Below are positions 1 to 64,000 of a stretch of DNA of 64,000 bases, piece by piece. Under the pieces are notes generated by a model. It was not told the DNA's origin and did no database searches. It saw only the letters and a list, made by a program, of their open reading frames with translations. Position 1 is the stretch's first letter. The number at the start of each line of letters is the position of its first letter. Source of the stretch: Halobacillus sp. Marseille-P3879 (GTDB lineage: Bacteria; Bacillota; Bacilli; Bacillales; Halobacillaceae); contig NZ_OESS01000003.1 of assembly GCF_900240285.1 (NCBI RefSeq), positions 124,001-188,000 on the forward strand, written 5' to 3'. The position numbers and the translations under genes are program-made.

Positions 1-891
1 ATGCATTATGCAGGAAATGACTGGTCACGAGCCCAGATTAATGGGTTGAAGCAGACTTTCGCGAAAATGGGAGTTGAAGTCATCGCAGTGACAGATGGAC
101 AATTTAGCGTAGAAAAACAGGCCTCTGATATCGAAACACTGCTTGCAAGAGACCCGGACGTTCTCGTCAGTGTTCCTGTAGACCCGGTTTCCACTGCCAG
201 TGCATACCGGAAGGCAGAAGAAGCTGGTGTTGAACTTGTATTTATGGACAATGTTCCTAAGGGATTTTCTCCTGGAGAGGATTATGTAAGCGTTGTCTCT
301 GCGGATAACTATGGAAATGGTGTCATTGCTGCACATAGCATGGCAGAAGAGGTTGGAGAAGAAGGAGAAATAGGCGTCATTTATCATGATGCTGACTATT
401 TTGTAACAGAGCAACGGGTAGAGGCGTTTGAAAAAACGATCAACGAAGAATATCCTGATCTCAAAATTGTCGAACGTGATGGGATAGGAGAGCCAGAAGA
501 TGGAGAACGAGTTGCCAACGCCATGTTAACGCGGAATGCTGATTTGGATGGGTTATTCGTAGTATGGGACGTACCAGCAGAAGGAGCTTTGGCGGCTGCG
601 CGTTCGGCAGCTTTGGAAGACCTGGATATTACTACAATCGACCTTGGTTCAGGAGTAGCGCTTGATATGGCACGTGATCAAAATATTAAAGGTATCGGCG
701 CGCAACTTCCCTACGATCAGGGAGTGACAGAAGCTATTCTTGCCGGATATGCTCTGTTGGATAAGGAAACACCTCCTTATGTTGCGGTTCCGCCTCTAGA
801 GGTAAATCGGAATAACCTGCTTGAGTCATGGGAGCTCGTGTATAACGAGGAAGTGCCACCAGAGATTCAAGGGGAAATGGAAAAAAAATGA
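1..891 (+). CDS. sugar ABC transporter substrate-binding protein, 5'-truncated by window edge
   Basis: This is the mature part of a type-1 periplasmic-binding-protein (ribose/galactose class) that delivers a sugar or polyol to the ABC transporter encoded just downstream. The 296 visible residues start inside the first lobe, and no signal peptide or lipobox is present, so the true start lies before base 1 and the ATG at base 1 is probably internal. Two-lobe Rossmann-like periodicity is visible, with typical segments such as 'DPDVLVSVPVDP' and 'AQLPYDQG'. The next gene begins 13 bp downstream, so it belongs to the same operon. Its closest relative in the window is the C-terminal half of the LacI-type regulator at 5678-7705; the two align end to end. 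The ligand cannot be read from sequence. Confidence 0.88.
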   Translation: MHYAGNDWSRAQINGLKQTFAKMGVEVIAVTDGQFSVEKQASDIETLLARDPDVLVSVPVDPVSTASAYRKAEEAGVELVFMDNVPKGFSPGEDYVSVVSADNYGNGVIAAHSMAEEVGEEGEIGVIYHDADYFVTEQRVEAFEKTINEEYPDLKIVERDGIGEPEDGERVANAMLTRNADLDGLFVVWDVPAEGALAAARSAALEDLDITTIDLGSGVALDMARDQNIKGIGAQLPYDQGVTEAILAGYALLDKETPPYVAVPPLEVNRNNLLESWELVYNEEVPPEIQGEMEKK

Positions 892-904
892 GGGGGTTTT
901 GATC

Positions 905-2077
905 ATGAAAGAGCTAAAGGTAGGGATGATTGGCGGCGGGTTTATGGCTAAGGCTCATTCACTTGCTATGACAGCAGCACCTATGTTTTTTGATGATGGC
1001 ATCATTCTAGAAAAATATAAAATTGCAGATGTGTCATTGGAATCGGCAAAGGCAGCTGCTCACAAACTGGGGTTTACTTCTTATACGGATAGCTGGCAAG
1101 AGATTATAGACGATAAGGAGATAGATATTGTTGACATTGTCACCCCAAACCATCTGCATGAGGAAATGGCAGTAGCAGCTGCCGAAGCCGGAAAGCATAT
1201 CATTTGTGAAAAGCCACTTGGTAGAAATTCTGAAGAAACAAGGCGAATGTTGTGTGCTGTAGAGAAAGCGGGAGTGAAGCACCAGGTTGCTTTTAATTAC
1301 CGGAAAACGCCCGCTGTTGCACTAGCAAAAAAATACATTGGAGATGGAGAGATTGGCCGTATTCTCTCTTTTCGCGGCACATATTTGCAGGATTGGTCCG
1401 CCCATCCCGACTCTCCACTTTCCTGGCGTTTCCAGGAATCATCAGCCGGATCTGGTGCACTAGGTGATATCGGGACCCATGTTATTGATTTAGCTCATTA
1501 TTTAGTAGCCGATATCGAACAGGTGATGGCGATGACAAAAACTTGGGTTAAAGAGCGGCCGATTCAAGGTGCAGTTGCAGACTCTCTTGGAAACATTAAA
1601 GCTGATAGTTGTAAAAAAGGACCAGTAGATGTAGATGATCAGTTGATGACACTCCTCCGTTTTGAAAATGGGGCAGTTGGAAGTTTAGAGGCTACAAGAA
1701 ACGCCTGGGGTCGCCACAATTATTTGACATTTGAAATTCACGGGGAAAAAGGCTCTCTTTATTTTAACTATGAAAGGAGAGACGAGCTGCAGGTTTGTTT
1801 TTCGGAAGATCCTGAGGACCGTCGCGGTTATAAAACAATTTATACAGGAGCAGCCCATCCATACGGAGATGGACTGTGGCCAATCCCAGGATTAGGTATC
1901 GGCTATAGTGAAGTGAAAATGGTGGAGATGCACGATTTTTTACAAGCTCTCCAGCAGGATACATCCTGTCAGCCAAGTTTCTTAGAAGGACATAGAATCA
2001 GTGAAGTAAGCGATGCTATTCTTCGTTCTGCAGCTAACGATCAATGGGAATCTACAAAGTCTTTATCTATAAAATAA
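905..2077 (+). CDS. Gfo/Idh/MocA-family NAD(P)-dependent oxidoreductase
   Basis: This is a predicted sugar or polyol dehydrogenase of 390 residues. The N-terminal Rossmann fold carries the dinucleotide loop 'GGGFMA' (about residues 10-15). The family lysine motif 'EKPLG' follows at about 102-106, and 'GDIGTHVIDLAHYL' forms the catalytic C-terminal domain. I chose ATG 905 because it follows a GAGGGGG ribosome binding site at the correct distance and begins with the usual 'KELKVGMIGGG' strand; an upstream in-frame extension to 821 would overlap the binding-protein gene. It lies between the binding protein and the ATPase, so it probably oxidises the imported substrate or its first metabolite. 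The family is clear; the substrate is unknown. Confidence 0.9.
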   Translation: MKELKVGMIGGGFMAKAHSLAMTAAPMFFDDGIILEKYKIADVSLESAKAAAHKLGFTSYTDSWQEIIDDKEIDIVDIVTPNHLHEEMAVAAAEAGKHIICEKPLGRNSEETRRMLCAVEKAGVKHQVAFNYRKTPAVALAKKYIGDGEIGRILSFRGTYLQDWSAHPDSPLSWRFQESSAGSGALGDIGTHVIDLAHYLVADIEQVMAMTKTWVKERPIQGAVADSLGNIKADSCKKGPVDVDDQLMTLLRFENGAVGSLEATRNAWGRHNYLTFEIHGEKGSLYFNYERRDELQVCFSEDPEDRRGYKTIYTGAAHPYGDGLWPIPGLGIGYSEVKMVEMHDFLQALQQDTSCQPSFLEGHRISEVSDAILRSAANDQWESTKSLSIK

Positions 2078-2117
2078 AAACTTTACTTGCTTTACGCAAA
2101 GCAAAGGAGCTGTAAGT

Positions 2118-3620
2118 ATGGGCAATACGATACTCCGAATGAAAGAAATTGAAAAAGGATTTAATGGTAACACAGTTCTCGATAAAGTGAATTTTAATGT
2201 AAAAGCCGGAGAGGTCCATGCATTGATGGGCGGAAACGGTGCTGGAAAATCTACGTTGATGAAGATTTTAACTGGGGTTTATCAGCTTGATCATGGAACG
2301 ATTGAAATAGAGGATTCAAAAGTGAACTTGGAAAACCCTCGCGACGCTCAGCAGGCTGGTGTATCAATGATTTTTCAGGAATTCAGCCTTATTCCTAAAT
2401 TGACCGTCGCTCAGAATATTTTTCTTCATCGAGAGCCACGCACATCTCTCGGAATGATCGACGAAAAAAAAATGCTTAAAGACAGCCAGCGCATTATTGA
2501 CGATATGGGGCTCTCTATTTCACCGAAAGAATTAATAGAAAACCTTAGTGTTGGATATTGGCAGATGACAGAAATTGCAAAAGCACTCTCCATAAACACA
2601 AAAATATTAATTATGGATGAGCCAACCTCTACTTTGACAAAAACAGAGACAGAAGTGCTATTCTCTCTGATTGATCAGCTAAAACAATCTGGAATCACTA
2701 TTATTTATATTTCCCACCGCATGGATGAGATCTTTCAAGTGTGTGATCGAATTACCGTTCTAAGAAATGGAGCGAATGTCATAACGACTCCCTGCTCAGA
2801 AGTAACAATGGAAGAGCTGATTGATTATATCATTGGAGGCAACATGGTCAAATCCTTTGAGTGGGTAGAGAGGCCGAAAAAAGAAGGCCGGAAACCATTG
2901 CTAGAAGTGAAAAATCTACAATCCGGTTCCCGTGTTAAAAATGTCAGTTTTTCTCTCCATGGGGGTGAAATTCTTGGTTTGGCAGGGCTGATGGGTAGTG
3001 GAAGGTCTGAAACAGTTCGTGCGATTTTTGGTGTGGACCCAGTCAATGGAGGAGAAGTGAATGTCCGTGGTGAACAAGTTTCCTTTTCTTCACCTAAGGA
3101 GGCCATTCAAAAGGGGGTGGGACTCGTACCGGAAGACCGCCGTTCGCAGGGACTGGTGCTCGGTCATTCCGTAAAAGAAAACATGATTCTTTCCAGCCTG
3201 GCCAAACTTTCAAAGAACAATTTCTTGCAGAATCAGCAGGCAAATAAGGAAGTAGAAGCACTGGTAAAAAAACTAAATGTGAAAACAGATAGTACACAAA
3301 AGACCATTTCACTTCTTTCCGGGGGAAATCAGCAAAAGGTAGTACTGGCTAAATGGTTGTTGAACGAAACAGAAATTTTATTGTTAGACGAACCTACGAG
3401 TGGAGTCGACATTGGGGCAAAAATAGAAATCATAGAAATTATCCGTGAGCTTGCAGATGCAGGGAAAGCTGTGTTGGTCGTTTCTTCTGAAATGACAGAA
3501 CTATTGGCAATGAGTGACAGGGTTTTAATAATGAAAGATGGAGAGGTTACGAGTTCAATAGACAGAAAAGATATTAAAGGTGAGGAGGATGTTGAACGTG
3601 CCATCCAAGGTGAAGGGTAA
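2118..3620 (+). CDS. sugar ABC transporter ATP-binding protein, RbsA type (tandem ATPase)
   Basis: This 500-residue protein has two fused ABC ATPase domains, the layout of RbsA/MglA/XylG. The first domain shows Walker A 'GGNGAGKST' (about residues 38-46) and Walker B 'ILIMDEPTS'. The second has a degenerate Walker A 'GLMGSGRSE', the signature 'LSGGNQQKVVLAKWL' and Walker B 'ILLLDEPTSGVD'. It powers uptake through the permease at 3598-4557. It begins 40 bp after the dehydrogenase with an AAGGAGC ribosome binding site, and its end overlaps the start of the permease gene, which suggests translational coupling. The length is normal for the family. Confidence 0.95.
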   Translation: MGNTILRMKEIEKGFNGNTVLDKVNFNVKAGEVHALMGGNGAGKSTLMKILTGVYQLDHGTIEIEDSKVNLENPRDAQQAGVSMIFQEFSLIPKLTVAQNIFLHREPRTSLGMIDEKKMLKDSQRIIDDMGLSISPKELIENLSVGYWQMTEIAKALSINTKILIMDEPTSTLTKTETEVLFSLIDQLKQSGITIIYISHRMDEIFQVCDRITVLRNGANVITTPCSEVTMEELIDYIIGGNMVKSFEWVERPKKEGRKPLLEVKNLQSGSRVKNVSFSLHGGEILGLAGLMGSGRSETVRAIFGVDPVNGGEVNVRGEQVSFSSPKEAIQKGVGLVPEDRRSQGLVLGHSVKENMILSSLAKLSKNNFLQNQQANKEVEALVKKLNVKTDSTQKTISLLSGGNQQKVVLAKWLLNETEILLLDEPTSGVDIGAKIEIIEIIRELADAGKAVLVVSSEMTELLAMSDRVLIMKDGEVTSSIDRKDIKGEEDVERAIQGEG

Positions 3621-4557
3621 ATTGATAAATTTTGATTGGAGACAATATATAGTATACATCGCCTTTGTTATCGTTTTAATTTATTTTTCGATTACGTTAG
3701 CAGAGCAGGGATTTATGACTACTCACAATTTGCTGAATATCGCACGTCAAACCGCCATGATTTCTATTATGGGTGTGGCGATGACTTTTGTTATCTCATC
3801 TAAAGAGATTGATCTCTCTGTTGGTTCAGTTGCAGCTTTATCTGCTATAACTACAGCCCTGACGATGCAGGCAGGACTGGGAATGGTAACCGGTGTATTG
3901 GTAGGGCTAGGTACAGGACTGGCAATCGGATTTGTAAACGGATATTTAGTTACACGAGTAGCTATTCCAAGTTTTCTTGTTACGCTTGCAATGATGATGA
4001 TCGCTCGAGGATTGGCTATGTGGGTTTCAGGCACTGCTCCCATTCCTATATTAAGTGATAGCTATATATTCCTTTTCGGTTCTGGAAGTATATTAGGTGT
4101 TCCAATCCTGCTAATTTGGACTCTTATAATCGCATCTGCTGGGCATATTATTTTACGTAAATTTACCTTTGGCCGTGAAACGCTTGCTACCGGCGGGAAT
4201 GAAATGGCTGCCATTTACTCGGGAATTAAGACTAACAGGATTAAAATGACAGTCTTTATGGCCTCGGGGATGATGGCGGGTCTGGCAGGCATGTTATACG
4301 CCGGACGTCTGCAGGCAGGACGTTTTACCTTCGGTGAAGGAGATGAATTGTCGGTGATAGCTGCTGTTATTCTTGGCGGAACTAGTCTATTTGGTGGAGT
4401 CGGTACAGTAGTAGGGACCGTCATTGGCTCTATCATGATAGGGACCATTAACAACGCCCTGATACTACAAGGACTTGACGTTAGTCAGCAAATGGTTGTT
4501 CAAGGCATTATTATTATTTTAGCTGTAGCATTTGGTCGAAAGAAAAAGAAGGCATAA
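3598..4557 (+). CDS. sugar ABC transporter permease, RbsC type
   Basis: This is an integral membrane permease of the BPD_transp_2 (RbsC) family. Several hydrophobic helices are visible, with the family segments 'KEIDLSVGSVAALSAI' and 'VILGGTSLFGGVGTVVGT'. The start is ambiguous: GTG 3580, ATG 3589, TTG 3592 and GTG 3598 are in frame. The AGGAGG at 3583-3588 touches the ATG but lies 9 bp from GTG 3598, so I prefer GTG 3598, giving 319 residues and an overlap with the ATPase gene. It forms the membrane channel for the binding protein and ATPase of this operon. Confidence 0.92.
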   Translation: MPSKVKGKLINFDWRQYIVYIAFVIVLIYFSITLAEQGFMTTHNLLNIARQTAMISIMGVAMTFVISSKEIDLSVGSVAALSAITTALTMQAGLGMVTGVLVGLGTGLAIGFVNGYLVTRVAIPSFLVTLAMMMIARGLAMWVSGTAPIPILSDSYIFLFGSGSILGVPILLIWTLIIASAGHIILRKFTFGRETLATGGNEMAAIYSGIKTNRIKMTVFMASGMMAGLAGMLYAGRLQAGRFTFGEGDELSVIAAVILGGTSLFGGVGTVVGTVIGSIMIGTINNALILQGLDVSQQMVVQGIIIILAVAFGRKKKKA

Positions 4558-4576
4558 CAATAGAGGAGAAGTAGAA

Positions 4577-5548
4577 ATGAAAGTTGGTGTATTTACTGTT
4601 TTGTATCATGATCAGCCTCTTGATAAAGTTCTTGATAGACTTCAAAATCTTGGCGTTCAAGCAGTAGAATTAGGAACAGGAAATTATCCAGGAAGGAGTC
4701 ATTGTGATCCGAAAGAGTTACTTAGCAAGCCTGATAAAATCCAAGAACTTAAAATGAAGATTCAGGATCGCGGAATGGTGATTAGTGGTCTAAGTTGCCA
4801 GGGAAACCCGCTCCATCCTCAGAGCGAAATTGCTAATGACCATCACCAAACATGGGAGGATACAGTCCGTTTAGCAGAGCAGTTAGAGATAGAGGTTGTA
4901 AACTGCTTTTCTGGATGTCCAGGAGATAGTTTTAAAGCTCGCGTACCTAATTGGGTAACGTGCGCCTGGCCACCGGAATACCTTGAGTTACGTAAGTGGC
5001 AGTGGGAGGAAGTCGTTGTCCCATATTGGAAAGAACAGTCTAACTTTGCATCTCAGCATGGTGTGAAAAAAATTGCCATAGAGATGCATCCTGGATTTGT
5101 TGTTTATAATCCGGAAACGATGATAGAGTTGCGCCAGCGAGCAGGAGAGAATATTGGCGCAAATATAGATCCCAGTCACCTTATATGGCAGGGAATCGAT
5201 CCAGTTGAAGCCATAAAGTATTTAGGGAAGCATGAAGCCATCTATCATTTTCACGCTAAAGATACTTATTTGGACAGTCGTAATATAGAAGTTAACGGGG
5301 TACTTGACTCTAAACATTATAGCAGGTTTTTAGAAAGAGCTTGGAGTTTTCGTTCCATAGGATACGGTCAATCTGTGAAGCGATGGAAGGACATATTCAG
5401 CGCGCTAAAGGCAGTAGGCTTTGATGAGGTAATTTCTATTGAGCATGAAGATATGCTTGCATCTACAGAGGAAGGAGTGGGAAAAGCAGTCCGAACGGTG
5501 CAAGAAGCCATTCTAGCAGAGAAACCCGTCACTATGTGGTGGGCATGA
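4577..5548 (+). CDS. sugar phosphate isomerase/epimerase family protein (xylose-isomerase-like TIM barrel)
   Basis: A 323-residue TIM-barrel protein of the AP_endonuc_2/xylose-isomerase-like family. Typical pieces are 'GVQAVELGTGNYPG' near the N terminus, 'IAIEMHPGFVVYN' and 'NIDPSHLIWQGIDP' in the middle and 'ISIEHEDM' near the end; the Glu, Asp and His residues in these segments are the usual metal ligands. ATG 4577 follows an AGAGGAG ribosome binding site and leaves a 19 bp gap to the permease. As the last gene of the transport operon it probably isomerises or epimerises the oxidised sugar made by the dehydrogenase. Substrate unknown. Confidence 0.88.
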   Translation: MKVGVFTVLYHDQPLDKVLDRLQNLGVQAVELGTGNYPGRSHCDPKELLSKPDKIQELKMKIQDRGMVISGLSCQGNPLHPQSEIANDHHQTWEDTVRLAEQLEIEVVNCFSGCPGDSFKARVPNWVTCAWPPEYLELRKWQWEEVVVPYWKEQSNFASQHGVKKIAIEMHPGFVVYNPETMIELRQRAGENIGANIDPSHLIWQGIDPVEAIKYLGKHEAIYHFHAKDTYLDSRNIEVNGVLDSKHYSRFLERAWSFRSIGYGQSVKRWKDIFSALKAVGFDEVISIEHEDMLASTEEGVGKAVRTVQEAILAEKPVTMWWA

Positions 5549-5585
5549 TTTTTACGTAAAAAAACGCTGAAAAGTTGAATTTACT

Positions 5586-5633
5586 CCCGGCCGGGTTCAT
5601 ACTAAACGTGACAGGATATCGAACGAACCGGTT
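5586..5633. promoter_or_regulatory. two GC-rich palindromes upstream of the LacI-type regulator, candidate operators
   Basis: The spacer before the regulator gene contains a perfect 10 bp palindrome CCCGGCCGGG (5586-5595) and an 8 bp palindrome AACCGGTT (5626-5633). LacI-family proteins bind palindromes centred on CG, and these stand out in an AT-rich spacer, so they are candidate autoregulatory operators. No biochemical support. Confidence 0.35.
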
Positions 5634-5677
5634 ATTCTATATAAAAAGGTAATATATAGTGGAAGGGAGAATCAGTT

Positions 5678-7705
5678 ATGGCAAACATCCAAGACATAGC
5701 AAAAATGGCAGGTGTTTCAGTTGCTACAGTTTCTCACGTAGTAAACAGGACGAGGTATGTTAGCCCTGAAACGGTACAAAGGGTAGAAGAGGTGATTGAC
5801 TCTTTAGAGGAATTGCCGAATTTTATCATAAAAAAAAGAGGAGCAAGTCCTAAAGATAAAAAGCAGCAGATCCTCGTGTTTTCTACAGACATTTTTCATC
5901 CCTTTCAGGCCGATATTATTCAAGCACTGCAGGAGAAGACGTCTGCTAATAGTGAATTGCACATCGTGCATGTGCAAACAGAAGATTTGTTACAAACGTT
6001 GAGCAGCTATTCACCAACCAATCCAAAACTAAATATAGGAAAAGTGCTACTGTTGGATCGACCGTTGGGTGGATCACTTAAAATTCATTCATCGTTGAAA
6101 CCAAGCCCGACAATAATTGTAAGTGAAAACGCGCTTGACTTTACGGAGTTTGAGACAAATGAAGTCTACAAAATTATATCTGATAACTATAAAGGGACTT
6201 ATGATTCAGTAAGACACTTGGTAAATCATGGACATGCAAAAATCGCGCTGGTGCATGACTGTTTTAAACAGGATGGAGTGCCTGACGATATTCTTAAAGG
6301 GTACAAAAGTGCACTAAAGGACTGTAATATTGCTTTAAATAAGGAATATATAATAGAATCATCCGCAGTCGAAAATATTCACGAGATTCTTTCTAAAAGA
6401 GAACCACCCACTGCATTGATTATTACTAGTGAAACTGCGCTCCTTCAAGTACTTACCTTTTTAAACAGCAGGAATTTGCAATGTCCAGATGATCTTTCCA
6501 TCCTTTGTTTTAACGATCGCCGTTGGTTTAAATTATTTAACCCAGCATTAACTGCTGTAAGACCAGACGTAGGGCAAATCAGCGACAAAATTCTTTCTTA
6601 TATTAGGAATGACACTTCACAGGAAAAGGAACCGTCTTATGTTCCAGTAAAGCTACATCTGCGCCAATCTACATCCGGCATTGCACGCGGTCCATTTGGA
6701 GAAAAGGCTGCATCCGTAGATTCGATTCAAATCACTGAACAGGAAGTTGCAACAGTCCGCAGTAAAAAGCCTACGGCAGTGATTTCCTTTCATTATACAG
6801 GAGCTGCTTGGATGCACCTTCATGAAAGAGGAATTCGTGATCTGTTTAACGAACTGGGAATTTCACTCCTTGCTGTAACAGATGCACATTTTGATCCTGA
6901 AATGCAGATTAAGCAACTTGAAGGTTTAATGGCACTTGATCCAGATATAGTAATTGCTATTCCCACTGAAAATAATAAAACCTCGGAAATTTTTAAAAAG
7001 ATTGGAGAGAGCAGGGCGAAGCTCATATTAATTACAAATGTTCCTCATGGAATGGAGCAGCAAGATTATATCAGCTGTGTTTCTGTGAATGAGTGGTCAC
7101 ATGGGCGACTGGCCGGCAGTGGACTTGGCAGTACAATGAGGGAGGAGGGCCGTACACGAATCGGAATGTTATCTTTTGACTCTGATTTTTATGCCACCAA
7201 TCAGCGTGATACAGCGGCTCACCAAATTCTCGTTGAAGAATATCCAGACCTAGAGGTTGTGGGAGAAGAGCAATTTAAAGATGAAAGTGAAGTCATTGAT
7301 AAAACAAAAAAACTCATTCAGGAACATCCTGCTATAGAGGGGATATATGTTTCATGGGAGGGGCCAGCCACTAAAGTGCTTGAGGCTTTAAAAGAATTAG
7401 ACAGGGAGGATATTCTAATCGGTACCGCTGATTTAGATTATGAATTGGCATTAAATATGGCTAAAGGTAAAAACATCAAAAAAATTAGTGCCCAGCTGCC
7501 ATATGATCAAGGGAAGGCACTTGCTCTTGCAGCTGCCAATGCGGTTCTCGACAAATACGTTCCAAAATTTATCGGCGTTGAACCAGTGGAAGTAACCCAG
7601 GAGAACCTTTTAAAAATGTGGAAACGTATTTTTCATGAGAGTGCTTCAAAAGAGATTATGGAGGCAGTAAAAGCAAACCCATATTATCTTCCTACAAAAA
7701 TATAA
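5678..7705 (+). CDS. LacI-type regulator fused to a second, transporter-type binding-protein domain
   Basis: This 675-residue protein is about twice the usual LacI length. Residues 1-55 are a LacI helix-turn-helix ('IQDIAKMAGVSVATVSHVVN'). Residues of about 63-335 form the normal LacI effector domain. Residues of about 364-670 are a second periplasmic-binding-protein fold that aligns end to end with the ABC binding protein at 1-891. By eye 27 of 55 residues around 'AQLPYDQG' to 'NLL..W' are identical. No signal peptide precedes the second domain, so it must act in the cytoplasm. It starts at ATG 5678 after GGAAGGGAG. It probably senses the transported sugar with the same pocket as the transporter and controls the upstream operon. 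Confidence 0.85.
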   Translation: MANIQDIAKMAGVSVATVSHVVNRTRYVSPETVQRVEEVIDSLEELPNFIIKKRGASPKDKKQQILVFSTDIFHPFQADIIQALQEKTSANSELHIVHVQTEDLLQTLSSYSPTNPKLNIGKVLLLDRPLGGSLKIHSSLKPSPTIIVSENALDFTEFETNEVYKIISDNYKGTYDSVRHLVNHGHAKIALVHDCFKQDGVPDDILKGYKSALKDCNIALNKEYIIESSAVENIHEILSKREPPTALIITSETALLQVLTFLNSRNLQCPDDLSILCFNDRRWFKLFNPALTAVRPDVGQISDKILSYIRNDTSQEKEPSYVPVKLHLRQSTSGIARGPFGEKAASVDSIQITEQEVATVRSKKPTAVISFHYTGAAWMHLHERGIRDLFNELGISLLAVTDAHFDPEMQIKQLEGLMALDPDIVIAIPTENNKTSEIFKKIGESRAKLILITNVPHGMEQQDYISCVSVNEWSHGRLAGSGLGSTMREEGRTRIGMLSFDSDFYATNQRDTAAHQILVEEYPDLEVVGEEQFKDESEVIDKTKKLIQEHPAIEGIYVSWEGPATKVLEALKELDREDILIGTADLDYELALNMAKGKNIKKISAQLPYDQGKALALAAANAVLDKYVPKFIGVEPVEVTQENLLKMWKRIFHESASKEIMEAVKANPYYLPTKI

Positions 7706-8475
7706 AGAGGATAAGGTAATGATCAAGTAGATGCTGTTGAGGTAGAAGTTTAAGTCAATTTAGTGTAACCACACATGAATTCCAATTGAAGAAGGCCGAC
7801 CTGATTCGTGTTAACCACTTATTTCCCCATAACAAAACTAAAAATCGCAATACGCTTCGGAGTTCTATTTGGAAACGCTAGAAGTGAAGTTGGCGGTTGT
7901 ATTTTCATCAAGGAACAATTATCAATAGGTCAATACCAGATTAGAAGTGTAGAATAGGAAATCCCAACTCGGGGATTTCCTATTTTTTGTGTTACCTCCC
8001 TTAGTGCTTGTGTTAACTAAAGGGATTTTATGGCGCGAATAAATTAAGGCCTAACAACTTTAAATATAAAATCGTAGATAAATATTTATCTTTAGATTAA
8101 GATTGATTATTTGATTACCGTAACGAAATCTTAAGATTACTTTATTTCGAGGGAGGCCTGCACACCTTGAATTCACTTCAATCGCGTTTAAGAGGAGCAA
8201 ATTTTGTTCCTTCTTCTTCATAGTCCCCTCTAATACGAGTTTAATATTTTTATAAAATTAAGTAATAAAATACCAAAAGGTCATGGGTTCCCATTTATAG
8301 AAATATTTTAAACAGGTAAAAGCAAAAATTTAAAACAGAGTGATAAAAATCTCTTATATGCTAGTCAATAATCAGAAAATTCTAATAAGACAAAATCATA
8401 AAAAGTTAAGTGCAAAATTTTAAAACAACAGATGGAAAATCTTCGTTAGACTTTTTAAGTGAGGAGGAACTCAAT
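7706..8475. other. 770 bp without a convincing gene: terminator, direct repeats, regulatory leader
   Basis: No convincing gene lies here. A strong terminator sits at 7953-7988. The 250 bp before it show no recognisable coding remnant; a 29-codon minus-strand open frame around 7830-7920 has no clear ribosome binding site. Downstream are an AT-rich stretch, a small hairpin near 8192-8211, a weak match to the aromatic-locus motif (8287-8304), and two similar approximately 32 bp stretches at 8322-8353 and 8412-8443. Confidence 0.5.
7953..7988 (+). terminator. intrinsic terminator after the LacI-type regulator
   Basis: A 13 bp perfect stem (AATAGGAAATCCC and its complement) with a 6-base loop is followed by TTTTTT. 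It lies 250 bp after the regulator stop codon. Confidence 0.85.
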
Positions 8476-9252
8476 TTGGCTGAAGTGTTGCTTGTTGATA
8501 ATGATAAACAGAGTCGGCATGAGTTCTGTCATATTATTCAAGACAGTAAGTATAATTTCCTTTCTATCTATGAATCAAGTACGGCTGATCGCGCTTTGTT
8601 TCTATTAAAACAAAATAAGCCTAGTTGTATGGTTATTGATTTATCTTTGCCTGATATGGATGGTATTAAATTGGGACGAACTGCTTTGGAAATGTATCCA
8701 GATTTACCGGTGGTTGTAGTGACTCACCTAAAAATGTTTAGTTTTGTACAGGATGCTATCAATGCAGGATTCTCTGCCTATTTGCTGAAAGCGCTTTCTA
8801 AAGCGGATTTAGTTGAAACATTTGAACGGGTGTTGACTCCCGAGCTGAGTAAGCAGTTAAACAATATCATGAACAGAGGGCAAGGTGGAATTGTATCTGA
8901 TTTAAGTAAACCGATTGAGAGTGCTATTCATATTATTCAGGAGAGTTATAACGAATTACTTACATTAAGAGATGTTTCCGATCAGGTTTATTTGAGTCCC
9001 TCCTATTTTAGTAGGATGTTCAAAGATGAGACGGGGAAAAGTTTTGTCGAGTATCTCGCTTTTGTCAGGATGCAAAAAGCAAAGACAATGCTCCGGCTGT
9101 CCTCCCTTCCAATTGAAGTTATTGCTAATAATACGGGATTTACGACTGCAGGATATTTTGCAACAACATTTAAAAAGCATGTGGGAGTCACACCTAGTGA
9201 ATACCGTGATCAATTCTATTGGAAAAATGAATCACGAACTATTAAAGCTTGA
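8476..9252 (+). CDS. orphan response regulator with AraC-type DNA-binding domain
   Basis: A 258-residue two-domain regulator. Residues 1-120 are a receiver domain: acidic pocket in 'EVLLVDND', phospho-acceptor Asp55 in 'CMVIDLSLPDMDG', and the conserved lysine in 'YLLKALS'. Residues of about 155-250 are an AraC/XylS double helix-turn-helix ('LSPSYFSRMFKDETGKSF', 'TGFTTAGYFATTFKKHVG'). The start is TTG 8476, which lies 8 bp after GAGGAGG (8461-8467); a longer GTG start at 8410 has no ribosome binding site and adds residues foreign to receiver domains. No histidine kinase is encoded nearby. The gene lies 13 bp before the molybdenum-hydroxylase gene set and probably controls it. Confidence 0.85.
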   Translation: MAEVLLVDNDKQSRHEFCHIIQDSKYNFLSIYESSTADRALFLLKQNKPSCMVIDLSLPDMDGIKLGRTALEMYPDLPVVVVTHLKMFSFVQDAINAGFSAYLLKALSKADLVETFERVLTPELSKQLNNIMNRGQGGIVSDLSKPIESAIHIIQESYNELLTLRDVSDQVYLSPSYFSRMFKDETGKSFVEYLAFVRMQKAKTMLRLSSLPIEVIANNTGFTTAGYFATTFKKHVGVTPSEYRDQFYWKNESRTIKA

Positions 9253-9265
9253 AGGGAGAAAGCTT

Positions 9266-10378
9266 ATGCTTCCGATTTATAAAGAAATGAAACGCTGTCG
9301 AGCCCTAATGAAAATAGGGGTTTTGGGTACTATCATTCGGACTGAAGGATCTACTTACCAAAAAGCTGGAGCAAAATGTTTTATTAGTGAAGATGGGTTT
9401 ATAACTGGACTTGTAAGCGGAGGTTGTGTGGAAGGAGACCTAGGTGAATACGCCAAACACGTTATGGAGACTGGAAATTCCAAGAAAGTATTTTATGATT
9501 TCAGAGATGGAGGAGATGATTTATGGGGGTTAGGGCTTGGTTGTAACGGTTCGATTGAAATATATTTAGAGCCGTTTTACCCTATGTGCCCTTCATCTAT
9601 CCAAATCGAAGAGGGTTTATCCGGGGCGTTAAGTAGTTCAATATGCATGCTTACCATTATTTCCTCAGAATATCCTATATCAACTGAAAAAAAACGAATA
9701 ATCATTGAGGAAGAGTCAAGCATTAATGAGATAAATGATGAGCGAATTAGGGATGAGTACAATAAACGTTTAAAGAATAATGAAACAGGTCTTTATAGAG
9801 GTGAGGAGTTAGAGGTCTTTTTCGATTTCGTTACGCCTGCTCCTCATGTCATTGTGTTTGGGGCAGGACCTGACGCTGTGCCGCTTGTTGATGGAGTGAA
9901 ACGATTGAATTGGCGAGTTTCTGTCATTGATCATCGTCCAGAGTTTGTTAGTGACGCACATTTTCCTGATGCGGATGAGCTGATCTTGAACGAAAGAGGG
10001 ACCTTTCCTGAAATAACATTGAATGAGCATTCGTACATCGTCATAATGACCCACAATTTTGAACAAGACCAGCAAATATTGAGTGAGTTGCTGAGAGCAA
10101 AGACAGGTTATATCGGGATCTTGGGTCCAAGGAAACGTACGTACCAGCTACTCGAAGGAATATCCATTGCCAAAGGCATTTCACACCAAGAACTGATTAA
10201 TTTTTATAGTCCTATAGGGCTTGATATTGGGGCAAAAACACCGGAAGAAATTTCCTGTAGCATTGTTACTGAGATGATCAATGTTTACCGCAGAGGTAAT
10301 GGTATCTCACTTAAGATGACCAAGGGGCCTTATATATGGGAGCAAAAAAGAGAGGAGGAAGCATCATTGACAACCTGA
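9266..10378 (+). CDS. XdhC/CoxF-family molybdenum hydroxylase maturation factor
   Basis: A 370-residue XdhC-family protein that in known systems helps load sulfurated molybdenum cofactor into xanthine-dehydrogenase-type enzymes. The N-terminal domain shows 'GSTYQKAGAKCFISEDG' and 'LVSGGCVEGDL'; the C-terminal Rossmann domain begins at 'HVIVFGAGPDAVPLVDG' and continues with 'ILGPRKR'. ATG 9266 follows GAAGGGAG; a longer open frame reaching back to 9026 only overlaps the response regulator in another frame. It is the first gene of the maturation-plus-enzyme operon and corresponds in role to B. subtilis PucA. Confidence 0.9.
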   Translation: MLPIYKEMKRCRALMKIGVLGTIIRTEGSTYQKAGAKCFISEDGFITGLVSGGCVEGDLGEYAKHVMETGNSKKVFYDFRDGGDDLWGLGLGCNGSIEIYLEPFYPMCPSSIQIEEGLSGALSSSICMLTIISSEYPISTEKKRIIIEEESSINEINDERIRDEYNKRLKNNETGLYRGEELEVFFDFVTPAPHVIVFGAGPDAVPLVDGVKRLNWRVSVIDHRPEFVSDAHFPDADELILNERGTFPEITLNEHSYIVIMTHNFEQDQQILSELLRAKTGYIGILGPRKRTYQLLEGISIAKGISHQELINFYSPIGLDIGAKTPEEISCSIVTEMINVYRRGNGISLKMTKGPYIWEQKREEEASLTT

Positions 10379-10983
10379 AAAAAAGGGAAGTCTGGGGAAT
10401 TATTTTAGCTGCAGGTTTGTCTTCTCGTATGGACGCTCCGAAGATGCTTCTGCCTTTCAGGGGAAAGACATTGGTTCGTTCAGTCGTTGAGCAGGCAATC
10501 AACTCCTCTCTGGACGAAGTAGTAGTAGTAGTAAACCCGGAAGTGGCGGGTATGGTCAATGAAGCAAGAATCCCTGGTGTTCGTAAAGTGATCTTGAACA
10601 GCAGAGCAAAAAGAGGATTATCAACCTCCGTACAAGCAGGATTGACAGCACTACCCGAACATGCAGAGGCTGCTTTATTCCTCCTTGGGGATCAACCTTA
10701 TATAACAGAACGCGAAATAAACAAAGTAATTGAAAGATATAAAAAGACGAGGAACTCTTCCATCTATCAATCAACTTCTTTTGGTGTCAGGGGACATCCC
10801 GTGCTGTTCCATAGAGAGCTATTTAATGAGTTATTCAGCGTGAACGGCGATGAAGGTGGAAGGTCAGTTATAAAAAAATATAATCAGCAAGTTGAGTTAG
10901 TAGAGATGAGTACAAATCACCTTTTTGATATCGATACAAAAGGTGATTATGAAAAAGTGTTGAATGAGGAGGATTGTTCATGA
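10336..10983 (+). CDS. MocA/MobA-like nucleotidyltransferase for molybdenum cofactor
   Basis: A 215-residue nucleotidyltransferase of the MocA/CoxI/PucB group, predicted to add CMP (or a similar nucleotide) to molybdopterin before insertion into the hydroxylase. The nucleotide-binding signature is 'ILAAGLSSRMDAPKMLLPF' (a glycine is common where this protein has D), and 'LLGDQPYI' carries the metal-binding Asp. ATG 10336 overlaps the end of the xdhC-like gene. A strong AGAGGAGG at 10351-10358 lies inside the gene just before ATC/ATT codons, so a non-canonical start near 10366 cannot be excluded. The stop overlaps the next start (ATGA). Confidence 0.88.
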   Translation: MGAKKRGGSIIDNLKKREVWGIILAAGLSSRMDAPKMLLPFRGKTLVRSVVEQAINSSLDEVVVVVNPEVAGMVNEARIPGVRKVILNSRAKRGLSTSVQAGLTALPEHAEAALFLLGDQPYITEREINKVIERYKKTRNSSIYQSTSFGVRGHPVLFHRELFNELFSVNGDEGGRSVIKKYNQQVELVEMSTNHLFDIDTKGDYEKVLNEEDCS

Positions 10984-13412
10984 CTCAATCAATAGGTACT
11001 CCTGTCAATCGAGTGGAAGATGATCGCTTATTAACCGGTCAGGGAAAGTACATGGATGATATTGGAACACCACCTAATACAGCTCAGGCTGCTATTTTGA
11101 GAAGTACGTATCCTCATGCGGATATTATTTCAATCGACACGTCAGATGCTGAAAAGGTAACTGGTGTGAAAGCGGTAATCACGGGTGAGCAAATCAAACA
11201 GTATATGAAACCTTTTAGTGTTGGTGTAAGTGCGCCTGTGAAATATTACCCGGTTGCTGTGGAAAAAGTTCGTTATGTTGGAGAGCCTGTAGCAGTAGTA
11301 TTAGCTAAAAATCGATACATTGCTGAAGATGCGTTGGAGAAAATAAAAGTGAAATACAAAGGACGCAAGCCGATTGTCGACATCGAACAGTCCTTGGAAC
11401 CTGATGCCCCGTTACTCCATGAAAATGTGGGTTCCAACATAGCAAATCATCGGACTTTCGATTACGGGGAGGTCAATCAGGCGTTCGAGCAAGCTGACCA
11501 TATAATCAAGCATAAATACAACTTCCCCAAATACTCTGCAACACCTGTAGAGACATATGGAATCCTGGCAAGCTATGAAAATAGCGAAGACCGATATACC
11601 ATACATGCCAATTTTCACGGGCCATTTGTTATTCAGGCGGTAATGGCACAAGCATTAGGTGTCCCTGGTAACAAACTAAGAATTGTAGTCCCTAAAGATA
11701 TCGGGGGGAGCTATGGGATAAAAGCAGGGGCATTTCCATACATGGTTCTGTTAGCCATCGCCAGTCGTATTGCTGGTTGTCCAGTAAAATGGATTGAAGA
11801 TCGGCAAGAGCATTTATCAGCAAGCTCCAGTGGAACAGACCGAGTCACTTATATAGAGGCTGCAGTACAGAAAAGCGGCAAGGTAACAGGCCTAAGGATG
11901 AAAATGATAGACAATGTGGGCGCATATTTGCGAGCGCCTGAGCCTGCTTGTTTATATAGGACGCATGCTAATTCTACTGGAGCTTATGATATTCCTAACC
12001 TTCATATTGAAGCAATTGCAACAATGACTAATAAGTTGCCGACCGGACTTATAAGAGGATATGGCGGTCAAGAGCTTTATTTTCCATTAGAAAGGCTGAT
12101 GCAGCGAGTTGCAAATGAACTAGATATGGACCCTGTAGACGTCATAAGAGAAAACATAATCAAGAAGCATCAGTTTCCTTATAAGACTGCTTCCGGAGGT
12201 ATGTATGATAGCGGAGATTATGAAAAGGGATTAGAACTAGCGATTGAAACCGGCAACTATACAGAGTTTAGAAGAAAGCAGCAAGAGGCAAGAAAGAAAG
12301 GGAAAATCTTCGGTGTAGGACTTGCGAACATCGTGGAGCCTTCAGGTTCAAACATGGGGTACATTACGGTGGCTTTAACTCCCGAGGAAAGGGCTTCTTC
12401 CCTCCCTAAATCCGGGTGTGCCGAAGCAGCAACTGTATCCATGGATCCGATGGGCAGCGTCAATGTGAGAATCAGCACTACTCCATCCGGTCAAGGTCAT
12501 GAAACAGTGGCAGCCCAAATAATAGCTGATGTACTGGGAGTTCCGATAGATAAAGTCAATGTAGTGGCGGAATTAGACACTTCAACCAGCGCCTGGTCAA
12601 TTGCATCAGGAAGTTATTCCAGTAGATTCGCATCCCTAGGATCCAGTGCAGTATTTTATGCAGCCCACAAGGTGAGATCTAAACTTTTTAAAATAGCGGC
12701 CCATCAGCTGCAGGTGGAAGCTAGTGAATTGGAATTAAAAGAAGGAAGTATTTTTGTAAAAGACAATCCGGAACAGAAATATTCATTAAAGCGTGCTGTC
12801 GGTACAGCACATTGGAATCCTCTGGCTCTGCCAGAAGGAATGGAACCAGGTATCTATGAAACTTATTATTATACAGCTAAAAACACTGAACCGCCTGATG
12901 AACAGGATTTAATCAATTCTTCAGTGACCTATGGATTTGTCTCCGACCTGGTAACGGTAGAAATTGACCCGGAAACAGCAAATGTAGAGATTATCGATTA
13001 TGTGACCATCCATGATGCAGGGAAATTATTAAATCCTAAAATTGTAGATGGACAAATATACGGCGGGCTTGCTCATGGGCTGGGTGGCGCCTTGTATGAA
13101 GAATTAGCTTATGACGAAAAAGGGCAATTTTTAACAGGATCTTTTATGGATTACCTTTGCCCGACTGCCCCAGAAATGCCAAAAGTAACGATAAAGCACA
13201 TGGAGACTCCTTCACCGCTCACTCCCCTTGGAGCCAAAGGGCTTGGGGAAGGCAATACGATGAGTGCTCCTGTAGCTGTTGCCAATGCGGTTAGTGACGC
13301 ATTGTCTCCTTATAATATTGAAATTGACACGCTTCCTTTAAGTCCAAATTATATATGGAGTCTTTTAGCAGAGTCAGATATTTATCAAAAACAAAAAGAG
13401 GTGAATGCATAA
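10980..13412 (+). CDS. molybdenum hydroxylase large subunit (xanthine/CO dehydrogenase family; furoyl-CoA dehydrogenase candidate)
   Basis: The 810-residue catalytic subunit of a Mo/FeS/FAD hydroxylase. It begins with the family N terminus 'GTPVNRVEDDRLLTGQGKYMDD' region, carries cofactor loops such as 'DIGGSYGIKAG' and 'SGQGHETVAAQI', and ends with 'GAKGLGEGN', whose Glu (about residue 757) is the catalytic base of the family. At the CO-dehydrogenase active-site loop it has 'LIRGYGGQE' instead of AYRCSFR, so it is not a form I CO dehydrogenase. ATG 10980 follows GAGGAGG at 7 bp and overlaps the previous stop. With the ligase and crotonase genes downstream I infer hydroxylation of an aryl- or furoyl-CoA thioester. 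Confidence 0.9.
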   Translation: MTQSIGTPVNRVEDDRLLTGQGKYMDDIGTPPNTAQAAILRSTYPHADIISIDTSDAEKVTGVKAVITGEQIKQYMKPFSVGVSAPVKYYPVAVEKVRYVGEPVAVVLAKNRYIAEDALEKIKVKYKGRKPIVDIEQSLEPDAPLLHENVGSNIANHRTFDYGEVNQAFEQADHIIKHKYNFPKYSATPVETYGILASYENSEDRYTIHANFHGPFVIQAVMAQALGVPGNKLRIVVPKDIGGSYGIKAGAFPYMVLLAIASRIAGCPVKWIEDRQEHLSASSSGTDRVTYIEAAVQKSGKVTGLRMKMIDNVGAYLRAPEPACLYRTHANSTGAYDIPNLHIEAIATMTNKLPTGLIRGYGGQELYFPLERLMQRVANELDMDPVDVIRENIIKKHQFPYKTASGGMYDSGDYEKGLELAIETGNYTEFRRKQQEARKKGKIFGVGLANIVEPSGSNMGYITVALTPEERASSLPKSGCAEAATVSMDPMGSVNVRISTTPSGQGHETVAAQIIADVLGVPIDKVNVVAELDTSTSAWSIASGSYSSRFASLGSSAVFYAAHKVRSKLFKIAAHQLQVEASELELKEGSIFVKDNPEQKYSLKRAVGTAHWNPLALPEGMEPGIYETYYYTAKNTEPPDEQDLINSSVTYGFVSDLVTVEIDPETANVEIIDYVTIHDAGKLLNPKIVDGQIYGGLAHGLGGALYEELAYDEKGQFLTGSFMDYLCPTAPEMPKVTIKHMETPSPLTPLGAKGLGEGNTMSAPVAVANAVSDALSPYNIEIDTLPLSPNYIWSLLAESDIYQKQKEVNA

Positions 13413-13867
13413 TGGAAGGAAAAGGAAAATTGAGTCTGAATGCTGGGATTGAAAGATCATGGGAAGTATTAATGGATCCAAAGGTACTTGAGAAATGCAT
13501 TATGGGGTGTGAAAAGCTGGAACAGATTGAAAAAAATAAATATGAAGCAGAGCTGGCAATGGGTATTGCTGCAGTTAAAGGGAGATATTCCTCCCTTATA
13601 GAGCTGGCAGATTTAGACAAGCCTAAGCACTACAAATTGATTGTAAAAGGGGAAGGAGGTCCTGGGACAGTAGAAGCCGTGGGTAACATTGACCTAGTAG
13701 CCGAGGATGAAACCGAGACTACACTTAAGTATACTTACGATGCAGAAGTTGGTGGGAAAGTCGCCATGATAGGTCAGAGGATGCTCGGCGGTGTTGCAAA
13801 AATGATTATTCAGGACTTCTTTAAGAAATTTAAAAAAGAACTGGAAAACACAAAGCAGCATACTTGA
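13412..13867 (+). CDS. CoxG-like SRPBCC-family protein
   Basis: A 151-residue protein of the CoxG (carbon monoxide dehydrogenase subunit G) family, a START/SRPBCC fold. Visible hallmarks are 'WEVLMDPKVLEKCIMGCEKLEQ' split across the first strand-helix region and 'GGPGTVEAVGNIDL' then 'AMIGQRMLGGVAKMI' in the C-terminal helix. In CO-dehydrogenase operons CoxG recruits the enzyme to the membrane, so a similar anchoring or assembly role is likely. Its ATG overlaps the large-subunit stop (TAATG) and is preceded by AAAGAGGTG, indicating translational coupling. Confidence 0.87.
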   Translation: MEGKGKLSLNAGIERSWEVLMDPKVLEKCIMGCEKLEQIEKNKYEAELAMGIAAVKGRYSSLIELADLDKPKHYKLIVKGEGGPGTVEAVGNIDLVAEDETETTLKYTYDAEVGGKVAMIGQRMLGGVAKMIIQDFFKKFKKELENTKQHT

Positions 13868-13886
13868 ATGGAAAGGAGGTTGAGTG

Positions 13887-14756
13887 ATGAAACCAGCCAA
13901 GTTCGAGTATCACCGGCCAGATAACCTTCCTGATGCACTAAGACTTTTAGATGAAGCTGGATTTGAAGGAAAGATAATAGCTGGTGGACAAAGTCTCGTA
14001 CCAATAATGAATATGCGCCTGGCAACTCCCGAGTGTCTGATCGATATCAACGGATTAACTGACCTTGACTTCATTGAATGTAAAGACTTTGTAGTCAAAA
14101 TAGGCGCTATGACACGACAAAGCCAGGTAGAGGCTTCTGATGTAGTAGGGAAGAATATTCCTTTACTAAAAGAAGCAGTACCATTTATTGGACATGTACA
14201 AACAAGGAATCGAGGCACGATTGGTGGGAGTATCGTCCATGCGGACCCGAGTGCAGAGCTCCCACTTGTGCTAATGACACTTGGGGGGAAAGTAAAGATT
14301 TCTTCGGAAGATGAAGAACGAGTCGTTGATGCGGAAGACTTTTTTCTTACCTACCTTACTACTGATTTAATGCCGACGGAGATACTAACTGAAATCCATA
14401 TTCCTGTCTGGGAAGGGAAAACAGGTCATTCATTTATGGAGATTGCCCGTCGGCATGGGGATTTTGCGTTGGTGGCTGCTTCGTGTCAGATGGCCGTTGA
14501 CGAGGAGGGCAGAATCGAAAACCTCCGTTTAGCTCTGGGTGGTGTAGAAGCTATTCCGTTTCTAATAGAAGACGCCCAAACAGTGCTCTGCGGAGAGCAG
14601 TTGACGGATGGACTAATCGAACAACTAGGAGAAATAGTAGGGGAGAGTGTGGAGCCCGAATCAGACCTTCATGCCTCTGAACAGTATCGACGGCATCTAG
14701 CTAAAGTGCTGACTTCACGTACATTACGTCAGGCATACGAAAGAGCGAGAGGGTGA
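13887..14756 (+). CDS. molybdenum hydroxylase FAD-binding (medium) subunit
   Basis: The 289-residue flavoprotein subunit that passes electrons from the FeS clusters to the acceptor. The family FAD motifs are 'IIAGGQSLVPIMNMRLA' (about residues 31-47) and 'RNRGTIGGSIVHADPSAELP' (about 109-128). ATG 13887 follows AAGGAGGT (13873-13880) at 6 bp; the GTG three bases earlier is too close. It starts 19 bp after the coxG-like gene and its stop overlaps the small-subunit start. Similar in length to CoxM and XdhB-type subunits. Confidence 0.93.
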   Translation: MKPAKFEYHRPDNLPDALRLLDEAGFEGKIIAGGQSLVPIMNMRLATPECLIDINGLTDLDFIECKDFVVKIGAMTRQSQVEASDVVGKNIPLLKEAVPFIGHVQTRNRGTIGGSIVHADPSAELPLVLMTLGGKVKISSEDEERVVDAEDFFLTYLTTDLMPTEILTEIHIPVWEGKTGHSFMEIARRHGDFALVAASCQMAVDEEGRIENLRLALGGVEAIPFLIEDAQTVLCGEQLTDGLIEQLGEIVGESVEPESDLHASEQYRRHLAKVLTSRTLRQAYERARG

Positions 14757-15256
14757 TGAATTTGGCGATGCAAGAAATTGAGGTCACTATCAATGGCACG
14801 AGATATCAGGAAATGGCGGAGCCTAGAATGCTCTTAAGTGACTTTTTGAGAGAGGTATGCGGACTAACTGGTACGCATGTAGGCTGCGAACATGGGGTGT
14901 GTGGAGCTTGTACGATCGTATTAGATGATGCTGCAGTTAGAAGTTGCTTAATTTTCGCGGTACAGGCAGACGGCAGGAATATACGTACGGTAGAAGGACT
15001 CGCACATACCGGCCAATTAACGACTCTGCAGAAAAACTTCAAGGAAAATCACGGATTACAATGTGGTTTTTGCACATCAGGGATACTCATGGCAGCCACT
15101 GACTTTATCGAAAAAAAACCTGAAGCAGACAGTCAGGAAATTAAAGAAATGCTGTCAGGACATTTATGCAGGTGTACAGGCTACGATGGCATAGTAAAAG
15201 CTGTAGAGAAGACTATTGAAGAAAACAAAAAGTCTGTAAAGGAGTTGAACACATGA
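14756..15256 (+). CDS. molybdenum hydroxylase 2Fe-2S (small) subunit
   Basis: A 166-residue electron-transfer subunit with both [2Fe-2S] clusters. The plant-type ferredoxin domain has C44, C49, C52 and C64 ('GCEHGVCGACT'). The helical domain has C103, C106, C138 and C140 ('CGFCTSG' and 'HLCRCTGYDGI'). All eight cysteines are present, so the enzyme should be functional. ATG 14756 overlaps the FAD-subunit stop; an internal ATG 14768 is a weaker alternative. Its stop overlaps the next start by ATGA. Confidence 0.94.
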   Translation: MNLAMQEIEVTINGTRYQEMAEPRMLLSDFLREVCGLTGTHVGCEHGVCGACTIVLDDAAVRSCLIFAVQADGRNIRTVEGLAHTGQLTTLQKNFKENHGLQCGFCTSGILMAATDFIEKKPEADSQEIKEMLSGHLCRCTGYDGIVKAVEKTIEENKKSVKELNT

Positions 15257-16809
15257 ATATTGCAAAGTTACTAGAGTTTGCAGTAGAAAGGCACCCGAAT
15301 AAGACAGCGGTTGTCCAAGGGGATATTCGCTTGACCTATTCCCAGTTGGATTCTAAGGTGTCTCAAGTGGCTGCCTCTTTGCAACGGATAGGGGTCAAGC
15401 AACAAGACCGGATAATCGTTATATTAAAAAATCATTTGGAAAATGTGCTTACTTATTGGGCTTTGCAGAAGCTTGGTGCTATTTATACTCCTATTAATTT
15501 TCGGTTATCGGACAAGGAAGTCGAGTATTGTGTGAACGATGCAGAAGCGTCCGCAATCGTCTATGAAAATGTCAGTCAGGAAGCTGTCCTGAATGCAGAC
15601 TTTAAAGAACGGCCTATTTTGATAGGCGTACATGACGTAGAAGGGGCAGATATTTATTTCAAAGAGTTAGTAGAAAGAAGTCCAGGCAGCTACGATAAAC
15701 CAACCATTCAAGATGATGACATAGCCCTTATGCTCTATACCTCAGGAACGACCGGCAAGCCGAAGGGAGTTCCGAGAAGTAATAAAAATGAATATGCTTC
15801 TGCTACCGCTCACATTATACAAAACCATTATACCGTAGGTGAAAGCACCCTTGGAACGATGCCTCTTTATCACACGATGGGGATGAGATCGCTCTTATCA
15901 ATCGCCTTTGTCAATGGTAAGTACGTCATACTTCCCGATTTTGATGCTAAAGATGCGCTCAATTTGTTAAGTGAGGAACAGCTTACATGTTTATATTTAG
16001 TTCCAACACTGTACCATGATATGTTGAACCATCCTCATTTTGAGGAATACGATCTGGCTTCTTTAAAGAAATTAGGATACGCCGGGGCATCTATGACAAC
16101 TGTCTTGACAGAAAAATGTGTAAAATACTTTAAACCTGATGTTTTCGTCAATCATTATGGAAGCACGGAAGTATACACATTCACAATTAATCCAAATGTA
16201 AGAGAAAAGCCTGGATGCGCTGGTAAACCTGGATTCCATCAAAATATCCGTATAGTAACTGCTGATCCAAATGGGGGTGCCAGTCACACAGATATAGTGA
16301 ACAAGGAAGAGGTTGGTGAGATTATTGCGAGCCTGGATTCCAGTGAAGCTTTCAAAGGGTATTGGAATCGACCGGATGCTACAAAAAAATCGATTCGTGA
16401 TGGTTGGTATTTTACTGGGGATCTAGGATATATAGATGCCGACGGAGATTTGCACGTAGTAGGGAGAGTAGATGATATGATCATCTCCGGTGGAGAAAAT
16501 ATTCATCCGTTAGAAGTGGAAGAAGTGTTGTCGAAACACCCTAAGGTTTCAGAAGTTGCTATCGTCGGAGAAGAGGATAATCGTTGGGGCCAGATCGTAA
16601 CTGCTTATGTAGTACCTTCCGATTCATCACTTACTATTCAGGGGTTGGATGAATACTGTAAAAACCATCCGAAGTTATCTAATTTTAAGCGTCCTAGAAA
16701 CTATATTTTCATTAAGGAAATACCGAAAAGTCCAGTAGGAAAGATCCTTCGCAGAAAATTACGTGAAGGGGAATTTGAATTTTTTAGCGATGAGCAGGTA
16801 GTCCAGTAA
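15253..16809 (+). CDS. acyl/aroyl-CoA synthetase (AMP-forming), 2-furoyl-CoA or benzoate-CoA ligase type
   Basis: A 518-residue ANL-superfamily ligase that activates an acid as acyl-AMP and then CoA thioester. The P-loop 'LYTSGTTGKPKG' lies near residue 160, the adenylate motif 'YGSTE' near 300, the hinge 'GWYFTGDLG' and 'GRVDDMIISGGENI' follow, and the catalytic lysine is in 'PKSPVGKILRRKLRE'. ATG 15253 follows AAAGGAG and overlaps the FeS-subunit stop, so ligase and hydroxylase are co-translated. This coupling suggests that the hydroxylase acts on a CoA thioester, as in 2-furoate degradation (HmfD followed by HmfABC). Confidence 0.9.
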   Translation: MNIAKLLEFAVERHPNKTAVVQGDIRLTYSQLDSKVSQVAASLQRIGVKQQDRIIVILKNHLENVLTYWALQKLGAIYTPINFRLSDKEVEYCVNDAEASAIVYENVSQEAVLNADFKERPILIGVHDVEGADIYFKELVERSPGSYDKPTIQDDDIALMLYTSGTTGKPKGVPRSNKNEYASATAHIIQNHYTVGESTLGTMPLYHTMGMRSLLSIAFVNGKYVILPDFDAKDALNLLSEEQLTCLYLVPTLYHDMLNHPHFEEYDLASLKKLGYAGASMTTVLTEKCVKYFKPDVFVNHYGSTEVYTFTINPNVREKPGCAGKPGFHQNIRIVTADPNGGASHTDIVNKEEVGEIIASLDSSEAFKGYWNRPDATKKSIRDGWYFTGDLGYIDADGDLHVVGRVDDMIISGGENIHPLEVEEVLSKHPKVSEVAIVGEEDNRWGQIVTAYVVPSDSSLTIQGLDEYCKNHPKLSNFKRPRNYIFIKEIPKSPVGKILRRKLREGEFEFFSDEQVVQ

Positions 16810-16832
16810 GAAAATAGAAGGGAGAAATAAAT

Positions 16833-17621
16833 ATGACAACGAGTACACAATATGATCACATTCGAGTGGAAAAAAACAGGGAGGACAAAATTGCGACGGT
16901 TGTTTTTGATCGACCAGAAAAAATGAACTACATCAGCATGCTCGCACGAGCTCAATTTTCTGAAATTTTTGATGACTTAAATACAGATGAAAATGTAAGG
17001 GTAATCGTTATTAAAGGAGAAGGTGACCAAGCTTTTAGTGCTGGGGGTAGCATTCCGCAGTTTATGGAAGCTCATGTGGAAGAATTATCCCACTTGGCGG
17101 AAAATGTAGCAGCTCCAGAACGTTCTCCCAAACCAGTGATTGCTCAATTGCAGGGATATACATTCGGGGTAGGTTTTGAAATAGCTATGGCTTGTGATTT
17201 TCGGATTGCTGCAGAAGATACAATGTTAGCATTGCCTGAAATGAATTTAGGAATGATACCGGGAAGCGGTGGTACTCAACGGGTAGCAAGGGCTGTTGGA
17301 TTGACTAGAGCTAAAGACATGATTATGCGTGCTAGAAGAATTCCTGCTGATGAAGCTTATCAATGGGGGCTGCTTACTCAGGTAGTAGAAAAGGATCGAT
17401 TAGAAGAAGAGGTAGCCAGTGTGGCTAAGGACCTTACTCGCTTCTCACCATTAGCACAACGTGTATGTAAGGAAGTATTAAATGCTGCAGAAGAAGGTCC
17501 GTTAAGTACAGGGTTGCAAATTGAAGGACGAGCCTATGGGATGCTAAGGGGAACTGAGGATTTTAAAGAAGGCGTAGAGGCTTTCGTGGAAAAAAGAAAG
17601 CCACAATTTACAGGGAAATAA
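16833..17621 (+). CDS. enoyl-CoA hydratase/isomerase family protein, HmfE-like (2-oxoglutaroyl-CoA hydrolase candidate)
   Basis: A 262-residue crotonase-fold protein. The oxyanion-hole loops are 'AFSAGGSIPQF' (about 67-77) and 'GYTFGVGFEIAMACDFRI' (about 108-125), and 'LPEMNLGMIPGSGG' (about 134-147) carries a Glu at the position of a classical catalytic residue. From memory of HmfE-type hydrolases, 'NVAAPERSPKPVIA', 'GFGVGFE'-like and 'DFKEGVEAFVEKRKP' resemble that subgroup; this needs a search. It is 23 bp after the ligase, with GAAGGGAG as ribosome binding site, and closes the enzyme operon. In the furoate pathway it would release 2-oxoglutarate and CoA. Confidence 0.82.
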   Translation: MTTSTQYDHIRVEKNREDKIATVVFDRPEKMNYISMLARAQFSEIFDDLNTDENVRVIVIKGEGDQAFSAGGSIPQFMEAHVEELSHLAENVAAPERSPKPVIAQLQGYTFGVGFEIAMACDFRIAAEDTMLALPEMNLGMIPGSGGTQRVARAVGLTRAKDMIMRARRIPADEAYQWGLLTQVVEKDRLEEEVASVAKDLTRFSPLAQRVCKEVLNAAEEGPLSTGLQIEGRAYGMLRGTEDFKEGVEAFVEKRKPQFTGK

Positions 17622-17628
17622 GGGTGGC

Positions 17629-17663
17629 CTGCAAGGGCTTCCCTTGCAGCAGCCAGTTTTTTA
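17629..17663 (+). terminator. intrinsic terminator after the crotonase gene
   Basis: A 9 bp perfect stem CTGCAAGGG with a 3-base loop, followed by a short spacer and TTTTTT. Confidence 0.7.
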
Positions 17664-17705
17664 TAACCGATAATTTCTGAATTTTCAGAAAGGAGGTAGA
17701 GGCTG

Positions 17706-18944
17706 TTGAAGAATGAACAGAACAATCTACTCAAGCACTTGAACGTAAATACCATCAGCGCCGGGACGCTTGCAGCAATCTTTGGATGTACTGGCCCAGC
17801 TTTAATTGTCATAGGAGGAGCTCAAAATGGAGGGTTATCGCAGGCTGAAACGATTTCTTGGTTGTTTGCCATCTATTTTTTCGGCGGTTTACTTGGGCTT
17901 ATTCTATCATTGAAATATAAGCAGCCAATTGCCGGCGCATATTCTATTCCAGGCGCCGTACTTGTAGCAGGTGCCCTAACCCATTTCTCCTTAAATGAAG
18001 CAGCTGGAGCTTATCTTGTATCAGGGATTATTGTATGTATTTTAGGTATAAGTGGATTAATTGGAAAGGTTATGCATTGGCTCCCCGTTCCTATTGTCAT
18101 GGCAATGATTGTAGGAGCGATGATCAGATTCGGAACAGGCATGATTACCTCCTTAGAAGAAGCTCCATTGATCGCAGGGGCCGCCATTCTTGTATATTTA
18201 CTTTCATCAAGGTTTATTACACATGTTCCCCCGATATTAACAGCATTTCTGGTCGCAGTAATACTGGCAGGTTCAATGAACCAGTTTCAAATGGGCGCTA
18301 TGGAACCCAGCTTTATTGTACCTGGTTTTGTAATACCTGCATTCAGTATAGATGCCATCCTTTCAATTTCCATACCCTTAGCATTACTGGTAATAGGTGC
18401 AGAAAATGCACAAGCGTCAGGGGTGTTGATTGCCCAGAACTATAAGCCGCCGATCAATGCTATGACCATCTACAGTGGTATCGGCGGAATAATTACTTCC
18501 TTATTCGGAGGACACAATGCCAATGTTGCCGGTCCAATGACAGCTATTTGCGCGTCTGAAGAAGCAGGAAAAGATAAGAAAAGTCGCTATGCATCTGTTG
18601 TGGTGAATGGTGTGTTTTTTGCAACATTTGGATTACTAGCAGGAGTTGCTGTACCATTTGTTACTGCTATGCCATCCGTTTTAATCGGGACTGTTGCGGG
18701 ATTAGCCATGATTGGAGTCCTTTTAAGTTCTTTACAATCAGCTTTTTCTAATCCAAGGTTTCAAATAGGCTCCTTCTTTGCTCTTGTAATAGGTATGTCT
18801 GGGGTAAGTTTCTTTGACATCAGTTCGCCATTCTGGGCTTTAGTCGGCGGTGTTCTAGTGTCCTTAATTATAGAAAAGAAAGATTTTGATGCAGTTAAAC
18901 AAGACAGTGGAAAATCTACAGAAGCTCATGTAGAAACAGCTTAG
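17706..18944 (+). CDS. BenE-family aromatic/heteroaromatic acid transporter
   Basis: A 412-residue polytopic membrane protein of the BenE benzoate/H+ symporter family (APC superfamily). Family segments include 'GCTGPALIVIGGAQNGGLS' near the N terminus, 'PIAGAYSIPGAVLVAG', 'LLVIGAENAQASGVL' and 'FGGHNANVAGPMTAICAS'. The start is TTG 17706, placed 8 bp after AAAGGAGG; the nearby ATG is out of frame. It lies beyond a terminator but in the same direction as the hydroxylase-ligase operon, so it probably imports that operon's substrate. Benzoate or furoate are both plausible. Confidence 0.9.
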   Translation: MKNEQNNLLKHLNVNTISAGTLAAIFGCTGPALIVIGGAQNGGLSQAETISWLFAIYFFGGLLGLILSLKYKQPIAGAYSIPGAVLVAGALTHFSLNEAAGAYLVSGIIVCILGISGLIGKVMHWLPVPIVMAMIVGAMIRFGTGMITSLEEAPLIAGAAILVYLLSSRFITHVPPILTAFLVAVILAGSMNQFQMGAMEPSFIVPGFVIPAFSIDAILSISIPLALLVIGAENAQASGVLIAQNYKPPINAMTIYSGIGGIITSLFGGHNANVAGPMTAICASEEAGKDKKSRYASVVVNGVFFATFGLLAGVAVPFVTAMPSVLIGTVAGLAMIGVLLSSLQSAFSNPRFQIGSFFALVIGMSGVSFFDISSPFWALVGGVLVSLIIEKKDFDAVKQDSGKSTEAHVETA

Positions 18945-19172
18945 AAGTGTAGTGGTCATATAACTAAAATTTTTAAAAGCAACCGTTTAAAGTCATAAAA
19001 AGATATAGCCACAGACGTTAGCAACTAATTTGAGGTTGTGAACCAAATATTTTTAAAATACAGAATTTAATATTGTCCTATTAGCTAGCCGAGTCAATGG
19101 GCGGCATGACGTAGGAGTAAATCCATCACTATCCCCTCGAGCTATCAATGAAGCTAAATAGTTAGTAAAAGT

Positions 19173-19207
19173 AAGACTACTTCCTGGCCAAGGAGGTAGT
19201 CTTTTTT
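19173..19207 (+). terminator. intrinsic terminator after the BenE-type transporter
   Basis: The stem AGACTACTTCCT pairs with AGGAGGTAGTCT (one G-T pair) and is followed by a run of T. Confidence 0.75.
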
Positions 19208-19353
19208 ATAGATTTTTATACTTTCGTTTCATGAACTTACGTAATAAGAAGTATCCGGAGTTTTATCAATTTAGTGGTTTTAATAATTAGTTAACAATGG
19301 AGTGAAGAATGATTCTTTTATATGAAACCCTTTATGTCCTTAATATCGATGTT

Positions 19354-19386
19354 AAAAACTTCTCAATAATAATTGGGAGGTTTTTT
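19354..19386. terminator. bidirectional terminator between benE-like and tctB genes
   Basis: AACTTCTCAA pairs with TTGGGAGGTT (three G-T pairs); T runs exist on both strands, so it can end both convergent operons. Confidence 0.7.
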
Positions 19387-19443
19387 AGTGTTTTGTTATT
19401 CTTCTCTGTTATGTGATCATATTTATCACTTTAACCCTTTCAC

Positions 19444-19887
19444 TTAGAGTCCTAACAATACGCTCTGCGGCCATGCAATATTTAGTAAATTGCTTAAAAC
19501 CGTAATGATAACTAATGCAATGCCGGTGGAGTAGAGAGCCTTAAAGAAAGGGAACTTAGATTCTATCAGTAAAAAGGAAATGAGGTAAATAGTGGAAGCA
19601 ATAAACAGCCCCACTAAAGAAATAGTGATGACGTATCCCACAATCCATCCAGTATATATAATGGGTTTAATAATTAAAACTTTCGGATGCGAACCTTGGT
19701 CTTTTTGTTTCCTTATTTTTATAACTTCCTTTACTAGATAAATACCGGATACAATACTACCGGCGATAGATACATATAAAGGGAAGAATTGGGCTAATCG
19801 GGAAAAAGTAAGTGCGGTAAAAGCGCCCCAGACGAAAACAATAAATATACAAAAAGTAAAAATCAAATTTAGTGTTTGCTTAGTCAT
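19444..19887 (-). CDS. tctB: tripartite tricarboxylate transporter small membrane subunit TctB
   Basis: A 147-residue protein with four predicted membrane helices, the size and layout of TctB. It pairs with TctA to form the membrane part of a secondary, binding-protein-dependent carboxylate importer. The start is the ATG at 19887, preceded by AGAGAGGG; a GTG three codons earlier has no room for a ribosome binding site. It begins immediately after the tctA stop, so the two are co-translated. Confidence 0.85.
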   Translation of the reverse strand: MTKQTLNLIFTFCIFIVFVWGAFTALTFSRLAQFFPLYVSIAGSIVSGIYLVKEVIKIRKQKDQGSHPKVLIIKPIIYTGWIVGYVITISLVGLFIASTIYLISFLLIESKFPFFKALYSTGIALVIITVLSNLLNIAWPQSVLLGL

Positions 19888-19888
19888 A

Positions 19889-21370
19889 TTACACACCCTC
19901 TCTTTGTAAATTGTTACTGATTTTTTTCATTATGGATCCTCCTGTAAGAAGGATGACAATTAATACACCGATCGTAATAACAATAGGATTGCTGAGCCAT
20001 TCCCAGCCGTACCTTTCAATGGAGATCCAATAGTACCTTTCTGCTGATATGGCTAATACAAACCCGATAAGTAATGGGGGTCTTGGCCAATCAAGAATTG
20101 TCATGATATATCCTAATAAGCCGATGGCAATAAAGGCTATAATGTCTCCCCAGGCAAAATTACTTTGATATGCCCCAATTAATAAGAGGATGGTGAGGAA
20201 GGGAACAAGCTTCTCTCCGGGAATTAAGCTTAGTTTAGAAATCGGCTTGACTAATGTCATACATAGAATAGCTCCAATTATGTTTGCAATAACAAGTGTC
20301 CAAACGATAGATAAGGTGAGAGGCAGTTCGGTTGTCAACATTCTTGGTCCTGCTTCCAGTCCCATTAAAATTAGTCCGCCCAGCAAGATTGCGGTTGTCC
20401 CACTGCCAGGAATGCCAAATAGCAGGGTTGGGATGAGAGATCCGCCTTCTTTAGCGTTGTTTGCACTTTCAGGAGCGATGACTCCGCGAATGTCTCCCTC
20501 GCCAAATTGGTTATTTCTTACCGTCTTTTTACCTGCTCCATAAGCAAGCCAGTCGACGACACTTCCTCCCAAACCTGGAATGAAGCCGATCAGGCTCCCT
20601 AAGACAGCGCTTCTCATGACTAAGAACTTGTTCTTAAGGGCGTCACCCACTCCTTTTAGGACCCCGCCTTTTAAGCGATTCGCTTCCGCTACGCTCCCCT
20701 TATGGGTCAGCATAGTAATAAGAATTGGAAAGGCAAAGATAGCTAAAGCGACAACTGGCAGGGAAAGACCATTAGAAAGGTAAAGAAAATCAAAGGTATA
20801 CCGATACTCCGTAATAGCAGGAGCACTTCCAACGGAACCGATCATTAACCCCATTAAACCTGATAGGGCTCCTTTAGCCGGTGAATCTCCTGCTAAAAGG
20901 CCGGCCATGCTCAGTCCAAGCATCGTTAACATAAATAAAACTGGTGAATTGAAACTAGTGATAAGCGGAGCAGCGATTGGAATCGCCAGATAGAGAGCAA
21001 CGCCGCCTATAAATCCACCTATCATTGAACAAAATAATGCAGCCCCCATAGCCCTGGATGCTTCCCCTTTCTTAGCTAAAGGAAATCCGTCCATAATGGT
21101 TGCCTGTGATCCGGAAGAGCCTGGGATCCCAAGCAATACAGAAGGAAAGGTATCTCCCGTATGAACAACGGCTACCATGCCGATTAACAGGGCCATCCCG
21201 ACAAAAGGATCCATTCCAAATACAAATGGCAGTAAAAGTGACATGCCTACTGTCCCGCCTAAACCTGGCAGCAGGCCGACTACGATGCCCAGCCCGATAC
21301 CAAGGCACATGAATAAAATTCTTGATGGATCTAAGACAATACTTAAGGCTTCCATTGCACTCTCAATCAT
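19889..21370 (-). CDS. tctA: tripartite tricarboxylate transporter large membrane subunit TctA
   Basis: A 493-residue permease with about twelve hydrophobic helices. The family motif 'GLLPGLGGTVGMSLLLPF' occurs near the N terminus and a second inverted-repeat copy 'GFIPGLGGSVVDWLAYG' in the middle, with 'LLFGIPGSGTTAILLGGLILMG' after it in two pieces. It transports a carboxylate with ion coupling. ATG 21370 follows GAGGGGA. It sits between tctC and tctB in the usual C-A-B order. Relatives import citrate, tartrate, terephthalate or protocatechuate. Confidence 0.94.
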   Translation of the reverse strand: MIESAMEALSIVLDPSRILFMCLGIGLGIVVGLLPGLGGTVGMSLLLPFVFGMDPFVGMALLIGMVAVVHTGDTFPSVLLGIPGSSGSQATIMDGFPLAKKGEASRAMGAALFCSMIGGFIGGVALYLAIPIAAPLITSFNSPVLFMLTMLGLSMAGLLAGDSPAKGALSGLMGLMIGSVGSAPAITEYRYTFDFLYLSNGLSLPVVALAIFAFPILITMLTHKGSVAEANRLKGGVLKGVGDALKNKFLVMRSAVLGSLIGFIPGLGGSVVDWLAYGAGKKTVRNNQFGEGDIRGVIAPESANNAKEGGSLIPTLLFGIPGSGTTAILLGGLILMGLEAGPRMLTTELPLTLSIVWTLVIANIIGAILCMTLVKPISKLSLIPGEKLVPFLTILLLIGAYQSNFAWGDIIAFIAIGLLGYIMTILDWPRPPLLIGFVLAISAERYYWISIERYGWEWLSNPIVITIGVLIVILLTGGSIMKKISNNLQREGV

Positions 21371-21385
21371 AATATCCCCTCACTT

Positions 21386-22507
21386 CTATAGTTTTCTGCC
21401 ATCAACTCCGTGTTCTTTTAAAAGAAATTCATAAACCCAATTGATTGTATCCTCATTCATATTTTTCTCTAAGTTATCGATCCTTTTTTCTAACTCTGCT
21501 TGGGAGTATACTTCATAATCCTCTAGAATAACGGAAGACTCTTGCTTGAATTGTTCATCCTTAACTAATTTGTTGGCTGTTTTCTTCAATTCTTCTTTTG
21601 CACTTTCAGGAGCATCTTCATGCACCCATATCACCTTTTGTAAAGTATAGGTAGCGTTTAGAAAATGCTTATAGGTTTCCCATGCTTGTCCTTTAGGTTC
21701 CTCACCGTGCAGTTCTTTATAAACTTCTTTTACAGTAGGAAGGTCAGGGAATTGCGGATCCCTCACCACTTCACCGTTTTCATCGATTTGTCCTAAACTG
21801 TAGAGTGGAACAGCTTCCCCATCTTCTACCTTAGGCTCTATGTTCTGCTTATAGGCTGTCGTCGTTTGAAAATCAATATTACTTTCCCCTTGTTCAAAAG
21901 CCACTCTTGCTGGTCCTCTTCCTTCGTAACCCAGTACTGCTTTGGAATCTATCTCTAGTACTTCAAAAGAGATTAATGTCGTTAAATCTAAACCAGTAGG
22001 AGACATGCCAGCATAAAAGAGCTTTTCTTTCACTTGATCGAGATCAAAACCATCTTTAATGTTTAAATCTGCAGAACCATAAACCACGCCACCTGTAGGA
22101 GCCCCGACCAGGGGAGTAAGTTCATCAAAACTATACTGAACAGATGATTGATCCAGTAAATAAGGGATATGAGTGGAAGCACTTGTTGCTACTAGATTTG
22201 TCCCATCCTTATCATAAGAATTTACATATTCATTTGTACCAGTAATACTTCCACCGCCAGGAACGTTCTCAACTTGAATACTTGGCTGGTTTTCAATATG
22301 TTCGGATAGCGGCTTCGTCATAAACCTGGCAAATACATCAGTTCCTCCTCCTGAATTATAAGGAACGACCATTGTTAGAAGATCTTCATTATAACCTTGT
22401 TCTTCTTCTCCGCTATTTACCTTAGAGCTGACAAACGATAAGGGCTGGCAACCTGCTATAAAAAGGTTAAGAATCAGTAATAAAGTAAGCGCATACATTT
22501 TTCTCAC
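21386..22507 (-). CDS. tctC: tripartite tricarboxylate transporter substrate-binding lipoprotein TctC
   Basis: A 373-residue extracytoplasmic binding protein (TctC/Bug family). I chose the GTG at 22507 because AAGGAGG lies 8 bp before it. This gives a normal lipoprotein signal (M-R-K, then a hydrophobic stretch and the lipobox 'LFIAGC'), whereas the longer start at 22540 adds a charged tail and would include the ribosome binding site. Family features are 'VVPYNSGGGTDVFARFM' and 'IQVENVPGGGSITGTNEYV'. It captures a carboxylate outside the membrane and delivers it to TctAB, which follow at once. Confidence 0.9.
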   Translation of the reverse strand: MRKMYALTLLLILNLFIAGCQPLSFVSSKVNSGEEEQGYNEDLLTMVVPYNSGGGTDVFARFMTKPLSEHIENQPSIQVENVPGGGSITGTNEYVNSYDKDGTNLVATSASTHIPYLLDQSSVQYSFDELTPLVGAPTGGVVYGSADLNIKDGFDLDQVKEKLFYAGMSPTGLDLTTLISFEVLEIDSKAVLGYEGRGPARVAFEQGESNIDFQTTTAYKQNIEPKVEDGEAVPLYSLGQIDENGEVVRDPQFPDLPTVKEVYKELHGEEPKGQAWETYKHFLNATYTLQKVIWVHEDAPESAKEELKKTANKLVKDEQFKQESSVILEDYEVYSQAELEKRIDNLEKNMNEDTINWVYEFLLKEHGVDGRKL

Positions 22508-22604
22508 TGCCTTATCCTCCTTCTTTTTTTGTGTTGTCATAAGGTTATAAAAATCAATGTCATAAGTAAAATAGGTAAATATTATTGTTATCTATAAAAA
22601 AATT

Positions 22605-23474
22605 TTATATTTTTACAGTTTGCTGCTTAATTAAGAAGTCGATAAAAGCTTTTACAATATTAAGCTGGATAAAGTCTGTCCGGTACATTAACCACGTGTC
22701 ACGCAAGACAGGCTCTCCATTTTTATAGGTTAATCCTTCTGTATACAGATCATCGGAAGGGGTTAAGCAGATTTCGGGCACAACAGAAAAACCTAAATCA
22801 TTCTTTACCATCTCTTTACTTGTTTCCTGCCTGTCCACTTCCATTGCAGTTAAAGGAGATTGAGAAAAATGATCATTCCACCATCTGTTGATCAGCCGTT
22901 TAAGTGAATTATCGGTTTTGTAATAAATAAAGGGAAACTGGGGGAGTTCAGCTAATGAAATTTTATTTTTCGATATGATATACAATTGCTCTTTCGTTAA
23001 AAGAGATTTCTCTCCTTCCCAATCATAATCCCCTCTTAGAATTCCTAAGTGGATTTGAGATTGATTCAATAAGTTCATGATTTCGGTACTCCATCCAGTC
23101 TGTACCTTAAATTGAATATTGGGATAAGAAGTCGAGAATTTCTTCAATAATGCGGGAAGCTTATATTGGGCAAAGTTACTTGATACTCCAATCCGAAGTG
23201 TGCCTCTTACTTCATTCCCCATATTAAAAATTTCATCTTTTAATGTGAGATATTCCTCAATCCGATCCTTGGCATAATCTACAAGAAATTCGCCCTCAGA
23301 AGTAAACTCAATTCCTTTTTTTGTACGAAAGAAAAGCTTGGTCTGAAAAGACTCTTCCAGCTGCTTTAATCGGTAACTGAGAGCAGGCTGAGTAATAAAT
23401 AATTTTTCTGCGGCTTTTGTTAAGCTTTTTTCTTCTGCAATTGCATTTAAAATCTGCCAATCTTTTTGGTCCAT
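22605..23474 (-). CDS. LysR-family transcriptional regulator
   Basis: A 289-residue LysR-type regulator. The N-terminal winged helix-turn-helix spans about residues 1-60 ('ILNAIAEEKSLTKAAEKLFITQPALSYRLKQLE'-type region), and the rest is the periplasmic-binding-like effector domain. ATG 23474 follows AAGGGAG. It is transcribed towards tctCAB and divergently from the prpF-like gene, so it probably responds to a carboxylic acid and controls both. Confidence 0.9.
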   Translation of the reverse strand: MDQKDWQILNAIAEEKSLTKAAEKLFITQPALSYRLKQLEESFQTKLFFRTKKGIEFTSEGEFLVDYAKDRIEEYLTLKDEIFNMGNEVRGTLRIGVSSNFAQYKLPALLKKFSTSYPNIQFKVQTGWSTEIMNLLNQSQIHLGILRGDYDWEGEKSLLTKEQLYIISKNKISLAELPQFPFIYYKTDNSLKRLINRWWNDHFSQSPLTAMEVDRQETSKEMVKNDLGFSVVPEICLTPSDDLYTEGLTYKNGEPVLRDTWLMYRTDFIQLNIVKAFIDFLIKQQTVKI

Positions 23475-23513
23475 AAGATAAAACTCCCTTACTTATAAAA
23501 AATATTTATACAC

Positions 23514-23529
23514 TTCCATATAGAATTTT
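23514..23529 (+). promoter_or_regulatory. TTCCATATA-type motif upstream of prpF-like gene
   Basis: TTCCATATAGAATTTT lies 81 bp before the prpF-like start and points towards it. It matches the motif at 30051, 31875, 35683 and 38053. A TATAAT-like box follows at about 23540. Confidence 0.45.
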
Positions 23530-23610
23530 GATTTTTCTTATAATTAGATCCATTGTACGCTATGGATACCGTCTGGACAACATTCATTTTTCTATAAGGA
23601 GGCATTTAAA

Positions 23611-24726
23611 GTGAATAAAGTACCTATTACTTTAATGCGTGGAGGAACCAGTAAAGGGGTATTTTTGCAAAAGAAAGATTTGCCTGCAACTGACCAGGAA
23701 AGGGAAGAATTTCTGCTGGATATCATGGGCAGTCCAGATCCTAACCAAATAGATGGATTAGGTGGGGCTAATTCTCTTACGAGCAAGGTGGCTATTATTG
23801 ATAAGAGCAGCAATTCTTCATATGATATTGAATATACTTTTGCTCAAGTAAGCTTATATGATCAAATGGTAGATTTTAAAGGGAATTGTGGAAATATCTC
23901 TTCAGCAGTCGGCCCTTATGCAATAGCTAAGGGACTCGTTTCAATAGAAGAACCTATTACAAAAGTAAGAATATACAATACAAATACTAAAAAAATTATT
24001 ACAGCGGAAGTAGAAGTGGAAAATGGAAGGGTAAAAACAGAGGGAGACTATTCGATCCCGGGTGTACCAGGCAGTGCTTCGCCTATATTCTTATCGTTTG
24101 AAAATCCTGAAGGAGCTGTTACAGGAAAAGTTCTTCCTACAGGTAGACCGATAGATTTTCTCTCGTGTTCTTTAGGTGAAATTCGAGCATCTATAGTGGA
24201 TATAGCTAATCCCCTGGTATTTGTCCGAGCTCAGGATATAGGTCTTCGTGGAGATGAATTGCCAGAGGAATACTCAAAAGAGCAGATTGACCTTTTAGAA
24301 GAATTACGTGCAGCAGCAGCCGAGAAGTGCGGGTTTGCATCCAAATCTGAAGCTACAAGGCTTTCCCCGGCAACACCTAAATTAACAGTTGTTTCAAAGC
24401 CTTTTGATTATCAAGATATTGAGGGTGAATTTCACAGGGAAGAGGATTTTAACGTACTAGTGAGAATGATGTCTATGCAGCGCCCACATAAAGCACTTGC
24501 TATTACAGGAGCGGTATGTATCACAGCAGCAAGTAAGATTGAAGGTACTATTCTTTCTGAGATTATTGATAAGAATAGCCAAACCATTTCTATAGGTCAC
24601 CCAGCGGGGGTGATGGAAACTATATATAGTGAGAAACCGTTGTCCATTAAAGTCGGTAGAACTGCTCGTCGCTTAATGGAAGGGACGGTATACACAAAAA
24701 GTAATTATGGTCAGTCTGTAATTTAA
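23611..24726 (+). CDS. PrpF-family isomerase (2-methylaconitate isomerase / 4-oxalomesaconate tautomerase type)
   Basis: A 371-residue PrpF-family protein, two domains of diaminopimelate-epimerase fold. Family features are 'MRGGTSKGVFL' at the N terminus, 'GNCGNISSAVGPYAI' with the catalytic cysteine in the first domain, and 'MQRPHKALAITGAVC' near the end of the second. The start is GTG 23611 after AAGGAGG. Relatives interconvert 2-methylaconitate isomers or 4-oxalomesaconate tautomers (GalD, in gallate degradation). Its position opposite the LysR-TctCAB unit suggests it processes the imported unsaturated carboxylate. Confidence 0.87.
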   Translation: MNKVPITLMRGGTSKGVFLQKKDLPATDQEREEFLLDIMGSPDPNQIDGLGGANSLTSKVAIIDKSSNSSYDIEYTFAQVSLYDQMVDFKGNCGNISSAVGPYAIAKGLVSIEEPITKVRIYNTNTKKIITAEVEVENGRVKTEGDYSIPGVPGSASPIFLSFENPEGAVTGKVLPTGRPIDFLSCSLGEIRASIVDIANPLVFVRAQDIGLRGDELPEEYSKEQIDLLEELRAAAAEKCGFASKSEATRLSPATPKLTVVSKPFDYQDIEGEFHREEDFNVLVRMMSMQRPHKALAITGAVCITAASKIEGTILSEIIDKNSQTISIGHPAGVMETIYSEKPLSIKVGRTARRLMEGTVYTKSNYGQSVI

Positions 24727-24863
24727 ACATTTACGATTATAGCTCAGTGTTTGGAATGCATTATCACAATTACATCAGGCCGCCCACTGCCTCTGGTAAG
24801 AAGGGGTTAGCTTTACTTCATAAGTCAAATTGAAATGCCTGAGTAGAAAAACACTAAAAATCT

Positions 24864-24906
24864 AAAAATCCTCTCAATAGGTCGTAGAATATTCGAGAGG
24901 ATTTTT
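24864..24906 (+). terminator. intrinsic terminator after prpF-like gene
   Basis: AAAAATCCTCTC pairs perfectly with GAGAGGATTTTT across a 19-base loop. Confidence 0.75.
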
Positions 24907-24940
24907 ATGGATGGATATTAAGCATACGATAAAGGAAAGA

Positions 24941-24980
24941 AAAAAGTAGAGCACTGCATTTAAAACAGTACTCTACTTTT
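24941..24980 (-). terminator. terminator of the decayed MFS gene
   Basis: GTAGAGCACTG and CAGTACTCTAC pair with one mismatch; on the minus strand the stem is followed by a T run. Confidence 0.7.
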
Positions 24981-24999
24981 TACCATTACGAAAGTTAAA

Positions 25000-25290
25000 T
25001 TATTTAACCATGTATTCTTGTTCTAGCTGAACTTGTCGAACTGGCTGATTGTAATACGCAAACTTCTCAGGTATAAAAAATAAAGCTATAGCAGCGATGG
25101 CACCAGGAACCGCAAAAGCTACAAAATTTAATTGAATAGGTAAGGTGGCTGACAAAATGAAGCCGCCTAAAATTGGACCCAGCAGTCCTCCAAATCGTCC
25201 AATACCTGAAGCCATACCTAAGGGAGTTGAACGGAAAGGAGGATAGTACTGTGATACATAGGCTTGTACGATATTTTGGGCTCCGATGGT
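25000..25290 (-). pseudogene. MFS transporter, C-terminal fragment only
   Basis: About 95 codons remain of a major-facilitator permease: the minus strand reads '...AQNIVQAYVSQYYPP' and then the last two helices with 'GRFGGLLGPILGG' and 'PGAIAAIALFFIPE', the pattern of aromatic-acid:H+ symporters. No start, ribosome binding site or N-terminal three quarters are present. The fragment ends abruptly at an inverted repeat (25257-25301), which looks like the deletion or rearrangement joint. It keeps its terminator. It probably once imported an aromatic acid for the neighbouring, also broken, dioxygenase pathway. Confidence 0.8.
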
Positions 25291-25301
25291 ACAAGCCTAT
25301 G
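25257..25301. repeat. 13 bp inverted repeat at the MFS gene breakpoint
   Basis: CATAGGCTTGTAC (25257-25269) and its exact complement GTACAAGCCTATG (25289-25301) flank 19 bp. The left arm is MFS coding sequence, and the right arm marks where homology ends. Confidence 0.8.
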
Positions 25302-25349
25302 CGAGAGGCAATTGACTCATGCTTCATTTTCTTTTTCTGGACCATAAGA

Positions 25350-25398
25350 AAAACACCTTCAAATGTAAAATAAAGCTTTTACAATTTGAAGGTGTTTT
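25350..25398. terminator. long bidirectional hairpin
   Basis: About 21 paired bases (AAAACACCTTCAAAT and TAAAA arms, one bulge) around a 6-base loop, with A and T runs at its borders. Confidence 0.7.
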
Positions 25399-25553
25399 AT
25401 TAAATTTCATATTAAAAAGCCTCGTAAAAAAACGATTACTTTAAACCCTTGATTATAGTAAATAGTAACTATCGAAGAATAGGTAACATACATTCATCCC
25501 TAATATCTGAAATAGATATGGGAAATCGAGTAATAGATTAAGGAGGAATTTCA

Positions 25554-26370
25554 TTGTCATTTCATCAAAAGTGCAAAACATAGAACGATCTCTTCAATTT
25601 TATCAAGAGGTTATAGGGGTGAAGGTTCTAGAGCAAATTACCAACGGTGCGAAGTTAACAGCTGATGGGGAAAATTGTATTCTATCGATAGAGCAGCCGG
25701 AAAATGCGAAACCTAAGCAGAAAGGGACGACCGGCTTATACCACTTTGCTCTTCTTGTCCCTCGTCGTTCAGATTTAGCAAACATTGTAAACCATTTTAT
25801 TAAAAAAGGAATTCGGATAGGATCTTCTGACCATCTCGTTAGTGATGCTCTCCATTTAAACGATCCGGACGGGAATGGAATTGAAATTTTTGTGGACCGT
25901 GACCCTTCAGAGTGGGAGTGAAAGAACAACGAAGTTGCCATGACTGTTGATCCGTTAGATTTTACAGATCTGCTTAAAACAGCGAATTCAGAAGAACCGT
26001 GGGATGGGCTTCAAGCTGGTACGGTTATGGGACATATCCACTTACATGTTTCTCAATTAGAAAAAGCAGAGGAATTTTATACATAAGGTCTCGGATTTGA
26101 AGTTGTTAACCGATTTGGCGATCAGTCCCTTTTTATTTCCACAGGTAACTATCATCACCATATTGTTTTAAATACGTGGACTGGAACTGGAGCTCCTGCG
26201 CCATCAGCAGCGGTCTAGAATCGTATACGATCATTTTACCTGATGAGGAATATAGAAAAAATGTGGTAGCTCGTCTGGAGAGGATTGGTGCGTCTGTCAA
26301 AGAGGAGGGTGGGGTTTTTATTACTTCTGATCCGTCTGGAAACAGTATCCACCTAAATGTAGACGAGTGA
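25554..26370 (+). pseudogene. catE: catE-like extradiol (catechol 2,3-) dioxygenase, decayed
   Basis: The frame starts at TTG 25554 after AAGGAGG and would encode a two-domain VOC-fold ring-cleavage dioxygenase of the B. subtilis CatE type. It carries several lesions. A deletion or frameshift near 25575 joins 'SFHQK' to 'VQNIERSLQFYQEV'. A TGA at 25919 stands where a Trp is expected, and a TAA near 26084 interrupts 'EEFYT-GLGFEVV'. A one-base frameshift near 26213 is followed by 'GLESYTIILPDEEY'. The metal-ligand segments 'GLYHFALLVP' and 'GHIHLHV' and the last residues remain readable. The enzyme cannot be made, so meta-cleavage has been lost. Confidence 0.87.
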
Positions 26371-26701
26371 AGATCAACAGTAAAATAAATGACATAATTA
26401 CTGACATACTTTTACTTATTTTTATATAAATTCTTTTTGTTAGATTATGAAGCTTAAGTTTAGTATAAGCTGATTGATTCAATAATATCGATGTTATTTT
26501 TCTTTATTTATTTAGACGAATCCATGGGTGGCATGATGTAAGATATTCCTTATACTTTCTTCGCTTAATAAATTACCAAACAAAAGAACCTACTTCCTTT
26601 ATGAGGGAGTAGGTTCTTCGTATTTTTGCTAATTATTTTGCATTTTTAGTGGCAGGGTGTGGAGACAGTCATTTTTTACTTCCCAAACAATGGAAATATT
26701 C
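26371..26701. other. 330 bp spacer: gene-end relic and terminator
   Basis: It contains the coding relic Y-L-D-E-S-M-G-G-M-M-stop (26509-26541), a near copy of that at 19085-19114, and a terminator at 26583-26619. Nothing else is recognisable. Confidence 0.5.
26583..26619. terminator. bidirectional terminator downstream of the thiolase gene
   Basis: AAGAACCTACTTCCT pairs with AGGGAGTAGGTTCTT around a short loop, with T-rich sequence on both sides. Confidence 0.8.
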
Positions 26702-27901
26702 TTAGCCAACCTTTAAAACTATTGCAGCTCCATTATCACCTGCTGCACAGCCGGTGACCAAAGCGTAACCTCCACCTTTATCTACAGTTTCTTCTATAGC
26801 TTCAATTACTAAACGTCCGACAGTTGGTGCCTGGGGATGTCCAAACACTAAGGAGCTTCCATAGTTATTGAAATGCATAGGGTCTATTTCCAATGCTTTT
26901 CCTAAATATAAATCATTGACTATAAAAGGATTATGATTCTTAATAGTCGTGATGTTCTCTATCGATAATCCAGCTTTTTCTAAAGCCATCCTGACGGCTG
27001 GGACAGGAGCAGTTGGCATCCTTGCTTTTTCTACTCGTGAATGACCATAAGACAAAATTTGAATAGGAATGCTTGGATCTGTACTTAGACGCTCGGCATG
27101 CTCTTCTGTGGTTACGATAATCCCGGCATTTCCATCTGCCGGGTGTGTCTGACCCCCGAAGGATACAATTCCGCCTCCTATTGTCGGCTTCAGACGGCGT
27201 AAAGCCTCTGATGATGTGTTTGTTACCCCTTCATCTTTATCCACGACTTTTGTTTCTCGTTTTGAGACAGCGATTTCTACAGGCTGCATATATCGTTTCT
27301 GAAAGGCCGCATCATTCTTTAATGAATCTTCGTACTGTTCGTATCTTCTTAACGTAAGTTCATCTGCTTCTTCCTTAGTAAAGCCGTTTTCTTTAGCAAC
27401 GTTTTCAGCAGTCTGTATCATTCCTTCGCCAGTTGAAGGATCTGCAGCCATGTTATCTAAATTCCAATTTTCTGAAATAACCTGGCCGCCTAAACCTTTA
27501 GGGTTAGGCCATATAGTATGCGGTCCATTCGAACATCTATCTGTTAATAAGCAGTATCCCGTATTTATATTACCAACTTCAATGGAAGCGGCTGCATTAT
27601 ATAAGGTAGTAGATGATGTGGCACAGGCATGCATAACGGTTTGCCCTGGAACGTCTGGGGCTCCCATCATTGTCGCTGCCCAGGAAGAACCATAAAATAC
27701 CCCTTTTTGACCAACGGTAATACCAAGATATAGAAAATCTAACACTTCATTGGGAGCAATACTTTTTGATTCAAACCATTTTTTACTGCTTCTTGCTCCT
27801 AACTCAATTGAATTTTCATTTTGAAAACTACTCTGCCATTTGCTGAAGGGAGTGGAATAATATCCGCCGTAAGGTATATATGCTTTATTAAACATGCTCA
27901 T
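26702..27901 (-). CDS. thiolase (acetyl-CoA acyltransferase family)
   Basis: A 399-residue thiolase that probably performs the last, CoA-dependent cleavage of a beta-oxidation-like sequence. The nucleophilic cysteine is C93 in 'HACATSST'; 'VFGHPQAPTVGR' carries the catalytic His, and 'TGCAAGDNG' the second cysteine. The spelling of these motifs differs from classic AtoB/FadA enzymes ('GHP.GATG'), so it may be specialised. ATG 27901 overlaps the end of the upstream dehydrogenase/hydratase gene, and GGAGAG precedes it; an ATG six bases later is an alternative. Confidence 0.88.
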   Translation of the reverse strand: MSMFNKAYIPYGGYYSTPFSKWQSSFQNENSIELGARSSKKWFESKSIAPNEVLDFLYLGITVGQKGVFYGSSWAATMMGAPDVPGQTVMHACATSSTTLYNAAASIEVGNINTGYCLLTDRCSNGPHTIWPNPKGLGGQVISENWNLDNMAADPSTGEGMIQTAENVAKENGFTKEEADELTLRRYEQYEDSLKNDAAFQKRYMQPVEIAVSKRETKVVDKDEGVTNTSSEALRRLKPTIGGGIVSFGGQTHPADGNAGIIVTTEEHAERLSTDPSIPIQILSYGHSRVEKARMPTAPVPAVRMALEKAGLSIENITTIKNHNPFIVNDLYLGKALEIDPMHFNNYGSSLVFGHPQAPTVGRLVIEAIEETVDKGGGYALVTGCAAGDNGAAIVLKVG

Positions 27902-29951
27902 AATTATCTTTCTCTCCTATAAAAACGGGTGGGGTATTGCTGATAGAGGCGGTAAGACCTCTCAAAGCATCTTCTGTGCTGAAGATTTCTTTCAAGTGGT
28001 TTAGCTCAAGGTCAATACCATCGTCAATAGTAAGCTCAGCTTGTTTATTAACTAAATGATTTATCGTTTTTAATGCAATTGGACCTTTACCACTTAGTGT
28101 ATTTATTAGTTTATCTGCTGTTTCATTGTTTATAGGTTCAGGATTTTCACCTTTTAACAGCATTTCAACGTTATGATCAGCAAATGCCTGCTTATATTTG
28201 TTTAATTTATTTGGAATATTTCTTTCCTCATATTTATCAGTACGGCCTTTTTTAACAATTGCTTCTACAGTTTCTTGAATGTTTTCTAGATTCGTTAATT
28301 CTGTCACTAAGTTTAATTCTTTAGCTTCTTCTGCTCTAATAGCTTTACCAGTCATAACATAATATTTTGTTAGCTCTTTCCCAATATGGTGGTTTAAGCG
28401 AAGCATACCCCCAAGGCCAGGGTAAATCCCTAAACCGCTTTCAGGAAATGCCATAGTTCCCTGATTTGTTGCAACAATAGCTTGACATGCCAGGGCTAGT
28501 TCACTTCCTCCTCCAAGCGATAGACCATCTAAAATGGCAACCGTCTTTTTATTGGATGTTTCTATTCTTCTAAATAAATGATGACCTCTTCTAGTGAAAG
28601 CTACATTTTTTTCGATGTGATCATTTTCTATACAATCGATAAAGAATTTAATATCTGCCCCTGCGACAAAGGCTTTTCCTGCACCTTGTATTGCAATCCC
28701 ATTTACATCGGGGTTTTCTTCAGCGCTCTCAAAGGCTTCTTCCAACTGTTCGACTACAACAGGGTTTAGAGCGTTCATCGCTTCTGGACGATTGATAGTA
28801 AGGTAAGCGATGGAATTTTTCACTTCTGTATCTACATACTTGAATACAAAAGGTTTATTGTTTTCGGCTTGTGCTTTAAGCATAGATGGATTTTGGAAGG
28901 ATGGACGTTTTGAATATAGCTCATCTACTATTGAATAGGATTCCTTGATTCCTATTTTATTCATTAGTTCGAAAGGTCCCAACTTCCATTTTAAACCGAC
29001 TTTTGCTCCTATATCTGTGTCTTCTATACTTGCTACTCCTTCTTCAACCTGCGCGGAAGCTATACCAAATACTACAGCAAGTAAATGTTTTTTTATGTCA
29101 TCGACCTTATCCTCCATAACTTCTCCGTTTAGATCCCATTCTTTTTGAGTTTCTACTTGTTCTTTCAATAAGTCTGCTGGGGCATAAAATTCACTGATTT
29201 CATTAGCTAAATGAGACGAAGAATGTTCAGCGATAGGCAGCCCGGTAACATTCATTAATTCGAAAGGTCCCATGCCTATCTCAAATGCTTGTTTTGCTGC
29301 GGCGTCGATCGTTGGAATATTGCCAAACCCTTCTTTCAACAGATGTACCGATTCATTTAAAAAGGGAACAAAGTAACGATTAACTGCAAATCCAGGAGAA
29401 TCTTTCACCGATATACATGTTTTATTGTGAAGTTTTCCAATTAAAAGAGTGGTTTCAATCGTTTCTTTACTTGTTCCTTCATGAGGAATCACTTCTACTA
29501 ATCTATTTTTAGCCGGGTGATAAAAATAGTGCATGCCTATTACTTTATTAGGGCGATTCGTACACTCAGCAATGTCTTTTACAAATAAACTGGACGTATT
29601 CGTAGCAAGGATTGTTTTCTCAGCGCAGATAGCATCAAGCTTTTGAAATACACTTGATTTTATTCCTTTATCTTCAAAAACGGCCTCTACGACTAGATCA
29701 GCATCCTTTAGGTCATCGTAGGTAGTGCTGCCATGAATACGATCCATAACTTCTGTTACCTGGTTTTCATTAAAAATACCACGTGTTACCCCTTCTTCAA
29801 GAGTGGACCTAATATTTGTAACTCCTCGATTTACTTGTTCTTCTTTCAGATCAACCAAAGTCACGTGCAGGCCTTCTTGAGCCATCTTCTGCGCAATCCC
29901 GGCACCCATATTTCCTGCTCCTACAACGCCCAGCTTAAATTTCTTTCCCAT
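27888..29951 (-). CDS. 3-hydroxyacyl-CoA dehydrogenase / enoyl-CoA hydratase fusion
   Basis: A 687-residue bifunctional beta-oxidation enzyme, with the dehydrogenase first as in FadN-type proteins. Residues 1-370 are the NAD-binding and dimerisation parts ('LGVVGAGNMGAGIAQ', 'NTSSLFVKDIA', 'GMHYFYHPAKN', 'KDSPGFAVNRYFVPF'). Residues of about 385-570 are a crotonase domain ('AYLTINRPEAMNALNP', 'FVAGADIKFF', 'LGGGSELALAC', 'FPESGLGIYPGLGG'). ATG 29951 follows GGAGGAGA. It overlaps the thiolase gene and forms with it a two-gene operon divergent from the IclR genes, which probably regulate it. Confidence 0.93.
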   Translation of the reverse strand: MGKKFKLGVVGAGNMGAGIAQKMAQEGLHVTLVDLKEEQVNRGVTNIRSTLEEGVTRGIFNENQVTEVMDRIHGSTTYDDLKDADLVVEAVFEDKGIKSSVFQKLDAICAEKTILATNTSSLFVKDIAECTNRPNKVIGMHYFYHPAKNRLVEVIPHEGTSKETIETTLLIGKLHNKTCISVKDSPGFAVNRYFVPFLNESVHLLKEGFGNIPTIDAAAKQAFEIGMGPFELMNVTGLPIAEHSSSHLANEISEFYAPADLLKEQVETQKEWDLNGEVMEDKVDDIKKHLLAVVFGIASAQVEEGVASIEDTDIGAKVGLKWKLGPFELMNKIGIKESYSIVDELYSKRPSFQNPSMLKAQAENNKPFVFKYVDTEVKNSIAYLTINRPEAMNALNPVVVEQLEEAFESAEENPDVNGIAIQGAGKAFVAGADIKFFIDCIENDHIEKNVAFTRRGHHLFRRIETSNKKTVAILDGLSLGGGSELALACQAIVATNQGTMAFPESGLGIYPGLGGMLRLNHHIGKELTKYYVMTGKAIRAEEAKELNLVTELTNLENIQETVEAIVKKGRTDKYEERNIPNKLNKYKQAFADHNVEMLLKGENPEPINNETADKLINTLSGKGPIALKTINHLVNKQAELTIDDGIDLELNHLKEIFSTEDALRGLTASISNTPPVFIGEKDNYEHV

Positions 29952-30050
29952 ATTGGTTCTCCTCCTACTATGAATAATTTCTGTTTTATGATTTTCCTTG
30001 AACTATGATTGTCTTTATTCTATGACGCGGAATAGGGAAGTCAAAGGTTG

Positions 30051-30069
30051 AATTTCTTTTATATGGAAC
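30051..30069 (-). promoter_or_regulatory. GTTCCATATA-n-AAGAAATT motif between HAD/ECH and iclR genes
   Basis: On the minus strand the sequence reads GTTCCATATAAAAGAAATT, pointing towards the dehydrogenase/hydratase gene 99 bp away. It matches the motif at the other aromatic promoters. Confidence 0.5.
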
Positions 30070-30107
30070 GTATATTAGGAGAAACTAGTCCTTCAAGGAG
30101 GGAGAAG

Positions 30108-30887
30108 ATGAGTCACCGATCAAATACAAGCCTCGAAAATGCACTGGATGTATTAAAAAGCTTTTCCGGCAATAACCCGGAACTGGGTGTTAGTGAACTA
30201 TCAAAAAAGTTGGATATAGGAGTGAGTACGGCCCATCGTCTCCTTTCATCATTAGCTGAAGAGAACTTTATCGTTAAAAATAGGGAGACCCAAAAGTATT
30301 CACTTGGCCTTTCGATTTTGGAATTAACAAATACTGTGACGGATCAGCTCCATATTATTCGCGAATCCATTCCCATCCTTCAACGTTTGAGAGATGATAC
30401 AGGGGAAAGTGCACATTTAAGTATCATTGATGACTCACATGTTATTTATCTTCAAAAGGTAGAAAGCCCTTATAACACCCAATTAGATACATTTCTGGGA
30501 AAAAGAAATCCTGTTCATTGTACAGGTGCCGGCCAAACTATTCTGGCCTATCAGTCCGAAGGTGAAATGAATAGAGTACTCGGCACAAAAATGAAAGCGT
30601 ATACCGATTATACGATTACAGATGTCAATAAATTAAAAGCAAAGTTTGCTCAAATAAGGAAAGCAGGGTACGCGATAAATAATCAGGAATATCAAACTGA
30701 TTACTTCTCGATAAGTTCTCCTGTATCTAATAAGGAGAACTTAGTGATTGCCTCTATAAGTATCGTAGGTCCTGTGCAAAGAATGAAGCCCTCTAAGGAT
30801 ACTTTAATAAATAAAGTAATTACTGCAGGACTGGATTTGTCACAAATAATAAAACGACGCCAGGCTACTGCCATGAGAAGAGGATGA
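30108..30887 (+). CDS. IclR-family transcriptional regulator (first of two)
   Basis: A 259-residue IclR-type regulator. The N-terminal winged helix-turn-helix spans residues of about 1-70 ('NALDVLKSFSG', 'VSELSKKLDIGVSTAHRLLS'). The effector domain follows, with 'HCTGAGQTILAY' and 'SISSPVSNKENLVIASIS'. ATG 30108 follows AAGGAGGGAG at a good distance; the upstream in-frame extension has no ribosome binding site. IclR proteins near aromatic genes bind ring acids or their CoA esters. It lies divergent from the beta-oxidation operon and 7 bp before a second IclR gene. Confidence 0.92.
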   Translation: MSHRSNTSLENALDVLKSFSGNNPELGVSELSKKLDIGVSTAHRLLSSLAEENFIVKNRETQKYSLGLSILELTNTVTDQLHIIRESIPILQRLRDDTGESAHLSIIDDSHVIYLQKVESPYNTQLDTFLGKRNPVHCTGAGQTILAYQSEGEMNRVLGTKMKAYTDYTITDVNKLKAKFAQIRKAGYAINNQEYQTDYFSISSPVSNKENLVIASISIVGPVQRMKPSKDTLINKVITAGLDLSQIIKRRQATAMRRG

Positions 30888-30894
30888 TACGTTT

Positions 30895-31671
30895 ATGCCA
30901 TCACAGAAATACCTGCTTACTTCAATTACTAATGCTATGAAAATCCTTAACCTTTATAAGACAAGTAAAAGTAAAGAACTTAGCGTTACCGATATTTCCT
31001 CCCAGGTGAACCTGCCGAAAAGTACGGCCCACCGATTAATTACTACATTACGCAGAGAAGGATTTTTGTCTCAAAATCCACGTAATGGTAAATATCGCTT
31101 GGGATTATCACTTTTAACTCTTGGTGGGGTGATATCTGTACACAAAGAAATTTATCGTGATACTTTTCCTTTCGTTGAACAGCTTGTTAGAAAATTGGAC
31201 GAAACTTGTCAAATCTGCCTGCTCGAAGAAGAACATTTAGTTTTCTATTATCGGGTGCATAGAAATGAACCTGAAAATCTTGAGACAAATGAAGGACGTA
31301 AAGGTCCAATACACTGTACAAGTTCGGGTTTAGTGCTTCTCGCTTATCAAGACTTGGCGTTTAAGGAGCAAGTTTTATCAAACCCCCTTCGACGCTACAC
31401 TCCCTACACCGTTACTGACCCCGATAAACTTCTCGCACGTCTTCAGTCGATTGAAAAGGAAGGATTTGCTTTTTGTGAGGGAGAGTACTATAAAGGGTTC
31501 TCAAGTGTTGCTGTACCTATAAGGGATTACTCCTCTAATGTTGTTTCTTCCCTAACAATGATCAGCCCCACGAAGCGGATAAAAGAAAAAGATCTTTTCT
31601 TTTATGTGAATCATCTGAAAGAAACGGCAAGTGATATTTCTGAGGAATTGGGATTTTATGGGGATCTATAG
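30895..31671 (+). CDS. IclR-family transcriptional regulator (second of two)
   Basis: A 258-residue IclR-type regulator, paralogous to its neighbour but clearly different. The helix-turn-helix is 'LSVTDISSQVNLPKSTAHRLI' (about residues 31-52 in pieces) and the effector domain shows 'GPIHCTSSGLVLLAYQD' and 'RRYTPYTVTDPDKL'. It starts at ATG 30895, 7 bp after the first IclR stop, so both are probably made from one transcript. Tandem IclR genes may form a two-ligand switch or heteromers. Ends at a terminator. Confidence 0.92.
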   Translation: MPSQKYLLTSITNAMKILNLYKTSKSKELSVTDISSQVNLPKSTAHRLITTLRREGFLSQNPRNGKYRLGLSLLTLGGVISVHKEIYRDTFPFVEQLVRKLDETCQICLLEEEHLVFYYRVHRNEPENLETNEGRKGPIHCTSSGLVLLAYQDLAFKEQVLSNPLRRYTPYTVTDPDKLLARLQSIEKEGFAFCEGEYYKGFSSVAVPIRDYSSNVVSSLTMISPTKRIKEKDLFFYVNHLKETASDISEELGFYGDL

Positions 31672-31675
31672 TTTG

Positions 31676-31711
31676 ACGGAAATCATTTCATAGGATGGTT
31701 TCCGTTTTTTT
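31676..31711 (+). terminator. intrinsic terminator after the IclR pair
   Basis: ACGGAAA pairs with TTTCCGT (extended by weak pairs), followed by seven T. Confidence 0.75.
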
Positions 31712-31874
31712 ATTGAAATATTTAACATTATACGGCTATTCCTTTCACTGTTAATCTTTAAATAATATGACGAGAAGCTAAGTAAAGTAATAAGACAATA
31801 CGACTTCTGAAATTTTTCTAAGATTATTAATACAACCATCTTCATTTTTTACAAAATTCAAAAAACTAACCTCT

Positions 31875-31892
31875 GTTCCACATAAGAGAAAA
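31875..31892 (+). promoter_or_regulatory. GTTCCACATAAGAGAA motif upstream of acyl-CoA ligase
   Basis: A variant of the motif GTTCCATATA-n-AAGAATT, in the direction of the gene, 109 bp before its start and about 30 bp before a TATAAT box. Confidence 0.4.
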
Positions 31893-31926
31893 CTAGATAG
31901 CCTCGAAATCTCTATGTATTTATAAT

Positions 31927-31940
31927 TGAAAGCGATTACA
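31927..31940. promoter_or_regulatory. cre site (CcpA catabolite repression), perfect consensus match
   Basis: TGAAAGCGATTACA matches the B. subtilis cre consensus TGWAANCGNTNWCA at every fixed position. It directly follows a TATAAT box, so CcpA binding would repress the ligase-permease operon. Confidence 0.7.
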
Positions 31941-32001
31941 GGTAGTAGGGTTTAGAGTAGCTATAAAGTTTAAATAAGTAATTTTTAAAAGAGGTGAAAT
32001 T

Positions 32002-33549
32002 ATGAGGAAGACTCAATTTAAAGAGACAATAAATGAATTAATAAATGAGTCAGTGAGAAATCACGGAGATGAAGAAGCTGTGTACGATCAGTATGGACGT
32101 CTTACGTATAGTGAATTACTTAGGCAAAGTATAAGTCTCGCTGCGGGGCTTAGAAAGTTAGGTATTAAAAAAGGGGACAGAGTGGCTGTCTGTCTGCCTA
32201 ACTGGAATGAAACCGTTGTTGTTTTTTTTGCTACAGCAAGGTTGGGAGCCGTATTAGTTCCCTTTAACCCTACGTACCGTTCAAATGAAATAGAGTATAT
32301 ATTGAAAAATTCGGAACCAGAAGTACTGTTTATTAATAAAAGTTTTACGGAAAATCTGAAAAAATCAAGTGTACTACCTTTAGTAAAACATGTTATTTCT
32401 GTTCGCTTTCATGAAGATGATTTCATACCTTATCAAAAATTACAAATAAGTGAAGGAAACGGCACAACAGAGAATACTGTCTCTCCTGAAGAATTATTTT
32501 GCATTCTTTATACTTCCGGCACTACTGGCCGACCGAAAGGTGTAATGATATCACATAGGAGCGTTTCCAAATGTTCTACAGCTGTAGTGAGAGAAATGAG
32601 ATGCAATGAGGAAGATGTATTTATTATTCCGGCTCCTTTGTTTCATATATTTGGAATTGCGTGTAACTTAATTGCAGCAGTAGCTGCTGGTGCAAGAATG
32701 GTACTCGTAGAAAAGTATAATCCAACGCTTATGCTGGAATTAATCGAACAAGAAAGAGCCACAGTGCACCAAGGGGTACCTACCATGTTTTTAAAAGAAC
32801 TTCAGGTGCCAGGTTTTGAAAACTATGATTTGTCGTCTCTTCGTACAGGGATGGTAGGGGCTGCTCCTATCTCACCTGAGCAGATGAAAAAAATTCGAGA
32901 AAAGATGAAGTTTCATTTATGCCAGTCTTTCGGAACAACTGAGACAAGCGGCGGTATAACCATTAATAGATATGACGATGATGAAGCTTCTATTCTGGAT
33001 ACTTTAGGGAAACCTTTCGAAGGAATAAAAATAAAAATTGTAAATGAATTCAAGGAGGAGCTTCCTGTCGGAAGTACAGGAGAAATTGCCGTTCACAGTT
33101 TTGGAAACATGAAAGGTTATTACAAACTGCCTGAAAAAACAAATGAAGTATTAGGCGAAGGAGGCTGGTATTATACGGGGGATCTAGGTTTACTGGATGA
33201 GGAAGGAAATCTTCGCTATGTAGGAAGGGAGAAAGAAGTAATCATACGCGGAGGGCTTAATATTTATCCAAAAGAAATAGAAGCTCTCCTATACGAACAT
33301 GATAATATATCAGAAGCTGCCGTAATCGGACTTCCTGATGAAATATTGGGAGAAGTGGTGTGTGCTGTCGTCCAGCTTTATCCAGGAAAAAATATGCCGG
33401 AGCAAGAAGTGAAGAACTATGTGTCGGCTCACCTGGCTAAATATAAAACGCCAGCATCTGTCATTTTTGTCGACCATATCCCAATGACATCCAGCGGTAA
33501 AACTCAAAAAGTTAAGCTAAAAAAACAGCTCATCCACGAACAAAAATAA
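32002..33549 (+). CDS. acyl/aryl-CoA synthetase (AMP-forming)
   Basis: A 515-residue ANL-superfamily ligase. The P-loop is 'LYTSGTTGRPKGVMISH' (about residues 173-189), followed by 'SFGTTETSGG', 'GWYYTGDLG', 'VGREKEVIIRGGLNIYP' and the catalytic lysine in 'PMTSSGKTQKVKLKK'. It most resembles 4-coumarate/medium-chain/cyclohexanoyl-CoA ligases. ATG 32002 follows AGAGGTG. It forms an operon with the permease 33 bp downstream, so it probably activates the acid imported by that permease and feeds the thiolase/dehydrogenase pair. Confidence 0.9.
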   Translation: MRKTQFKETINELINESVRNHGDEEAVYDQYGRLTYSELLRQSISLAAGLRKLGIKKGDRVAVCLPNWNETVVVFFATARLGAVLVPFNPTYRSNEIEYILKNSEPEVLFINKSFTENLKKSSVLPLVKHVISVRFHEDDFIPYQKLQISEGNGTTENTVSPEELFCILYTSGTTGRPKGVMISHRSVSKCSTAVVREMRCNEEDVFIIPAPLFHIFGIACNLIAAVAAGARMVLVEKYNPTLMLELIEQERATVHQGVPTMFLKELQVPGFENYDLSSLRTGMVGAAPISPEQMKKIREKMKFHLCQSFGTTETSGGITINRYDDDEASILDTLGKPFEGIKIKIVNEFKEELPVGSTGEIAVHSFGNMKGYYKLPEKTNEVLGEGGWYYTGDLGLLDEEGNLRYVGREKEVIIRGGLNIYPKEIEALLYEHDNISEAAVIGLPDEILGEVVCAVVQLYPGKNMPEQEVKNYVSAHLAKYKTPASVIFVDHIPMTSSGKTQKVKLKKQLIHEQK

Positions 33550-33582
33550 AGACAACGGTTAATTAAAAAGAGGAGGGGAAGT

Positions 33583-34959
33583 ATGAAAAAACAAAAGCAA
33601 CCTGAAGTTCAGTCCCATTGGAAAATAGGAAACTATCAGATGCGTCTGCCTTTCATTCACTATCGACTGGAAACTCCAGAGTTAATTCAAGGTGTGGTCA
33701 TTTTTACTATTGGATTAAGTATGATTGAAATAATGACTGGCCCTCTTGGCATGTCCTATAGCGCTGCTTTGGCTATTGTTATCTTTGGTCAGTTCTTTAT
33801 GCTGCTGCCCCCGATGTTAGGTGTGCCTTTTGTACCTGGGTTTATTACTCCTCTCATCCCTGTTCTTATTGTATTTTTAGGTGGATTTGAACCAGGGGCC
33901 CAGGCTATACAAGCGTTAATAGCTCTTCAACTAATAGTAGCCTTTATCTTCTTGATATTCGGGGTTACTGGGCTCGGGAGACTATTTGTAACGAAACTTC
34001 CGGCTTCATTAAAAGCTGGGATTCTGATTGGCGCTGGTATCGCAGCAATTATGACAGAAATTGAACCTGGCGGAAGACTTGCCGAAACCCCTATCACTCT
34101 CATAATAGGAGGATTTCTATGTTTATATACTATGTTTTCAAGGTCTTTCCGCAAGCTTCATGATAAGAATAGATTTCTTCGTTTTATTGCGAATTATGGG
34201 ATTATGCCCGCTATCATTATTGCTATTTTAATAGGATGGATCATTCAGGAATATCCTTCTCCACAAATTGAATGGGGGATCACTATACCTTCTTTAACGG
34301 CCATGTGGAATGTTACTCCTTTTGCCATCGGTTTTCCTGGGTGGGATATTTTCATTGCTGCTGTTCCTACGGCTGTACTGGCATACATTATTGCCTACGG
34401 AGATATCATTGTTGGAGATAAGCTTATTGAGAGATCAAGTACTTTCAGACCTGATGAAAAAATTGAATATAATTCAAATCAAATTCACATTTTGACTTTT
34501 ATTCGAAACTTCATTCATGCCCTGTTTTTCCCTCATCCGGGCTTAGCTGGTCCTATATTCACTGCAGGGACAGCATCTGTAGCAGAAAGATATACTTTCG
34601 GAAAAAAGGCGATGCAATCTATTTTCTCAGGTACAAACTCATTGCTAATATCTTTATCGCTGGCAATTTTTATTCTTCCGCTGGTTACACTATTTCAGCC
34701 GTTTCTGCCCATAGCTCTCTCCATTACACTTATTCTGACTGGATACTTATGTATTACAGTCGGTATTCAGCAAGTGAACAATGAAAAAGAGATTGGGGTA
34801 GCCGGAGTTATGGGGATCGTCCTTGCTGTTTATGGTGCTGCTTATGGAATGGTAGTTGGTGTGTTGCTTTATTTGATTATACAGCGCGAAAATATTTTTG
34901 CACAAAAAACACAGTCCCAAGAGAACCTTAAAGAAAATGAAAGAATAGAGAAGATTTAG
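33583..34959 (+). CDS. polytopic permease, NCS2-like (xanthine/uracil permease superfamily), substrate unknown
   Basis: A 458-residue membrane protein with about 12-14 hydrophobic helices. The arrangement and short half-helix segments such as 'FVPGFITPLIPVLIVF' and 'HPGLAGPIFTAGTASVAER' recall the NCS2/SulP (7+7 fold) transporters, but I do not recognise a close characterised member. ATG 33583 follows AGAGGAGGGG. Its coupling to the acyl-CoA ligase suggests import of an aromatic or alicyclic carboxylate rather than a nucleobase. Confidence 0.7.
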   Translation: MKKQKQPEVQSHWKIGNYQMRLPFIHYRLETPELIQGVVIFTIGLSMIEIMTGPLGMSYSAALAIVIFGQFFMLLPPMLGVPFVPGFITPLIPVLIVFLGGFEPGAQAIQALIALQLIVAFIFLIFGVTGLGRLFVTKLPASLKAGILIGAGIAAIMTEIEPGGRLAETPITLIIGGFLCLYTMFSRSFRKLHDKNRFLRFIANYGIMPAIIIAILIGWIIQEYPSPQIEWGITIPSLTAMWNVTPFAIGFPGWDIFIAAVPTAVLAYIIAYGDIIVGDKLIERSSTFRPDEKIEYNSNQIHILTFIRNFIHALFFPHPGLAGPIFTAGTASVAERYTFGKKAMQSIFSGTNSLLISLSLAIFILPLVTLFQPFLPIALSITLILTGYLCITVGIQQVNNEKEIGVAGVMGIVLAVYGAAYGMVVGVLLYLIIQRENIFAQKTQSQENLKENERIEKI

Positions 34960-34990
34960 CACTGACCAAAAAAAGCTTTAGATATACAAA

Positions 34991-35023
34991 GAGGAAGACT
35001 TTCTGAAGAGAGCTTCCTTTTTT
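34991..35023 (+). terminator. terminator after permease gene
   Basis: A short stem AGGAAG/CTTCCT followed by TTTTT. The stem is only 6 bp, so moderate strength. Confidence 0.5.
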
Positions 35024-35139
35024 ATGGAAAGGTCTTGTGTAATATCCGCTTCTGCTTTAGTCCGTTTATATAATTGAAGAATACTAGGAATAAGGTAATC
35101 CTTTAGAAGAACTACAAGGGCAACCGGGAGGAATAGCTA

Positions 35140-35544
35140 ATGAAACATTTCCATCATATTAAGGTCAGGTTTGGGGATACCGATGCGGCCGGCATCGTCT
35201 TCTATCCGAATTATTATAAGTGGCAGGATCAATCCACTCATGAATTATTTGAAGCGGCAGGATACAGTATATCTAAACTGCAGAAGGAAGATCAGGTAAT
35301 CATTCCATTATTAGAAGCCTTCTGCCAGTTTAAATCTCCGCTTTTCTTTGAAGATAAAGTAAGCGTTCAGACAGAGGTCAAAGAGATTAACAATAAGGTT
35401 TTCAAAGTGGAACATCGGTTTTTCCGGGACGAAGAACGGGTTGCTGAAGGGTATGAGCTTAGAGCATGGACCTCTACAGCAGGAGAAAGGCCAAAAGCAG
35501 TTCCTTTACCTGAATCTATACAAAAAAATCTATTGGATGATTGA
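35140..35544 (+). CDS. hotdog-fold acyl-CoA thioesterase (4-hydroxybenzoyl-CoA thioesterase / YbgC type)
   Basis: A 134-residue thioesterase. The N-terminal catalytic signature is 'VRFGDTDAAGIVFYPNYYKW' (about residues 9-28), with D15 at the nucleophile position of Pseudomonas-type 4-hydroxybenzoyl-CoA thioesterases. ATG 35140 follows GGGAGGA. It is a separate transcription unit between two terminators. In the neighbourhood of CoA ligases, a ring hydroxylase and gentisate dioxygenase it could release gentisate from gentisyl-CoA. Confidence 0.88.
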   Translation: MKHFHHIKVRFGDTDAAGIVFYPNYYKWQDQSTHELFEAAGYSISKLQKEDQVIIPLLEAFCQFKSPLFFEDKVSVQTEVKEINNKVFKVEHRFFRDEERVAEGYELRAWTSTAGERPKAVPLPESIQKNLLDD

Positions 35545-35552
35545 AAAATTAG

Positions 35553-35591
35553 AGTTATGTTCTGAATTCACTTTGGAACATAGCTTTTTTA
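35553..35591 (+). terminator. intrinsic terminator after thioesterase gene
   Basis: AGTTATGTTC pairs with GAACATAGCT (one G-T pair) around a 13-base loop, then TTTTTT. Confidence 0.75.
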
Positions 35592-35682
35592 TTTTTGTAA
35601 CTGGGAATGTTGTTTCCTGCCTGGGTATAAGCTTTTAACACTCTTTCATTATAAATATCTTACGGCTAAATTAATCAATAGA

Positions 35683-35700
35683 GTTCCATATAGAAGAATT
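35683..35700 (+). promoter_or_regulatory. GTTCCATATAGAAGAATT motif upstream of flavin hydroxylase
   Basis: The motif lies 82 bp before the hydroxylase start, in its direction, nearly identical to that at 38053-38070. Confidence 0.55.
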
Positions 35701-35782
35701 GCTCTACCCTTTTAAAAGATAGGTTATTTTATACTGAAATTACTATAAAAATTGTAAATAATCTGAAAAGGAGAATTTGAAT

Positions 35783-37015
35783 ATGAGTGAACAAACGAAG
35801 AAGCGAACAGCTATCGTTGTAGGTGCTGGTCCTGTCGGTTTAACGGCTGCCCTTACCTTGCAGAGTAGAGGTATATCTTGTGCGGTAATGGAAGCGGACC
35901 CTAAAGACCATCCCCGCCCGGGAAGCAGAGCCATCTTTCTGCATAATGCCTCATTAAAGTTATTAGAAAGTCAATCTAAAGGTTTAGGATTTACACTGGC
36001 TAGAAATGGAATTGTCTGGCCAGTAAAACGCACGCTTTACAAAGGAAAAGAAGTGTATAAAAAAGATTATGGTATTACGAATACTCATGACCCCCATAAG
36101 CTTCCTCCCTTTACTGCGCTTCATCAGGATGAAATTGAAGGCCATATCTATGATGCGTGTGTGAGTGCCGGGGTAGAATTCATCTGGGGAACTCCTGTGG
36201 CTGCCTGTCAAACTACATCTGATGGCGCAAACATCACTACTGAGTCAGGAGACGTATGGGAAGCGGATTATGTTATCGGGGCTGATGGCGGACGATCCAT
36301 TGTAAGAACTTCAGTCGGTTTAAAATTTGAAGGGCCTCGTACTCAAGATACATTTCTAGTTGTAGATTTGGAAGAAGATGAAGATAATCCTCTGCCCCTT
36401 GAGCGGATTTTCCACTATCAACATCCTGCAATGGGCGGAAGAAATGTGATGCACGTTCCTTTCAAAGGAGGGTGGAGAGTCGATTTGCAATTGTTGGAAG
36501 AAGATGATCCGGAAGAATTTAAAGACATTGAAGGTGTGAAGAAGTGGCTTCCTAAGGTGATGGCGCCTAAGTATGCGGATCGAATTAAGTGGGTCTCTTC
36601 TTACCGTTTTCATCAAGTTGTAGCCGACTCTTTTACTGATAAAAACTATCGAGTACTGCTGGCCGGGGAAGCTGCTCACTTATTCGCTCCTTTTGGGGCA
36701 AGAGGGCTTAATTCCGGGGTACCTGATGCGATCATTGCTGTAAATGGTATTGAAAAAGCATTAGAAAGTAAGAGTGAAGAAGAAAGACAGGCTGCCATTT
36801 ATGCTTCAGCAAAAGAACGGAGGATTGCTGCAAAATGGAATAGAGACGGCTCTACTACGGCTCTGCACCATTTGCAGGGAGATTCCCCTGAAATGAATAT
36901 GAAAAGAGAAGTAGCAGCTTCTCTAACTGCAGTAGCTCCTAAGCTGGGACGCTGGCTGGATGAAGGTCCTTATGGGCCGAAATTTGGGCCCCCTGAATTG
37001 ACCACTAAATACTAA
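35783..37015 (+). CDS. FAD-dependent aromatic-ring monooxygenase (PHBH family)
   Basis: A 410-residue class A flavin monooxygenase. The ADP-binding loop 'VVGAGPVGLTAALTLQ' is at residues 12-27, the 'DG' motif 'VIGADGGRSIVR' at about 164-175, and the FAD-ribityl motif 'LLAGEAAHLFAPFGARGLNS' at about 292-311, with Glu296 where most relatives have Asp. ATG 35783 lies 9 bp after AAAGGAG. It probably hydroxylates a benzoyl-type substrate, possibly as CoA thioester, to the gentisate pattern. It forms an operon with the unknown gene 17 bp downstream. Confidence 0.88.
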   Translation: MSEQTKKRTAIVVGAGPVGLTAALTLQSRGISCAVMEADPKDHPRPGSRAIFLHNASLKLLESQSKGLGFTLARNGIVWPVKRTLYKGKEVYKKDYGITNTHDPHKLPPFTALHQDEIEGHIYDACVSAGVEFIWGTPVAACQTTSDGANITTESGDVWEADYVIGADGGRSIVRTSVGLKFEGPRTQDTFLVVDLEEDEDNPLPLERIFHYQHPAMGGRNVMHVPFKGGWRVDLQLLEEDDPEEFKDIEGVKKWLPKVMAPKYADRIKWVSSYRFHQVVADSFTDKNYRVLLAGEAAHLFAPFGARGLNSGVPDAIIAVNGIEKALESKSEEERQAAIYASAKERRIAAKWNRDGSTTALHHLQGDSPEMNMKREVAASLTAVAPKLGRWLDEGPYGPKFGPPELTTKY

Positions 37016-37032
37016 GCAAAGGAGCGAGGTCT

Positions 37033-37608
37033 ATGGCAGTAACATCATATGTTCCAAAGAAAGAACTCTTTGGGCCCAATGATAAACGAGTCAAAGTATT
37101 GATTGACAGGCTTACAAATGTAGAATGGTATCGGCAAATCGGAACTAAGGATGTAAGAACTGAAGAAAAGCTGAAAAAATTCATGGATTCATTTGACTTA
37201 TATGACTATGAAACGGAATGGGTTTCATTACAAGAGGTGCCTGGTAAAATTAGGAGTCTAAAGTTAGAGGATAGCAGGCCTTGGGATCATCTAAAAGAAG
37301 TCCCGGAGAAGATCAATACTACAGGAGAAAAAGCTGGAAGAAAAGCAGCTTTGGATCAATTAGTCACTGATATACCCGAGCTTGTGTACCATGGTGCTTT
37401 TAAAGGTGCTTATAAAACCTACCAAGATCAACAAGCCGTTTCAATATTAGCAGGGCATGCCATGTATATCAGTCTTCTGGCTTGTACATGGGAAGCTGTA
37501 GCAGATCAGAGTGGGTGGGAAGATAATCCGTTTCTTTACCTTATCGATATTATGGAAGAAGGCCACCTTCCTCTGGGACCGCACGACAATTCTATTTATC
37601 TGGCATAA
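37033..37608 (+). CDS. unrecognised 191-residue protein co-transcribed with the flavin hydroxylase
   Basis: I do not recognise this family. It is a soluble-looking acidic protein of 191 residues without signal peptide or cysteine motif. A charged N-terminal half holds 'PNDKRVKVLIDRLTNVEWYR'. The helical C-terminal half holds 'PELVYHGAFKGAYKTYQDQ' and ends with the His- and Glu-containing 'DIMEEGHLPLGPHDNSI'. ATG 37033 follows AAAGGAGCGAGG, 17 bp after the hydroxylase stop, and a strong terminator follows. It may be a partner, isomerase or stabiliser for the hydroxylase step. This is context only. Confidence 0.82.
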   Translation: MAVTSYVPKKELFGPNDKRVKVLIDRLTNVEWYRQIGTKDVRTEEKLKKFMDSFDLYDYETEWVSLQEVPGKIRSLKLEDSRPWDHLKEVPEKINTTGEKAGRKAALDQLVTDIPELVYHGAFKGAYKTYQDQQAVSILAGHAMYISLLACTWEAVADQSGWEDNPFLYLIDIMEEGHLPLGPHDNSIYLA

Positions 37609-37616
37609 CTGTCAAA

Positions 37617-37651
37617 GGGACCGTGCTGGTTAAACAGCAGCGGTCCTTTTC
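37617..37651 (+). terminator. intrinsic terminator after hydroxylase operon
   Basis: GGACCG-TGCTG pairs with CAGCA-CGGTCC with a single bulged G, then TTTT. Confidence 0.85.
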
Positions 37652-37980
37652 TTAATACCGTAATAACCTAATTCCAGTGAAATCATAAAATTTTCCCCTC
37701 GGTTTTATACGATTTACTAGACCAGCAATATTGAGGGAAGCAATCACACGTTGTTTTGTTTTATAAACAGGTGCGCCTATCGCAATGATATTGTCCTTGA
37801 ATTCTCTTTCGCTTTTTACAAAAACTTCTTTTCGAATAAGAGAAATTCCCTGTCGAAGTTGATCGGGGCCAGTAATTGTTTGCTTTGTAAAAGGTTTCAA
37901 AGGTTCTTCCAAGAAAAACTTTTAAGAAGACGAAGGGCATTTTCAAGTGAAGTATATTTTCAATTCTTAACAGACGTCAT
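37652..37980 (-). pseudogene. IclR-family regulator, internally deleted
   Basis: On the minus strand an AAAGGAG site precedes ATG 37980, and the first codons read M-T-S-V-K-N-stop, then 'KYTSLENALRLLKSFS', which matches the N terminus of the IclR protein at 30108 ('NTSLENALDVLKSFS'). At about 37910 the reading switches frame directly into the C-terminal effector part ('PFTKQTITGPDQL', 'NIIAIGAPVYKTKQRVIASL'). The helix-turn-helix and about half of the protein are missing. It was probably the local regulator of the divergent gentisate operon. Confidence 0.85.
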
Positions 37981-38052
37981 TCCTTTTCTCCTTTTACGTT
38001 TATGTAAGTTATATCAAAAAAATCAAAAAATTCAGCTAGTATTCACTTAAAA

Positions 38053-38070
38053 GTTCCATATATAAGAATT
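38053..38070 (+). promoter_or_regulatory. GTTCCATATATAAGAATT motif upstream of the gentisate operon
   Basis: The motif lies 78 bp before the ligase start, in its direction, between the broken iclR gene and the operon. Confidence 0.55.
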
Positions 38071-38148
38071 CTACTGTTTTTCAATATACCAGCAAAAATT
38101 ATAATCGGAGTAACATGAGCTAACAAAAAAAGAGAAAGGAGCGTTGTT

Positions 38149-39441
38149 ATGGAAGCGGCAGCTTTATATCCATTGTATGAAACAAAAATGGATCTCAAAT
38201 CCTATCAATTTCAGCGGTTGAATCAGTTGCTGGTGTTTACGCTGCAAAATAATGAATTTTATCAAGAGAAGCTGAAAGGTATTCGGTTTCCGATAAGAGG
38301 ATATGAGGACCTGACAGATCTTCCGTTCACCTTTAAGCAAGAACTTGCCGAAGATCAGGAGAATAATAAACCAGTCGGAAAAAACTATTCATATCCGCTG
38401 TCCAGTTATGTTGAGTTCCACCAGACATCAGGAACTACAGGAAAGCCAATCCGTGTCATGGATACGAAAGAAAGCTGGGAGTGGTGGAGCAAGTGCTGGC
38501 AGGAAGTATATAAAAGCAGTGGGGTCACGGCAGAGGATACTATTTTTATTGCTTTTTCTTTTGGTCCTTTCGTCGGTTTCTGGGGCGGATACCAAGCTGG
38601 AAAAGACGTCGGTTGCTTAGTTATTCCAGGTGGAGGCCAATCTACTAAGCAGAGGCTGTACAACATAATAGAAAATCAAGCGACCGTTTTGCTGTGTACG
38701 CCCAGTTACGCCCTCCATCTTGCGGAAGTTGCTGAACAAAACGATATCGATATTTATAATTCTTCCATGAAAACTATAATAACTGCTGGAGAACCGGGTG
38801 GATCTATTCCTTCTGTACGGGAAAAAATCGAAGCAGGATGGGGTGCGAAAGTATTCGATCATGTAGGGATGACGGAAATGGGAGCTTACGGTTTTTCCTG
38901 TTCCGAACAAAAAGGATTACATGTAAACGAATCAGAATTCATCGCAGAAGTGATTAATCCTGAGACTGGTCATCATGTACGGGAGGGGGAAAGAGGAGAA
39001 CTTGTGCTGACGAACTTAGGCAGATATGGTTACCCGCTAATTAGGTATCGAACAGGGGATGTCGTCGTTCATTCTATGGGCAAATGCGGCTGCGGGAATC
39101 ACTACCGCTTTCTTCCCGGCGGTATAGTAGGAAGACAAGATGAGATGGTGGTCATTCGCGGTACCAACATCTTCCCTCAATCTATTGAAGCGATTGTAAG
39201 AGAATTTAATGGTGTTAACGAGTTTAGAATTATTTACTATCAAGAAAACGGGATGGACCAGGTAAAAGTTCATTATGAAGGTGAACAGTTAATTTTCGAA
39301 GAATTGAAAGCGCTTTTAAGAGAAAGGCTGGGTCTGAGAGTCGATGTAGAGCTCGTGGAAGATAATGTGCTGCCCCGCTTTGAACTTAAGTCACGAAGAG
39401 TTGAAGATCGAAGGTATGAGATGAATAAACCGTTATTTTAA
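38149..39441 (+). CDS. phenylacetate-CoA ligase family (PaaK-type) aryl-CoA ligase
   Basis: A 430-residue AMP-forming ligase of the PaaK family. The P-loop is 'HQTSGTTGKP' (residues 91-100), then 'DHVGMTEMGAYGFSC', 'LIRYRTGDVV', and the C-terminal 'VVIRGTNIFPQSIEAIV'. It lacks the longer N-terminal domain of the ANL ligases at 15253 and 32002. ATG 38149 follows AAAGGAGCG. It is the first gene of the operon with FAH hydrolase, DinB-type protein and gentisate dioxygenase, so its substrate is probably a hydroxybenzoate made into a CoA ester before hydroxylation. Confidence 0.9.
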   Translation: MEAAALYPLYETKMDLKSYQFQRLNQLLVFTLQNNEFYQEKLKGIRFPIRGYEDLTDLPFTFKQELAEDQENNKPVGKNYSYPLSSYVEFHQTSGTTGKPIRVMDTKESWEWWSKCWQEVYKSSGVTAEDTIFIAFSFGPFVGFWGGYQAGKDVGCLVIPGGGQSTKQRLYNIIENQATVLLCTPSYALHLAEVAEQNDIDIYNSSMKTIITAGEPGGSIPSVREKIEAGWGAKVFDHVGMTEMGAYGFSCSEQKGLHVNESEFIAEVINPETGHHVREGERGELVLTNLGRYGYPLIRYRTGDVVVHSMGKCGCGNHYRFLPGGIVGRQDEMVVIRGTNIFPQSIEAIVREFNGVNEFRIIYYQENGMDQVKVHYEGEQLIFEELKALLRERLGLRVDVELVEDNVLPRFELKSRRVEDRRYEMNKPLF

Positions 39442-39486
39442 AAGCTTTAATCTCGAGATGAAATTTGAAATGGAGGAGACAAACAT

Positions 39487-40443
39487 ATGAAACTAGTTAA
39501 TTATATAGTAGACAAACAGGAGAAGCGAACAGGAATCTATGAAGATGGTGTCATCATCGATTTAAACAGAGCTTATGAGAATTACAAAGTATCAGAAGGA
39601 AGTCAGATCGCAAAGAAAACGGCAGCTGTCTATGTCCCTTCTGATATGACCTTGCTGTTAGAGGGGGGAGAAGAAACTCTGAAGGAAGCTGAAAAAGCTG
39701 TTAATTATGTCGTCTCAAACGGTCTTAACGTAGATGGGAAAGTTGTTTTCAACAAAGACGATGTCAAGCTGGAGGCACCGGTTGGGAAACCGAACAAAAT
39801 CATCTGTGTCGGTCATAATTACCGGGAGCACATTTTAGAAATGAAGCGGGAGCTTCCGGAAAATCCAGTCTTGTTCGCAAAATTCAATAATACAATATCG
39901 GGTCCTGAAGATCCGATTGTAAAGAAAGATATTTCCGATCAGTATGATTTTGAAGCCGAGTTTGCTTTCGTCATTGGCAAGCAGGCGAAAAACGTTAAAG
40001 AAGAAGATGCTCTTGATTATGTAGCTGGGTATACAGTGGCCAATGATGTAAGTGTGCGTGATCTTCAAAAGCGGACACTGCAATGGCTGCAAGGTAAAAG
40101 TGTAGATGGCACACTGCCATTAGGGCCGTGGCTGGTAACTAAAGACGAGGTACCGGATCCGCACAATCTGGATATAGAGTTGAAAGTTAACGGAGAAACG
40201 AAGCAAAAATCTAATACGAGCAGTCTGGTATTCAATGTTAATCGTTTAGTTGATTTTGTCTCACACCTGATCACTCTTGAGCCAGGGGATATCCTTCTTA
40301 CCGGAACACCAGGAGGAGTCGGCGTTGCCCGCGATCCCCAGGAATTCCTGCAGGAAGGAGATACAGTTACAATCAGCATCGATCAAGTAGGGATATTGGA
40401 GAATGAAGTGAGAAATGAAGCAAAGACGGAGGTGCACGTATGA
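39487..40443 (+). CDS. fumarylacetoacetate hydrolase family protein (fumarylpyruvate/maleylpyruvate hydrolase candidate)
   Basis: A 318-residue FAH-fold hydrolase. The metal site is in 'FEAEFAFVIGKQAKNV' (E-x-E near residue 157); 'VGHNYREHILEM' near residue 115 and the C-terminal 'GDILLTGTPGGVG' are family hallmarks. In gentisate catabolism this class cleaves fumarylpyruvate to fumarate and pyruvate. ATG 39487 follows ATGGAGGAG. Its stop overlaps the DinB-type gene start by ATGA, so hydrolase and putative isomerase are translationally coupled. Confidence 0.92.
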   Translation: MKLVNYIVDKQEKRTGIYEDGVIIDLNRAYENYKVSEGSQIAKKTAAVYVPSDMTLLLEGGEETLKEAEKAVNYVVSNGLNVDGKVVFNKDDVKLEAPVGKPNKIICVGHNYREHILEMKRELPENPVLFAKFNNTISGPEDPIVKKDISDQYDFEAEFAFVIGKQAKNVKEEDALDYVAGYTVANDVSVRDLQKRTLQWLQGKSVDGTLPLGPWLVTKDEVPDPHNLDIELKVNGETKQKSNTSSLVFNVNRLVDFVSHLITLEPGDILLTGTPGGVGVARDPQEFLQEGDTVTISIDQVGILENEVRNEAKTEVHV

Positions 40444-40931
40444 GCAAAGCAGAACAGTATCAGCAGCAGATTAAGGAAAAAGTGAATACGTATTTAGAGG
40501 TCTCCGATGTTTCCAAGGAAATGGTCAAATGGAAGCCATCGAAAGACGAATGGTCTATTTTGCAGATTCATTCTCATGTAAATGAGTCTCTTAACTTTTG
40601 GATTCAAGATCTTCTGGAAGCCGTGGAAGGTAAGGAAAAATGGGGTCGGACTTTAAAACATGAAGGACGTCTTGCTGCCGTTGAAGATGTAGAGAACCTT
40701 GACATTGAATCCATTCGTGAGGATATTGCTGCCAGTAAGGACAAAGGTATTGCAGAAATAGGTAAGATGAGCTCCGAGGTTTTTGAAAAAGAAAAAGAGC
40801 ACGTGAATCCTAAGTTCGGCGTAAAACCATTATCATTTTTAGTCGAGCATTTCATCATCGAGCATATTGGAAAGCACATCACTCAGGTAGAACGCAACAT
40901 TGCGAATTATAAAGAGAAAGTTCATCAATAA
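40440..40931 (+). CDS. DinB-fold metalloprotein; candidate thiol-dependent maleylpyruvate isomerase
   Basis: A 163-residue DinB/YfiT-superfamily four-helix protein. The three metal-binding histidines of the fold can be placed at H46 ('WSILQIHSHVNES') and at H142 and H146 ('IEHIGKHITQVER'). This superfamily includes mycothiol-dependent maleylpyruvate isomerase of actinobacteria and bacillithiol S-transferases of Bacillus. It sits between the FAH hydrolase (ATGA overlap) and gentisate dioxygenase (14 bp), exactly where an isomerase is needed, and no glutathione-type isomerase is present. I infer a bacillithiol-dependent or thiol-independent maleylpyruvate isomerase. The fold call is firm; the function is inference. 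Confidence 0.8.
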   Translation: MSKAEQYQQQIKEKVNTYLEVSDVSKEMVKWKPSKDEWSILQIHSHVNESLNFWIQDLLEAVEGKEKWGRTLKHEGRLAAVEDVENLDIESIREDIAASKDKGIAEIGKMSSEVFEKEKEHVNPKFGVKPLSFLVEHFIIEHIGKHITQVERNIANYKEKVHQ

Positions 40932-40945
40932 AGGAGGAGATATAA

Positions 40946-42067
40946 ATGGAACAAAACGATTTTATGAAAAGTAAGGAAGTTCAGCAATTCGATGAAGATA
41001 TTAAACAGCATCATCTCGGCCCTCTCTGGCATGCTATTCCTCAGCTCGCATCAAAAGAGCCGAATAAAACGGTTAAGCCTTATTTATGGAAATGGAAGCT
41101 TATTAAAGAAAAGCTTGAAGATGCTACTGAAATTTTCACCCCTGAACGCGGCGGGGAAAGACGTGCGATTTATCTGCAGAATCCAGGGCTGGAAAATCGG
41201 GAGCCATATGGCTGGGGGTCTACTACCTCTACAATGTATGTGGCCGTCCAGCTGATTCTTCCAGGAGAAACAGCCCCTTCTCATCGACATACTCAAAGTG
41301 CTTTGCGTTTTATTAAAGAAGGGGATGGAGCTTTTTCCATTGTGGATGGGGAACGTTTATTTATGGAAGAGGGCGACTTCCTTTCCACACCAAAAGGACG
41401 CTGGCACGGTCATTCGCAGCCAGGGGACAAGCCGATGTTCTGGATTGATGTATTGGATATTCCAACCATTTACTTTTTAAATGGCTCATTTTTTGAAGGC
41501 CATCCTGATGGCATCGAGAATCCTTCCTTACCGGACAACTATTCTGCCAGAAAATATGCAGGAGGACAGGTAAGACCTCCTCAAGACAGACATAGCGAGC
41601 ATACACCTCTTGGAGCTTATAAATGGGAGCAGACGAAAAAGGCGCTGGACAGCATCTCAGATTTTGAACCGGACCCTTACGACGGTCATTCTGTTGAATA
41701 TTTAAGTCCTTCCAATGGGGAAACCGCGCACCCTAATATTTCATCAAGACTTCAAAAGCTGGAAGCGGGATTCCATTCTAAATCCCATCGTCATACAAGT
41801 TCTACCGTGGTGCACATCTTTAAAGGGGAAGGTTATACGGTGATTGATAATATCCGCTATGATTGGGAAGAAGGAGACCTCCTCGTTATTCCGAACTGGG
41901 CTTGGCATGAGCATGTTTCAACTTCAACAGGAGATTCGTACCTATTTACGGTAAGTGACCTGCCGATGATGGAGAAGTTTGGATTGGAGAGAGAAGAAGC
42001 TTATCAAGGGAATAACGGCCACCAAGAGGTTAAAGAGGTTTTTAATCCTGAATTGCAAAATATATAA
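40946..42067 (+). CDS. gentisate 1,2-dioxygenase (bicupin)
   Basis: A 373-residue bicupin dioxygenase that opens gentisate to maleylpyruvate with Fe(II) and O2. The iron ligands are in the N-terminal cupin: H113 and H115 in 'PSHRHTQSALRFI' and H154 (or H156) in 'GRWHGHSQPG'. A second cupin follows with 'SHRHTSSTVVHI' and 'NWAWHEHVS'. Length and motifs are normal. ATG 40946 follows AAAGGAGGAG. It ends the operon of PaaK-type ligase, FAH hydrolase and DinB-type protein. Confidence 0.94.
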   Translation: MEQNDFMKSKEVQQFDEDIKQHHLGPLWHAIPQLASKEPNKTVKPYLWKWKLIKEKLEDATEIFTPERGGERRAIYLQNPGLENREPYGWGSTTSTMYVAVQLILPGETAPSHRHTQSALRFIKEGDGAFSIVDGERLFMEEGDFLSTPKGRWHGHSQPGDKPMFWIDVLDIPTIYFLNGSFFEGHPDGIENPSLPDNYSARKYAGGQVRPPQDRHSEHTPLGAYKWEQTKKALDSISDFEPDPYDGHSVEYLSPSNGETAHPNISSRLQKLEAGFHSKSHRHTSSTVVHIFKGEGYTVIDNIRYDWEEGDLLVIPNWAWHEHVSTSTGDSYLFTVSDLPMMEKFGLEREEAYQGNNGHQEVKEVFNPELQNI

Positions 42068-42104
42068 GGGTAGAGAATTGTAAAAGATGAATTTCGTTCC
42101 AATT

Positions 42105-42143
42105 ATAAGGTCAATCAGGTTTATATCTGGTTGACCTTATTTT
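42105..42143 (+). terminator. intrinsic terminator of the gentisate operon
   Basis: AAGGTCAATCAG pairs with CTGGTTGACCTT (one G-T pair), loop about 8 bases, then TTTTT. Confidence 0.85.
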
Positions 42144-42228
42144 TATGGGTTATATATAAGGGAAATATTAAAGAAGAATTTTTAGTAAGGGACCATGTTT
42201 TCAATGCCAAATTTATTTCCGACAATAT

Positions 42229-42295
42229 AAAAGGGCGCTGCTTAGTTTGGCGGATTCTTCTAAACAAGAACATCTGCCAAACAAACACCGCCCTA
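42229..42295 (-). terminator. long hairpin terminating the small minus-strand gene
   Basis: Arms AGGGCG and TTTGGCGGATTCTT pair with their partners near CGCCCT, with several bulges; on the minus strand TTTT follows. Confidence 0.65.
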
Positions 42296-42302
42296 TTTCA
42301 CC

Positions 42303-42530
42303 TTACTGCTTATTGAAGCTGTTGTCGTCCTTATAATATAAATACGCCACTAACTTTTCAAAATCTTTATCAGAGGAACATTCGATTTGTAAATCAATAA
42401 AGGCCATTACGACTTCTTCATCATTAAACGGAAAATGGCTGTTATCTACATTACTTATGATCTCCCTATTGGATAGTCCCTTCTCCCGTAACATCTCAAC
42501 GGCTTGCTTCATCGAAGATACTTCTCCCAT
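42303..42530 (-). CDS. unrecognised 75-residue protein
   Basis: A small acidic protein of 75 residues with no membrane segment or signal peptide. The N-terminal helix has 'AVEMLREKGLSNREII', a shape seen in small regulatory helical proteins, and the C-terminal half is rich in Asp and Lys. It has a strong ribosome binding site (AGGAGG, 7 bp before ATG 42530) and its own terminator, so it is probably a real gene. I do not recognise the family, and its context does not suggest a role. Confidence 0.7.
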   Translation of the reverse strand: MGEVSSMKQAVEMLREKGLSNREIISNVDNSHFPFNDEEVVMAFIDLQIECSSDKDFEKLVAYLYYKDDNSFNKQ

Positions 42531-43055
42531 GTCTATGCCTCCTAAAGATTGTTTAGTTTCTTACCTGTAAATCTTTACGCAAGGTCTTAAAGTAACTAGA
42601 TTTGAGGGAAATGGCAGAGGTAAAAACGAAAAATCCAGAAAAAAGACCTTTGTCTTTATTATTTACTACATGATTAAGCGATTTTCCTGCTTAGCTTTAG
42701 GATCTATTTCATCGTTCCATAACAAAACTAATAGAATGTAAGCCATAGTTGATTTTCATACTTCTTATTATTTATTAATCGTTAAACCATACCTTCTTTT
42801 TTACTTGAAAAGATTGGGAGGACAGCTTTTTTATGTTAGTTGGTATGTTATCTTCCATGGAAGAATAAAATAGTTTTCTTAAAGACTACTCGATTTGTGA
42901 CTAGGTTTTAGAGAAACGATGGCATTCTCTATTTAAGTGTGCGGTGAAGGGAATGTTCGAACATATTGAGCCCATCGACCGTTAACATCCGGCGAAAAGC
43001 TTACAAATGCTTTCCCACTCTCGTTCTTACAAATCGCCATATAAAAAAGAGCGCT
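42531..43055. other. 525 bp spacer with remnant of a second exchanger gene leader
   Basis: No intact gene. On the minus strand, 42747-42852 is a diverged copy of the leader of the cation exchanger gene at 46233. The first codons follow from 42746 (M-A-Y-I-L-L-V, compare M-A-Y-V-L-L-I), and the similarity then stops. The rest shows nothing recognisable. Confidence 0.6.
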
Positions 43056-44183
43056 TTAGTCACGAAGCGCTCTTTGTGTATGACTACCGGTCTGAGATAA
43101 TTTCTTCCGGACATTTTCGTTTAAAGCATCCATCTCTTCAATGAACTGTTCACTCGAAGCGATGATCCGCTCGGACGACTGCTCTGTCGTTTTTAGTGCT
43201 TCAAATACGTTATCGAAAGACTCCTGAAGTGCTTCCATACTGATCGCTGGACTCTCCATCATCTGTGTTGTCTCTTCCGCATTTTCCCTCAGATTCCTTG
43301 AGTTCGAGAGCAGCATCTCCTCGGTCGCTTTATTGACGCCGTTCACCGTATCGATCACTTTCCGTTGATTATTCAACGCAAGCTGAATCGAAGCGGAAAC
43401 AGTAATAATATTTTTCGTCAGGGTAACTGCATTACGAATCGATTCCTTCAGCTTTTCATTGTTTTTCTTGATAATATCTACAGAAGAAATACTCTGATGC
43501 AGTACACTTTTCATCTGGGTCATGTTTCTTGTACGCGTAATGATCTTTTCTTTTCCTTCTGTAAGCAGCGCAAGGTCGTATTCGCCCGCAGCTTCTTTTT
43601 CTTTCAAGAGCTCAAACAGCTTCTTCCCAAGATAGATTTGCTTGTCCAGGTCATAAATACGCTTCTGGGCGTTTTCTTTAATAAGCTGCAATTCGACGCT
43701 GTCTTCTTCAAGTCGGTCTTTTCCTGCCAGCAGACTGCGGACAACCGTTTCGATTTTCGAGTCGACCGTTTCATATTTTTTCATGTAGCGGTCGATTGGC
43801 TGCGTTTTGCTTAATTTATAAAAGAATCTCTGAATACCGTTGCCTTCGGTACGCTTCGGATCAAGGTCCGACACGATAACCTCGAGTTCATTCAACGTTT
43901 CGGGGATGTCATTATTTCCTTTGCTCATGAGATCGTTTACCGGGCGCTTCAGCGTTTCCATCGTTTCCCCGGCGACTCGCTGTTCCTCTTCTCCGAGGTT
44001 CCCGAGCTCTCTCATCACTTCAGAAAGGGAGTCATCCCTGGAAGATTTGAACCTTTCTGCGTAAGCTTCAGCCTCTTCGTTCAGACGGTCGATATCTTCT
44101 TTTTCAATTAGAGTCATCGCTTCTCTCAGGTCCTGATGGTTCATTTCAGCTTCTTTGTCTCTAAGGAAAGAATTTTTATTCAT
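43056..44183 (-). CDS. TelA-family (toxic anion resistance) protein
   Basis: A 375-residue, largely helical cytoplasmic protein of the TelA/YaaN/YceH family, linked to tellurite and cell-envelope stress resistance. Typical features are 'SKTQPIDRYMKKYETVDSKIE' split over the central helices, then 'LLTEGKEKIITRTRNM' and the coiled C-terminal region. I use the second ATG (44183): AGGAG lies 8 bp before it, but only 2 bp before the first ATG at 44189. It is downstream of another helical protein gene, an arrangement like xpaC-yaaN in B. subtilis. Confidence 0.88.
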   Translation of the reverse strand: MNKNSFLRDKEAEMNHQDLREAMTLIEKEDIDRLNEEAEAYAERFKSSRDDSLSEVMRELGNLGEEEQRVAGETMETLKRPVNDLMSKGNNDIPETLNELEVIVSDLDPKRTEGNGIQRFFYKLSKTQPIDRYMKKYETVDSKIETVVRSLLAGKDRLEEDSVELQLIKENAQKRIYDLDKQIYLGKKLFELLKEKEAAGEYDLALLTEGKEKIITRTRNMTQMKSVLHQSISSVDIIKKNNEKLKESIRNAVTLTKNIITVSASIQLALNNQRKVIDTVNGVNKATEEMLLSNSRNLRENAEETTQMMESPAISMEALQESFDNVFEALKTTEQSSERIIASSEQFIEEMDALNENVRKKLSQTGSHTQRALRD

Positions 44184-44251
44184 GTTCATATCTCCTATCT
44201 GCGATTAGTTGGGTTCGAGAAAAGCAAAACGTCCGGCTGCTGAGTGTCTTT

Positions 44252-45103
44252 TTACTTCTGTGAAAAGAAGCTCTCGTCTTCCTTGTTATACTTAGAGGCA
44301 ATAATTCCCTTGCTTCTGGCAAAATTCTGCGCATAACTTTCTTCTTCTTTGCGCTCAAGTGTTTCGATGAACTTACGCAAATCGTACATCGTCTCCAGCA
44401 GTTCCTCTTTCCGGTTTTCCTTATTATCCTCCGACAATCGCTGAAACGATTCGATGAAGTTAGGAACGTCTTTGTTCACCATCGTTTCAAGGGCATATTG
44501 TTCTTCGATTTCGAGTTCTTCCAATCGTTTAAATTGTTTCACTGTCCGTTTTTTTAGAGACGTCCATTCCTTTTGAAGGTCAGTGTGGTTCTCGAGAAAA
44601 GGAAATTCCCAGCCTTCAAGAATCGCTTCTCCGTGATCTTCCGAAGTGGTTTCCTCCCCGTATTTTCCCCTGCGCTCCACGTAAGAATCCAGGTAGGTAT
44701 ATAAAACCTTCGAAAAATCACGCAATGTGTCTCCAAGCCCTTTTCTTCTCGTGAATTCTTCTTTTAAAAACGTAGCGGAAAATGGTTTTTCTTTTTCGTC
44801 CATTTCAAAACGGCCAAGCAGCCTTTGCGGCGGCTTCCCGTATACTTCGATAGTCCCCTTGAATGTGTTGGAAGTTGGAATAACAGCGGTGAAAAAGACA
44901 CCGTTCCAAAATCCATCCAAAATATATCTCATGTTCATCTCTACCAGTTCTTTTATAGCCAGGTCGAAATAAACAGGGCGTTTTTCTTTAATAACCTGCT
45001 TCATTTCTCTCATCGTGTGAAAATCGATGTAGCGCTGGTATTCGGAGGTATGCGGCATGAATGTTCTTTCCAAATTCTCAAGCGCAGAGTAGAGGTTTTC
45101 CAT
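44252..45103 (-). CDS. uncharacterised protein paired with TelA-family gene
   Basis: A 283-residue protein without membrane segments. The N-terminal half looks like a mixed alpha/beta domain ('GVFFTAVIPTSNTFKGTIEVYG'); the C-terminal third is a charged helical region ('MYDLRKFIETLERKEEESYAQ'), broadly like the XpaC partner of YaaN. I do not recognise the N-terminal domain. ATG 45103 follows a GAAGAAG-type site. It lies 68 bp upstream of the TelA gene in the same direction, so they are probably one operon and may act together at the envelope. Confidence 0.75.
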   Translation of the reverse strand: MENLYSALENLERTFMPHTSEYQRYIDFHTMREMKQVIKEKRPVYFDLAIKELVEMNMRYILDGFWNGVFFTAVIPTSNTFKGTIEVYGKPPQRLLGRFEMDEKEKPFSATFLKEEFTRRKGLGDTLRDFSKVLYTYLDSYVERRGKYGEETTSEDHGEAILEGWEFPFLENHTDLQKEWTSLKKRTVKQFKRLEELEIEEQYALETMVNKDVPNFIESFQRLSEDNKENRKEELLETMYDLRKFIETLERKEEESYAQNFARSKGIIASKYNKEDESFFSQK

Positions 45104-45218
45104 GCTTCTTCAGCCCCTTACTTTTCCGCGATAAATTGTTCTCATTATACTTTAAGAATACCACAAATTGGGGTTTAATATTAAGAAATGCCTATTTACT
45201 CTTTACCAGAAATTAAAG

Positions 45219-45246
45219 GAGGGAAACCATTCTCATGGTTTCCCTC
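45219..45246. terminator. bidirectional terminator after the exchanger gene
   Basis: GAGGGAAACCA and TGGTTTCCCTC form an 11 bp perfect stem around a 6-base loop. Confidence 0.85.
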
Positions 45247-45279
45247 TAAAAAACAATTATGCGTTTTTAAGCATTCCAG

Positions 45280-46233
45280 TCAGTTTCTTAAAATGATGTA
45301 AACAAGATAAATGATGTACATGGTCATAAGGATGAAACCCTCTGTTTTTCCAATTTTATAATGAGTCCTTGAAAATAAGAACAATAACAAGCTCAGTACA
45401 ATCATGATCATTACATCGATAAATATCTTTCCATTCACAGTTAAAGGCGAAATGACAGCTGAAGCCCCAAGTACAAATAAAATGTTAAAAATATTGCTGC
45501 CTACCACATTCCCTAGTGCAATTCCACTTTCTTTCTTAAATGCAGCGGATATGGAAGTCACCAGTTCAGGAAGCGACGTACCGATCGCAATGATGGTTAA
45601 CCCTACTAATGTAGGACTCATGCCCAGGTCATAGGCAATCGCTGTTCCGTTGTCCACCACCAGGTCGCCACCAAAAATAATAGCGGCTAAACCTGCTAAC
45701 GTTAAACCAGTGTTCTTTCCCCATTTAATGTTTGAAGGAACTGGTTCATCCACCGATTCTTTTCTGCTTTTCATTCCAACTTCAATCACGTAGTACATAA
45801 AAATAGATAAAAACAATAAAAAGATGATGCCGTCACTGCGTGTTAGCAAGTTTTCACTTAATCCCTGTAATTCCGTATCACTGATAAGTACGAGTAAAGC
45901 CCCACTAGCAAGCAATACGAATGGGATTTCTTTTTTGGTTGTTTCACTTTCTACCATTAATGGATAGAGGAAGGCTGCTATACCTACCACTAAAGTAACA
46001 TTAAAGACATTACTTCCTACTACATTTCCGAGTGAAACTTCAGCATTTCCTTGTAGAGCTGCAATGATGCTGACTGTTGCCTCAGGAGAACTTGTGCCAA
46101 AAGCTACAATCGTTAACCCTATCAAAATAGGCGGGACACGCAGCAGCCTGGCAATGTTGGAAGATCCATCAACGAATAAATCGGCTCCTTTAATTAATAA
46201 ACCAAAGCCGACAATTAATAAAACGTAAGCCAT
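45280..46233 (-). CDS. Na+/Ca2+-type cation exchanger (CaCA family, YrbG-like)
   Basis: A 317-residue membrane antiporter with about ten helices in two inverted halves. The alpha-repeat motifs are 'VAFGTSSPEATVSI' in the first half and 'IAIGTSLPELVTSI' in the second, each followed by an Asn/Gly-rich 'GNVVGSNVFN' or 'GNVVGSNIFN' segment that binds the cation. It exports Ca2+ in exchange for Na+ or K+. An in-frame stop just before ATG 46233 fixes the start. AAGGAG lies 14 bp upstream, unusually far, within a structured leader duplicated at 42747. Confidence 0.92.
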   Translation of the reverse strand: MAYVLLIVGFGLLIKGADLFVDGSSNIARLLRVPPILIGLTIVAFGTSSPEATVSIIAALQGNAEVSLGNVVGSNVFNVTLVVGIAAFLYPLMVESETTKKEIPFVLLASGALLVLISDTELQGLSENLLTRSDGIIFLLFLSIFMYYVIEVGMKSRKESVDEPVPSNIKWGKNTGLTLAGLAAIIFGGDLVVDNGTAIAYDLGMSPTLVGLTIIAIGTSLPELVTSISAAFKKESGIALGNVVGSNIFNILFVLGASAVISPLTVNGKIFIDVMIMIVLSLLLFLFSRTHYKIGKTEGFILMTMYIIYLVYIILRN

Positions 46234-46330
46234 AGTTGTTCTTCAAACTCCTTTTTCTCAAACCATACCCTCTTTTGTTGCACTTAAAAAGCATAGGGAT
46301 ACAGCTTTTTACTGCTTACTAGTATGTGAA
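46234..46330 (-). promoter_or_regulatory. conserved structured 5' leader of the exchanger gene
   Basis: On the minus strand CATAC (near 46326) can pair with GTATG (near 46265) and encloses an AAAAAGC...GCTTTTT hairpin. The same sequence, diverged, occurs at 42747-42852 in front of a broken exchanger start. Conservation in a non-coding leader suggests a regulatory RNA or operator. I cannot assign it to a known riboswitch. Confidence 0.4.
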
Positions 46331-46388
46331 GGAGGGTGGGGGTTTTGAAGTGAGGGGACCTTAAAGGGGAGGGGGGCTGAATATAATG

Positions 46389-46439
46389 AAAAGAAGAACG
46401 GTTCCAAAAAATTCTCCTCTTAGAACCGTTCTTCTTTTA
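46389..46439 (-). terminator. hairpin terminator of the 89-residue-protein gene
   Basis: AAAAGAAGAACGGTTC and its exact complement form a 16 bp stem, with T run on the minus strand. Confidence 0.85.
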
Positions 46440-46528
46440 TAGATGACTAAACTTCTTGAATAAAATGCTGGTGATTATTGATTATAGGATAACGATAATG
46501 ATTTCATCAGGCACTATTGTTCAATCCT

Positions 46529-46798
46529 CTATTTAATTTTTGACAGTGTTTTTAATTCAAAATGGTCGGCTACGAGGTCGAAGTCACTGCTTACATTAAA
46601 TAAGTGCAAGTCCGAAAAGTTATTAACGCTTTCCCATACATGCTGACCAACTTTGAAGGTGTAATATTCCCCTTCTGTGAATAAGCAGTGGTGGGGAGAG
46701 TCTAACACTTTCTTAAAAGATTCTTCATCTTTGGCTGCGTTAAGTGAAGTTGGAATCTTGCTGAAGATACTTCGTTTACATTTTGCCTCAAATTGCAT
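46529..46798 (-). CDS. unrecognised 89-residue protein
   Basis: A small soluble-looking protein of unknown family with aromatic and charged residues ('GEYYTFKVGQHVWESVNNFS'), no signal peptide and a single-domain size. The start is the ATG at 46798, 9 bp after AAAGGG; the ATG at 46807 touches that site. A strong terminator follows. The neighbouring genes give no functional hint. Confidence 0.65.
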   Translation of the reverse strand: MQFEAKCKRSIFSKIPTSLNAAKDEESFKKVLDSPHHCLFTEGEYYTFKVGQHVWESVNNFSDLHLFNVSSDFDLVADHFELKTLSKIK

Positions 46799-46807
46799 CG
46801 TAAGCAT

Positions 46808-47341
46808 CCCTTTCTAAATGTTATCGATTATTATAATTCTACCCAATAAGTCAGAAAATTATAACAATAAAATAGGGCGACTTGTTTTATCTGCATTAAA
46901 GCAAAATGTGGAGGCTATAAAGAGGGCAAAGGTTTTAAAAAGCAAATCACCTAATGAAAGAATAAAAGGGTAAGTCTAACGAAATTAAGATTCTCTTTGA
47001 TAGAGGACAATAATAGAGGTTCAAATGATTACTCAGTAACTAAAAAAGGTTAATAAAAACATATCATCTCCTAGTAATTTAAAATACTGCAAATGCTTAA
47101 AGCCTCTCATGAGTTTGGTGGGCTCTTGAGAGGCTTAATTTGTCTGCACAGGCGTTGCTAAATGGAAGAGTATAGTGACATGGATAGCATCGAAAGGTTA
47201 TTACCTTTCAAGCAGGAAATGATCCTGTTTCTGGAATATAAATTCTCTTAATACTTGTTGGTTAACTAATCACTGACTATAAACTATAGAACTTTATTAA
47301 AATGACCCAAGGGAAAGAATCTGAGCCGCCTCTTTAGTCAC
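46808..47341. other. 530 bp spacer with one terminator
   Basis: No gene is recognisable. It has a hairpin at 47100-47140 and otherwise AT-rich sequence. Confidence 0.5.
47100..47140. terminator. hairpin terminator
   Basis: AAGCCTCTCA and TGAGAGGCTT form a 10 bp perfect stem around a 17-base loop. Confidence 0.65.
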
Positions 47342-47731
47342 TTATAGTTTTCCAGTCAGGAACTGAGCTTCCCCATTTCCGAAACTCCAATCTGTATCCC
47401 CATTATTCGTTATCGATACCATGATGTCTTCAGGAGAGATATTGCACCATTCCTGAAGGTAAGCAGCTAAATTTTGATATAGGTGTTCCTTTTGTTCTTC
47501 TGTTCTATGTCTGCTTGTTAATGAAATAACGACCACATCCCTGCTTCGCTCAAATCCGAGGCCTGTATCTTGTATGATCATCTCCTGGACTGGGTGCTGA
47601 TGAACAATCTGATAACGGTCACGGTCCGGCACTTGGAAAGCATCTACCATTGCTTCATGTGAAGCGTCCAATAATGACCGCAATTCTTCTTCAGATCTTC
47701 CTTCTACGAGATCAAATCGAACTAATGGCAT
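47342..47731 (-). CDS. tautomerase-superfamily protein (4-oxalocrotonate tautomerase / MSAD-like)
   Basis: A 129-residue member of the tautomerase superfamily, recognisable by the N-terminal catalytic proline directly after Met ('[13 protein letters not shown]') and the double beta-alpha-beta length of the cis-CaaD/MSAD-like groups. Relatives in Bacillus are uncharacterised. ATG 47731 follows AAGGAGG. It is divergent from iolR and probably independent of the inositol pathway; tautomerisation of an unsaturated keto-acid would fit the aromatic locus upstream. Confidence 0.85.
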
Positions 47732-47924
47732 TTATTTTTCCTCCTTGATTAATTTTATCATGAATATATCATAAAATTAAAAAAATATATACATTTAATC
47801 TAAAAATTCCTCATAAAATGGTGAAGTTTTGAGTGTTTTTTGGTAATATAGAGTGAGACAGAAATTAAAGTTTCATTTTTTTATGAATAAAAAACGAATA
47901 CCAAATAAGATTGGGGTCATTGCA

Positions 47925-48677
47925 ATGATAAAGATTAAGCGGATTAATGAACTTCTTCAGTATGTGGAAAAGAGGCAGACAGCCTCGCTGGACGATTTAG
48001 TTAAAGAATTTAACGTTTCTAAAAACACGATCAGGAGGGATGTCCAGGAATTAGTAGAACAGGGCAGGCTCAAAAAGGTGTATGGAGGAGTGTCAGCCAA
48101 CAAATCTTCTACTGTACCCTACCATGACCGAAAAGTGCAAAATCAAGAAGGGAAAATTAAAATTGCAGAAATGGCAGCCTCCTACGTAGAGGATGGAGAT
48201 ATCATTTTTCTTGATTCCGGTACAACAACAGTAGAGATGTTGGAATTTATAAAGGATAAAAATTTGATAATCGTTACAAATAATCTTGATTTTACGCTCG
48301 AAGCCACTCCTTACAGTAATTTAAAGATTTATTCAACTGGCGGTATGTATGAGAGGACTACCAAGTCTTATGCAGGGCTGGAAAGTGCAGAATCGGTTAA
48401 GAATTATAATTTTAGTAAAGCATTCATGGCTTCTACAGGCATCTCTTTAACGAATGGGGTAACGAACTCTTCTCCTCAAGAGACACAGATTAAAAGTACG
48501 GTGGTCGATAGGAGTAAAGAAGTTTTCCTTCTGGTAGATCAGAGTAAATTCGATCATTATTCATTAACCACTTATTGTGATATAGAAGACATCGATTATC
48601 TAGTAACTGATAAACCGACGGAAGATAAATACAATCAGTTTGCTGAAAAAAATAATGTGAAGTTGATCTACCCATGA
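47925..48677 (+). CDS. iolR: DeoR-family repressor of the inositol genes
   Basis: A 250-residue DeoR-family regulator, the length of B. subtilis IolR. Residues 1-60 are the helix-turn-helix ('TASLDDLVKEFNVSKNTIRR'), then 'LKKVYGGVSANK' and the sugar-phosphate-binding core 'IIFLDSGTTTVEMLEFI', 'GLESAESVKNYNFSKAFMAS'. It begins at ATG 47925; longer in-frame starts back to 47853 add unrelated residues. In B. subtilis the inducer is 2-deoxy-5-keto-gluconate 6-phosphate. Here it is in the same direction as the iol cluster, unlike the divergent B. subtilis arrangement. Confidence 0.9.
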   Translation: MIKIKRINELLQYVEKRQTASLDDLVKEFNVSKNTIRRDVQELVEQGRLKKVYGGVSANKSSTVPYHDRKVQNQEGKIKIAEMAASYVEDGDIIFLDSGTTTVEMLEFIKDKNLIIVTNNLDFTLEATPYSNLKIYSTGGMYERTTKSYAGLESAESVKNYNFSKAFMASTGISLTNGVTNSSPQETQIKSTVVDRSKEVFLLVDQSKFDHYSLTTYCDIEDIDYLVTDKPTEDKYNQFAEKNNVKLIYP

Positions 48678-48779
48678 CCTGTTCAGAATTACGCCCATTC
48701 ATTTGAAAGAAAAATTCTGAAAAATGGTTGACTGAAAATAATTTTAGTAATATGCTTGAATCATAATTTAACAATAAGT

Positions 48780-48790
48780 TAACCAAAAGT
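48780..48790. promoter_or_regulatory. candidate IolR operator upstream of iolB
   Basis: TAACCAAAAGT fits the IolR consensus WRAYCAADARD as I remember it, and is flanked by two GTTAAC palindromes. Confidence 0.4.
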
Positions 48791-48909
48791 TAACATTTTT
48801 GATGTCGTATACAGGGTTTAAGTTGTTTTATAGTTGTTTTAAGAATAACTGTTGGTTAATTATTTTGTGAGCGTTTAGTTGATGAAATTGAACTAATGGA
48901 GGGATGAAA

Positions 48910-49728
48910 ATGAGTCATTTACTTAAAAAGCCTGAACATGTGGTGAAGTCTGAAGGTGTAACCATAGTTCACGATATTACAGGAGAACAAACCAATTTAG
49001 AGTATGTAGGGTTTAAAGTAGTGGACTTGGAAAAGGGTTCATTCTATGGTGAACAGTTGAATGATTCGGAGTGTTGTATAGTCGCTTTAACCGGCAAGGT
49101 TGATATCACTGCAGGCGAAGAAACATTTAAAAATCTCGGTACCCGTAACAGTGTATTTGAACAAAAACCAACGGATAGTGTGTATGTTTCAAATGATCGC
49201 ATCTTTGAATTGAAAGCGGTTACTGACTCTCGGGTTGCTTTATGCTATTCACCTTCTGAAGAACAACTTCCCACTAAGCTGATTAAAGCGGACTCAATCG
49301 ATGTGGAGCCTAGAGGGAAATACAACAACAAAAGAAAAGTACACAATATTCTTCCTGACAATGATCCCTCAGCCAACAGTCTTCTTGTGGTTGAAGTTTA
49401 TACAGAGAGCGGAAACTGGTCATCCTATCCACCGCATAAGCATGATCAGGATAATTTACCTGAAGAATCTTTTTTAGAAGAAACCTACTATCATGAAATG
49501 GATCCTCAACAAGGTTTTGTATTTCAGCGGGTATATACAGATGATCGCTCCCTAGATGAAACGATGACAGCAGAAAATGGGGATGTTGTCATTGTTCCAA
49601 AAGGTTATCATCCAGTGGGAGTACCTGATGGATATACGTCCTATTATTTAAATGTAATGGCAGGACCTGTCCGGAAGTGGAAGTTCAATAATGATGATGA
49701 TCACGAATGGATTGTAAATCGTGATTAA
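48910..49728 (+). CDS. iolB: 5-deoxy-glucuronate isomerase
   Basis: A 272-residue cupin-fold isomerase that converts 5-deoxy-glucuronate to 2-deoxy-5-keto-gluconate in inositol catabolism. Metal-binding segments are 'SYPPHKHDQDNLPEESFLEE' and 'VIVPKGYHPVGVPDG'. The second ATG (48910) is used because GGAGGG ends right at the first ATG (48904) and lies 6 bp from the second. The length equals that of B. subtilis IolB (271). It opens the iol enzyme cluster, 48 bp before iolD. Confidence 0.95.
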   Translation: MSHLLKKPEHVVKSEGVTIVHDITGEQTNLEYVGFKVVDLEKGSFYGEQLNDSECCIVALTGKVDITAGEETFKNLGTRNSVFEQKPTDSVYVSNDRIFELKAVTDSRVALCYSPSEEQLPTKLIKADSIDVEPRGKYNNKRKVHNILPDNDPSANSLLVVEVYTESGNWSSYPPHKHDQDNLPEESFLEETYYHEMDPQQGFVFQRVYTDDRSLDETMTAENGDVVIVPKGYHPVGVPDGYTSYYLNVMAGPVRKWKFNNDDDHEWIVNRD

Positions 49729-49776
49729 AAATCAATGAAAATATGAAACTAAAAAGAATGTAAAGGTGGACCGAAT

Positions 49777-51690
49777 ATGAAAGAAACGATTCGTTTAACA
49801 ACCTCTCAAGCACTAATCAAATTTATAAATAACCAATATATTCATGTGGATGGAGAAGAGTTTCCTTTTGTAGAGGGGATTTTTAATATATTTGGTCACG
49901 GGAATGTTCTCGGGATAGGGCAGGCTCTTGAACAAGACTCTGGAGAACTGAAGGTCATCCAGGGAAAGAACGAACAAGGTATGTCGCTTGCAGCTATTGC
50001 CTACAGTAAAGAAAAACTCAGACAAAAAATCTATGCTGTCACAACCTCCGTAGGTCCAGGTTCGGCTAATACGGTTACAGCAGCAGCGACAGCTCTTGCG
50101 AATAATATTCCGGTATTGTTCTTGCCAGGTGATACATTCGCTACGAGGCAGCCAGACCCTGTTCTTCAACAGTTTGAACAAGAAAATAGTATATCGACTA
50201 CAACCAATGATGCCTTGAAGCCTGTTTCTAGATATTGGGATCGTGTGACACGGCCGGAACAGTTAATGAGCAGTTTAATTCGCGCTTTTGAAGTTATGAC
50301 TGACCCTGCAAAGGCAGGACCGGCGACAATATCAATCTCTCAGGATGTCGAAGGGGAAGCGTATGATTTCGATGCAGACTTCTTCAAGAAACGGATCCAT
50401 TATATGGACAGGCCGATCCCGCGCGAACGTGAGTTAAAAGGTGCGGAAGAGTTAATCCGTAATAGTAAAAAGCCTGTCATTCTAGTAGGTGGAGGGGCAA
50501 AATACTCTCAAGCCCGTGAAATTCTAATAGATTTGTCTGAAAAGCATAATATTCCATTGGTAGAAACACAGGCAGGAAAGTCTACAGTAGAATCAGACTT
50601 CAAAAACAATCTAGGCGGTCTTGGTATTACAGGCACTCTGGCTGCTAATAAGGCAGCAAAGCAATCAGATCTCATTATTGGAGTAGGTACCAGGTACACC
50701 GACTTTGCTACTTCTTCAAAAACTGCTTTTGACTTTGAGAACACTCGCTTTCTTAATATAAACGTCAATCGAATGCAGTCCTATAAAATGGACGGATTCC
50801 AGGTAGTGGCCGATGCGAAACTTACTTTAGAGCAATTGCAGCCGATGCTGGATGGATATGAATCAGAATTTGGCCCGGAAATACAAGAGCTGAAATCTGA
50901 ATGGCTGAAAGAGCGGGGGCGTTTGAGTGAAGTGGTTTACAACAGAGAATCCTTTGACCCTGAAATTAAGAACCACTTTTCACAAGAAGTTCTGAACGAA
51001 TATGCAGATGTGTTGAAGACAGACCTTCCTCAGACAACTGCTCTGTTAAAGATAAATGAAACGATCGACCCGAGCAGTGTGATTATTTGTTCGGCAGGTT
51101 CTCTGCCTGGCGACTTACAAAGACTCTGGCATTCAACTGTACCGAATACTTACCATTTAGAATACGGTTATTCCTGCATGGGCTACGAAATTTCCGGAAC
51201 ACTTGGCTTGAAGCTTGCGAATCCGGATAAAGAAGTATATTCGATTGTTGGCGATGGAAGTTTTCTAATGCTTCATTCAGAGCTGATTACTTCTCTTCAA
51301 TATCATGAAAAAATCAATGTTCTTCTGTTTGATAATTCTGGCTATGGCTGTATCAATAATTTGCAAATGGATCATGGCAGCGGCAGTTACTATTGTGAAT
51401 TTAGGACAGATAAGAATGAAGTTATGAACATTGACTATGCGAAAGTGGCAGAAGGATATGGTGCGAAAACTTATAAAGTGCATTCCATGGAAGAATTAGA
51501 AGCAGCTTTGGAAGATTCAAAAAAACAGAAAGTCTCTACACTGATCGATATTAAAGTGTTGCCAAAGACGATGACAGACGGCTATCAAAGCTGGTGGAAC
51601 GTAGGAGTAGCGGAAGTGTCCGAACAGCAAAGCGTTCAAAAAGCACACGAGTTTCGAATGAAGATGCTTGAGGAAGCGAAGCAGTATTAG
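49777..51690 (+). CDS. iolD: 3D-(3,5/4)-trihydroxycyclohexane-1,2-dione hydrolase
   Basis: A 637-residue thiamine-diphosphate enzyme that opens the ring of the diketo-inositol. The N-terminal domain has the catalytic Glu region 'GKNEQGMSLAAIAYSK', and the C-terminal domain has the ThDP/Mg motif 'VGDGSFLMLHSEL...NSGYGCINN'. ATG 49777 follows AAAGGTGG. Length and order (iolB, iolD) suit the IolD family. The reaction gives 5-deoxy-glucuronate, the substrate of the neighbouring IolB. Confidence 0.96.
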   Translation: MKETIRLTTSQALIKFINNQYIHVDGEEFPFVEGIFNIFGHGNVLGIGQALEQDSGELKVIQGKNEQGMSLAAIAYSKEKLRQKIYAVTTSVGPGSANTVTAAATALANNIPVLFLPGDTFATRQPDPVLQQFEQENSISTTTNDALKPVSRYWDRVTRPEQLMSSLIRAFEVMTDPAKAGPATISISQDVEGEAYDFDADFFKKRIHYMDRPIPRERELKGAEELIRNSKKPVILVGGGAKYSQAREILIDLSEKHNIPLVETQAGKSTVESDFKNNLGGLGITGTLAANKAAKQSDLIIGVGTRYTDFATSSKTAFDFENTRFLNINVNRMQSYKMDGFQVVADAKLTLEQLQPMLDGYESEFGPEIQELKSEWLKERGRLSEVVYNRESFDPEIKNHFSQEVLNEYADVLKTDLPQTTALLKINETIDPSSVIICSAGSLPGDLQRLWHSTVPNTYHLEYGYSCMGYEISGTLGLKLANPDKEVYSIVGDGSFLMLHSELITSLQYHEKINVLLFDNSGYGCINNLQMDHGSGSYYCEFRTDKNEVMNIDYAKVAEGYGAKTYKVHSMEELEAALEDSKKQKVSTLIDIKVLPKTMTDGYQSWWNVGVAEVSEQQSVQKAHEFRMKMLEEAKQY

Positions 51691-51742
51691 TTGTTAAACC
51701 GGGGGAGTGGGGGCTCCATTCTCCTGAAAGTTTACTTATTTC

Positions 51743-51756
51743 AGCAAACGGTTACA
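51743..51756. promoter_or_regulatory. candidate cre site before iolT
   Basis: AGCAAACGGTTACA has the full AANCGNTNWCA core of cre with two mismatches at its left end; it lies 52 bp before the transporter start. Confidence 0.45.
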
Positions 51757-51807
51757 TTTTTAATTTTTCCAATATTAAAAATATGATAACTTTTGGAGGC
51801 CGAGGTA

Positions 51808-53220
51808 ATGAAAAAAAATATGACCCCGCGGAAGTTTTTGTTTATCATCATTGCTTGTTCAACATTTGGCGGGCTTTTGTTTGGTTATGATACAGGCGTT
51901 ATTAATGGGGCGCTCCCATACATGTCCGAAGAAAGTCAGCTTAATTTAACCCCCTTTCTTGAAGGGTTAGTGACTAGCTCGCTCTTATTCGGAGCAGCTA
52001 TTGGAGCAATTGTTGGAGGCAGAGTATCTGATGGATTCGGTCGGAAGAAAACGATTATTTTCCTGGCAGTACTTTTCTTTATAGCTACGTTAGGGGTGTC
52101 TTTCGCACCGAGTGTAACTATCATGATCATCTTCCGATTTTTACTTGGACTTGCAGTTGGGGGAGCGTCTGTGACAGTTCCTACTTACTTGGCAGAAATG
52201 GCTCCATCCGAGAGCCGGGGACGGATGGTAACACAAAATGAATTGATGATTGTAACAGGGCAGCTTCTGGCCTTTACAATCAATGCTGTTTTAGGAAACA
52301 TGGCTGAAGGAAACGATAGTATCTGGAGAATTATGTTATTAATAGCAGCTGTTCCTGCTGTGGTTTTATTCTTTGGTATGCTGCCGCTTCCGGAAAGCCC
52401 TAGATGGCTGATGAAAAATGAGAAAAAAGATCAAGCAATGGGTGTGTTGGACAAGATCCGCGAAAAATCAAAAGTGCGCGGGGAATATAACCAAATTGAT
52501 GCCACAGTTATTATGGAAGAAAACATGGATAAGGCGACGTACAAGGACCTAACTGTTCCTTGGGTCCGACATATATTGTTTCTTGGTATAGGGATTGCGG
52601 TTGTTCAGCAAATCACCGGTGTTAACTCCATAATGTACTATGGAACCGTGATTTTAAGAGATGCTGGGTTTAGTACAAATGCGGCTTTAACAGCTAATAT
52701 TTCCAATGGTGTTATCTCCGTACTTGCTACTTTTGTGGGAATTTGGCTGTTAGGAAAGGTCGGGCGCAAGCCTATGCTTCTGGTTGGCCAAGTCGGAACT
52801 TTAACGGCATTACTCTTGATTGGTATTTCATCTTTAGTTCTTGAAGGAACAGCTGCTTTACCGTATGTGGTTATCAGTTTAACGGTGATGTTCTTAGGTT
52901 TCCAGCAAGGGGCTATTTCTCCTGTTACCTGGCTGATGCTGGCGGAAATCTTCCCGCTGCGGCTGCGCGGTTTGGGAATGGGACTCTCGGTATTCGTTCT
53001 ATGGATGGTTAATTTCGGGGTCAGCTTTGTTTTCCCTATTTTGCTTGCTGGGATCGGATTGTCTTCCACATTCTTTATATTTGCAGCTCTTGGAGTGTTA
53101 GCAATTGCGTTTGTGGCCAAGTTCCTGCCTGAAACAAAAGGTAAAACATTAGAAGAAATAGAGTCCTATTTTAAGAAACGAGAAAATCAAAAACAAAATA
53201 TTAAAACAAAAGCTTTATAA
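51808..53220 (+). CDS. iolT: myo-inositol transporter, MFS sugar porter family
   Basis: A 470-residue major facilitator with twelve helices and the sugar-porter signatures 'GGLLFGYDTGVINGALP' (helix 1), 'GGRVSDGFGRKKTI' (loop 2-3), 'PESPRWLM' (after helix 6), 'QQITGVNSIMYYGT' (helix 7) and 'PETKGKTLEEIE' at the end. Length equals B. subtilis IolT. ATG 51808 lies 8 bp after GGAGG. Position between iolD and iolG makes inositol the likely substrate. A candidate cre site precedes it. Confidence 0.92.
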   Translation: MKKNMTPRKFLFIIIACSTFGGLLFGYDTGVINGALPYMSEESQLNLTPFLEGLVTSSLLFGAAIGAIVGGRVSDGFGRKKTIIFLAVLFFIATLGVSFAPSVTIMIIFRFLLGLAVGGASVTVPTYLAEMAPSESRGRMVTQNELMIVTGQLLAFTINAVLGNMAEGNDSIWRIMLLIAAVPAVVLFFGMLPLPESPRWLMKNEKKDQAMGVLDKIREKSKVRGEYNQIDATVIMEENMDKATYKDLTVPWVRHILFLGIGIAVVQQITGVNSIMYYGTVILRDAGFSTNAALTANISNGVISVLATFVGIWLLGKVGRKPMLLVGQVGTLTALLLIGISSLVLEGTAALPYVVISLTVMFLGFQQGAISPVTWLMLAEIFPLRLRGLGMGLSVFVLWMVNFGVSFVFPILLAGIGLSSTFFIFAALGVLAIAFVAKFLPETKGKTLEEIESYFKKRENQKQNIKTKAL

Positions 53221-53226
53221 AATTAG

Positions 53227-54273
<1,047 letters not shown>

Positions 54274-54359
54274 ATTATAATGAAATTTCATAAGAAAACC
54301 AGCTGGATATACAGCAAGTCAAGATGAATTCAAACCGTTTTAAAAAGGAGATGTTTACA

Positions 54360-55223
54360 TTGCGTTTAGCATATGATCCATCACATTATCGTGACAATAC
54401 AAATCTAAAAGATACGATCGATACTGTTGCTAGATTAGGGTATGAATATGTAGAGTTATCGCCGCGAAAAGATTTCATTTGGTTTAATGAATACCCTAAG
54501 GTGGATAAACAGCTGATTAAAGATTTAAAAAGATATTGTTCAGATGCCGGTGTCAAAATTTCTTCTGTACTCCCAGTTCAACAATGGTCTTCTCCTATTG
54601 AAGAAGAACGTCAAGCTGCAGTGCGAAATTGGAAACGTTGTATTGAAGTCACTTCTGAATTAGGGGTGGATTTAATGAACAGCGAGTTTGCCGGCGACAA
54701 AAGCCGTCCGGTTCAAAGTGAAGCGGCTTTTGTGAGGTCTATGGATGAGCTTATGCCACTTTTTGAAAAAGAGGGAATCAAACTTAATTTACAATCCCAT
54801 CCACATGATTTTATTGAGTTAAATACAGAAGCTATTAAAATGATTCGGGCACTGGATAAAGAGTGGATTAAGTTAGTTTATTCTGTTCCGCATGCTTTCT
54901 TTTACGATGATGGAATTGGTGATGTTGAACAACACTTGGAGGAAGCGGGAGATTTACTTGACCATGTTTTAATTGCGGATACGCTCAATCATAAAGCTGC
55001 CTTTGGATTAAGGTATATTGTCAATCCACCTGATGCAAACGTTACGGTCCACCAGCATTTGAATCCTGGGGAAGGGGAAGTAAACTTTGAAGCACTCTAT
55101 CGGAAATTAAGAGAAATGGAATTTGATGGGATTGTAACAAACTCAGTATTCTCTTACCCTGATAAACCTGAATGGTCCAATGAAGTCACTCTGAAATCGA
55201 TTAAAGAGGGATTAAATATTTAA
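54360..55223 (+). CDS. iolH: IolH-type sugar isomerase/epimerase family protein
   Basis: A 287-residue TIM-barrel protein of the AP_endonuc_2/xylose-isomerase-like family, matching B. subtilis IolH, whose exact reaction is not established. It starts '[13 protein letters not shown]' from TTG 54360, 9 bp after AAAGGAG; two earlier ATGs (54324, 54351) are badly spaced. Conserved bits are '[16 protein letters not shown]', '[12 protein letters not shown]' and '[12 protein letters not shown]'. It follows iolG by 86 bp and precedes a hairpin and iolI. Confidence 0.87.
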
Positions 55224-55256
55224 TATTTGGAGATCCAGTCATCATTAAGAATTGGC

Positions 55257-55285
55257 GCGTCACATAGGCCGCCCCTATGTGACGC
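55257..55285 (+). other. perfect intercistronic hairpin between iolH and iolI
   Basis: GCGTCACATAGG and its exact complement form a 12 bp stem with a 5-base loop. No T run follows; instead AAGGAGGAG of iolI comes 5 bp later. It is probably an RNA-processing, stability or translation element, not a terminator. Confidence 0.75.
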
Positions 55286-55304
55286 AGTTAAGGAGGAGCA
55301 GAGA

Positions 55305-56147
55305 ATGAAATTGTGTTTTAACCAGGCGACAACGCTTGAAAACTCAAACCTTGAGAACGACTTAAATTATTGTGACAGGCATGGATATGATTACATTGAA
55401 ATACGTGCAATGGATAAACTCCCTGAATACCTTGAATCCCATTCTTTGGAGGATTTAAAAAATTTTTTTCAGAACCATCATATTAAGCCATTAGCCTTAA
55501 ATGCTCTGGTCTTTTTTAATAATCGGAAAAATGAAGAAGAAGTATTAAATGAGTTCACAAAAATGGTGGAAACAGGAAGCGAACTGGGTATTCAATATGT
55601 TGTTGCTGTTCCACTTGTAACAGAAGAGAAAATTTTGCTGAAGGACATTGAAGAAAGTTCAGTAAAAATGCTCAGAAAATTCTCTGACATTGCAGAACCT
55701 TATGGCATTAAGGTTGCTCTGGAGTTTGTGGGGCACCCAGAGTGCACGATTAATACATTTGAGCAGGCTTACGATATAGTGCAAAAGGCAGATCGTGAAA
55801 ATGTAGGGTTAGTCTTTGACTGCTTTCATTTTCATGCCATGGGCTCAAGCTATGAATCTTTGAAAAAAGCAGACGGTAAAAAGATTTTTATTCTCCATAT
55901 TGATGATACAGAAGATTTTCCAATTGGATTATTAAGAGATGAAGATCGTGTCTGGCCTGGAGAGGGTGCGATTGATTTAGATGGTCTCTTATCTACCTTG
56001 AAAGATATTGGTTATGAAGATGGAGTCGTATCTGTAGAGTTATTCAGACCTGAATACTATCAAATGGATGCAGAAGAAGTGATCAAGAAGGCTAAGGATA
56101 CCACCTTGAACGTCGTATCAAGGCATTATGACACTCAACCAATTTAA
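55305..56147 (+). CDS. iolI: inosose isomerase
   Basis: A 280-residue TIM-barrel enzyme that interconverts scyllo- or 2-keto-inositol and 1-keto-D-chiro-inositol. It follows the B. subtilis IolI sequence closely from memory: 'MKLCFNQATTLENSNL' start, 'HGYDYIEIRAMDKLPEYL', 'VALEFVGHPECTINTFEQAY', 'VFDCFHFHAMGSSYESL' and 'ILHIDDTEDFPIGLL'. The metal ligands Glu, Asp, His and Glu fall in these segments. ATG 55305 follows AAGGAGGAG; a longer open frame from 55227 runs through the hairpin and is not likely to be translated. Confidence 0.94.
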   Translation: MKLCFNQATTLENSNLENDLNYCDRHGYDYIEIRAMDKLPEYLESHSLEDLKNFFQNHHIKPLALNALVFFNNRKNEEEVLNEFTKMVETGSELGIQYVVAVPLVTEEKILLKDIEESSVKMLRKFSDIAEPYGIKVALEFVGHPECTINTFEQAYDIVQKADRENVGLVFDCFHFHAMGSSYESLKKADGKKIFILHIDDTEDFPIGLLRDEDRVWPGEGAIDLDGLLSTLKDIGYEDGVVSVELFRPEYYQMDAEEVIKKAKDTTLNVVSRHYDTQPI

Positions 56148-56165
56148 ATAAGAGGATTGATACCT

Positions 56166-57044
56166 ATGAATACGAAAGAAAATGTGCTGTCTACTCTCGT
56201 ATCTATGGAAGAGATGCTGTTAAAAGCAAAGCGGAAAAATTATGCGGTAGGCCAATTTAATATTAATCACTTGGAATCCATCCAGGCTTTTCTAGCTGCA
56301 GGAGAGGAAGAGAAATCTCCATTAATATTGGGAGCATCTGACCGATTGATCGATTATCTCGGCGGGTTTCAGACGGTAGTATCTATGGTGGAAAGCCTTG
56401 TCAAAGAGATGTCTATTACTGTACCGGTTGCCTTGCATCTTGATCATGGCAAGAGTATCGAACGCTGTAAAGCTGCTGTGGATGCTGGTTTCACATCCGT
56501 TATGATCGACGGCTCGCAATACCAAATTGATGAAAATATACAAATGACAAAAAAAGTAGTCGATTACGCTCATTCTAAAGGGGTTTCTGTAGAGGCTGAG
56601 GTTGGATCTGTCGGCGGAACGGAGGATGGCGTGGTCGGCGGGGTGAAATATGCTGATCCTGAGGAATGCTTAAAGCTGGTCGAAGAGACTAATGTAGATG
56701 CATTGGCAGCAGCTCTCGGTTCTGTCCACGGCCCTTACCAGGGGGAACCGAAGTTAGGTTTTGATGAGATGAAACAAATCTCTGAAATGACCCAAGTGCC
56801 GCTTGTGCTCCACGGAGGATCCGGCATTCCCGTTTATCAATTACAAAAAGCGATCACGCTCGGACACGCCAAGGTAAATGTCAACACAGAGTGTATACAA
56901 GCGTGGACGAACGCGGTTAGAAAAGTTCTGAATGCTGATGCGCAAGTGTATGAACCCAGACTTTTTCATACGCCGGCTAAAGAAGCGATGAAAGAGATGG
57001 CCAAAAGTAAGATGAGAGAGTTTATGAGCAGTAAGAAAGCATGA
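56166..57044 (+). CDS. iolJ: 6-phospho-5-dehydro-2-deoxy-D-gluconate aldolase (class II)
   Basis: A 292-residue class II aldolase that splits DKG-6-phosphate into dihydroxyacetone phosphate and malonate semialdehyde. Zn ligands are in '[20 protein letters not shown]' (H-x-D-H) and 'VLHGGSGIP', with '[13 protein letters not shown]' between. ATG 56166 lies 10 bp after AGAGG; the upstream TTG is too close. Compared with fructose-bisphosphate aldolases the context fixes it as IolJ. Confidence 0.92.
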
Positions 57045-57116
57045 AGAGGAGGGGGCCTGTAATAGGTCGCCTTTTTAAATAGACATAAATACTTCTATTA
57101 GAAAGGGGTAAGTAAA

Positions 57117-58055
57117 ATGGCTGAAAAAACTAGAATTGGACGCACAGACTTATATGTAAATCCCATCGGACTTGGAACCAACGCTGTCGGCGGCCATAAC
57201 TTGTATCCAAATCTTGATGAACAGCAGGGAGTGGATATGGTAAAAGAATCTGTGGAAAATGGTGTAGATTTTCTGGATACCGCTTTTATATATGGTCCTG
57301 GATATTCGGAAGAGTTAGTAGGAAAAGCGATCAAAGAAATGGGCAATCGCAATGAAGTGGTCTTAGCTACGAAAGGTGCCCAAAAGTTTGTTAATGGTAA
57401 GGAAGTTCTGGATAACTCTCCTGCCTTTCTTAAGCAATCAGTGGAAGAAAGTTTGAAGCGTCTCCAGACTGATTACATCGATTTGTACTATATTCATTTT
57501 CCTGACGAAGACACTCCGAAAAGTGAAGCTGTAGGGGCTCTCAAAGAACTAAAAGACGAAGGTAAAATACGTTCCATTGGTGTTTCCAATATGAGCCTTG
57601 ATCAGCTGAAGGAAGCCAATCAGGACGGGTACGTCGATGTATTTCAAGGGTTATACAATTTATTGCAGAGAGATTCAGAAAAAGAGCTCTTCCCTTACAC
57701 TCTTGAAAATAACATTTCCTTTGTGCCGTTTTTTCCGTTAGCGTCGGGTCTTCTTGCAGGTAAATACGACAAACATACAACGTTCCCGGAGTCTGATTTG
57801 CGCTCCAGCATGCCTCATTTTCAAGGGGATGCGTTTATGAATAACCTGGAAAAAGTAGAGCAGCTGCATAAGATCGCGAATCAGAAAGGTATCGATATCC
57901 CTCATTTGGTGCTTGCCTGGTACCTGGCGCATGAGGCTGTGGATGTAATTATTCCCGGAGCAAAAAATGGAGAACAAGTAAAAAGTAATTTAAAAACGCT
58001 CGAAGTGGATATAAGTAAACAAGAATTTGATGAGATTGACAAACTATTTGCCTAG
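57117..58055 (+). CDS. iolS: aldo/keto reductase, IolS type
   Basis: A 312-residue NADPH-dependent aldo/keto reductase. The catalytic tetrad positions can be placed in '[20 protein letters not shown]' (Asp, Tyr) and 'VVLATKGA' (Lys), then '[11 protein letters not shown]' (His) and '[10 protein letters not shown]'. It matches B. subtilis IolS, the aldo/keto reductase of the inositol locus with no essential role known. ATG 57117 follows AGAAAGGGG. It lies 72 bp after iolJ. Confidence 0.92.
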
Positions 58056-58071
58056 CATCTAATTAGCAGGC

Positions 58072-58097
58072 GAGGGGGGGCATCCTCCCCCTTCTGT
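58072..58097 (+). terminator. weak hairpin after iolS
   Basis: AGGGGG and CCCCCT form a short GC-rich stem followed by an imperfect T-rich stretch. It may only partly terminate. Confidence 0.4.
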
Positions 58098-58136
58098 ATT
58101 GTTTATTCATACTCCTGATACATTGGAGAGGTTGAT

Positions 58137-59504
58137 ATGAAGCAAGGGTTGTCTGAGCGGCTGTTTATTTTATATTCCTTAGTTTTAGCTTTGTACTTGG
58201 TGGATGTGTTCCTGGTTATCACATACCTTAATTGGGCAGTAGCAATTTTAGCTGTTCCGATGCTATTGCTTTCATTTTTTTACGCAACCCGTTTGTTTCA
58301 AGTCCTGGGAGGTATATTTCTAACTGCTGGAAGCTTAATGTTTCTTACAGCCGGTATCCCCTTTCACTATTTCCCTTTGTACCTTATATCTAATATGAAT
58401 CTCCTGGCTTTTTTAAGCATGCTGCCATGGATCAATAGTGCTGCTTATATTGGACGTTATGAGAAAAATATTAAAGGGCTTATGAAAGTGAATGTAAGTC
58501 ACCTAGGTGATTTGTACCCTAAAAGTGTTTTTACAAGCGGCACTTTAATGATGTTCTTGAATTTATCAGCTGTGAACTTGTCCCAGGGAATATTGATAGA
58601 TTCATTAAAGAGAATGGAAAAAAGAATTCGTGATCGATTTATTGCGAGGTCCACAATTCGGGCTTATGCCTTGACCATGATATGGAGTCCGATGGAAATT
58701 ATCGTCGGGATCGTGGTTGATGCTACAGGGATCAGCTATCTCAGTTATCTTCCCTGGCTATTACTGATATCGTTCACCGTTTTAATCATCGACTTACAGC
58801 TGGAAAAGCACTCGTTTCGGTCAATTCCTTATAAAGGGGATGGATTAGCAGATAGATATAAGGCTAAGAAGGATATCTATTTGAAAATGCTCAAATTAAT
58901 GATGATTTTAGGGTTGTTCTTAGCTGCGGTGATGATAACAAGCCAGTGGTTTCAACTTAGTTTTATTCTTGCTGTTACCCTTGTCATTTTTCCGTTTTCT
59001 CTTGTTTGGGCTTTCTTTATGAAAAAAGTTTTTCTTTTCTTAAGAATTGGATACAAAACATGGCGGCAGAAAACAAACCACTTGCAGAATTTTGTCGTCC
59101 TTTTTATTTCTTTATCCTTTTTTTCGAAGAGTCTTAACCAAACTGAGGCTCTTACGTGGATTCAATATCCCTTTACTACATTTAAAGAATACCCTGTGAT
59201 TATTCTTGGTTTAATTTTATTCACTTACATAGGGATGGGTCTCCTGGGAGTACACCCGATTGCAACAATTGGTGTATTGCTTGAAATCTTACAACCGTTT
59301 TTTGAAGTCTTCAACCCTATGGGAATTGGAGTGATGTTGATTGTAGGTGCTTTGGCTACAGCAAGTTCTGGAACGTATGGGATTGTGGTTACTATGACAT
59401 CCGTGAATACCCAGCAAAACCCATATGCCATTACATTGACGAACTTGCCCTTTACTTTGATTTTTGGCTTTATTGGAATAGTCGTTTCCTATTTTTTGAT
59501 ATGA
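58137..59504 (+). CDS. unrecognised polytopic membrane protein within the iol cluster
   Basis: A 455-residue protein with about twelve hydrophobic helices and few charged loops, so an integral membrane transporter or channel is likely. Segments such as 'GVHPIATIGVLLEILQP' and 'ALATASSGTYGIVVTMTSVN' resemble the re-entrant loops of ion-transporter (IT/DctM-like) superfamily permeases, but I do not recognise it as a member of a characterised family. ATG 58137 follows TGGAGAGG. It lies between iolS and iolC, so it may transport inositol or a pathway intermediate. Confidence 0.75.
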   Translation: MKQGLSERLFILYSLVLALYLVDVFLVITYLNWAVAILAVPMLLLSFFYATRLFQVLGGIFLTAGSLMFLTAGIPFHYFPLYLISNMNLLAFLSMLPWINSAAYIGRYEKNIKGLMKVNVSHLGDLYPKSVFTSGTLMMFLNLSAVNLSQGILIDSLKRMEKRIRDRFIARSTIRAYALTMIWSPMEIIVGIVVDATGISYLSYLPWLLLISFTVLIIDLQLEKHSFRSIPYKGDGLADRYKAKKDIYLKMLKLMMILGLFLAAVMITSQWFQLSFILAVTLVIFPFSLVWAFFMKKVFLFLRIGYKTWRQKTNHLQNFVVLFISLSFFSKSLNQTEALTWIQYPFTTFKEYPVIILGLILFTYIGMGLLGVHPIATIGVLLEILQPFFEVFNPMGIGVMLIVGALATASSGTYGIVVTMTSVNTQQNPYAITLTNLPFTLIFGFIGIVVSYFLI

Positions 59505-59571
59505 GTAAGTTTAGAGAGGAAAAATCCTGTTTTATAGCTTTTGTTGGATGTGTTTGAGTAATTTTAGGTTA

Positions 59572-59582
59572 ATTTTTGATTA
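59572..59582. promoter_or_regulatory. candidate IolR operator upstream of iolC
   Basis: ATTTTTGATTA fits the reverse complement of WRAYCAADARD, the remembered IolR consensus. It lies 135 bp before iolC. Confidence 0.35.
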
Positions 59583-59640
59583 TATTATGTAACTTTTCGT
59601 TGCAATTATACTCAAAGTATTATATTGTAAAGTTAAGATA

Positions 59641-59654
59641 TTTAAACGCTTTCA
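59641..59654. promoter_or_regulatory. candidate cre site upstream of iolC
   Basis: TTTAAACGCTTTCA matches TGWAANCGNTNWCA with one mismatch (T for G at position 2). It lies 62 bp before the iolC start, suggesting CcpA repression. Confidence 0.5.
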
Positions 59655-59716
59655 GTTGAATAAGCGAAGGAAGAGTCTACGATTCTTAAAAGTTATGAAT
59701 TAATGGAGGGGATCAC

Positions 59717-60718
59717 GTGTATAACTTAGATTTCAAAGAAGATCGACCCTTAGATCTTATTGGAATTGGAAGACTTTGCATTGATTTAAATGCAGACCAG
59801 TTTAACCGTCCAATGGAAGAAACAAAATCTTTCACAAAATATGTCGGAGGTTCCCCGGCGAATATTACTATTGGAGCTGCAAGACTAGGGTTGAAACCAG
59901 GATTTATCGGTAAGGTTTCAGATGATCAAATGGGTCGTTTCATTGTCGATTATTTAAAAGGAGACCAAATTGATACATCAAATATAGCTGTTGACCATAC
60001 AGGAGCCGTTACAGGCTTGGCCTTCACTGAAATTAAGAGTCCAGAGGATTGCAGCATCTTAATGTATCGGGATAACGTGGCAGATTTAAAACTAAGCACA
60101 GATGATGTTTCTGAGGATTATGTAAAAAACGTAAAGGCCCTGCATATCTCTGGGACGGCACTTGCAGCAAGTCCTTCGAGAGAAGCTGTATTCCTAGCAT
60201 TGGAATACGCCAGGAAACACGGGGTAGTGGTTATTTTTGATATTGACTACCGTCCATACACCTGGAGCAACGATAAAGAAACAGCTACGTATTATAACCT
60301 GGCTGCGGAAAAATGTGATGTCATTATTGGAACACGTGATGAGTTCGACATGATGGAACAGTTCGAAAAAGAAAAGAAAACAGACGAAGAGACTGCTTCA
60401 AAGTGGTTTAGTCATAACGCTGAAATTGTGGTGATTAAGCACGGATCAAAAGGCTCCTTCGCTTATACAAAAGACGGACACTCACATACGAGCGGTACTT
60501 TTAAAACTAAAGTCTTGAAAACCTTTGGTGCCGGCGACTCCTATGCATCCGCATTTATTTATGGTTTATTCCAACAGTGGGACTTATCAAAAGCGATGGA
60601 ATATGGAAGTGCTTCTGCTGCTATTGTCATTTCAAGACATAGTTGTTCAGACGCAATGCCGACGGCTAATGAAATTGATAACTTTATGGCAAAAGCAGAA
60701 AGACAGGAGATTTCATAG
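59717..60718 (+). CDS. iolC: 5-dehydro-2-deoxygluconokinase
   Basis: A 333-residue PfkB-family kinase that phosphorylates 2-deoxy-5-keto-gluconate, giving the inducer of IolR. Early 'IGRLCIDLNADQFN' and 'YVGGSPANITIGAARLG' are typical; the C-terminal anion-hole and base motif is 'KTFGAGDSYASAFIYG'. The start is GTG 59717 after TGGAGGGG. It opens the second iol block (iolC, iolA) behind its own putative promoter region. Confidence 0.95.
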   Translation: MYNLDFKEDRPLDLIGIGRLCIDLNADQFNRPMEETKSFTKYVGGSPANITIGAARLGLKPGFIGKVSDDQMGRFIVDYLKGDQIDTSNIAVDHTGAVTGLAFTEIKSPEDCSILMYRDNVADLKLSTDDVSEDYVKNVKALHISGTALAASPSREAVFLALEYARKHGVVVIFDIDYRPYTWSNDKETATYYNLAAEKCDVIIGTRDEFDMMEQFEKEKKTDEETASKWFSHNAEIVVIKHGSKGSFAYTKDGHSHTSGTFKTKVLKTFGAGDSYASAFIYGLFQQWDLSKAMEYGSASAAIVISRHSCSDAMPTANEIDNFMAKAERQEIS

Positions 60719-60777
60719 TTTTTCTGGAATATAAAGAATCTTATATAAATCCATCATTATTTAAGGAGGATATTTAA

Positions 60778-62244
60778 ATGAGTAATGTGACAAGTGAAGT
60801 AAAAACACTAAAAAATTATGTTGGCGGCGAATGGGTGGATGCGAAAAGCGACCAAACAGAAGAGGTTTACAACCCAGCCACTGGAGAAGTCATTGCCAGG
60901 GTGCCAATTTCCTCACATGAAGATGTAGATTATGCAGTGAACGTTGCTAAGCAAGCTTTCCAGGAGTGGAAAGAGGTGCCTGTTCCGAAAAGAGCGCGTA
61001 TCTTATTCAAATATCAGCAATTGCTTGTCGATCACTGGGATGAATTAGCGGAATTAATTACGATAGAAAATGGTAAAAACTTAAAAGAAGCAAAAGGTGA
61101 AGTTCAACGAGGAATTGAAAATGTTGAATTTGCGACAGGGGCCCCGACTCTTATGATGGGTGACCAACTGCCATCAATTGCGAATGGTCTTGAATCAGGC
61201 GTGAGCCGCTATCCAATCGGAGTGATTGGAGGAATCACACCATTTAACTTCCCGATGATGGTTCCTTGCTGGATGTTCCCAATGGCCATTGCTACAGGAA
61301 ACACCTTCATTATGAAGCCGTCTGAACGCACGCCGCTGCTGGCCAACCGCTTAGCTGAGCTTTTAGAAGAAGCAGGACTGCCAAAAGGCGTATTTAATAT
61401 CGTTCATGGTGCTCACGACGTTGTAAACGGGCTTCTTGACCATAAGCAGGTTGCTGCAATCTCCTTTGTTGGATCTCAACCAGTAGCAGAATATGTTTAT
61501 AAGCGTGGTACAGAAAACTTGAAACGTGTACAAGCTCTTGCTGGAGCGAAAAACCATTCTATCGTTTTAAATGATGCGAACCTTGATAATGCTTCAACTC
61601 AAATTCTTAATGCGGCATTTGGTTCAGCTGGAGAACGTTGCATGGCTGCCTCTGTAGTTGCTGTTGAAGATTCTGTAGCGGATGAGTTTATTGATCAGCT
61701 TCAGAGTAAAGTAGACGAGATCAAAATTGGAAACGGCCTTGAAGATGATGTTTTCTTGGGACCGGTGATTCGTGAACAGCACAAAGAACGTACGATCGGC
61801 TATATTGAAAAGGGTGAACAAGAAGGCGCGAAGCTTATCAGAGATGGTCGTCAAGATGTGACCTCCCAGGAAAAAGGTTATTTTGTCGGACCAACCATTT
61901 TCGATAATGTAACCACTGAAATGAAGATCTGGCAGGATGAAATCTTTGCACCTGTTCTTTCAATCGTACGAGTTAAGAATTTAGATGAGGCTGTAGAAGT
62001 CACGAATGAATCCCCATTTGCCAATGGAGCCTGCATTTTTACTAGAGATGGGGGCAGTGTCCGGCAGTTCCGTGAAACGATTGATGCAGGTATGCTTGGG
62101 GTCAATATTGGAGTTCCGGCACCTATGGCATTCTTCCCGTTCTCTGGTTGGAAAAACTCTTTCTATGGAGACTTGCATGCCAATGGCAAGGACGGCGTAG
62201 AATTCTTTACTCGTAAGAAAGTCATGACCACACGCTGGGTATAA
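60778..62244 (+). CDS. iolA: (methyl)malonate-semialdehyde dehydrogenase (CoA-acylating)
   Basis: A 488-residue CoA-dependent aldehyde dehydrogenase that turns malonate semialdehyde into acetyl-CoA and CO2, the last iol step. Family motifs are '[19 protein letters not shown]', '[15 protein letters not shown]', and the catalytic cysteine in '[11 protein letters not shown]'. CoA-acylating members use Asn/Gly-rich '[15 protein letters not shown]' in place of the usual general-base Glu, as seen here. ATG 60778 follows AAGGAGG. It is the second gene of the iolCA pair. Confidence 0.95.
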
Positions 62245-62259
62245 GTCAGCGGAAAAAAG

Positions 62260-62487
62260 CTGGGACATAAGTTAAGCAGTAATGTCGAACAACGAACATT
62301 CGTATAAACGCAGATCATTAGCGTAGTCAAATAGGAAGAATCCTGTGGGAACAGCGCGAGCCGACCCGCAGGAAAGCGAAGTATTTTGACGGAGCGATGT
62401 TGTGGGTTCTCTTTACCATAAAATAATCCGAACCGATTTCTACAGAATCATTCGGATTATTTTATGATTTATTCATTTTTGTCCCAG
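62260..62487. repeat. Bacillaceae-type intergenic element with terminal inverted repeat CTGGGACA/TGTCCCAG
   Basis: A 228 bp element is bounded by an exact 8 bp inverted repeat. Inside lies 'TCCTGTGGG...CCCGCAGGA', a GC-rich stem with 'AACAGCGCGAGCCGA' in its loop region, a pattern I recall from dispersed intergenic repeats of Halobacillus- and Virgibacillus-like genomes. The right part is a terminator (62417-62466). It separates iolA from iolE. It carries no coding sequence. Confidence 0.65.
62417..62466 (+). terminator. terminator embedded in the repeat element, after iolA
   Basis: CATAAAATAATCCGAA and its exact complement form a 16 bp stem with an 18-base loop; T-rich sequence follows. Confidence 0.75.
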
Positions 62488-62508
62488 TCTGTTTTTTCTG
62501 TATAAATT

Positions 62509-62522
62509 TGTAAGCGTTTATA
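62509..62522. promoter_or_regulatory. candidate cre site before iolE
   Basis: TGTAAGCGTTTATA matches TGWAANCGNTNWCA with one mismatch (T for C at position 13); it lies 23 bp before the iolE start. Confidence 0.45.
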
Positions 62523-62545
62523 AAAGGGTAGGAGGCTGATGGAAG

Positions 62546-63439
62546 ATGTTTAAAGATCAGACGGTTCAACTGGGGATTTGCCCAATCGGCTGGACTAATG
62601 ATGATATGCCTGAATTAGGGAGCGGGAATACTTTTGAACAGTGTGTCAGTGAAATGGCACTAGCAGGATTTGAGGGAACAGAAGTAGGTAATAAATATCC
62701 AAAGGATCCACAGCAGTTAAGGAAAGCACTTGAATTACGGCATCTGCAAATTGCCAGTGCATGGTTTAGTTCCTTCCTCACTACCCGTCCTTTTCAGGAG
62801 ACAGAGGAAGCTTTCATAAAACATCGTGATTTTCTTCATGAAATGGGTGCTGAAGTTATAGTAGTATCTGAACAGGGGCGCAGTATTCAAAAAGAGGATG
62901 TTCCTTTATTTGAAGCTAAGCCTCATTTCAATGAAGAAGAATGGGAACGTTTAGCTGAAGGTTTAAACCTTCTCGGTGAGCATGCTCATGAGAAAGGGAT
63001 GAATATTGTATTTCATCATCACATGGGTACAGGTGTACAGACAAAAGATGAAATCGATAAGCTGATGAATATCACAGATGAAGACAAGGTCTCTCTTCTA
63101 TTTGACACGGGACACCTTTATTTATCTGGTGAGGATCCACTGGATGTGTTAAAACTGCATTTGCCCCGGATCAAACATGTTCATTTAAAAGATGTTAGAG
63201 ATAATGTTGCAGCACAGGTCCGGCAGAAAAAGACGCCATTTCTTGAAGGCGTAAAAGAAGGGATGTTTACAGTGCCGGGAAACGGAGACATTGACTTTGG
63301 TCCGATTTTTGAAACGTTAGCCCACCGGGATTATAGAGGATGGATGCTGGTTGAAGCTGAACAGGATCCGGCAAAAGCCAACCCCCTGGAACAAGCTATT
63401 ATTGCCCGGAATTATATAAGAGAAAAAGCGAAGATTTAG
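62546..63439 (+). CDS. iolE: inosose dehydratase (2-keto-myo-inositol dehydratase)
   Basis: A 297-residue TIM-barrel metalloenzyme that dehydrates 2-keto-inositol. The start '[17 protein letters not shown]' and the metal-site segments '[17 protein letters not shown]', '[15 protein letters not shown]' and '[13 protein letters not shown]' are typical of IolE. ATG 62546 follows GTAGGAGGC. It is cut off from iolCA by the repeat element and has its own leader with a candidate cre site, so it is probably expressed as a separate unit. Confidence 0.95.
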
Positions 63440-63465
63440 TATTGAATTTATTGAGTGTTAACAAA

Positions 63466-63497
63466 AAAAGTTTCTCCCTAGATAGAGAAGCTTTTTT
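63466..63497 (+). terminator. intrinsic terminator after iolE
   Basis: AAAGTTTCTC pairs with GAGAAGCTTT (one G-T pair), followed by TTTTTT. Confidence 0.8.
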
Positions 63498-63611
63498 GTA
63501 TTTGTATAGATCATTTATCTTGGATAAAAAGTGTTGAATGAAGGTTAGTAAATATCAACAAGGACCTGAACGAGGTGGGGACTGCTTTATTCTGCACTAC
63601 ACATGCTTTTT

Positions 63612-63625
63612 TGTAAACGTTACTA
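63612..63625. promoter_or_regulatory. cre-like sequence between convergent genes
   Basis: TGTAAACGTTACTA has two mismatches to the cre consensus. No start codon follows within range, so it may be fortuitous. Confidence 0.2.
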
Positions 63626-63675
63626 ACACTACGCTTAGTGGTTGGAATAGTCCCTTCTGCTCCTCTGCCAATAAA

Positions 63676-63706
63676 AGAGAGGAAAGCCCAATGGGCTTTC
63701 CTCTCT
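63676..63706. terminator. terminator of the minus-strand dihydrouridine synthase gene
   Basis: AGAGAGGAAAGCCC pairs perfectly with GGGCTTTCCTCTCT around a 3-base loop, with T run on the minus strand. Confidence 0.85.
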
Positions 63707-63714
63707 AAAAAGAC

Positions 63715-63999
63715 TTACCTCGAAACAGAAAAACTTTTTTCTTCCGTTACTCCACCATATTCTTCTTTAAACTCATCAAGCAGTGCACGTACTTCCTCGG
63801 TGGATTTCGTGCTCATCAGCTGATTCCTTAACTCACTTGCTCCCCGGAAACCGCGGACATATATCTTGAAGAAGCGGAGAAGCGGCTTGAAAAGACGCGG
63901 CTCAAGTTCTTCGGAATATTTATCATGCAGATCGAGCTGCAGGCGAAGGAGGTCAAGTAGTTCTTCGCTTGTGTGCTCTTTCTTTTCTTTTTCAAAAGC
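63715..63999 (-). CDS. tRNA-dihydrouridine synthase, C-terminal part (gene continues past the window)
   Basis: The last 94 residues of a Dus-family protein on the minus strand, with a stop at 63715-63717; the start is beyond base 64000. The sequence '[20 protein letters not shown]', then '[20 protein letters not shown]' and '[16 protein letters not shown]', fits the helical C-terminal domain of Bacillus-type tRNA-dihydrouridine synthases, which reduce uridines in tRNA with FMN. The catalytic barrel is not visible, so the identification rests on this tail. It is a housekeeping gene marking the end of the accessory region. Confidence 0.72.
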
Positions 64000-64000
64000 A

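Follow-up and report, generated by a model that had tools for sequence, protein, structure and literature searches.

The window, meaning the whole stretch of 64,000 nucleotides from Halobacillus sp. Marseille-P3879 that was analyzed, includes a plus-strand group of genes related to aromatic acid degradation (Table 1). At its downstream end, a gene for a DinB-superfamily protein of 163 amino acids, with an ATG start, lies between those for an FAH-family hydrolase and a dioxygenase. The FAH and DinB open reading frames overlap by 4 bp (ATGA), a GGAGG sequence is found at 40428-40432 upstream of the DinB ATG, and a gap of 14 bp that includes a ribosome-binding-like sequence separates the end of the DinB open reading frame from the dioxygenase ATG. 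The first-pass annotation had described a DinB protein carrying H46, H142 and H146, encoded by a gene that overlaps the hydrolase gene and lies upstream of the dioxygenase; its coordinates, triad and neighbors were all correct.

Table 1. Features of the proposed gentisate locus in the window.
Feature	Coordinates	Strand	Basis
Two tandem IclR-family regulators	30048-30887, 30895-31671	+	
Acyl/aryl-CoA ligase	32002-33549	+	
NCS2-like permease, possible aromatic-acid uptake	33583-34959	+	Weak Pfam match, under gathering score
4HBT-type acyl-CoA thioesterase (upper pathway)	35140-35544	+	
FAD-dependent aromatic monooxygenase of the upper pathway, listed with a TTG start	35777-37015	+	
Uncharacterized 191-aa protein, often with monooxygenase	37033-37608	+	No Pfam/NCBIfam match at E<=1
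PaaK-like aryl-CoA ligase (upper pathway)	38149-39441	+	Profile matches
FAH-family hydrolase, proposed fumarylpyruvate hydrolase	39487-40443	+	PF01557, E 1e-73
DinB-superfamily (S-transferase-like) protein, proposed maleylpyruvate isomerase (BagL type)	40440-40931	+	Pfam, alignments
AGGAGG ribosome-binding-like site, in 14-bp gap upstream of dioxygenase	40932-40937	+	
Bicupin gentisate 1,2-dioxygenase-type enzyme	40946-42067	+	TIGR02272, PDB sequence matches

The window FAH protein and the window dioxygenase both score under the NCBIfam equivalog cut-offs. The dioxygenase matches the gentisate_1_2 model (TIGR02272) with an E of 4.5e-89 and 298.7 bits, where the equivalog cut-off is 442.1; it is therefore classed as gentisate-type but uncertified, with gentisate as its presumed substrate. 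Among solved structures, sequence comparison places gentisate 1,2-dioxygenases closest to it (best E 1e-72). The PDB relatives of the FAH protein include a putative fumarylpyruvate hydrolase as well as the maleylpyruvate hydrolases 6jvv and 6jvw (E 1e-37).

The thioesterase, the FAD monooxygenase and the PaaK-like ligase, all within 35140-39441, suggest a route to gentisate by way of CoA thioesters, like those from 4-hydroxybenzoate in Brevibacillus laterosporus or from salicylate in Streptomyces. The 191-aa protein, for which no credible PDB match was obtained (best E 0.22), is possibly a partner of the hydroxylase. Other features of the neighborhood were also recorded. Relatives of the 191-aa protein adjoin, or are near, an FAD monooxygenase gene in many loci (e.g., L049, L054, L062, L063, L066, L077 and L088). 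In a 129-aa protein encoded on the minus strand (47342-47731), both the N-terminal and the C-terminal part match 2-hydroxymuconate/4-oxalocrotonate tautomerase models weakly and under the cut-off, as though one chain combined two tautomerase units, and a plus-strand gene (23611-24726) encodes a protein similar to PrpF/4-oxalomesaconate tautomerase that scores under both equivalog cut-offs.

The assignment of the 163-aa protein to the DinB superfamily comes from Pfam DinB_2 (PF12867), which matched residues 21-149 with an E of 5.2e-7 and 30.6 bits (gathering score, 24.8), and which also matched all 31 relatives at E<=0.1. A scan of the protein against NCBIfam returned no match near a cut-off; the weak matches to histidine kinase, EF-1 beta and ZapD models were far under theirs and were set aside. 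The closest named relative, with 83% identity, is that of Halobacillus dabanensis (L003), the one relative found in a single-protein scan of named genome contigs. The loci collected include none from a named Paenibacillus. The gene is under purifying selection, as the comparison between the window and L045 gave a dN of 0.092 and a dS of 1.70, this being the one of three pairs tried that gave a dS.

Occurrence and Gene Order

In the family to which the host belongs, the window protein alone, used as the query at E<=1e-5, found a DinB relative in 4 of 44 genomes, the same four that carry the dioxygenase. Across the order, the dioxygenase is present in 35 of 397 genomes, and a profile of 31 sequences matched a DinB protein at E<=1e-20 in 32, all of them among those 35; none of the 362 genomes lacking a dioxygenase match reached that threshold. 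The 32 genomes are spread over 15 family codes and are exactly those in which the best dioxygenase match reaches 55% identity with the window enzyme, a line that was drawn post hoc and without which the figure is 32 of the 35 dioxygenase genomes. Three genomes whose dioxygenase relatives are of 45-50% only (G169, G312 and G402) gave no match to the DinB profile at E<=0.01. The profile was made from 31 of 34 sequences, with L071, L073 and L044 (identical to the L003 stretch) left out, and most of its loci are the ones counted here, as 26 of the 32 positive genomes contributed rows. In G222 and G331, the gene was found by adjacency and was left out of the profile, and in G058, G214, G239 and G390 it was found only by the profile.

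When all 38 dioxygenase genomes are taken together, the DinB gene is present in 35, and the scores fall into two sets: strong matches stop at an E of 1.2e-48 and the next one is at 1.5e-8. Wider draws gave a DinB gene in 18 of 398 genomes of the class and in 1 of 398 genomes in an even draw of the phylum, the latter being that of the window itself. The profile for the glutathione-dependent isomerase MaiA (TIGR01262) matched none of the 38 dioxygenase genomes, while its controls gave a match in 3 of 14 genomes, over the cut-off in one. The genome of the window is one of these 38.

The order of the genes was compared in 56 DinB loci collected in the order, family and class searches, a count that leaves out L044 and L145. 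In 54 of these loci (the two others are L125 and L158), the DinB gene is either fused to an FAH gene or at most 60 bp from one in the same orientation, and both FAH and dioxygenase genes are within 60 bp of DinB in 43. The FAH-DinB-dioxygenase arrangement is widespread in the class. Three genomes (G058, G214 and G239) have FAH and DinB paired and the dioxygenase elsewhere, which indicates that the bond of DinB is tighter with FAH. In three loci, FAH and DinB form a single open reading frame, of 471 aa (L067) and 481 aa (L068) in the order and of 445 aa (L157) in the class. In the DinB tree, L067 and L068 form a group (98/93) to which L157 does not belong; on the strength of that tree, the fusion has probably arisen at least twice. 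The joining of the hydrolase and the DinB domain in one chain argues that the two handle successive intermediates.

A gentisate-type cluster with DinB is also present on a plasmid of Alicyclobacillus dauci (L145; NZ_CP104065.1, 134318-148985), and its DinB protein, the sole annotated relative seen, is named just "DinB family protein". This cluster is close to Cas12b and Cas2 genes. Genome G1140 has a further copy on C1, identical in the DinB rows compared.

A quick method gave a dioxygenase tree of 71 rows, from which L044, L145 and the incomplete L087 were omitted; a row counted as adjacent even when DinB was as far as about 1 kb away, provided that FAH lay in between. All seven rows of one clade and 44 of the 50 rows of another have DinB. 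Two further clades, one of 8 rows and one of 6, show no DinB neighbor at any of their 14 loci within the fetched stretch (nearest at 6.9 kb), some of these stretches stopping at contig ends. The existence of such clades implies that other gentisate-like pathways may dispense with a DinB isomerase, perhaps by direct hydrolysis or by acting on other substrates. Profile searches found neither a DinB isomerase nor MaiA in G169, G312 and G402, which have the other dioxygenase types only. In G390, an upper operon like that of the window is beside a dioxygenase/FAH pair of the other type (L088) and the DinB gene is elsewhere, an arrangement that counts against the reading that every such pathway needs a DinB isomerase. 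For the dioxygenases of the two clades without a DinB neighbor (14 rows: L047:17209-18375, L048, L056:8433-9566, L062:12189-13352, L063:15773-16891, L080:133-1245, L082-L086 and L088-L090), the usual partner is a more distant FAH protein, and their ring-cleavage product may be processed with no isomerase.

Conserved Residues and Phylogeny

H46, H142 and H146 are invariant in the putative isomerase group, both in the 31 rows of the profile and in a set of 57 rows that leaves out L044 and keeps three identical rows (L145, L161 and L162). The positions invariant in all 57 rows (25 positions counted) are W38, H46, E49, G69, R70, R77, H137, H142, H146, Q149 and R152. Ordinary DinB paralogues of the same genomes, which surfaced as separate weak profile matches, served for comparison: the 18 near-full-length sequences among 31 weak matches were used, and the 13 others, nearly all short and partial, were left out. 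The paralogues keep the triad (18 of 18), W38 (18 of 18) and Q149 (17 of 18). The triad, shared by both sets, is thus the metal site that DinB-superfamily proteins have in common. Other positions behave differently: E49 is found in one paralogue, G69 in at most one, R70 in two, R77 in one, R152 in one and H137 in none, although position 137 is a gap in 16 of the 18, so that the absence of this histidine is sensitive to how the sequences were aligned. In these alignments, E49, R70, R77, H137 and R152 mark the putative isomerase group against the paralogues, though they are not exclusive to it.

The solved structure nearest to the window protein by profile is BH0186 (PDB 2rd9; E 5.2e-7). The two proteins have the same residues aligned at H46, E49, R77, H142, H146, Q149 and R152; they differ at W68-G69-R70, which fall in a gap, and at H137, which is aligned with an alanine. 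On this alignment, BH0186 could be a distant functional relative. The AlphaFold model of the window protein, computed from a two-row alignment (the window and L003), has a mean pLDDT of 44.5 and was discarded. What points to a four-helix-bundle structure for the window protein is its sequence matches to DinB profiles and to 2rd9.

In the DinB tree, the isomerase label needs two changes, and the isomerase rows are not wholly on one side of a branch. Eight of them (families f187 and f219 and the Alicyclobacillus dauci plasmid) group with 17 paralogues at a fork that is open and unstarred (80/88). The remaining isomerase rows take in a single paralogue, whose end branch measures 5.5. Because of the long-branch warning on this tree, no monophyly is claimed for the isomerase rows.

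Discussion

The DinB protein of the window is very probably the enzyme that isomerizes maleylpyruvate in a gentisate pathway. It had already been put forward as a candidate for this step in the first-pass annotation, and the proposal is now strongly supported by the synteny, the three fusions, the occurrence in dioxygenase genomes only (in the family and order samples), the lack of MaiA and the invariant triad. In the pathway that we propose, the CoA ligases, FAD monooxygenase and thioesterase of the upper operon would produce gentisate through CoA thioesters, and the dioxygenase would open its ring to give maleylpyruvate. A divalent metal is expected at H46, H142 and H146 of the DinB protein, as in its relatives. 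If the protein works as the mycothiol enzyme does, a low-molecular-weight thiolate bound to the metal would attack the cis double bond of maleylpyruvate; after rotation about the C-C bond, the thiol would depart and leave fumarylpyruvate. The prime candidates for holding the carboxylate and keto groups of the substrate are E49, R70, R77, H137 and R152. The FAH protein would then hydrolyze fumarylpyruvate to fumarate and pyruvate.

An isomerase of Paenibacillus sp. NyZ101 is reportedly named BagL and encoded in the gene order bagKLIX. BagL and the window protein have the same pathway step, a Bacillota host and the order hydrolase-isomerase-dioxygenase (reportedly bagK-L-I) in common; a point of difference is that the host of the window encodes BshC. 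The window protein is most likely an orthologue of BagL. In 2012, a Paenibacillus maleylpyruvate isomerase that depends on a thiol was reported, and the title of the article calls it L-cysteine-dependent (Liu & Zhou 2012, J Bacteriol 194:3987). The first-pass view that a bacillithiol version of the enzyme would be a new enzyme type for Firmicutes is, in the light of that title, not supported. BagL presumably has the DinB fold, judging from the synteny and from its citation beside DinB enzymes in the accessible text of PMC8562490.

The mycothiol-dependent isomerase of Corynebacterium glutamicum (NCgl2918, PDB 2NSF) is similar in its reaction and in its DinB-type metal fold, according to the accessible portions of PMC8562490 and PMC4360819, the second of which presents mycothiol as an actinobacterial thiol. 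Unlike enzymes of the NCgl2918 type, the window protein is a single domain of 163 aa that lacks the second, C-terminal domain. The MDMPI_N domain gave no match to it at E<=1; among the 31 relatives, 5 do match at E<=0.1, the lowest E being 7.9e-5. The predicted ligands also differ, being H-H-H in the window protein and, reportedly, H-E-H in the mycothiol isomerase. The zeta-GST glutathione-dependent isomerases (MaiA and NagL) catalyze the same reaction as that proposed here and belong to a different protein family. The bacillithiol S-transferases BstA-BstH of Bacillus subtilis share the DinB/STL fold and three conserved histidines; the H67/H160/H164 of BstA have the same H-x3-H spacing as the triad of the window protein (PMC5815605, in part). 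In the available text of that study, the three histidines are the sole fully conserved residues of the eight bacillithiol transferases, whose activity drops to the background rate with EDTA. The 18 ordinary DinB paralogues of the present genomes differ from the window protein in that most of them lack E49, R70, R77, H137 and R152.

A different division of labor can be considered, in which the FAH protein would act on maleylpyruvate itself, leaving the DinB protein the accessory role of detoxifying a reactive intermediate as a bacillithiol transferase. FAH-family maleylpyruvate hydrolases are known, those with solved structures mentioned above among them, and the sequence of the window FAH protein is compatible with either activity. 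A glutathione-independent hydrolytic route is described in the accessible part of PMC11603403, and that of PMC7581956 describes a gentisate route independent of glutathione in Bacillus laterosporus; the clusters of the other dioxygenase types without an adjacent DinB gene point the same way. An accessory role, however, hardly fits a protein encoded beside FAH in nearly all of the loci compared and fused to it in three genomes, nor one that all 32 order-sample genomes with the close type of dioxygenase possess, and the polar signature exceeds what the ordinary paralogues keep. We consider this reading improbable. Another substrate would be a related cis ring-cleavage product, for instance that of 5-aminosalicylate or another substituted salicylate, instead of maleylpyruvate. 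The dioxygenase does score slightly higher on the 5-aminosalicylate dioxygenase model than on the gentisate model (320.2 versus 298.7 bits, both under the cut-off), but its nearest solved structures are gentisate enzymes and the gene order is what is said to be that of the Paenibacillus 3-hydroxybenzoate/gentisate cluster, so that such a substrate appears more improbable still.

Bacillithiol-making Firmicutes are without glutathione, according to the accessible text of PMC5815605, so their gentisate pathway needs another thiol. BshC was over the cut-off in all 38 dioxygenase genomes (35 of them with DinB) and in the 16 further class genomes with DinB, that is, in each of the 51 genomes found with a DinB gene; in the host of the window (G000), the match has an E of 2.3e-174 and is over the cut-off. 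As BshC was also found in 149 of 190 genomes of the class draw, and common descent contributes, this association is weak: bacillithiol is probably available in these hosts without being singled out. Dependence of the window protein on bacillithiol is plausible, and in a host that encodes BshC we hold it, at roughly even confidence, to be the likeliest single physiological thiol, with L-cysteine next. The Paenibacillus isomerase is said to prefer L-cysteine over cysteinylglycine and glutathione. Bacillithiol, L-cysteine and cysteinylglycine each have a free cysteine amine; a preference for L-cysteine would therefore not exclude bacillithiol, which is a fair candidate.

A variant of our preferred explanation, in which the DinB protein is the isomerase and L-cysteine or another simple thiol is the physiological partner, is possible, if somewhat doubtful. 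It is favored by the title of the 2012 Paenibacillus article, as it appears in the reference lists of citing papers. Against it, the divergent BstA-BstH of Bacillus subtilis used bacillithiol with monochlorobimane (PMC5815605, accessible text), and BshC accompanies DinB in all 51 genomes, though with the high base rate in the class given above. In a literature search that left subscription papers mostly outside, no bacillithiol-dependent maleylpyruvate isomerase was named in the titles or abstract starts among the matches listed.

The enzyme activity is already in print for a member of the Bacillota; what merits further work is the identity of the thiol, together with the fusions and the residue signature. 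The FAH-DinB fusions, the residue signature and the co-occurrence are results of the present analysis. The conserved pairing, together with the fusions and the signature, permits a surer annotation of these proteins across Bacilli and names the residues to target. We tentatively propose, with slightly less than even confidence, that in bacillithiol-making Bacilli the single-domain DinB protein is a bacillithiol-dependent maleylpyruvate isomerase and that the FAH-DinB fusions are bifunctional enzymes passing fumarylpyruvate on directly. If this is true, bacillithiol would be an obligate catalytic cofactor in carbon catabolism, beyond its role as a protectant. Bacillithiol mutants should then fail to grow on gentisate, and growth on aromatic acids would become a simple in vivo readout of bacillithiol.
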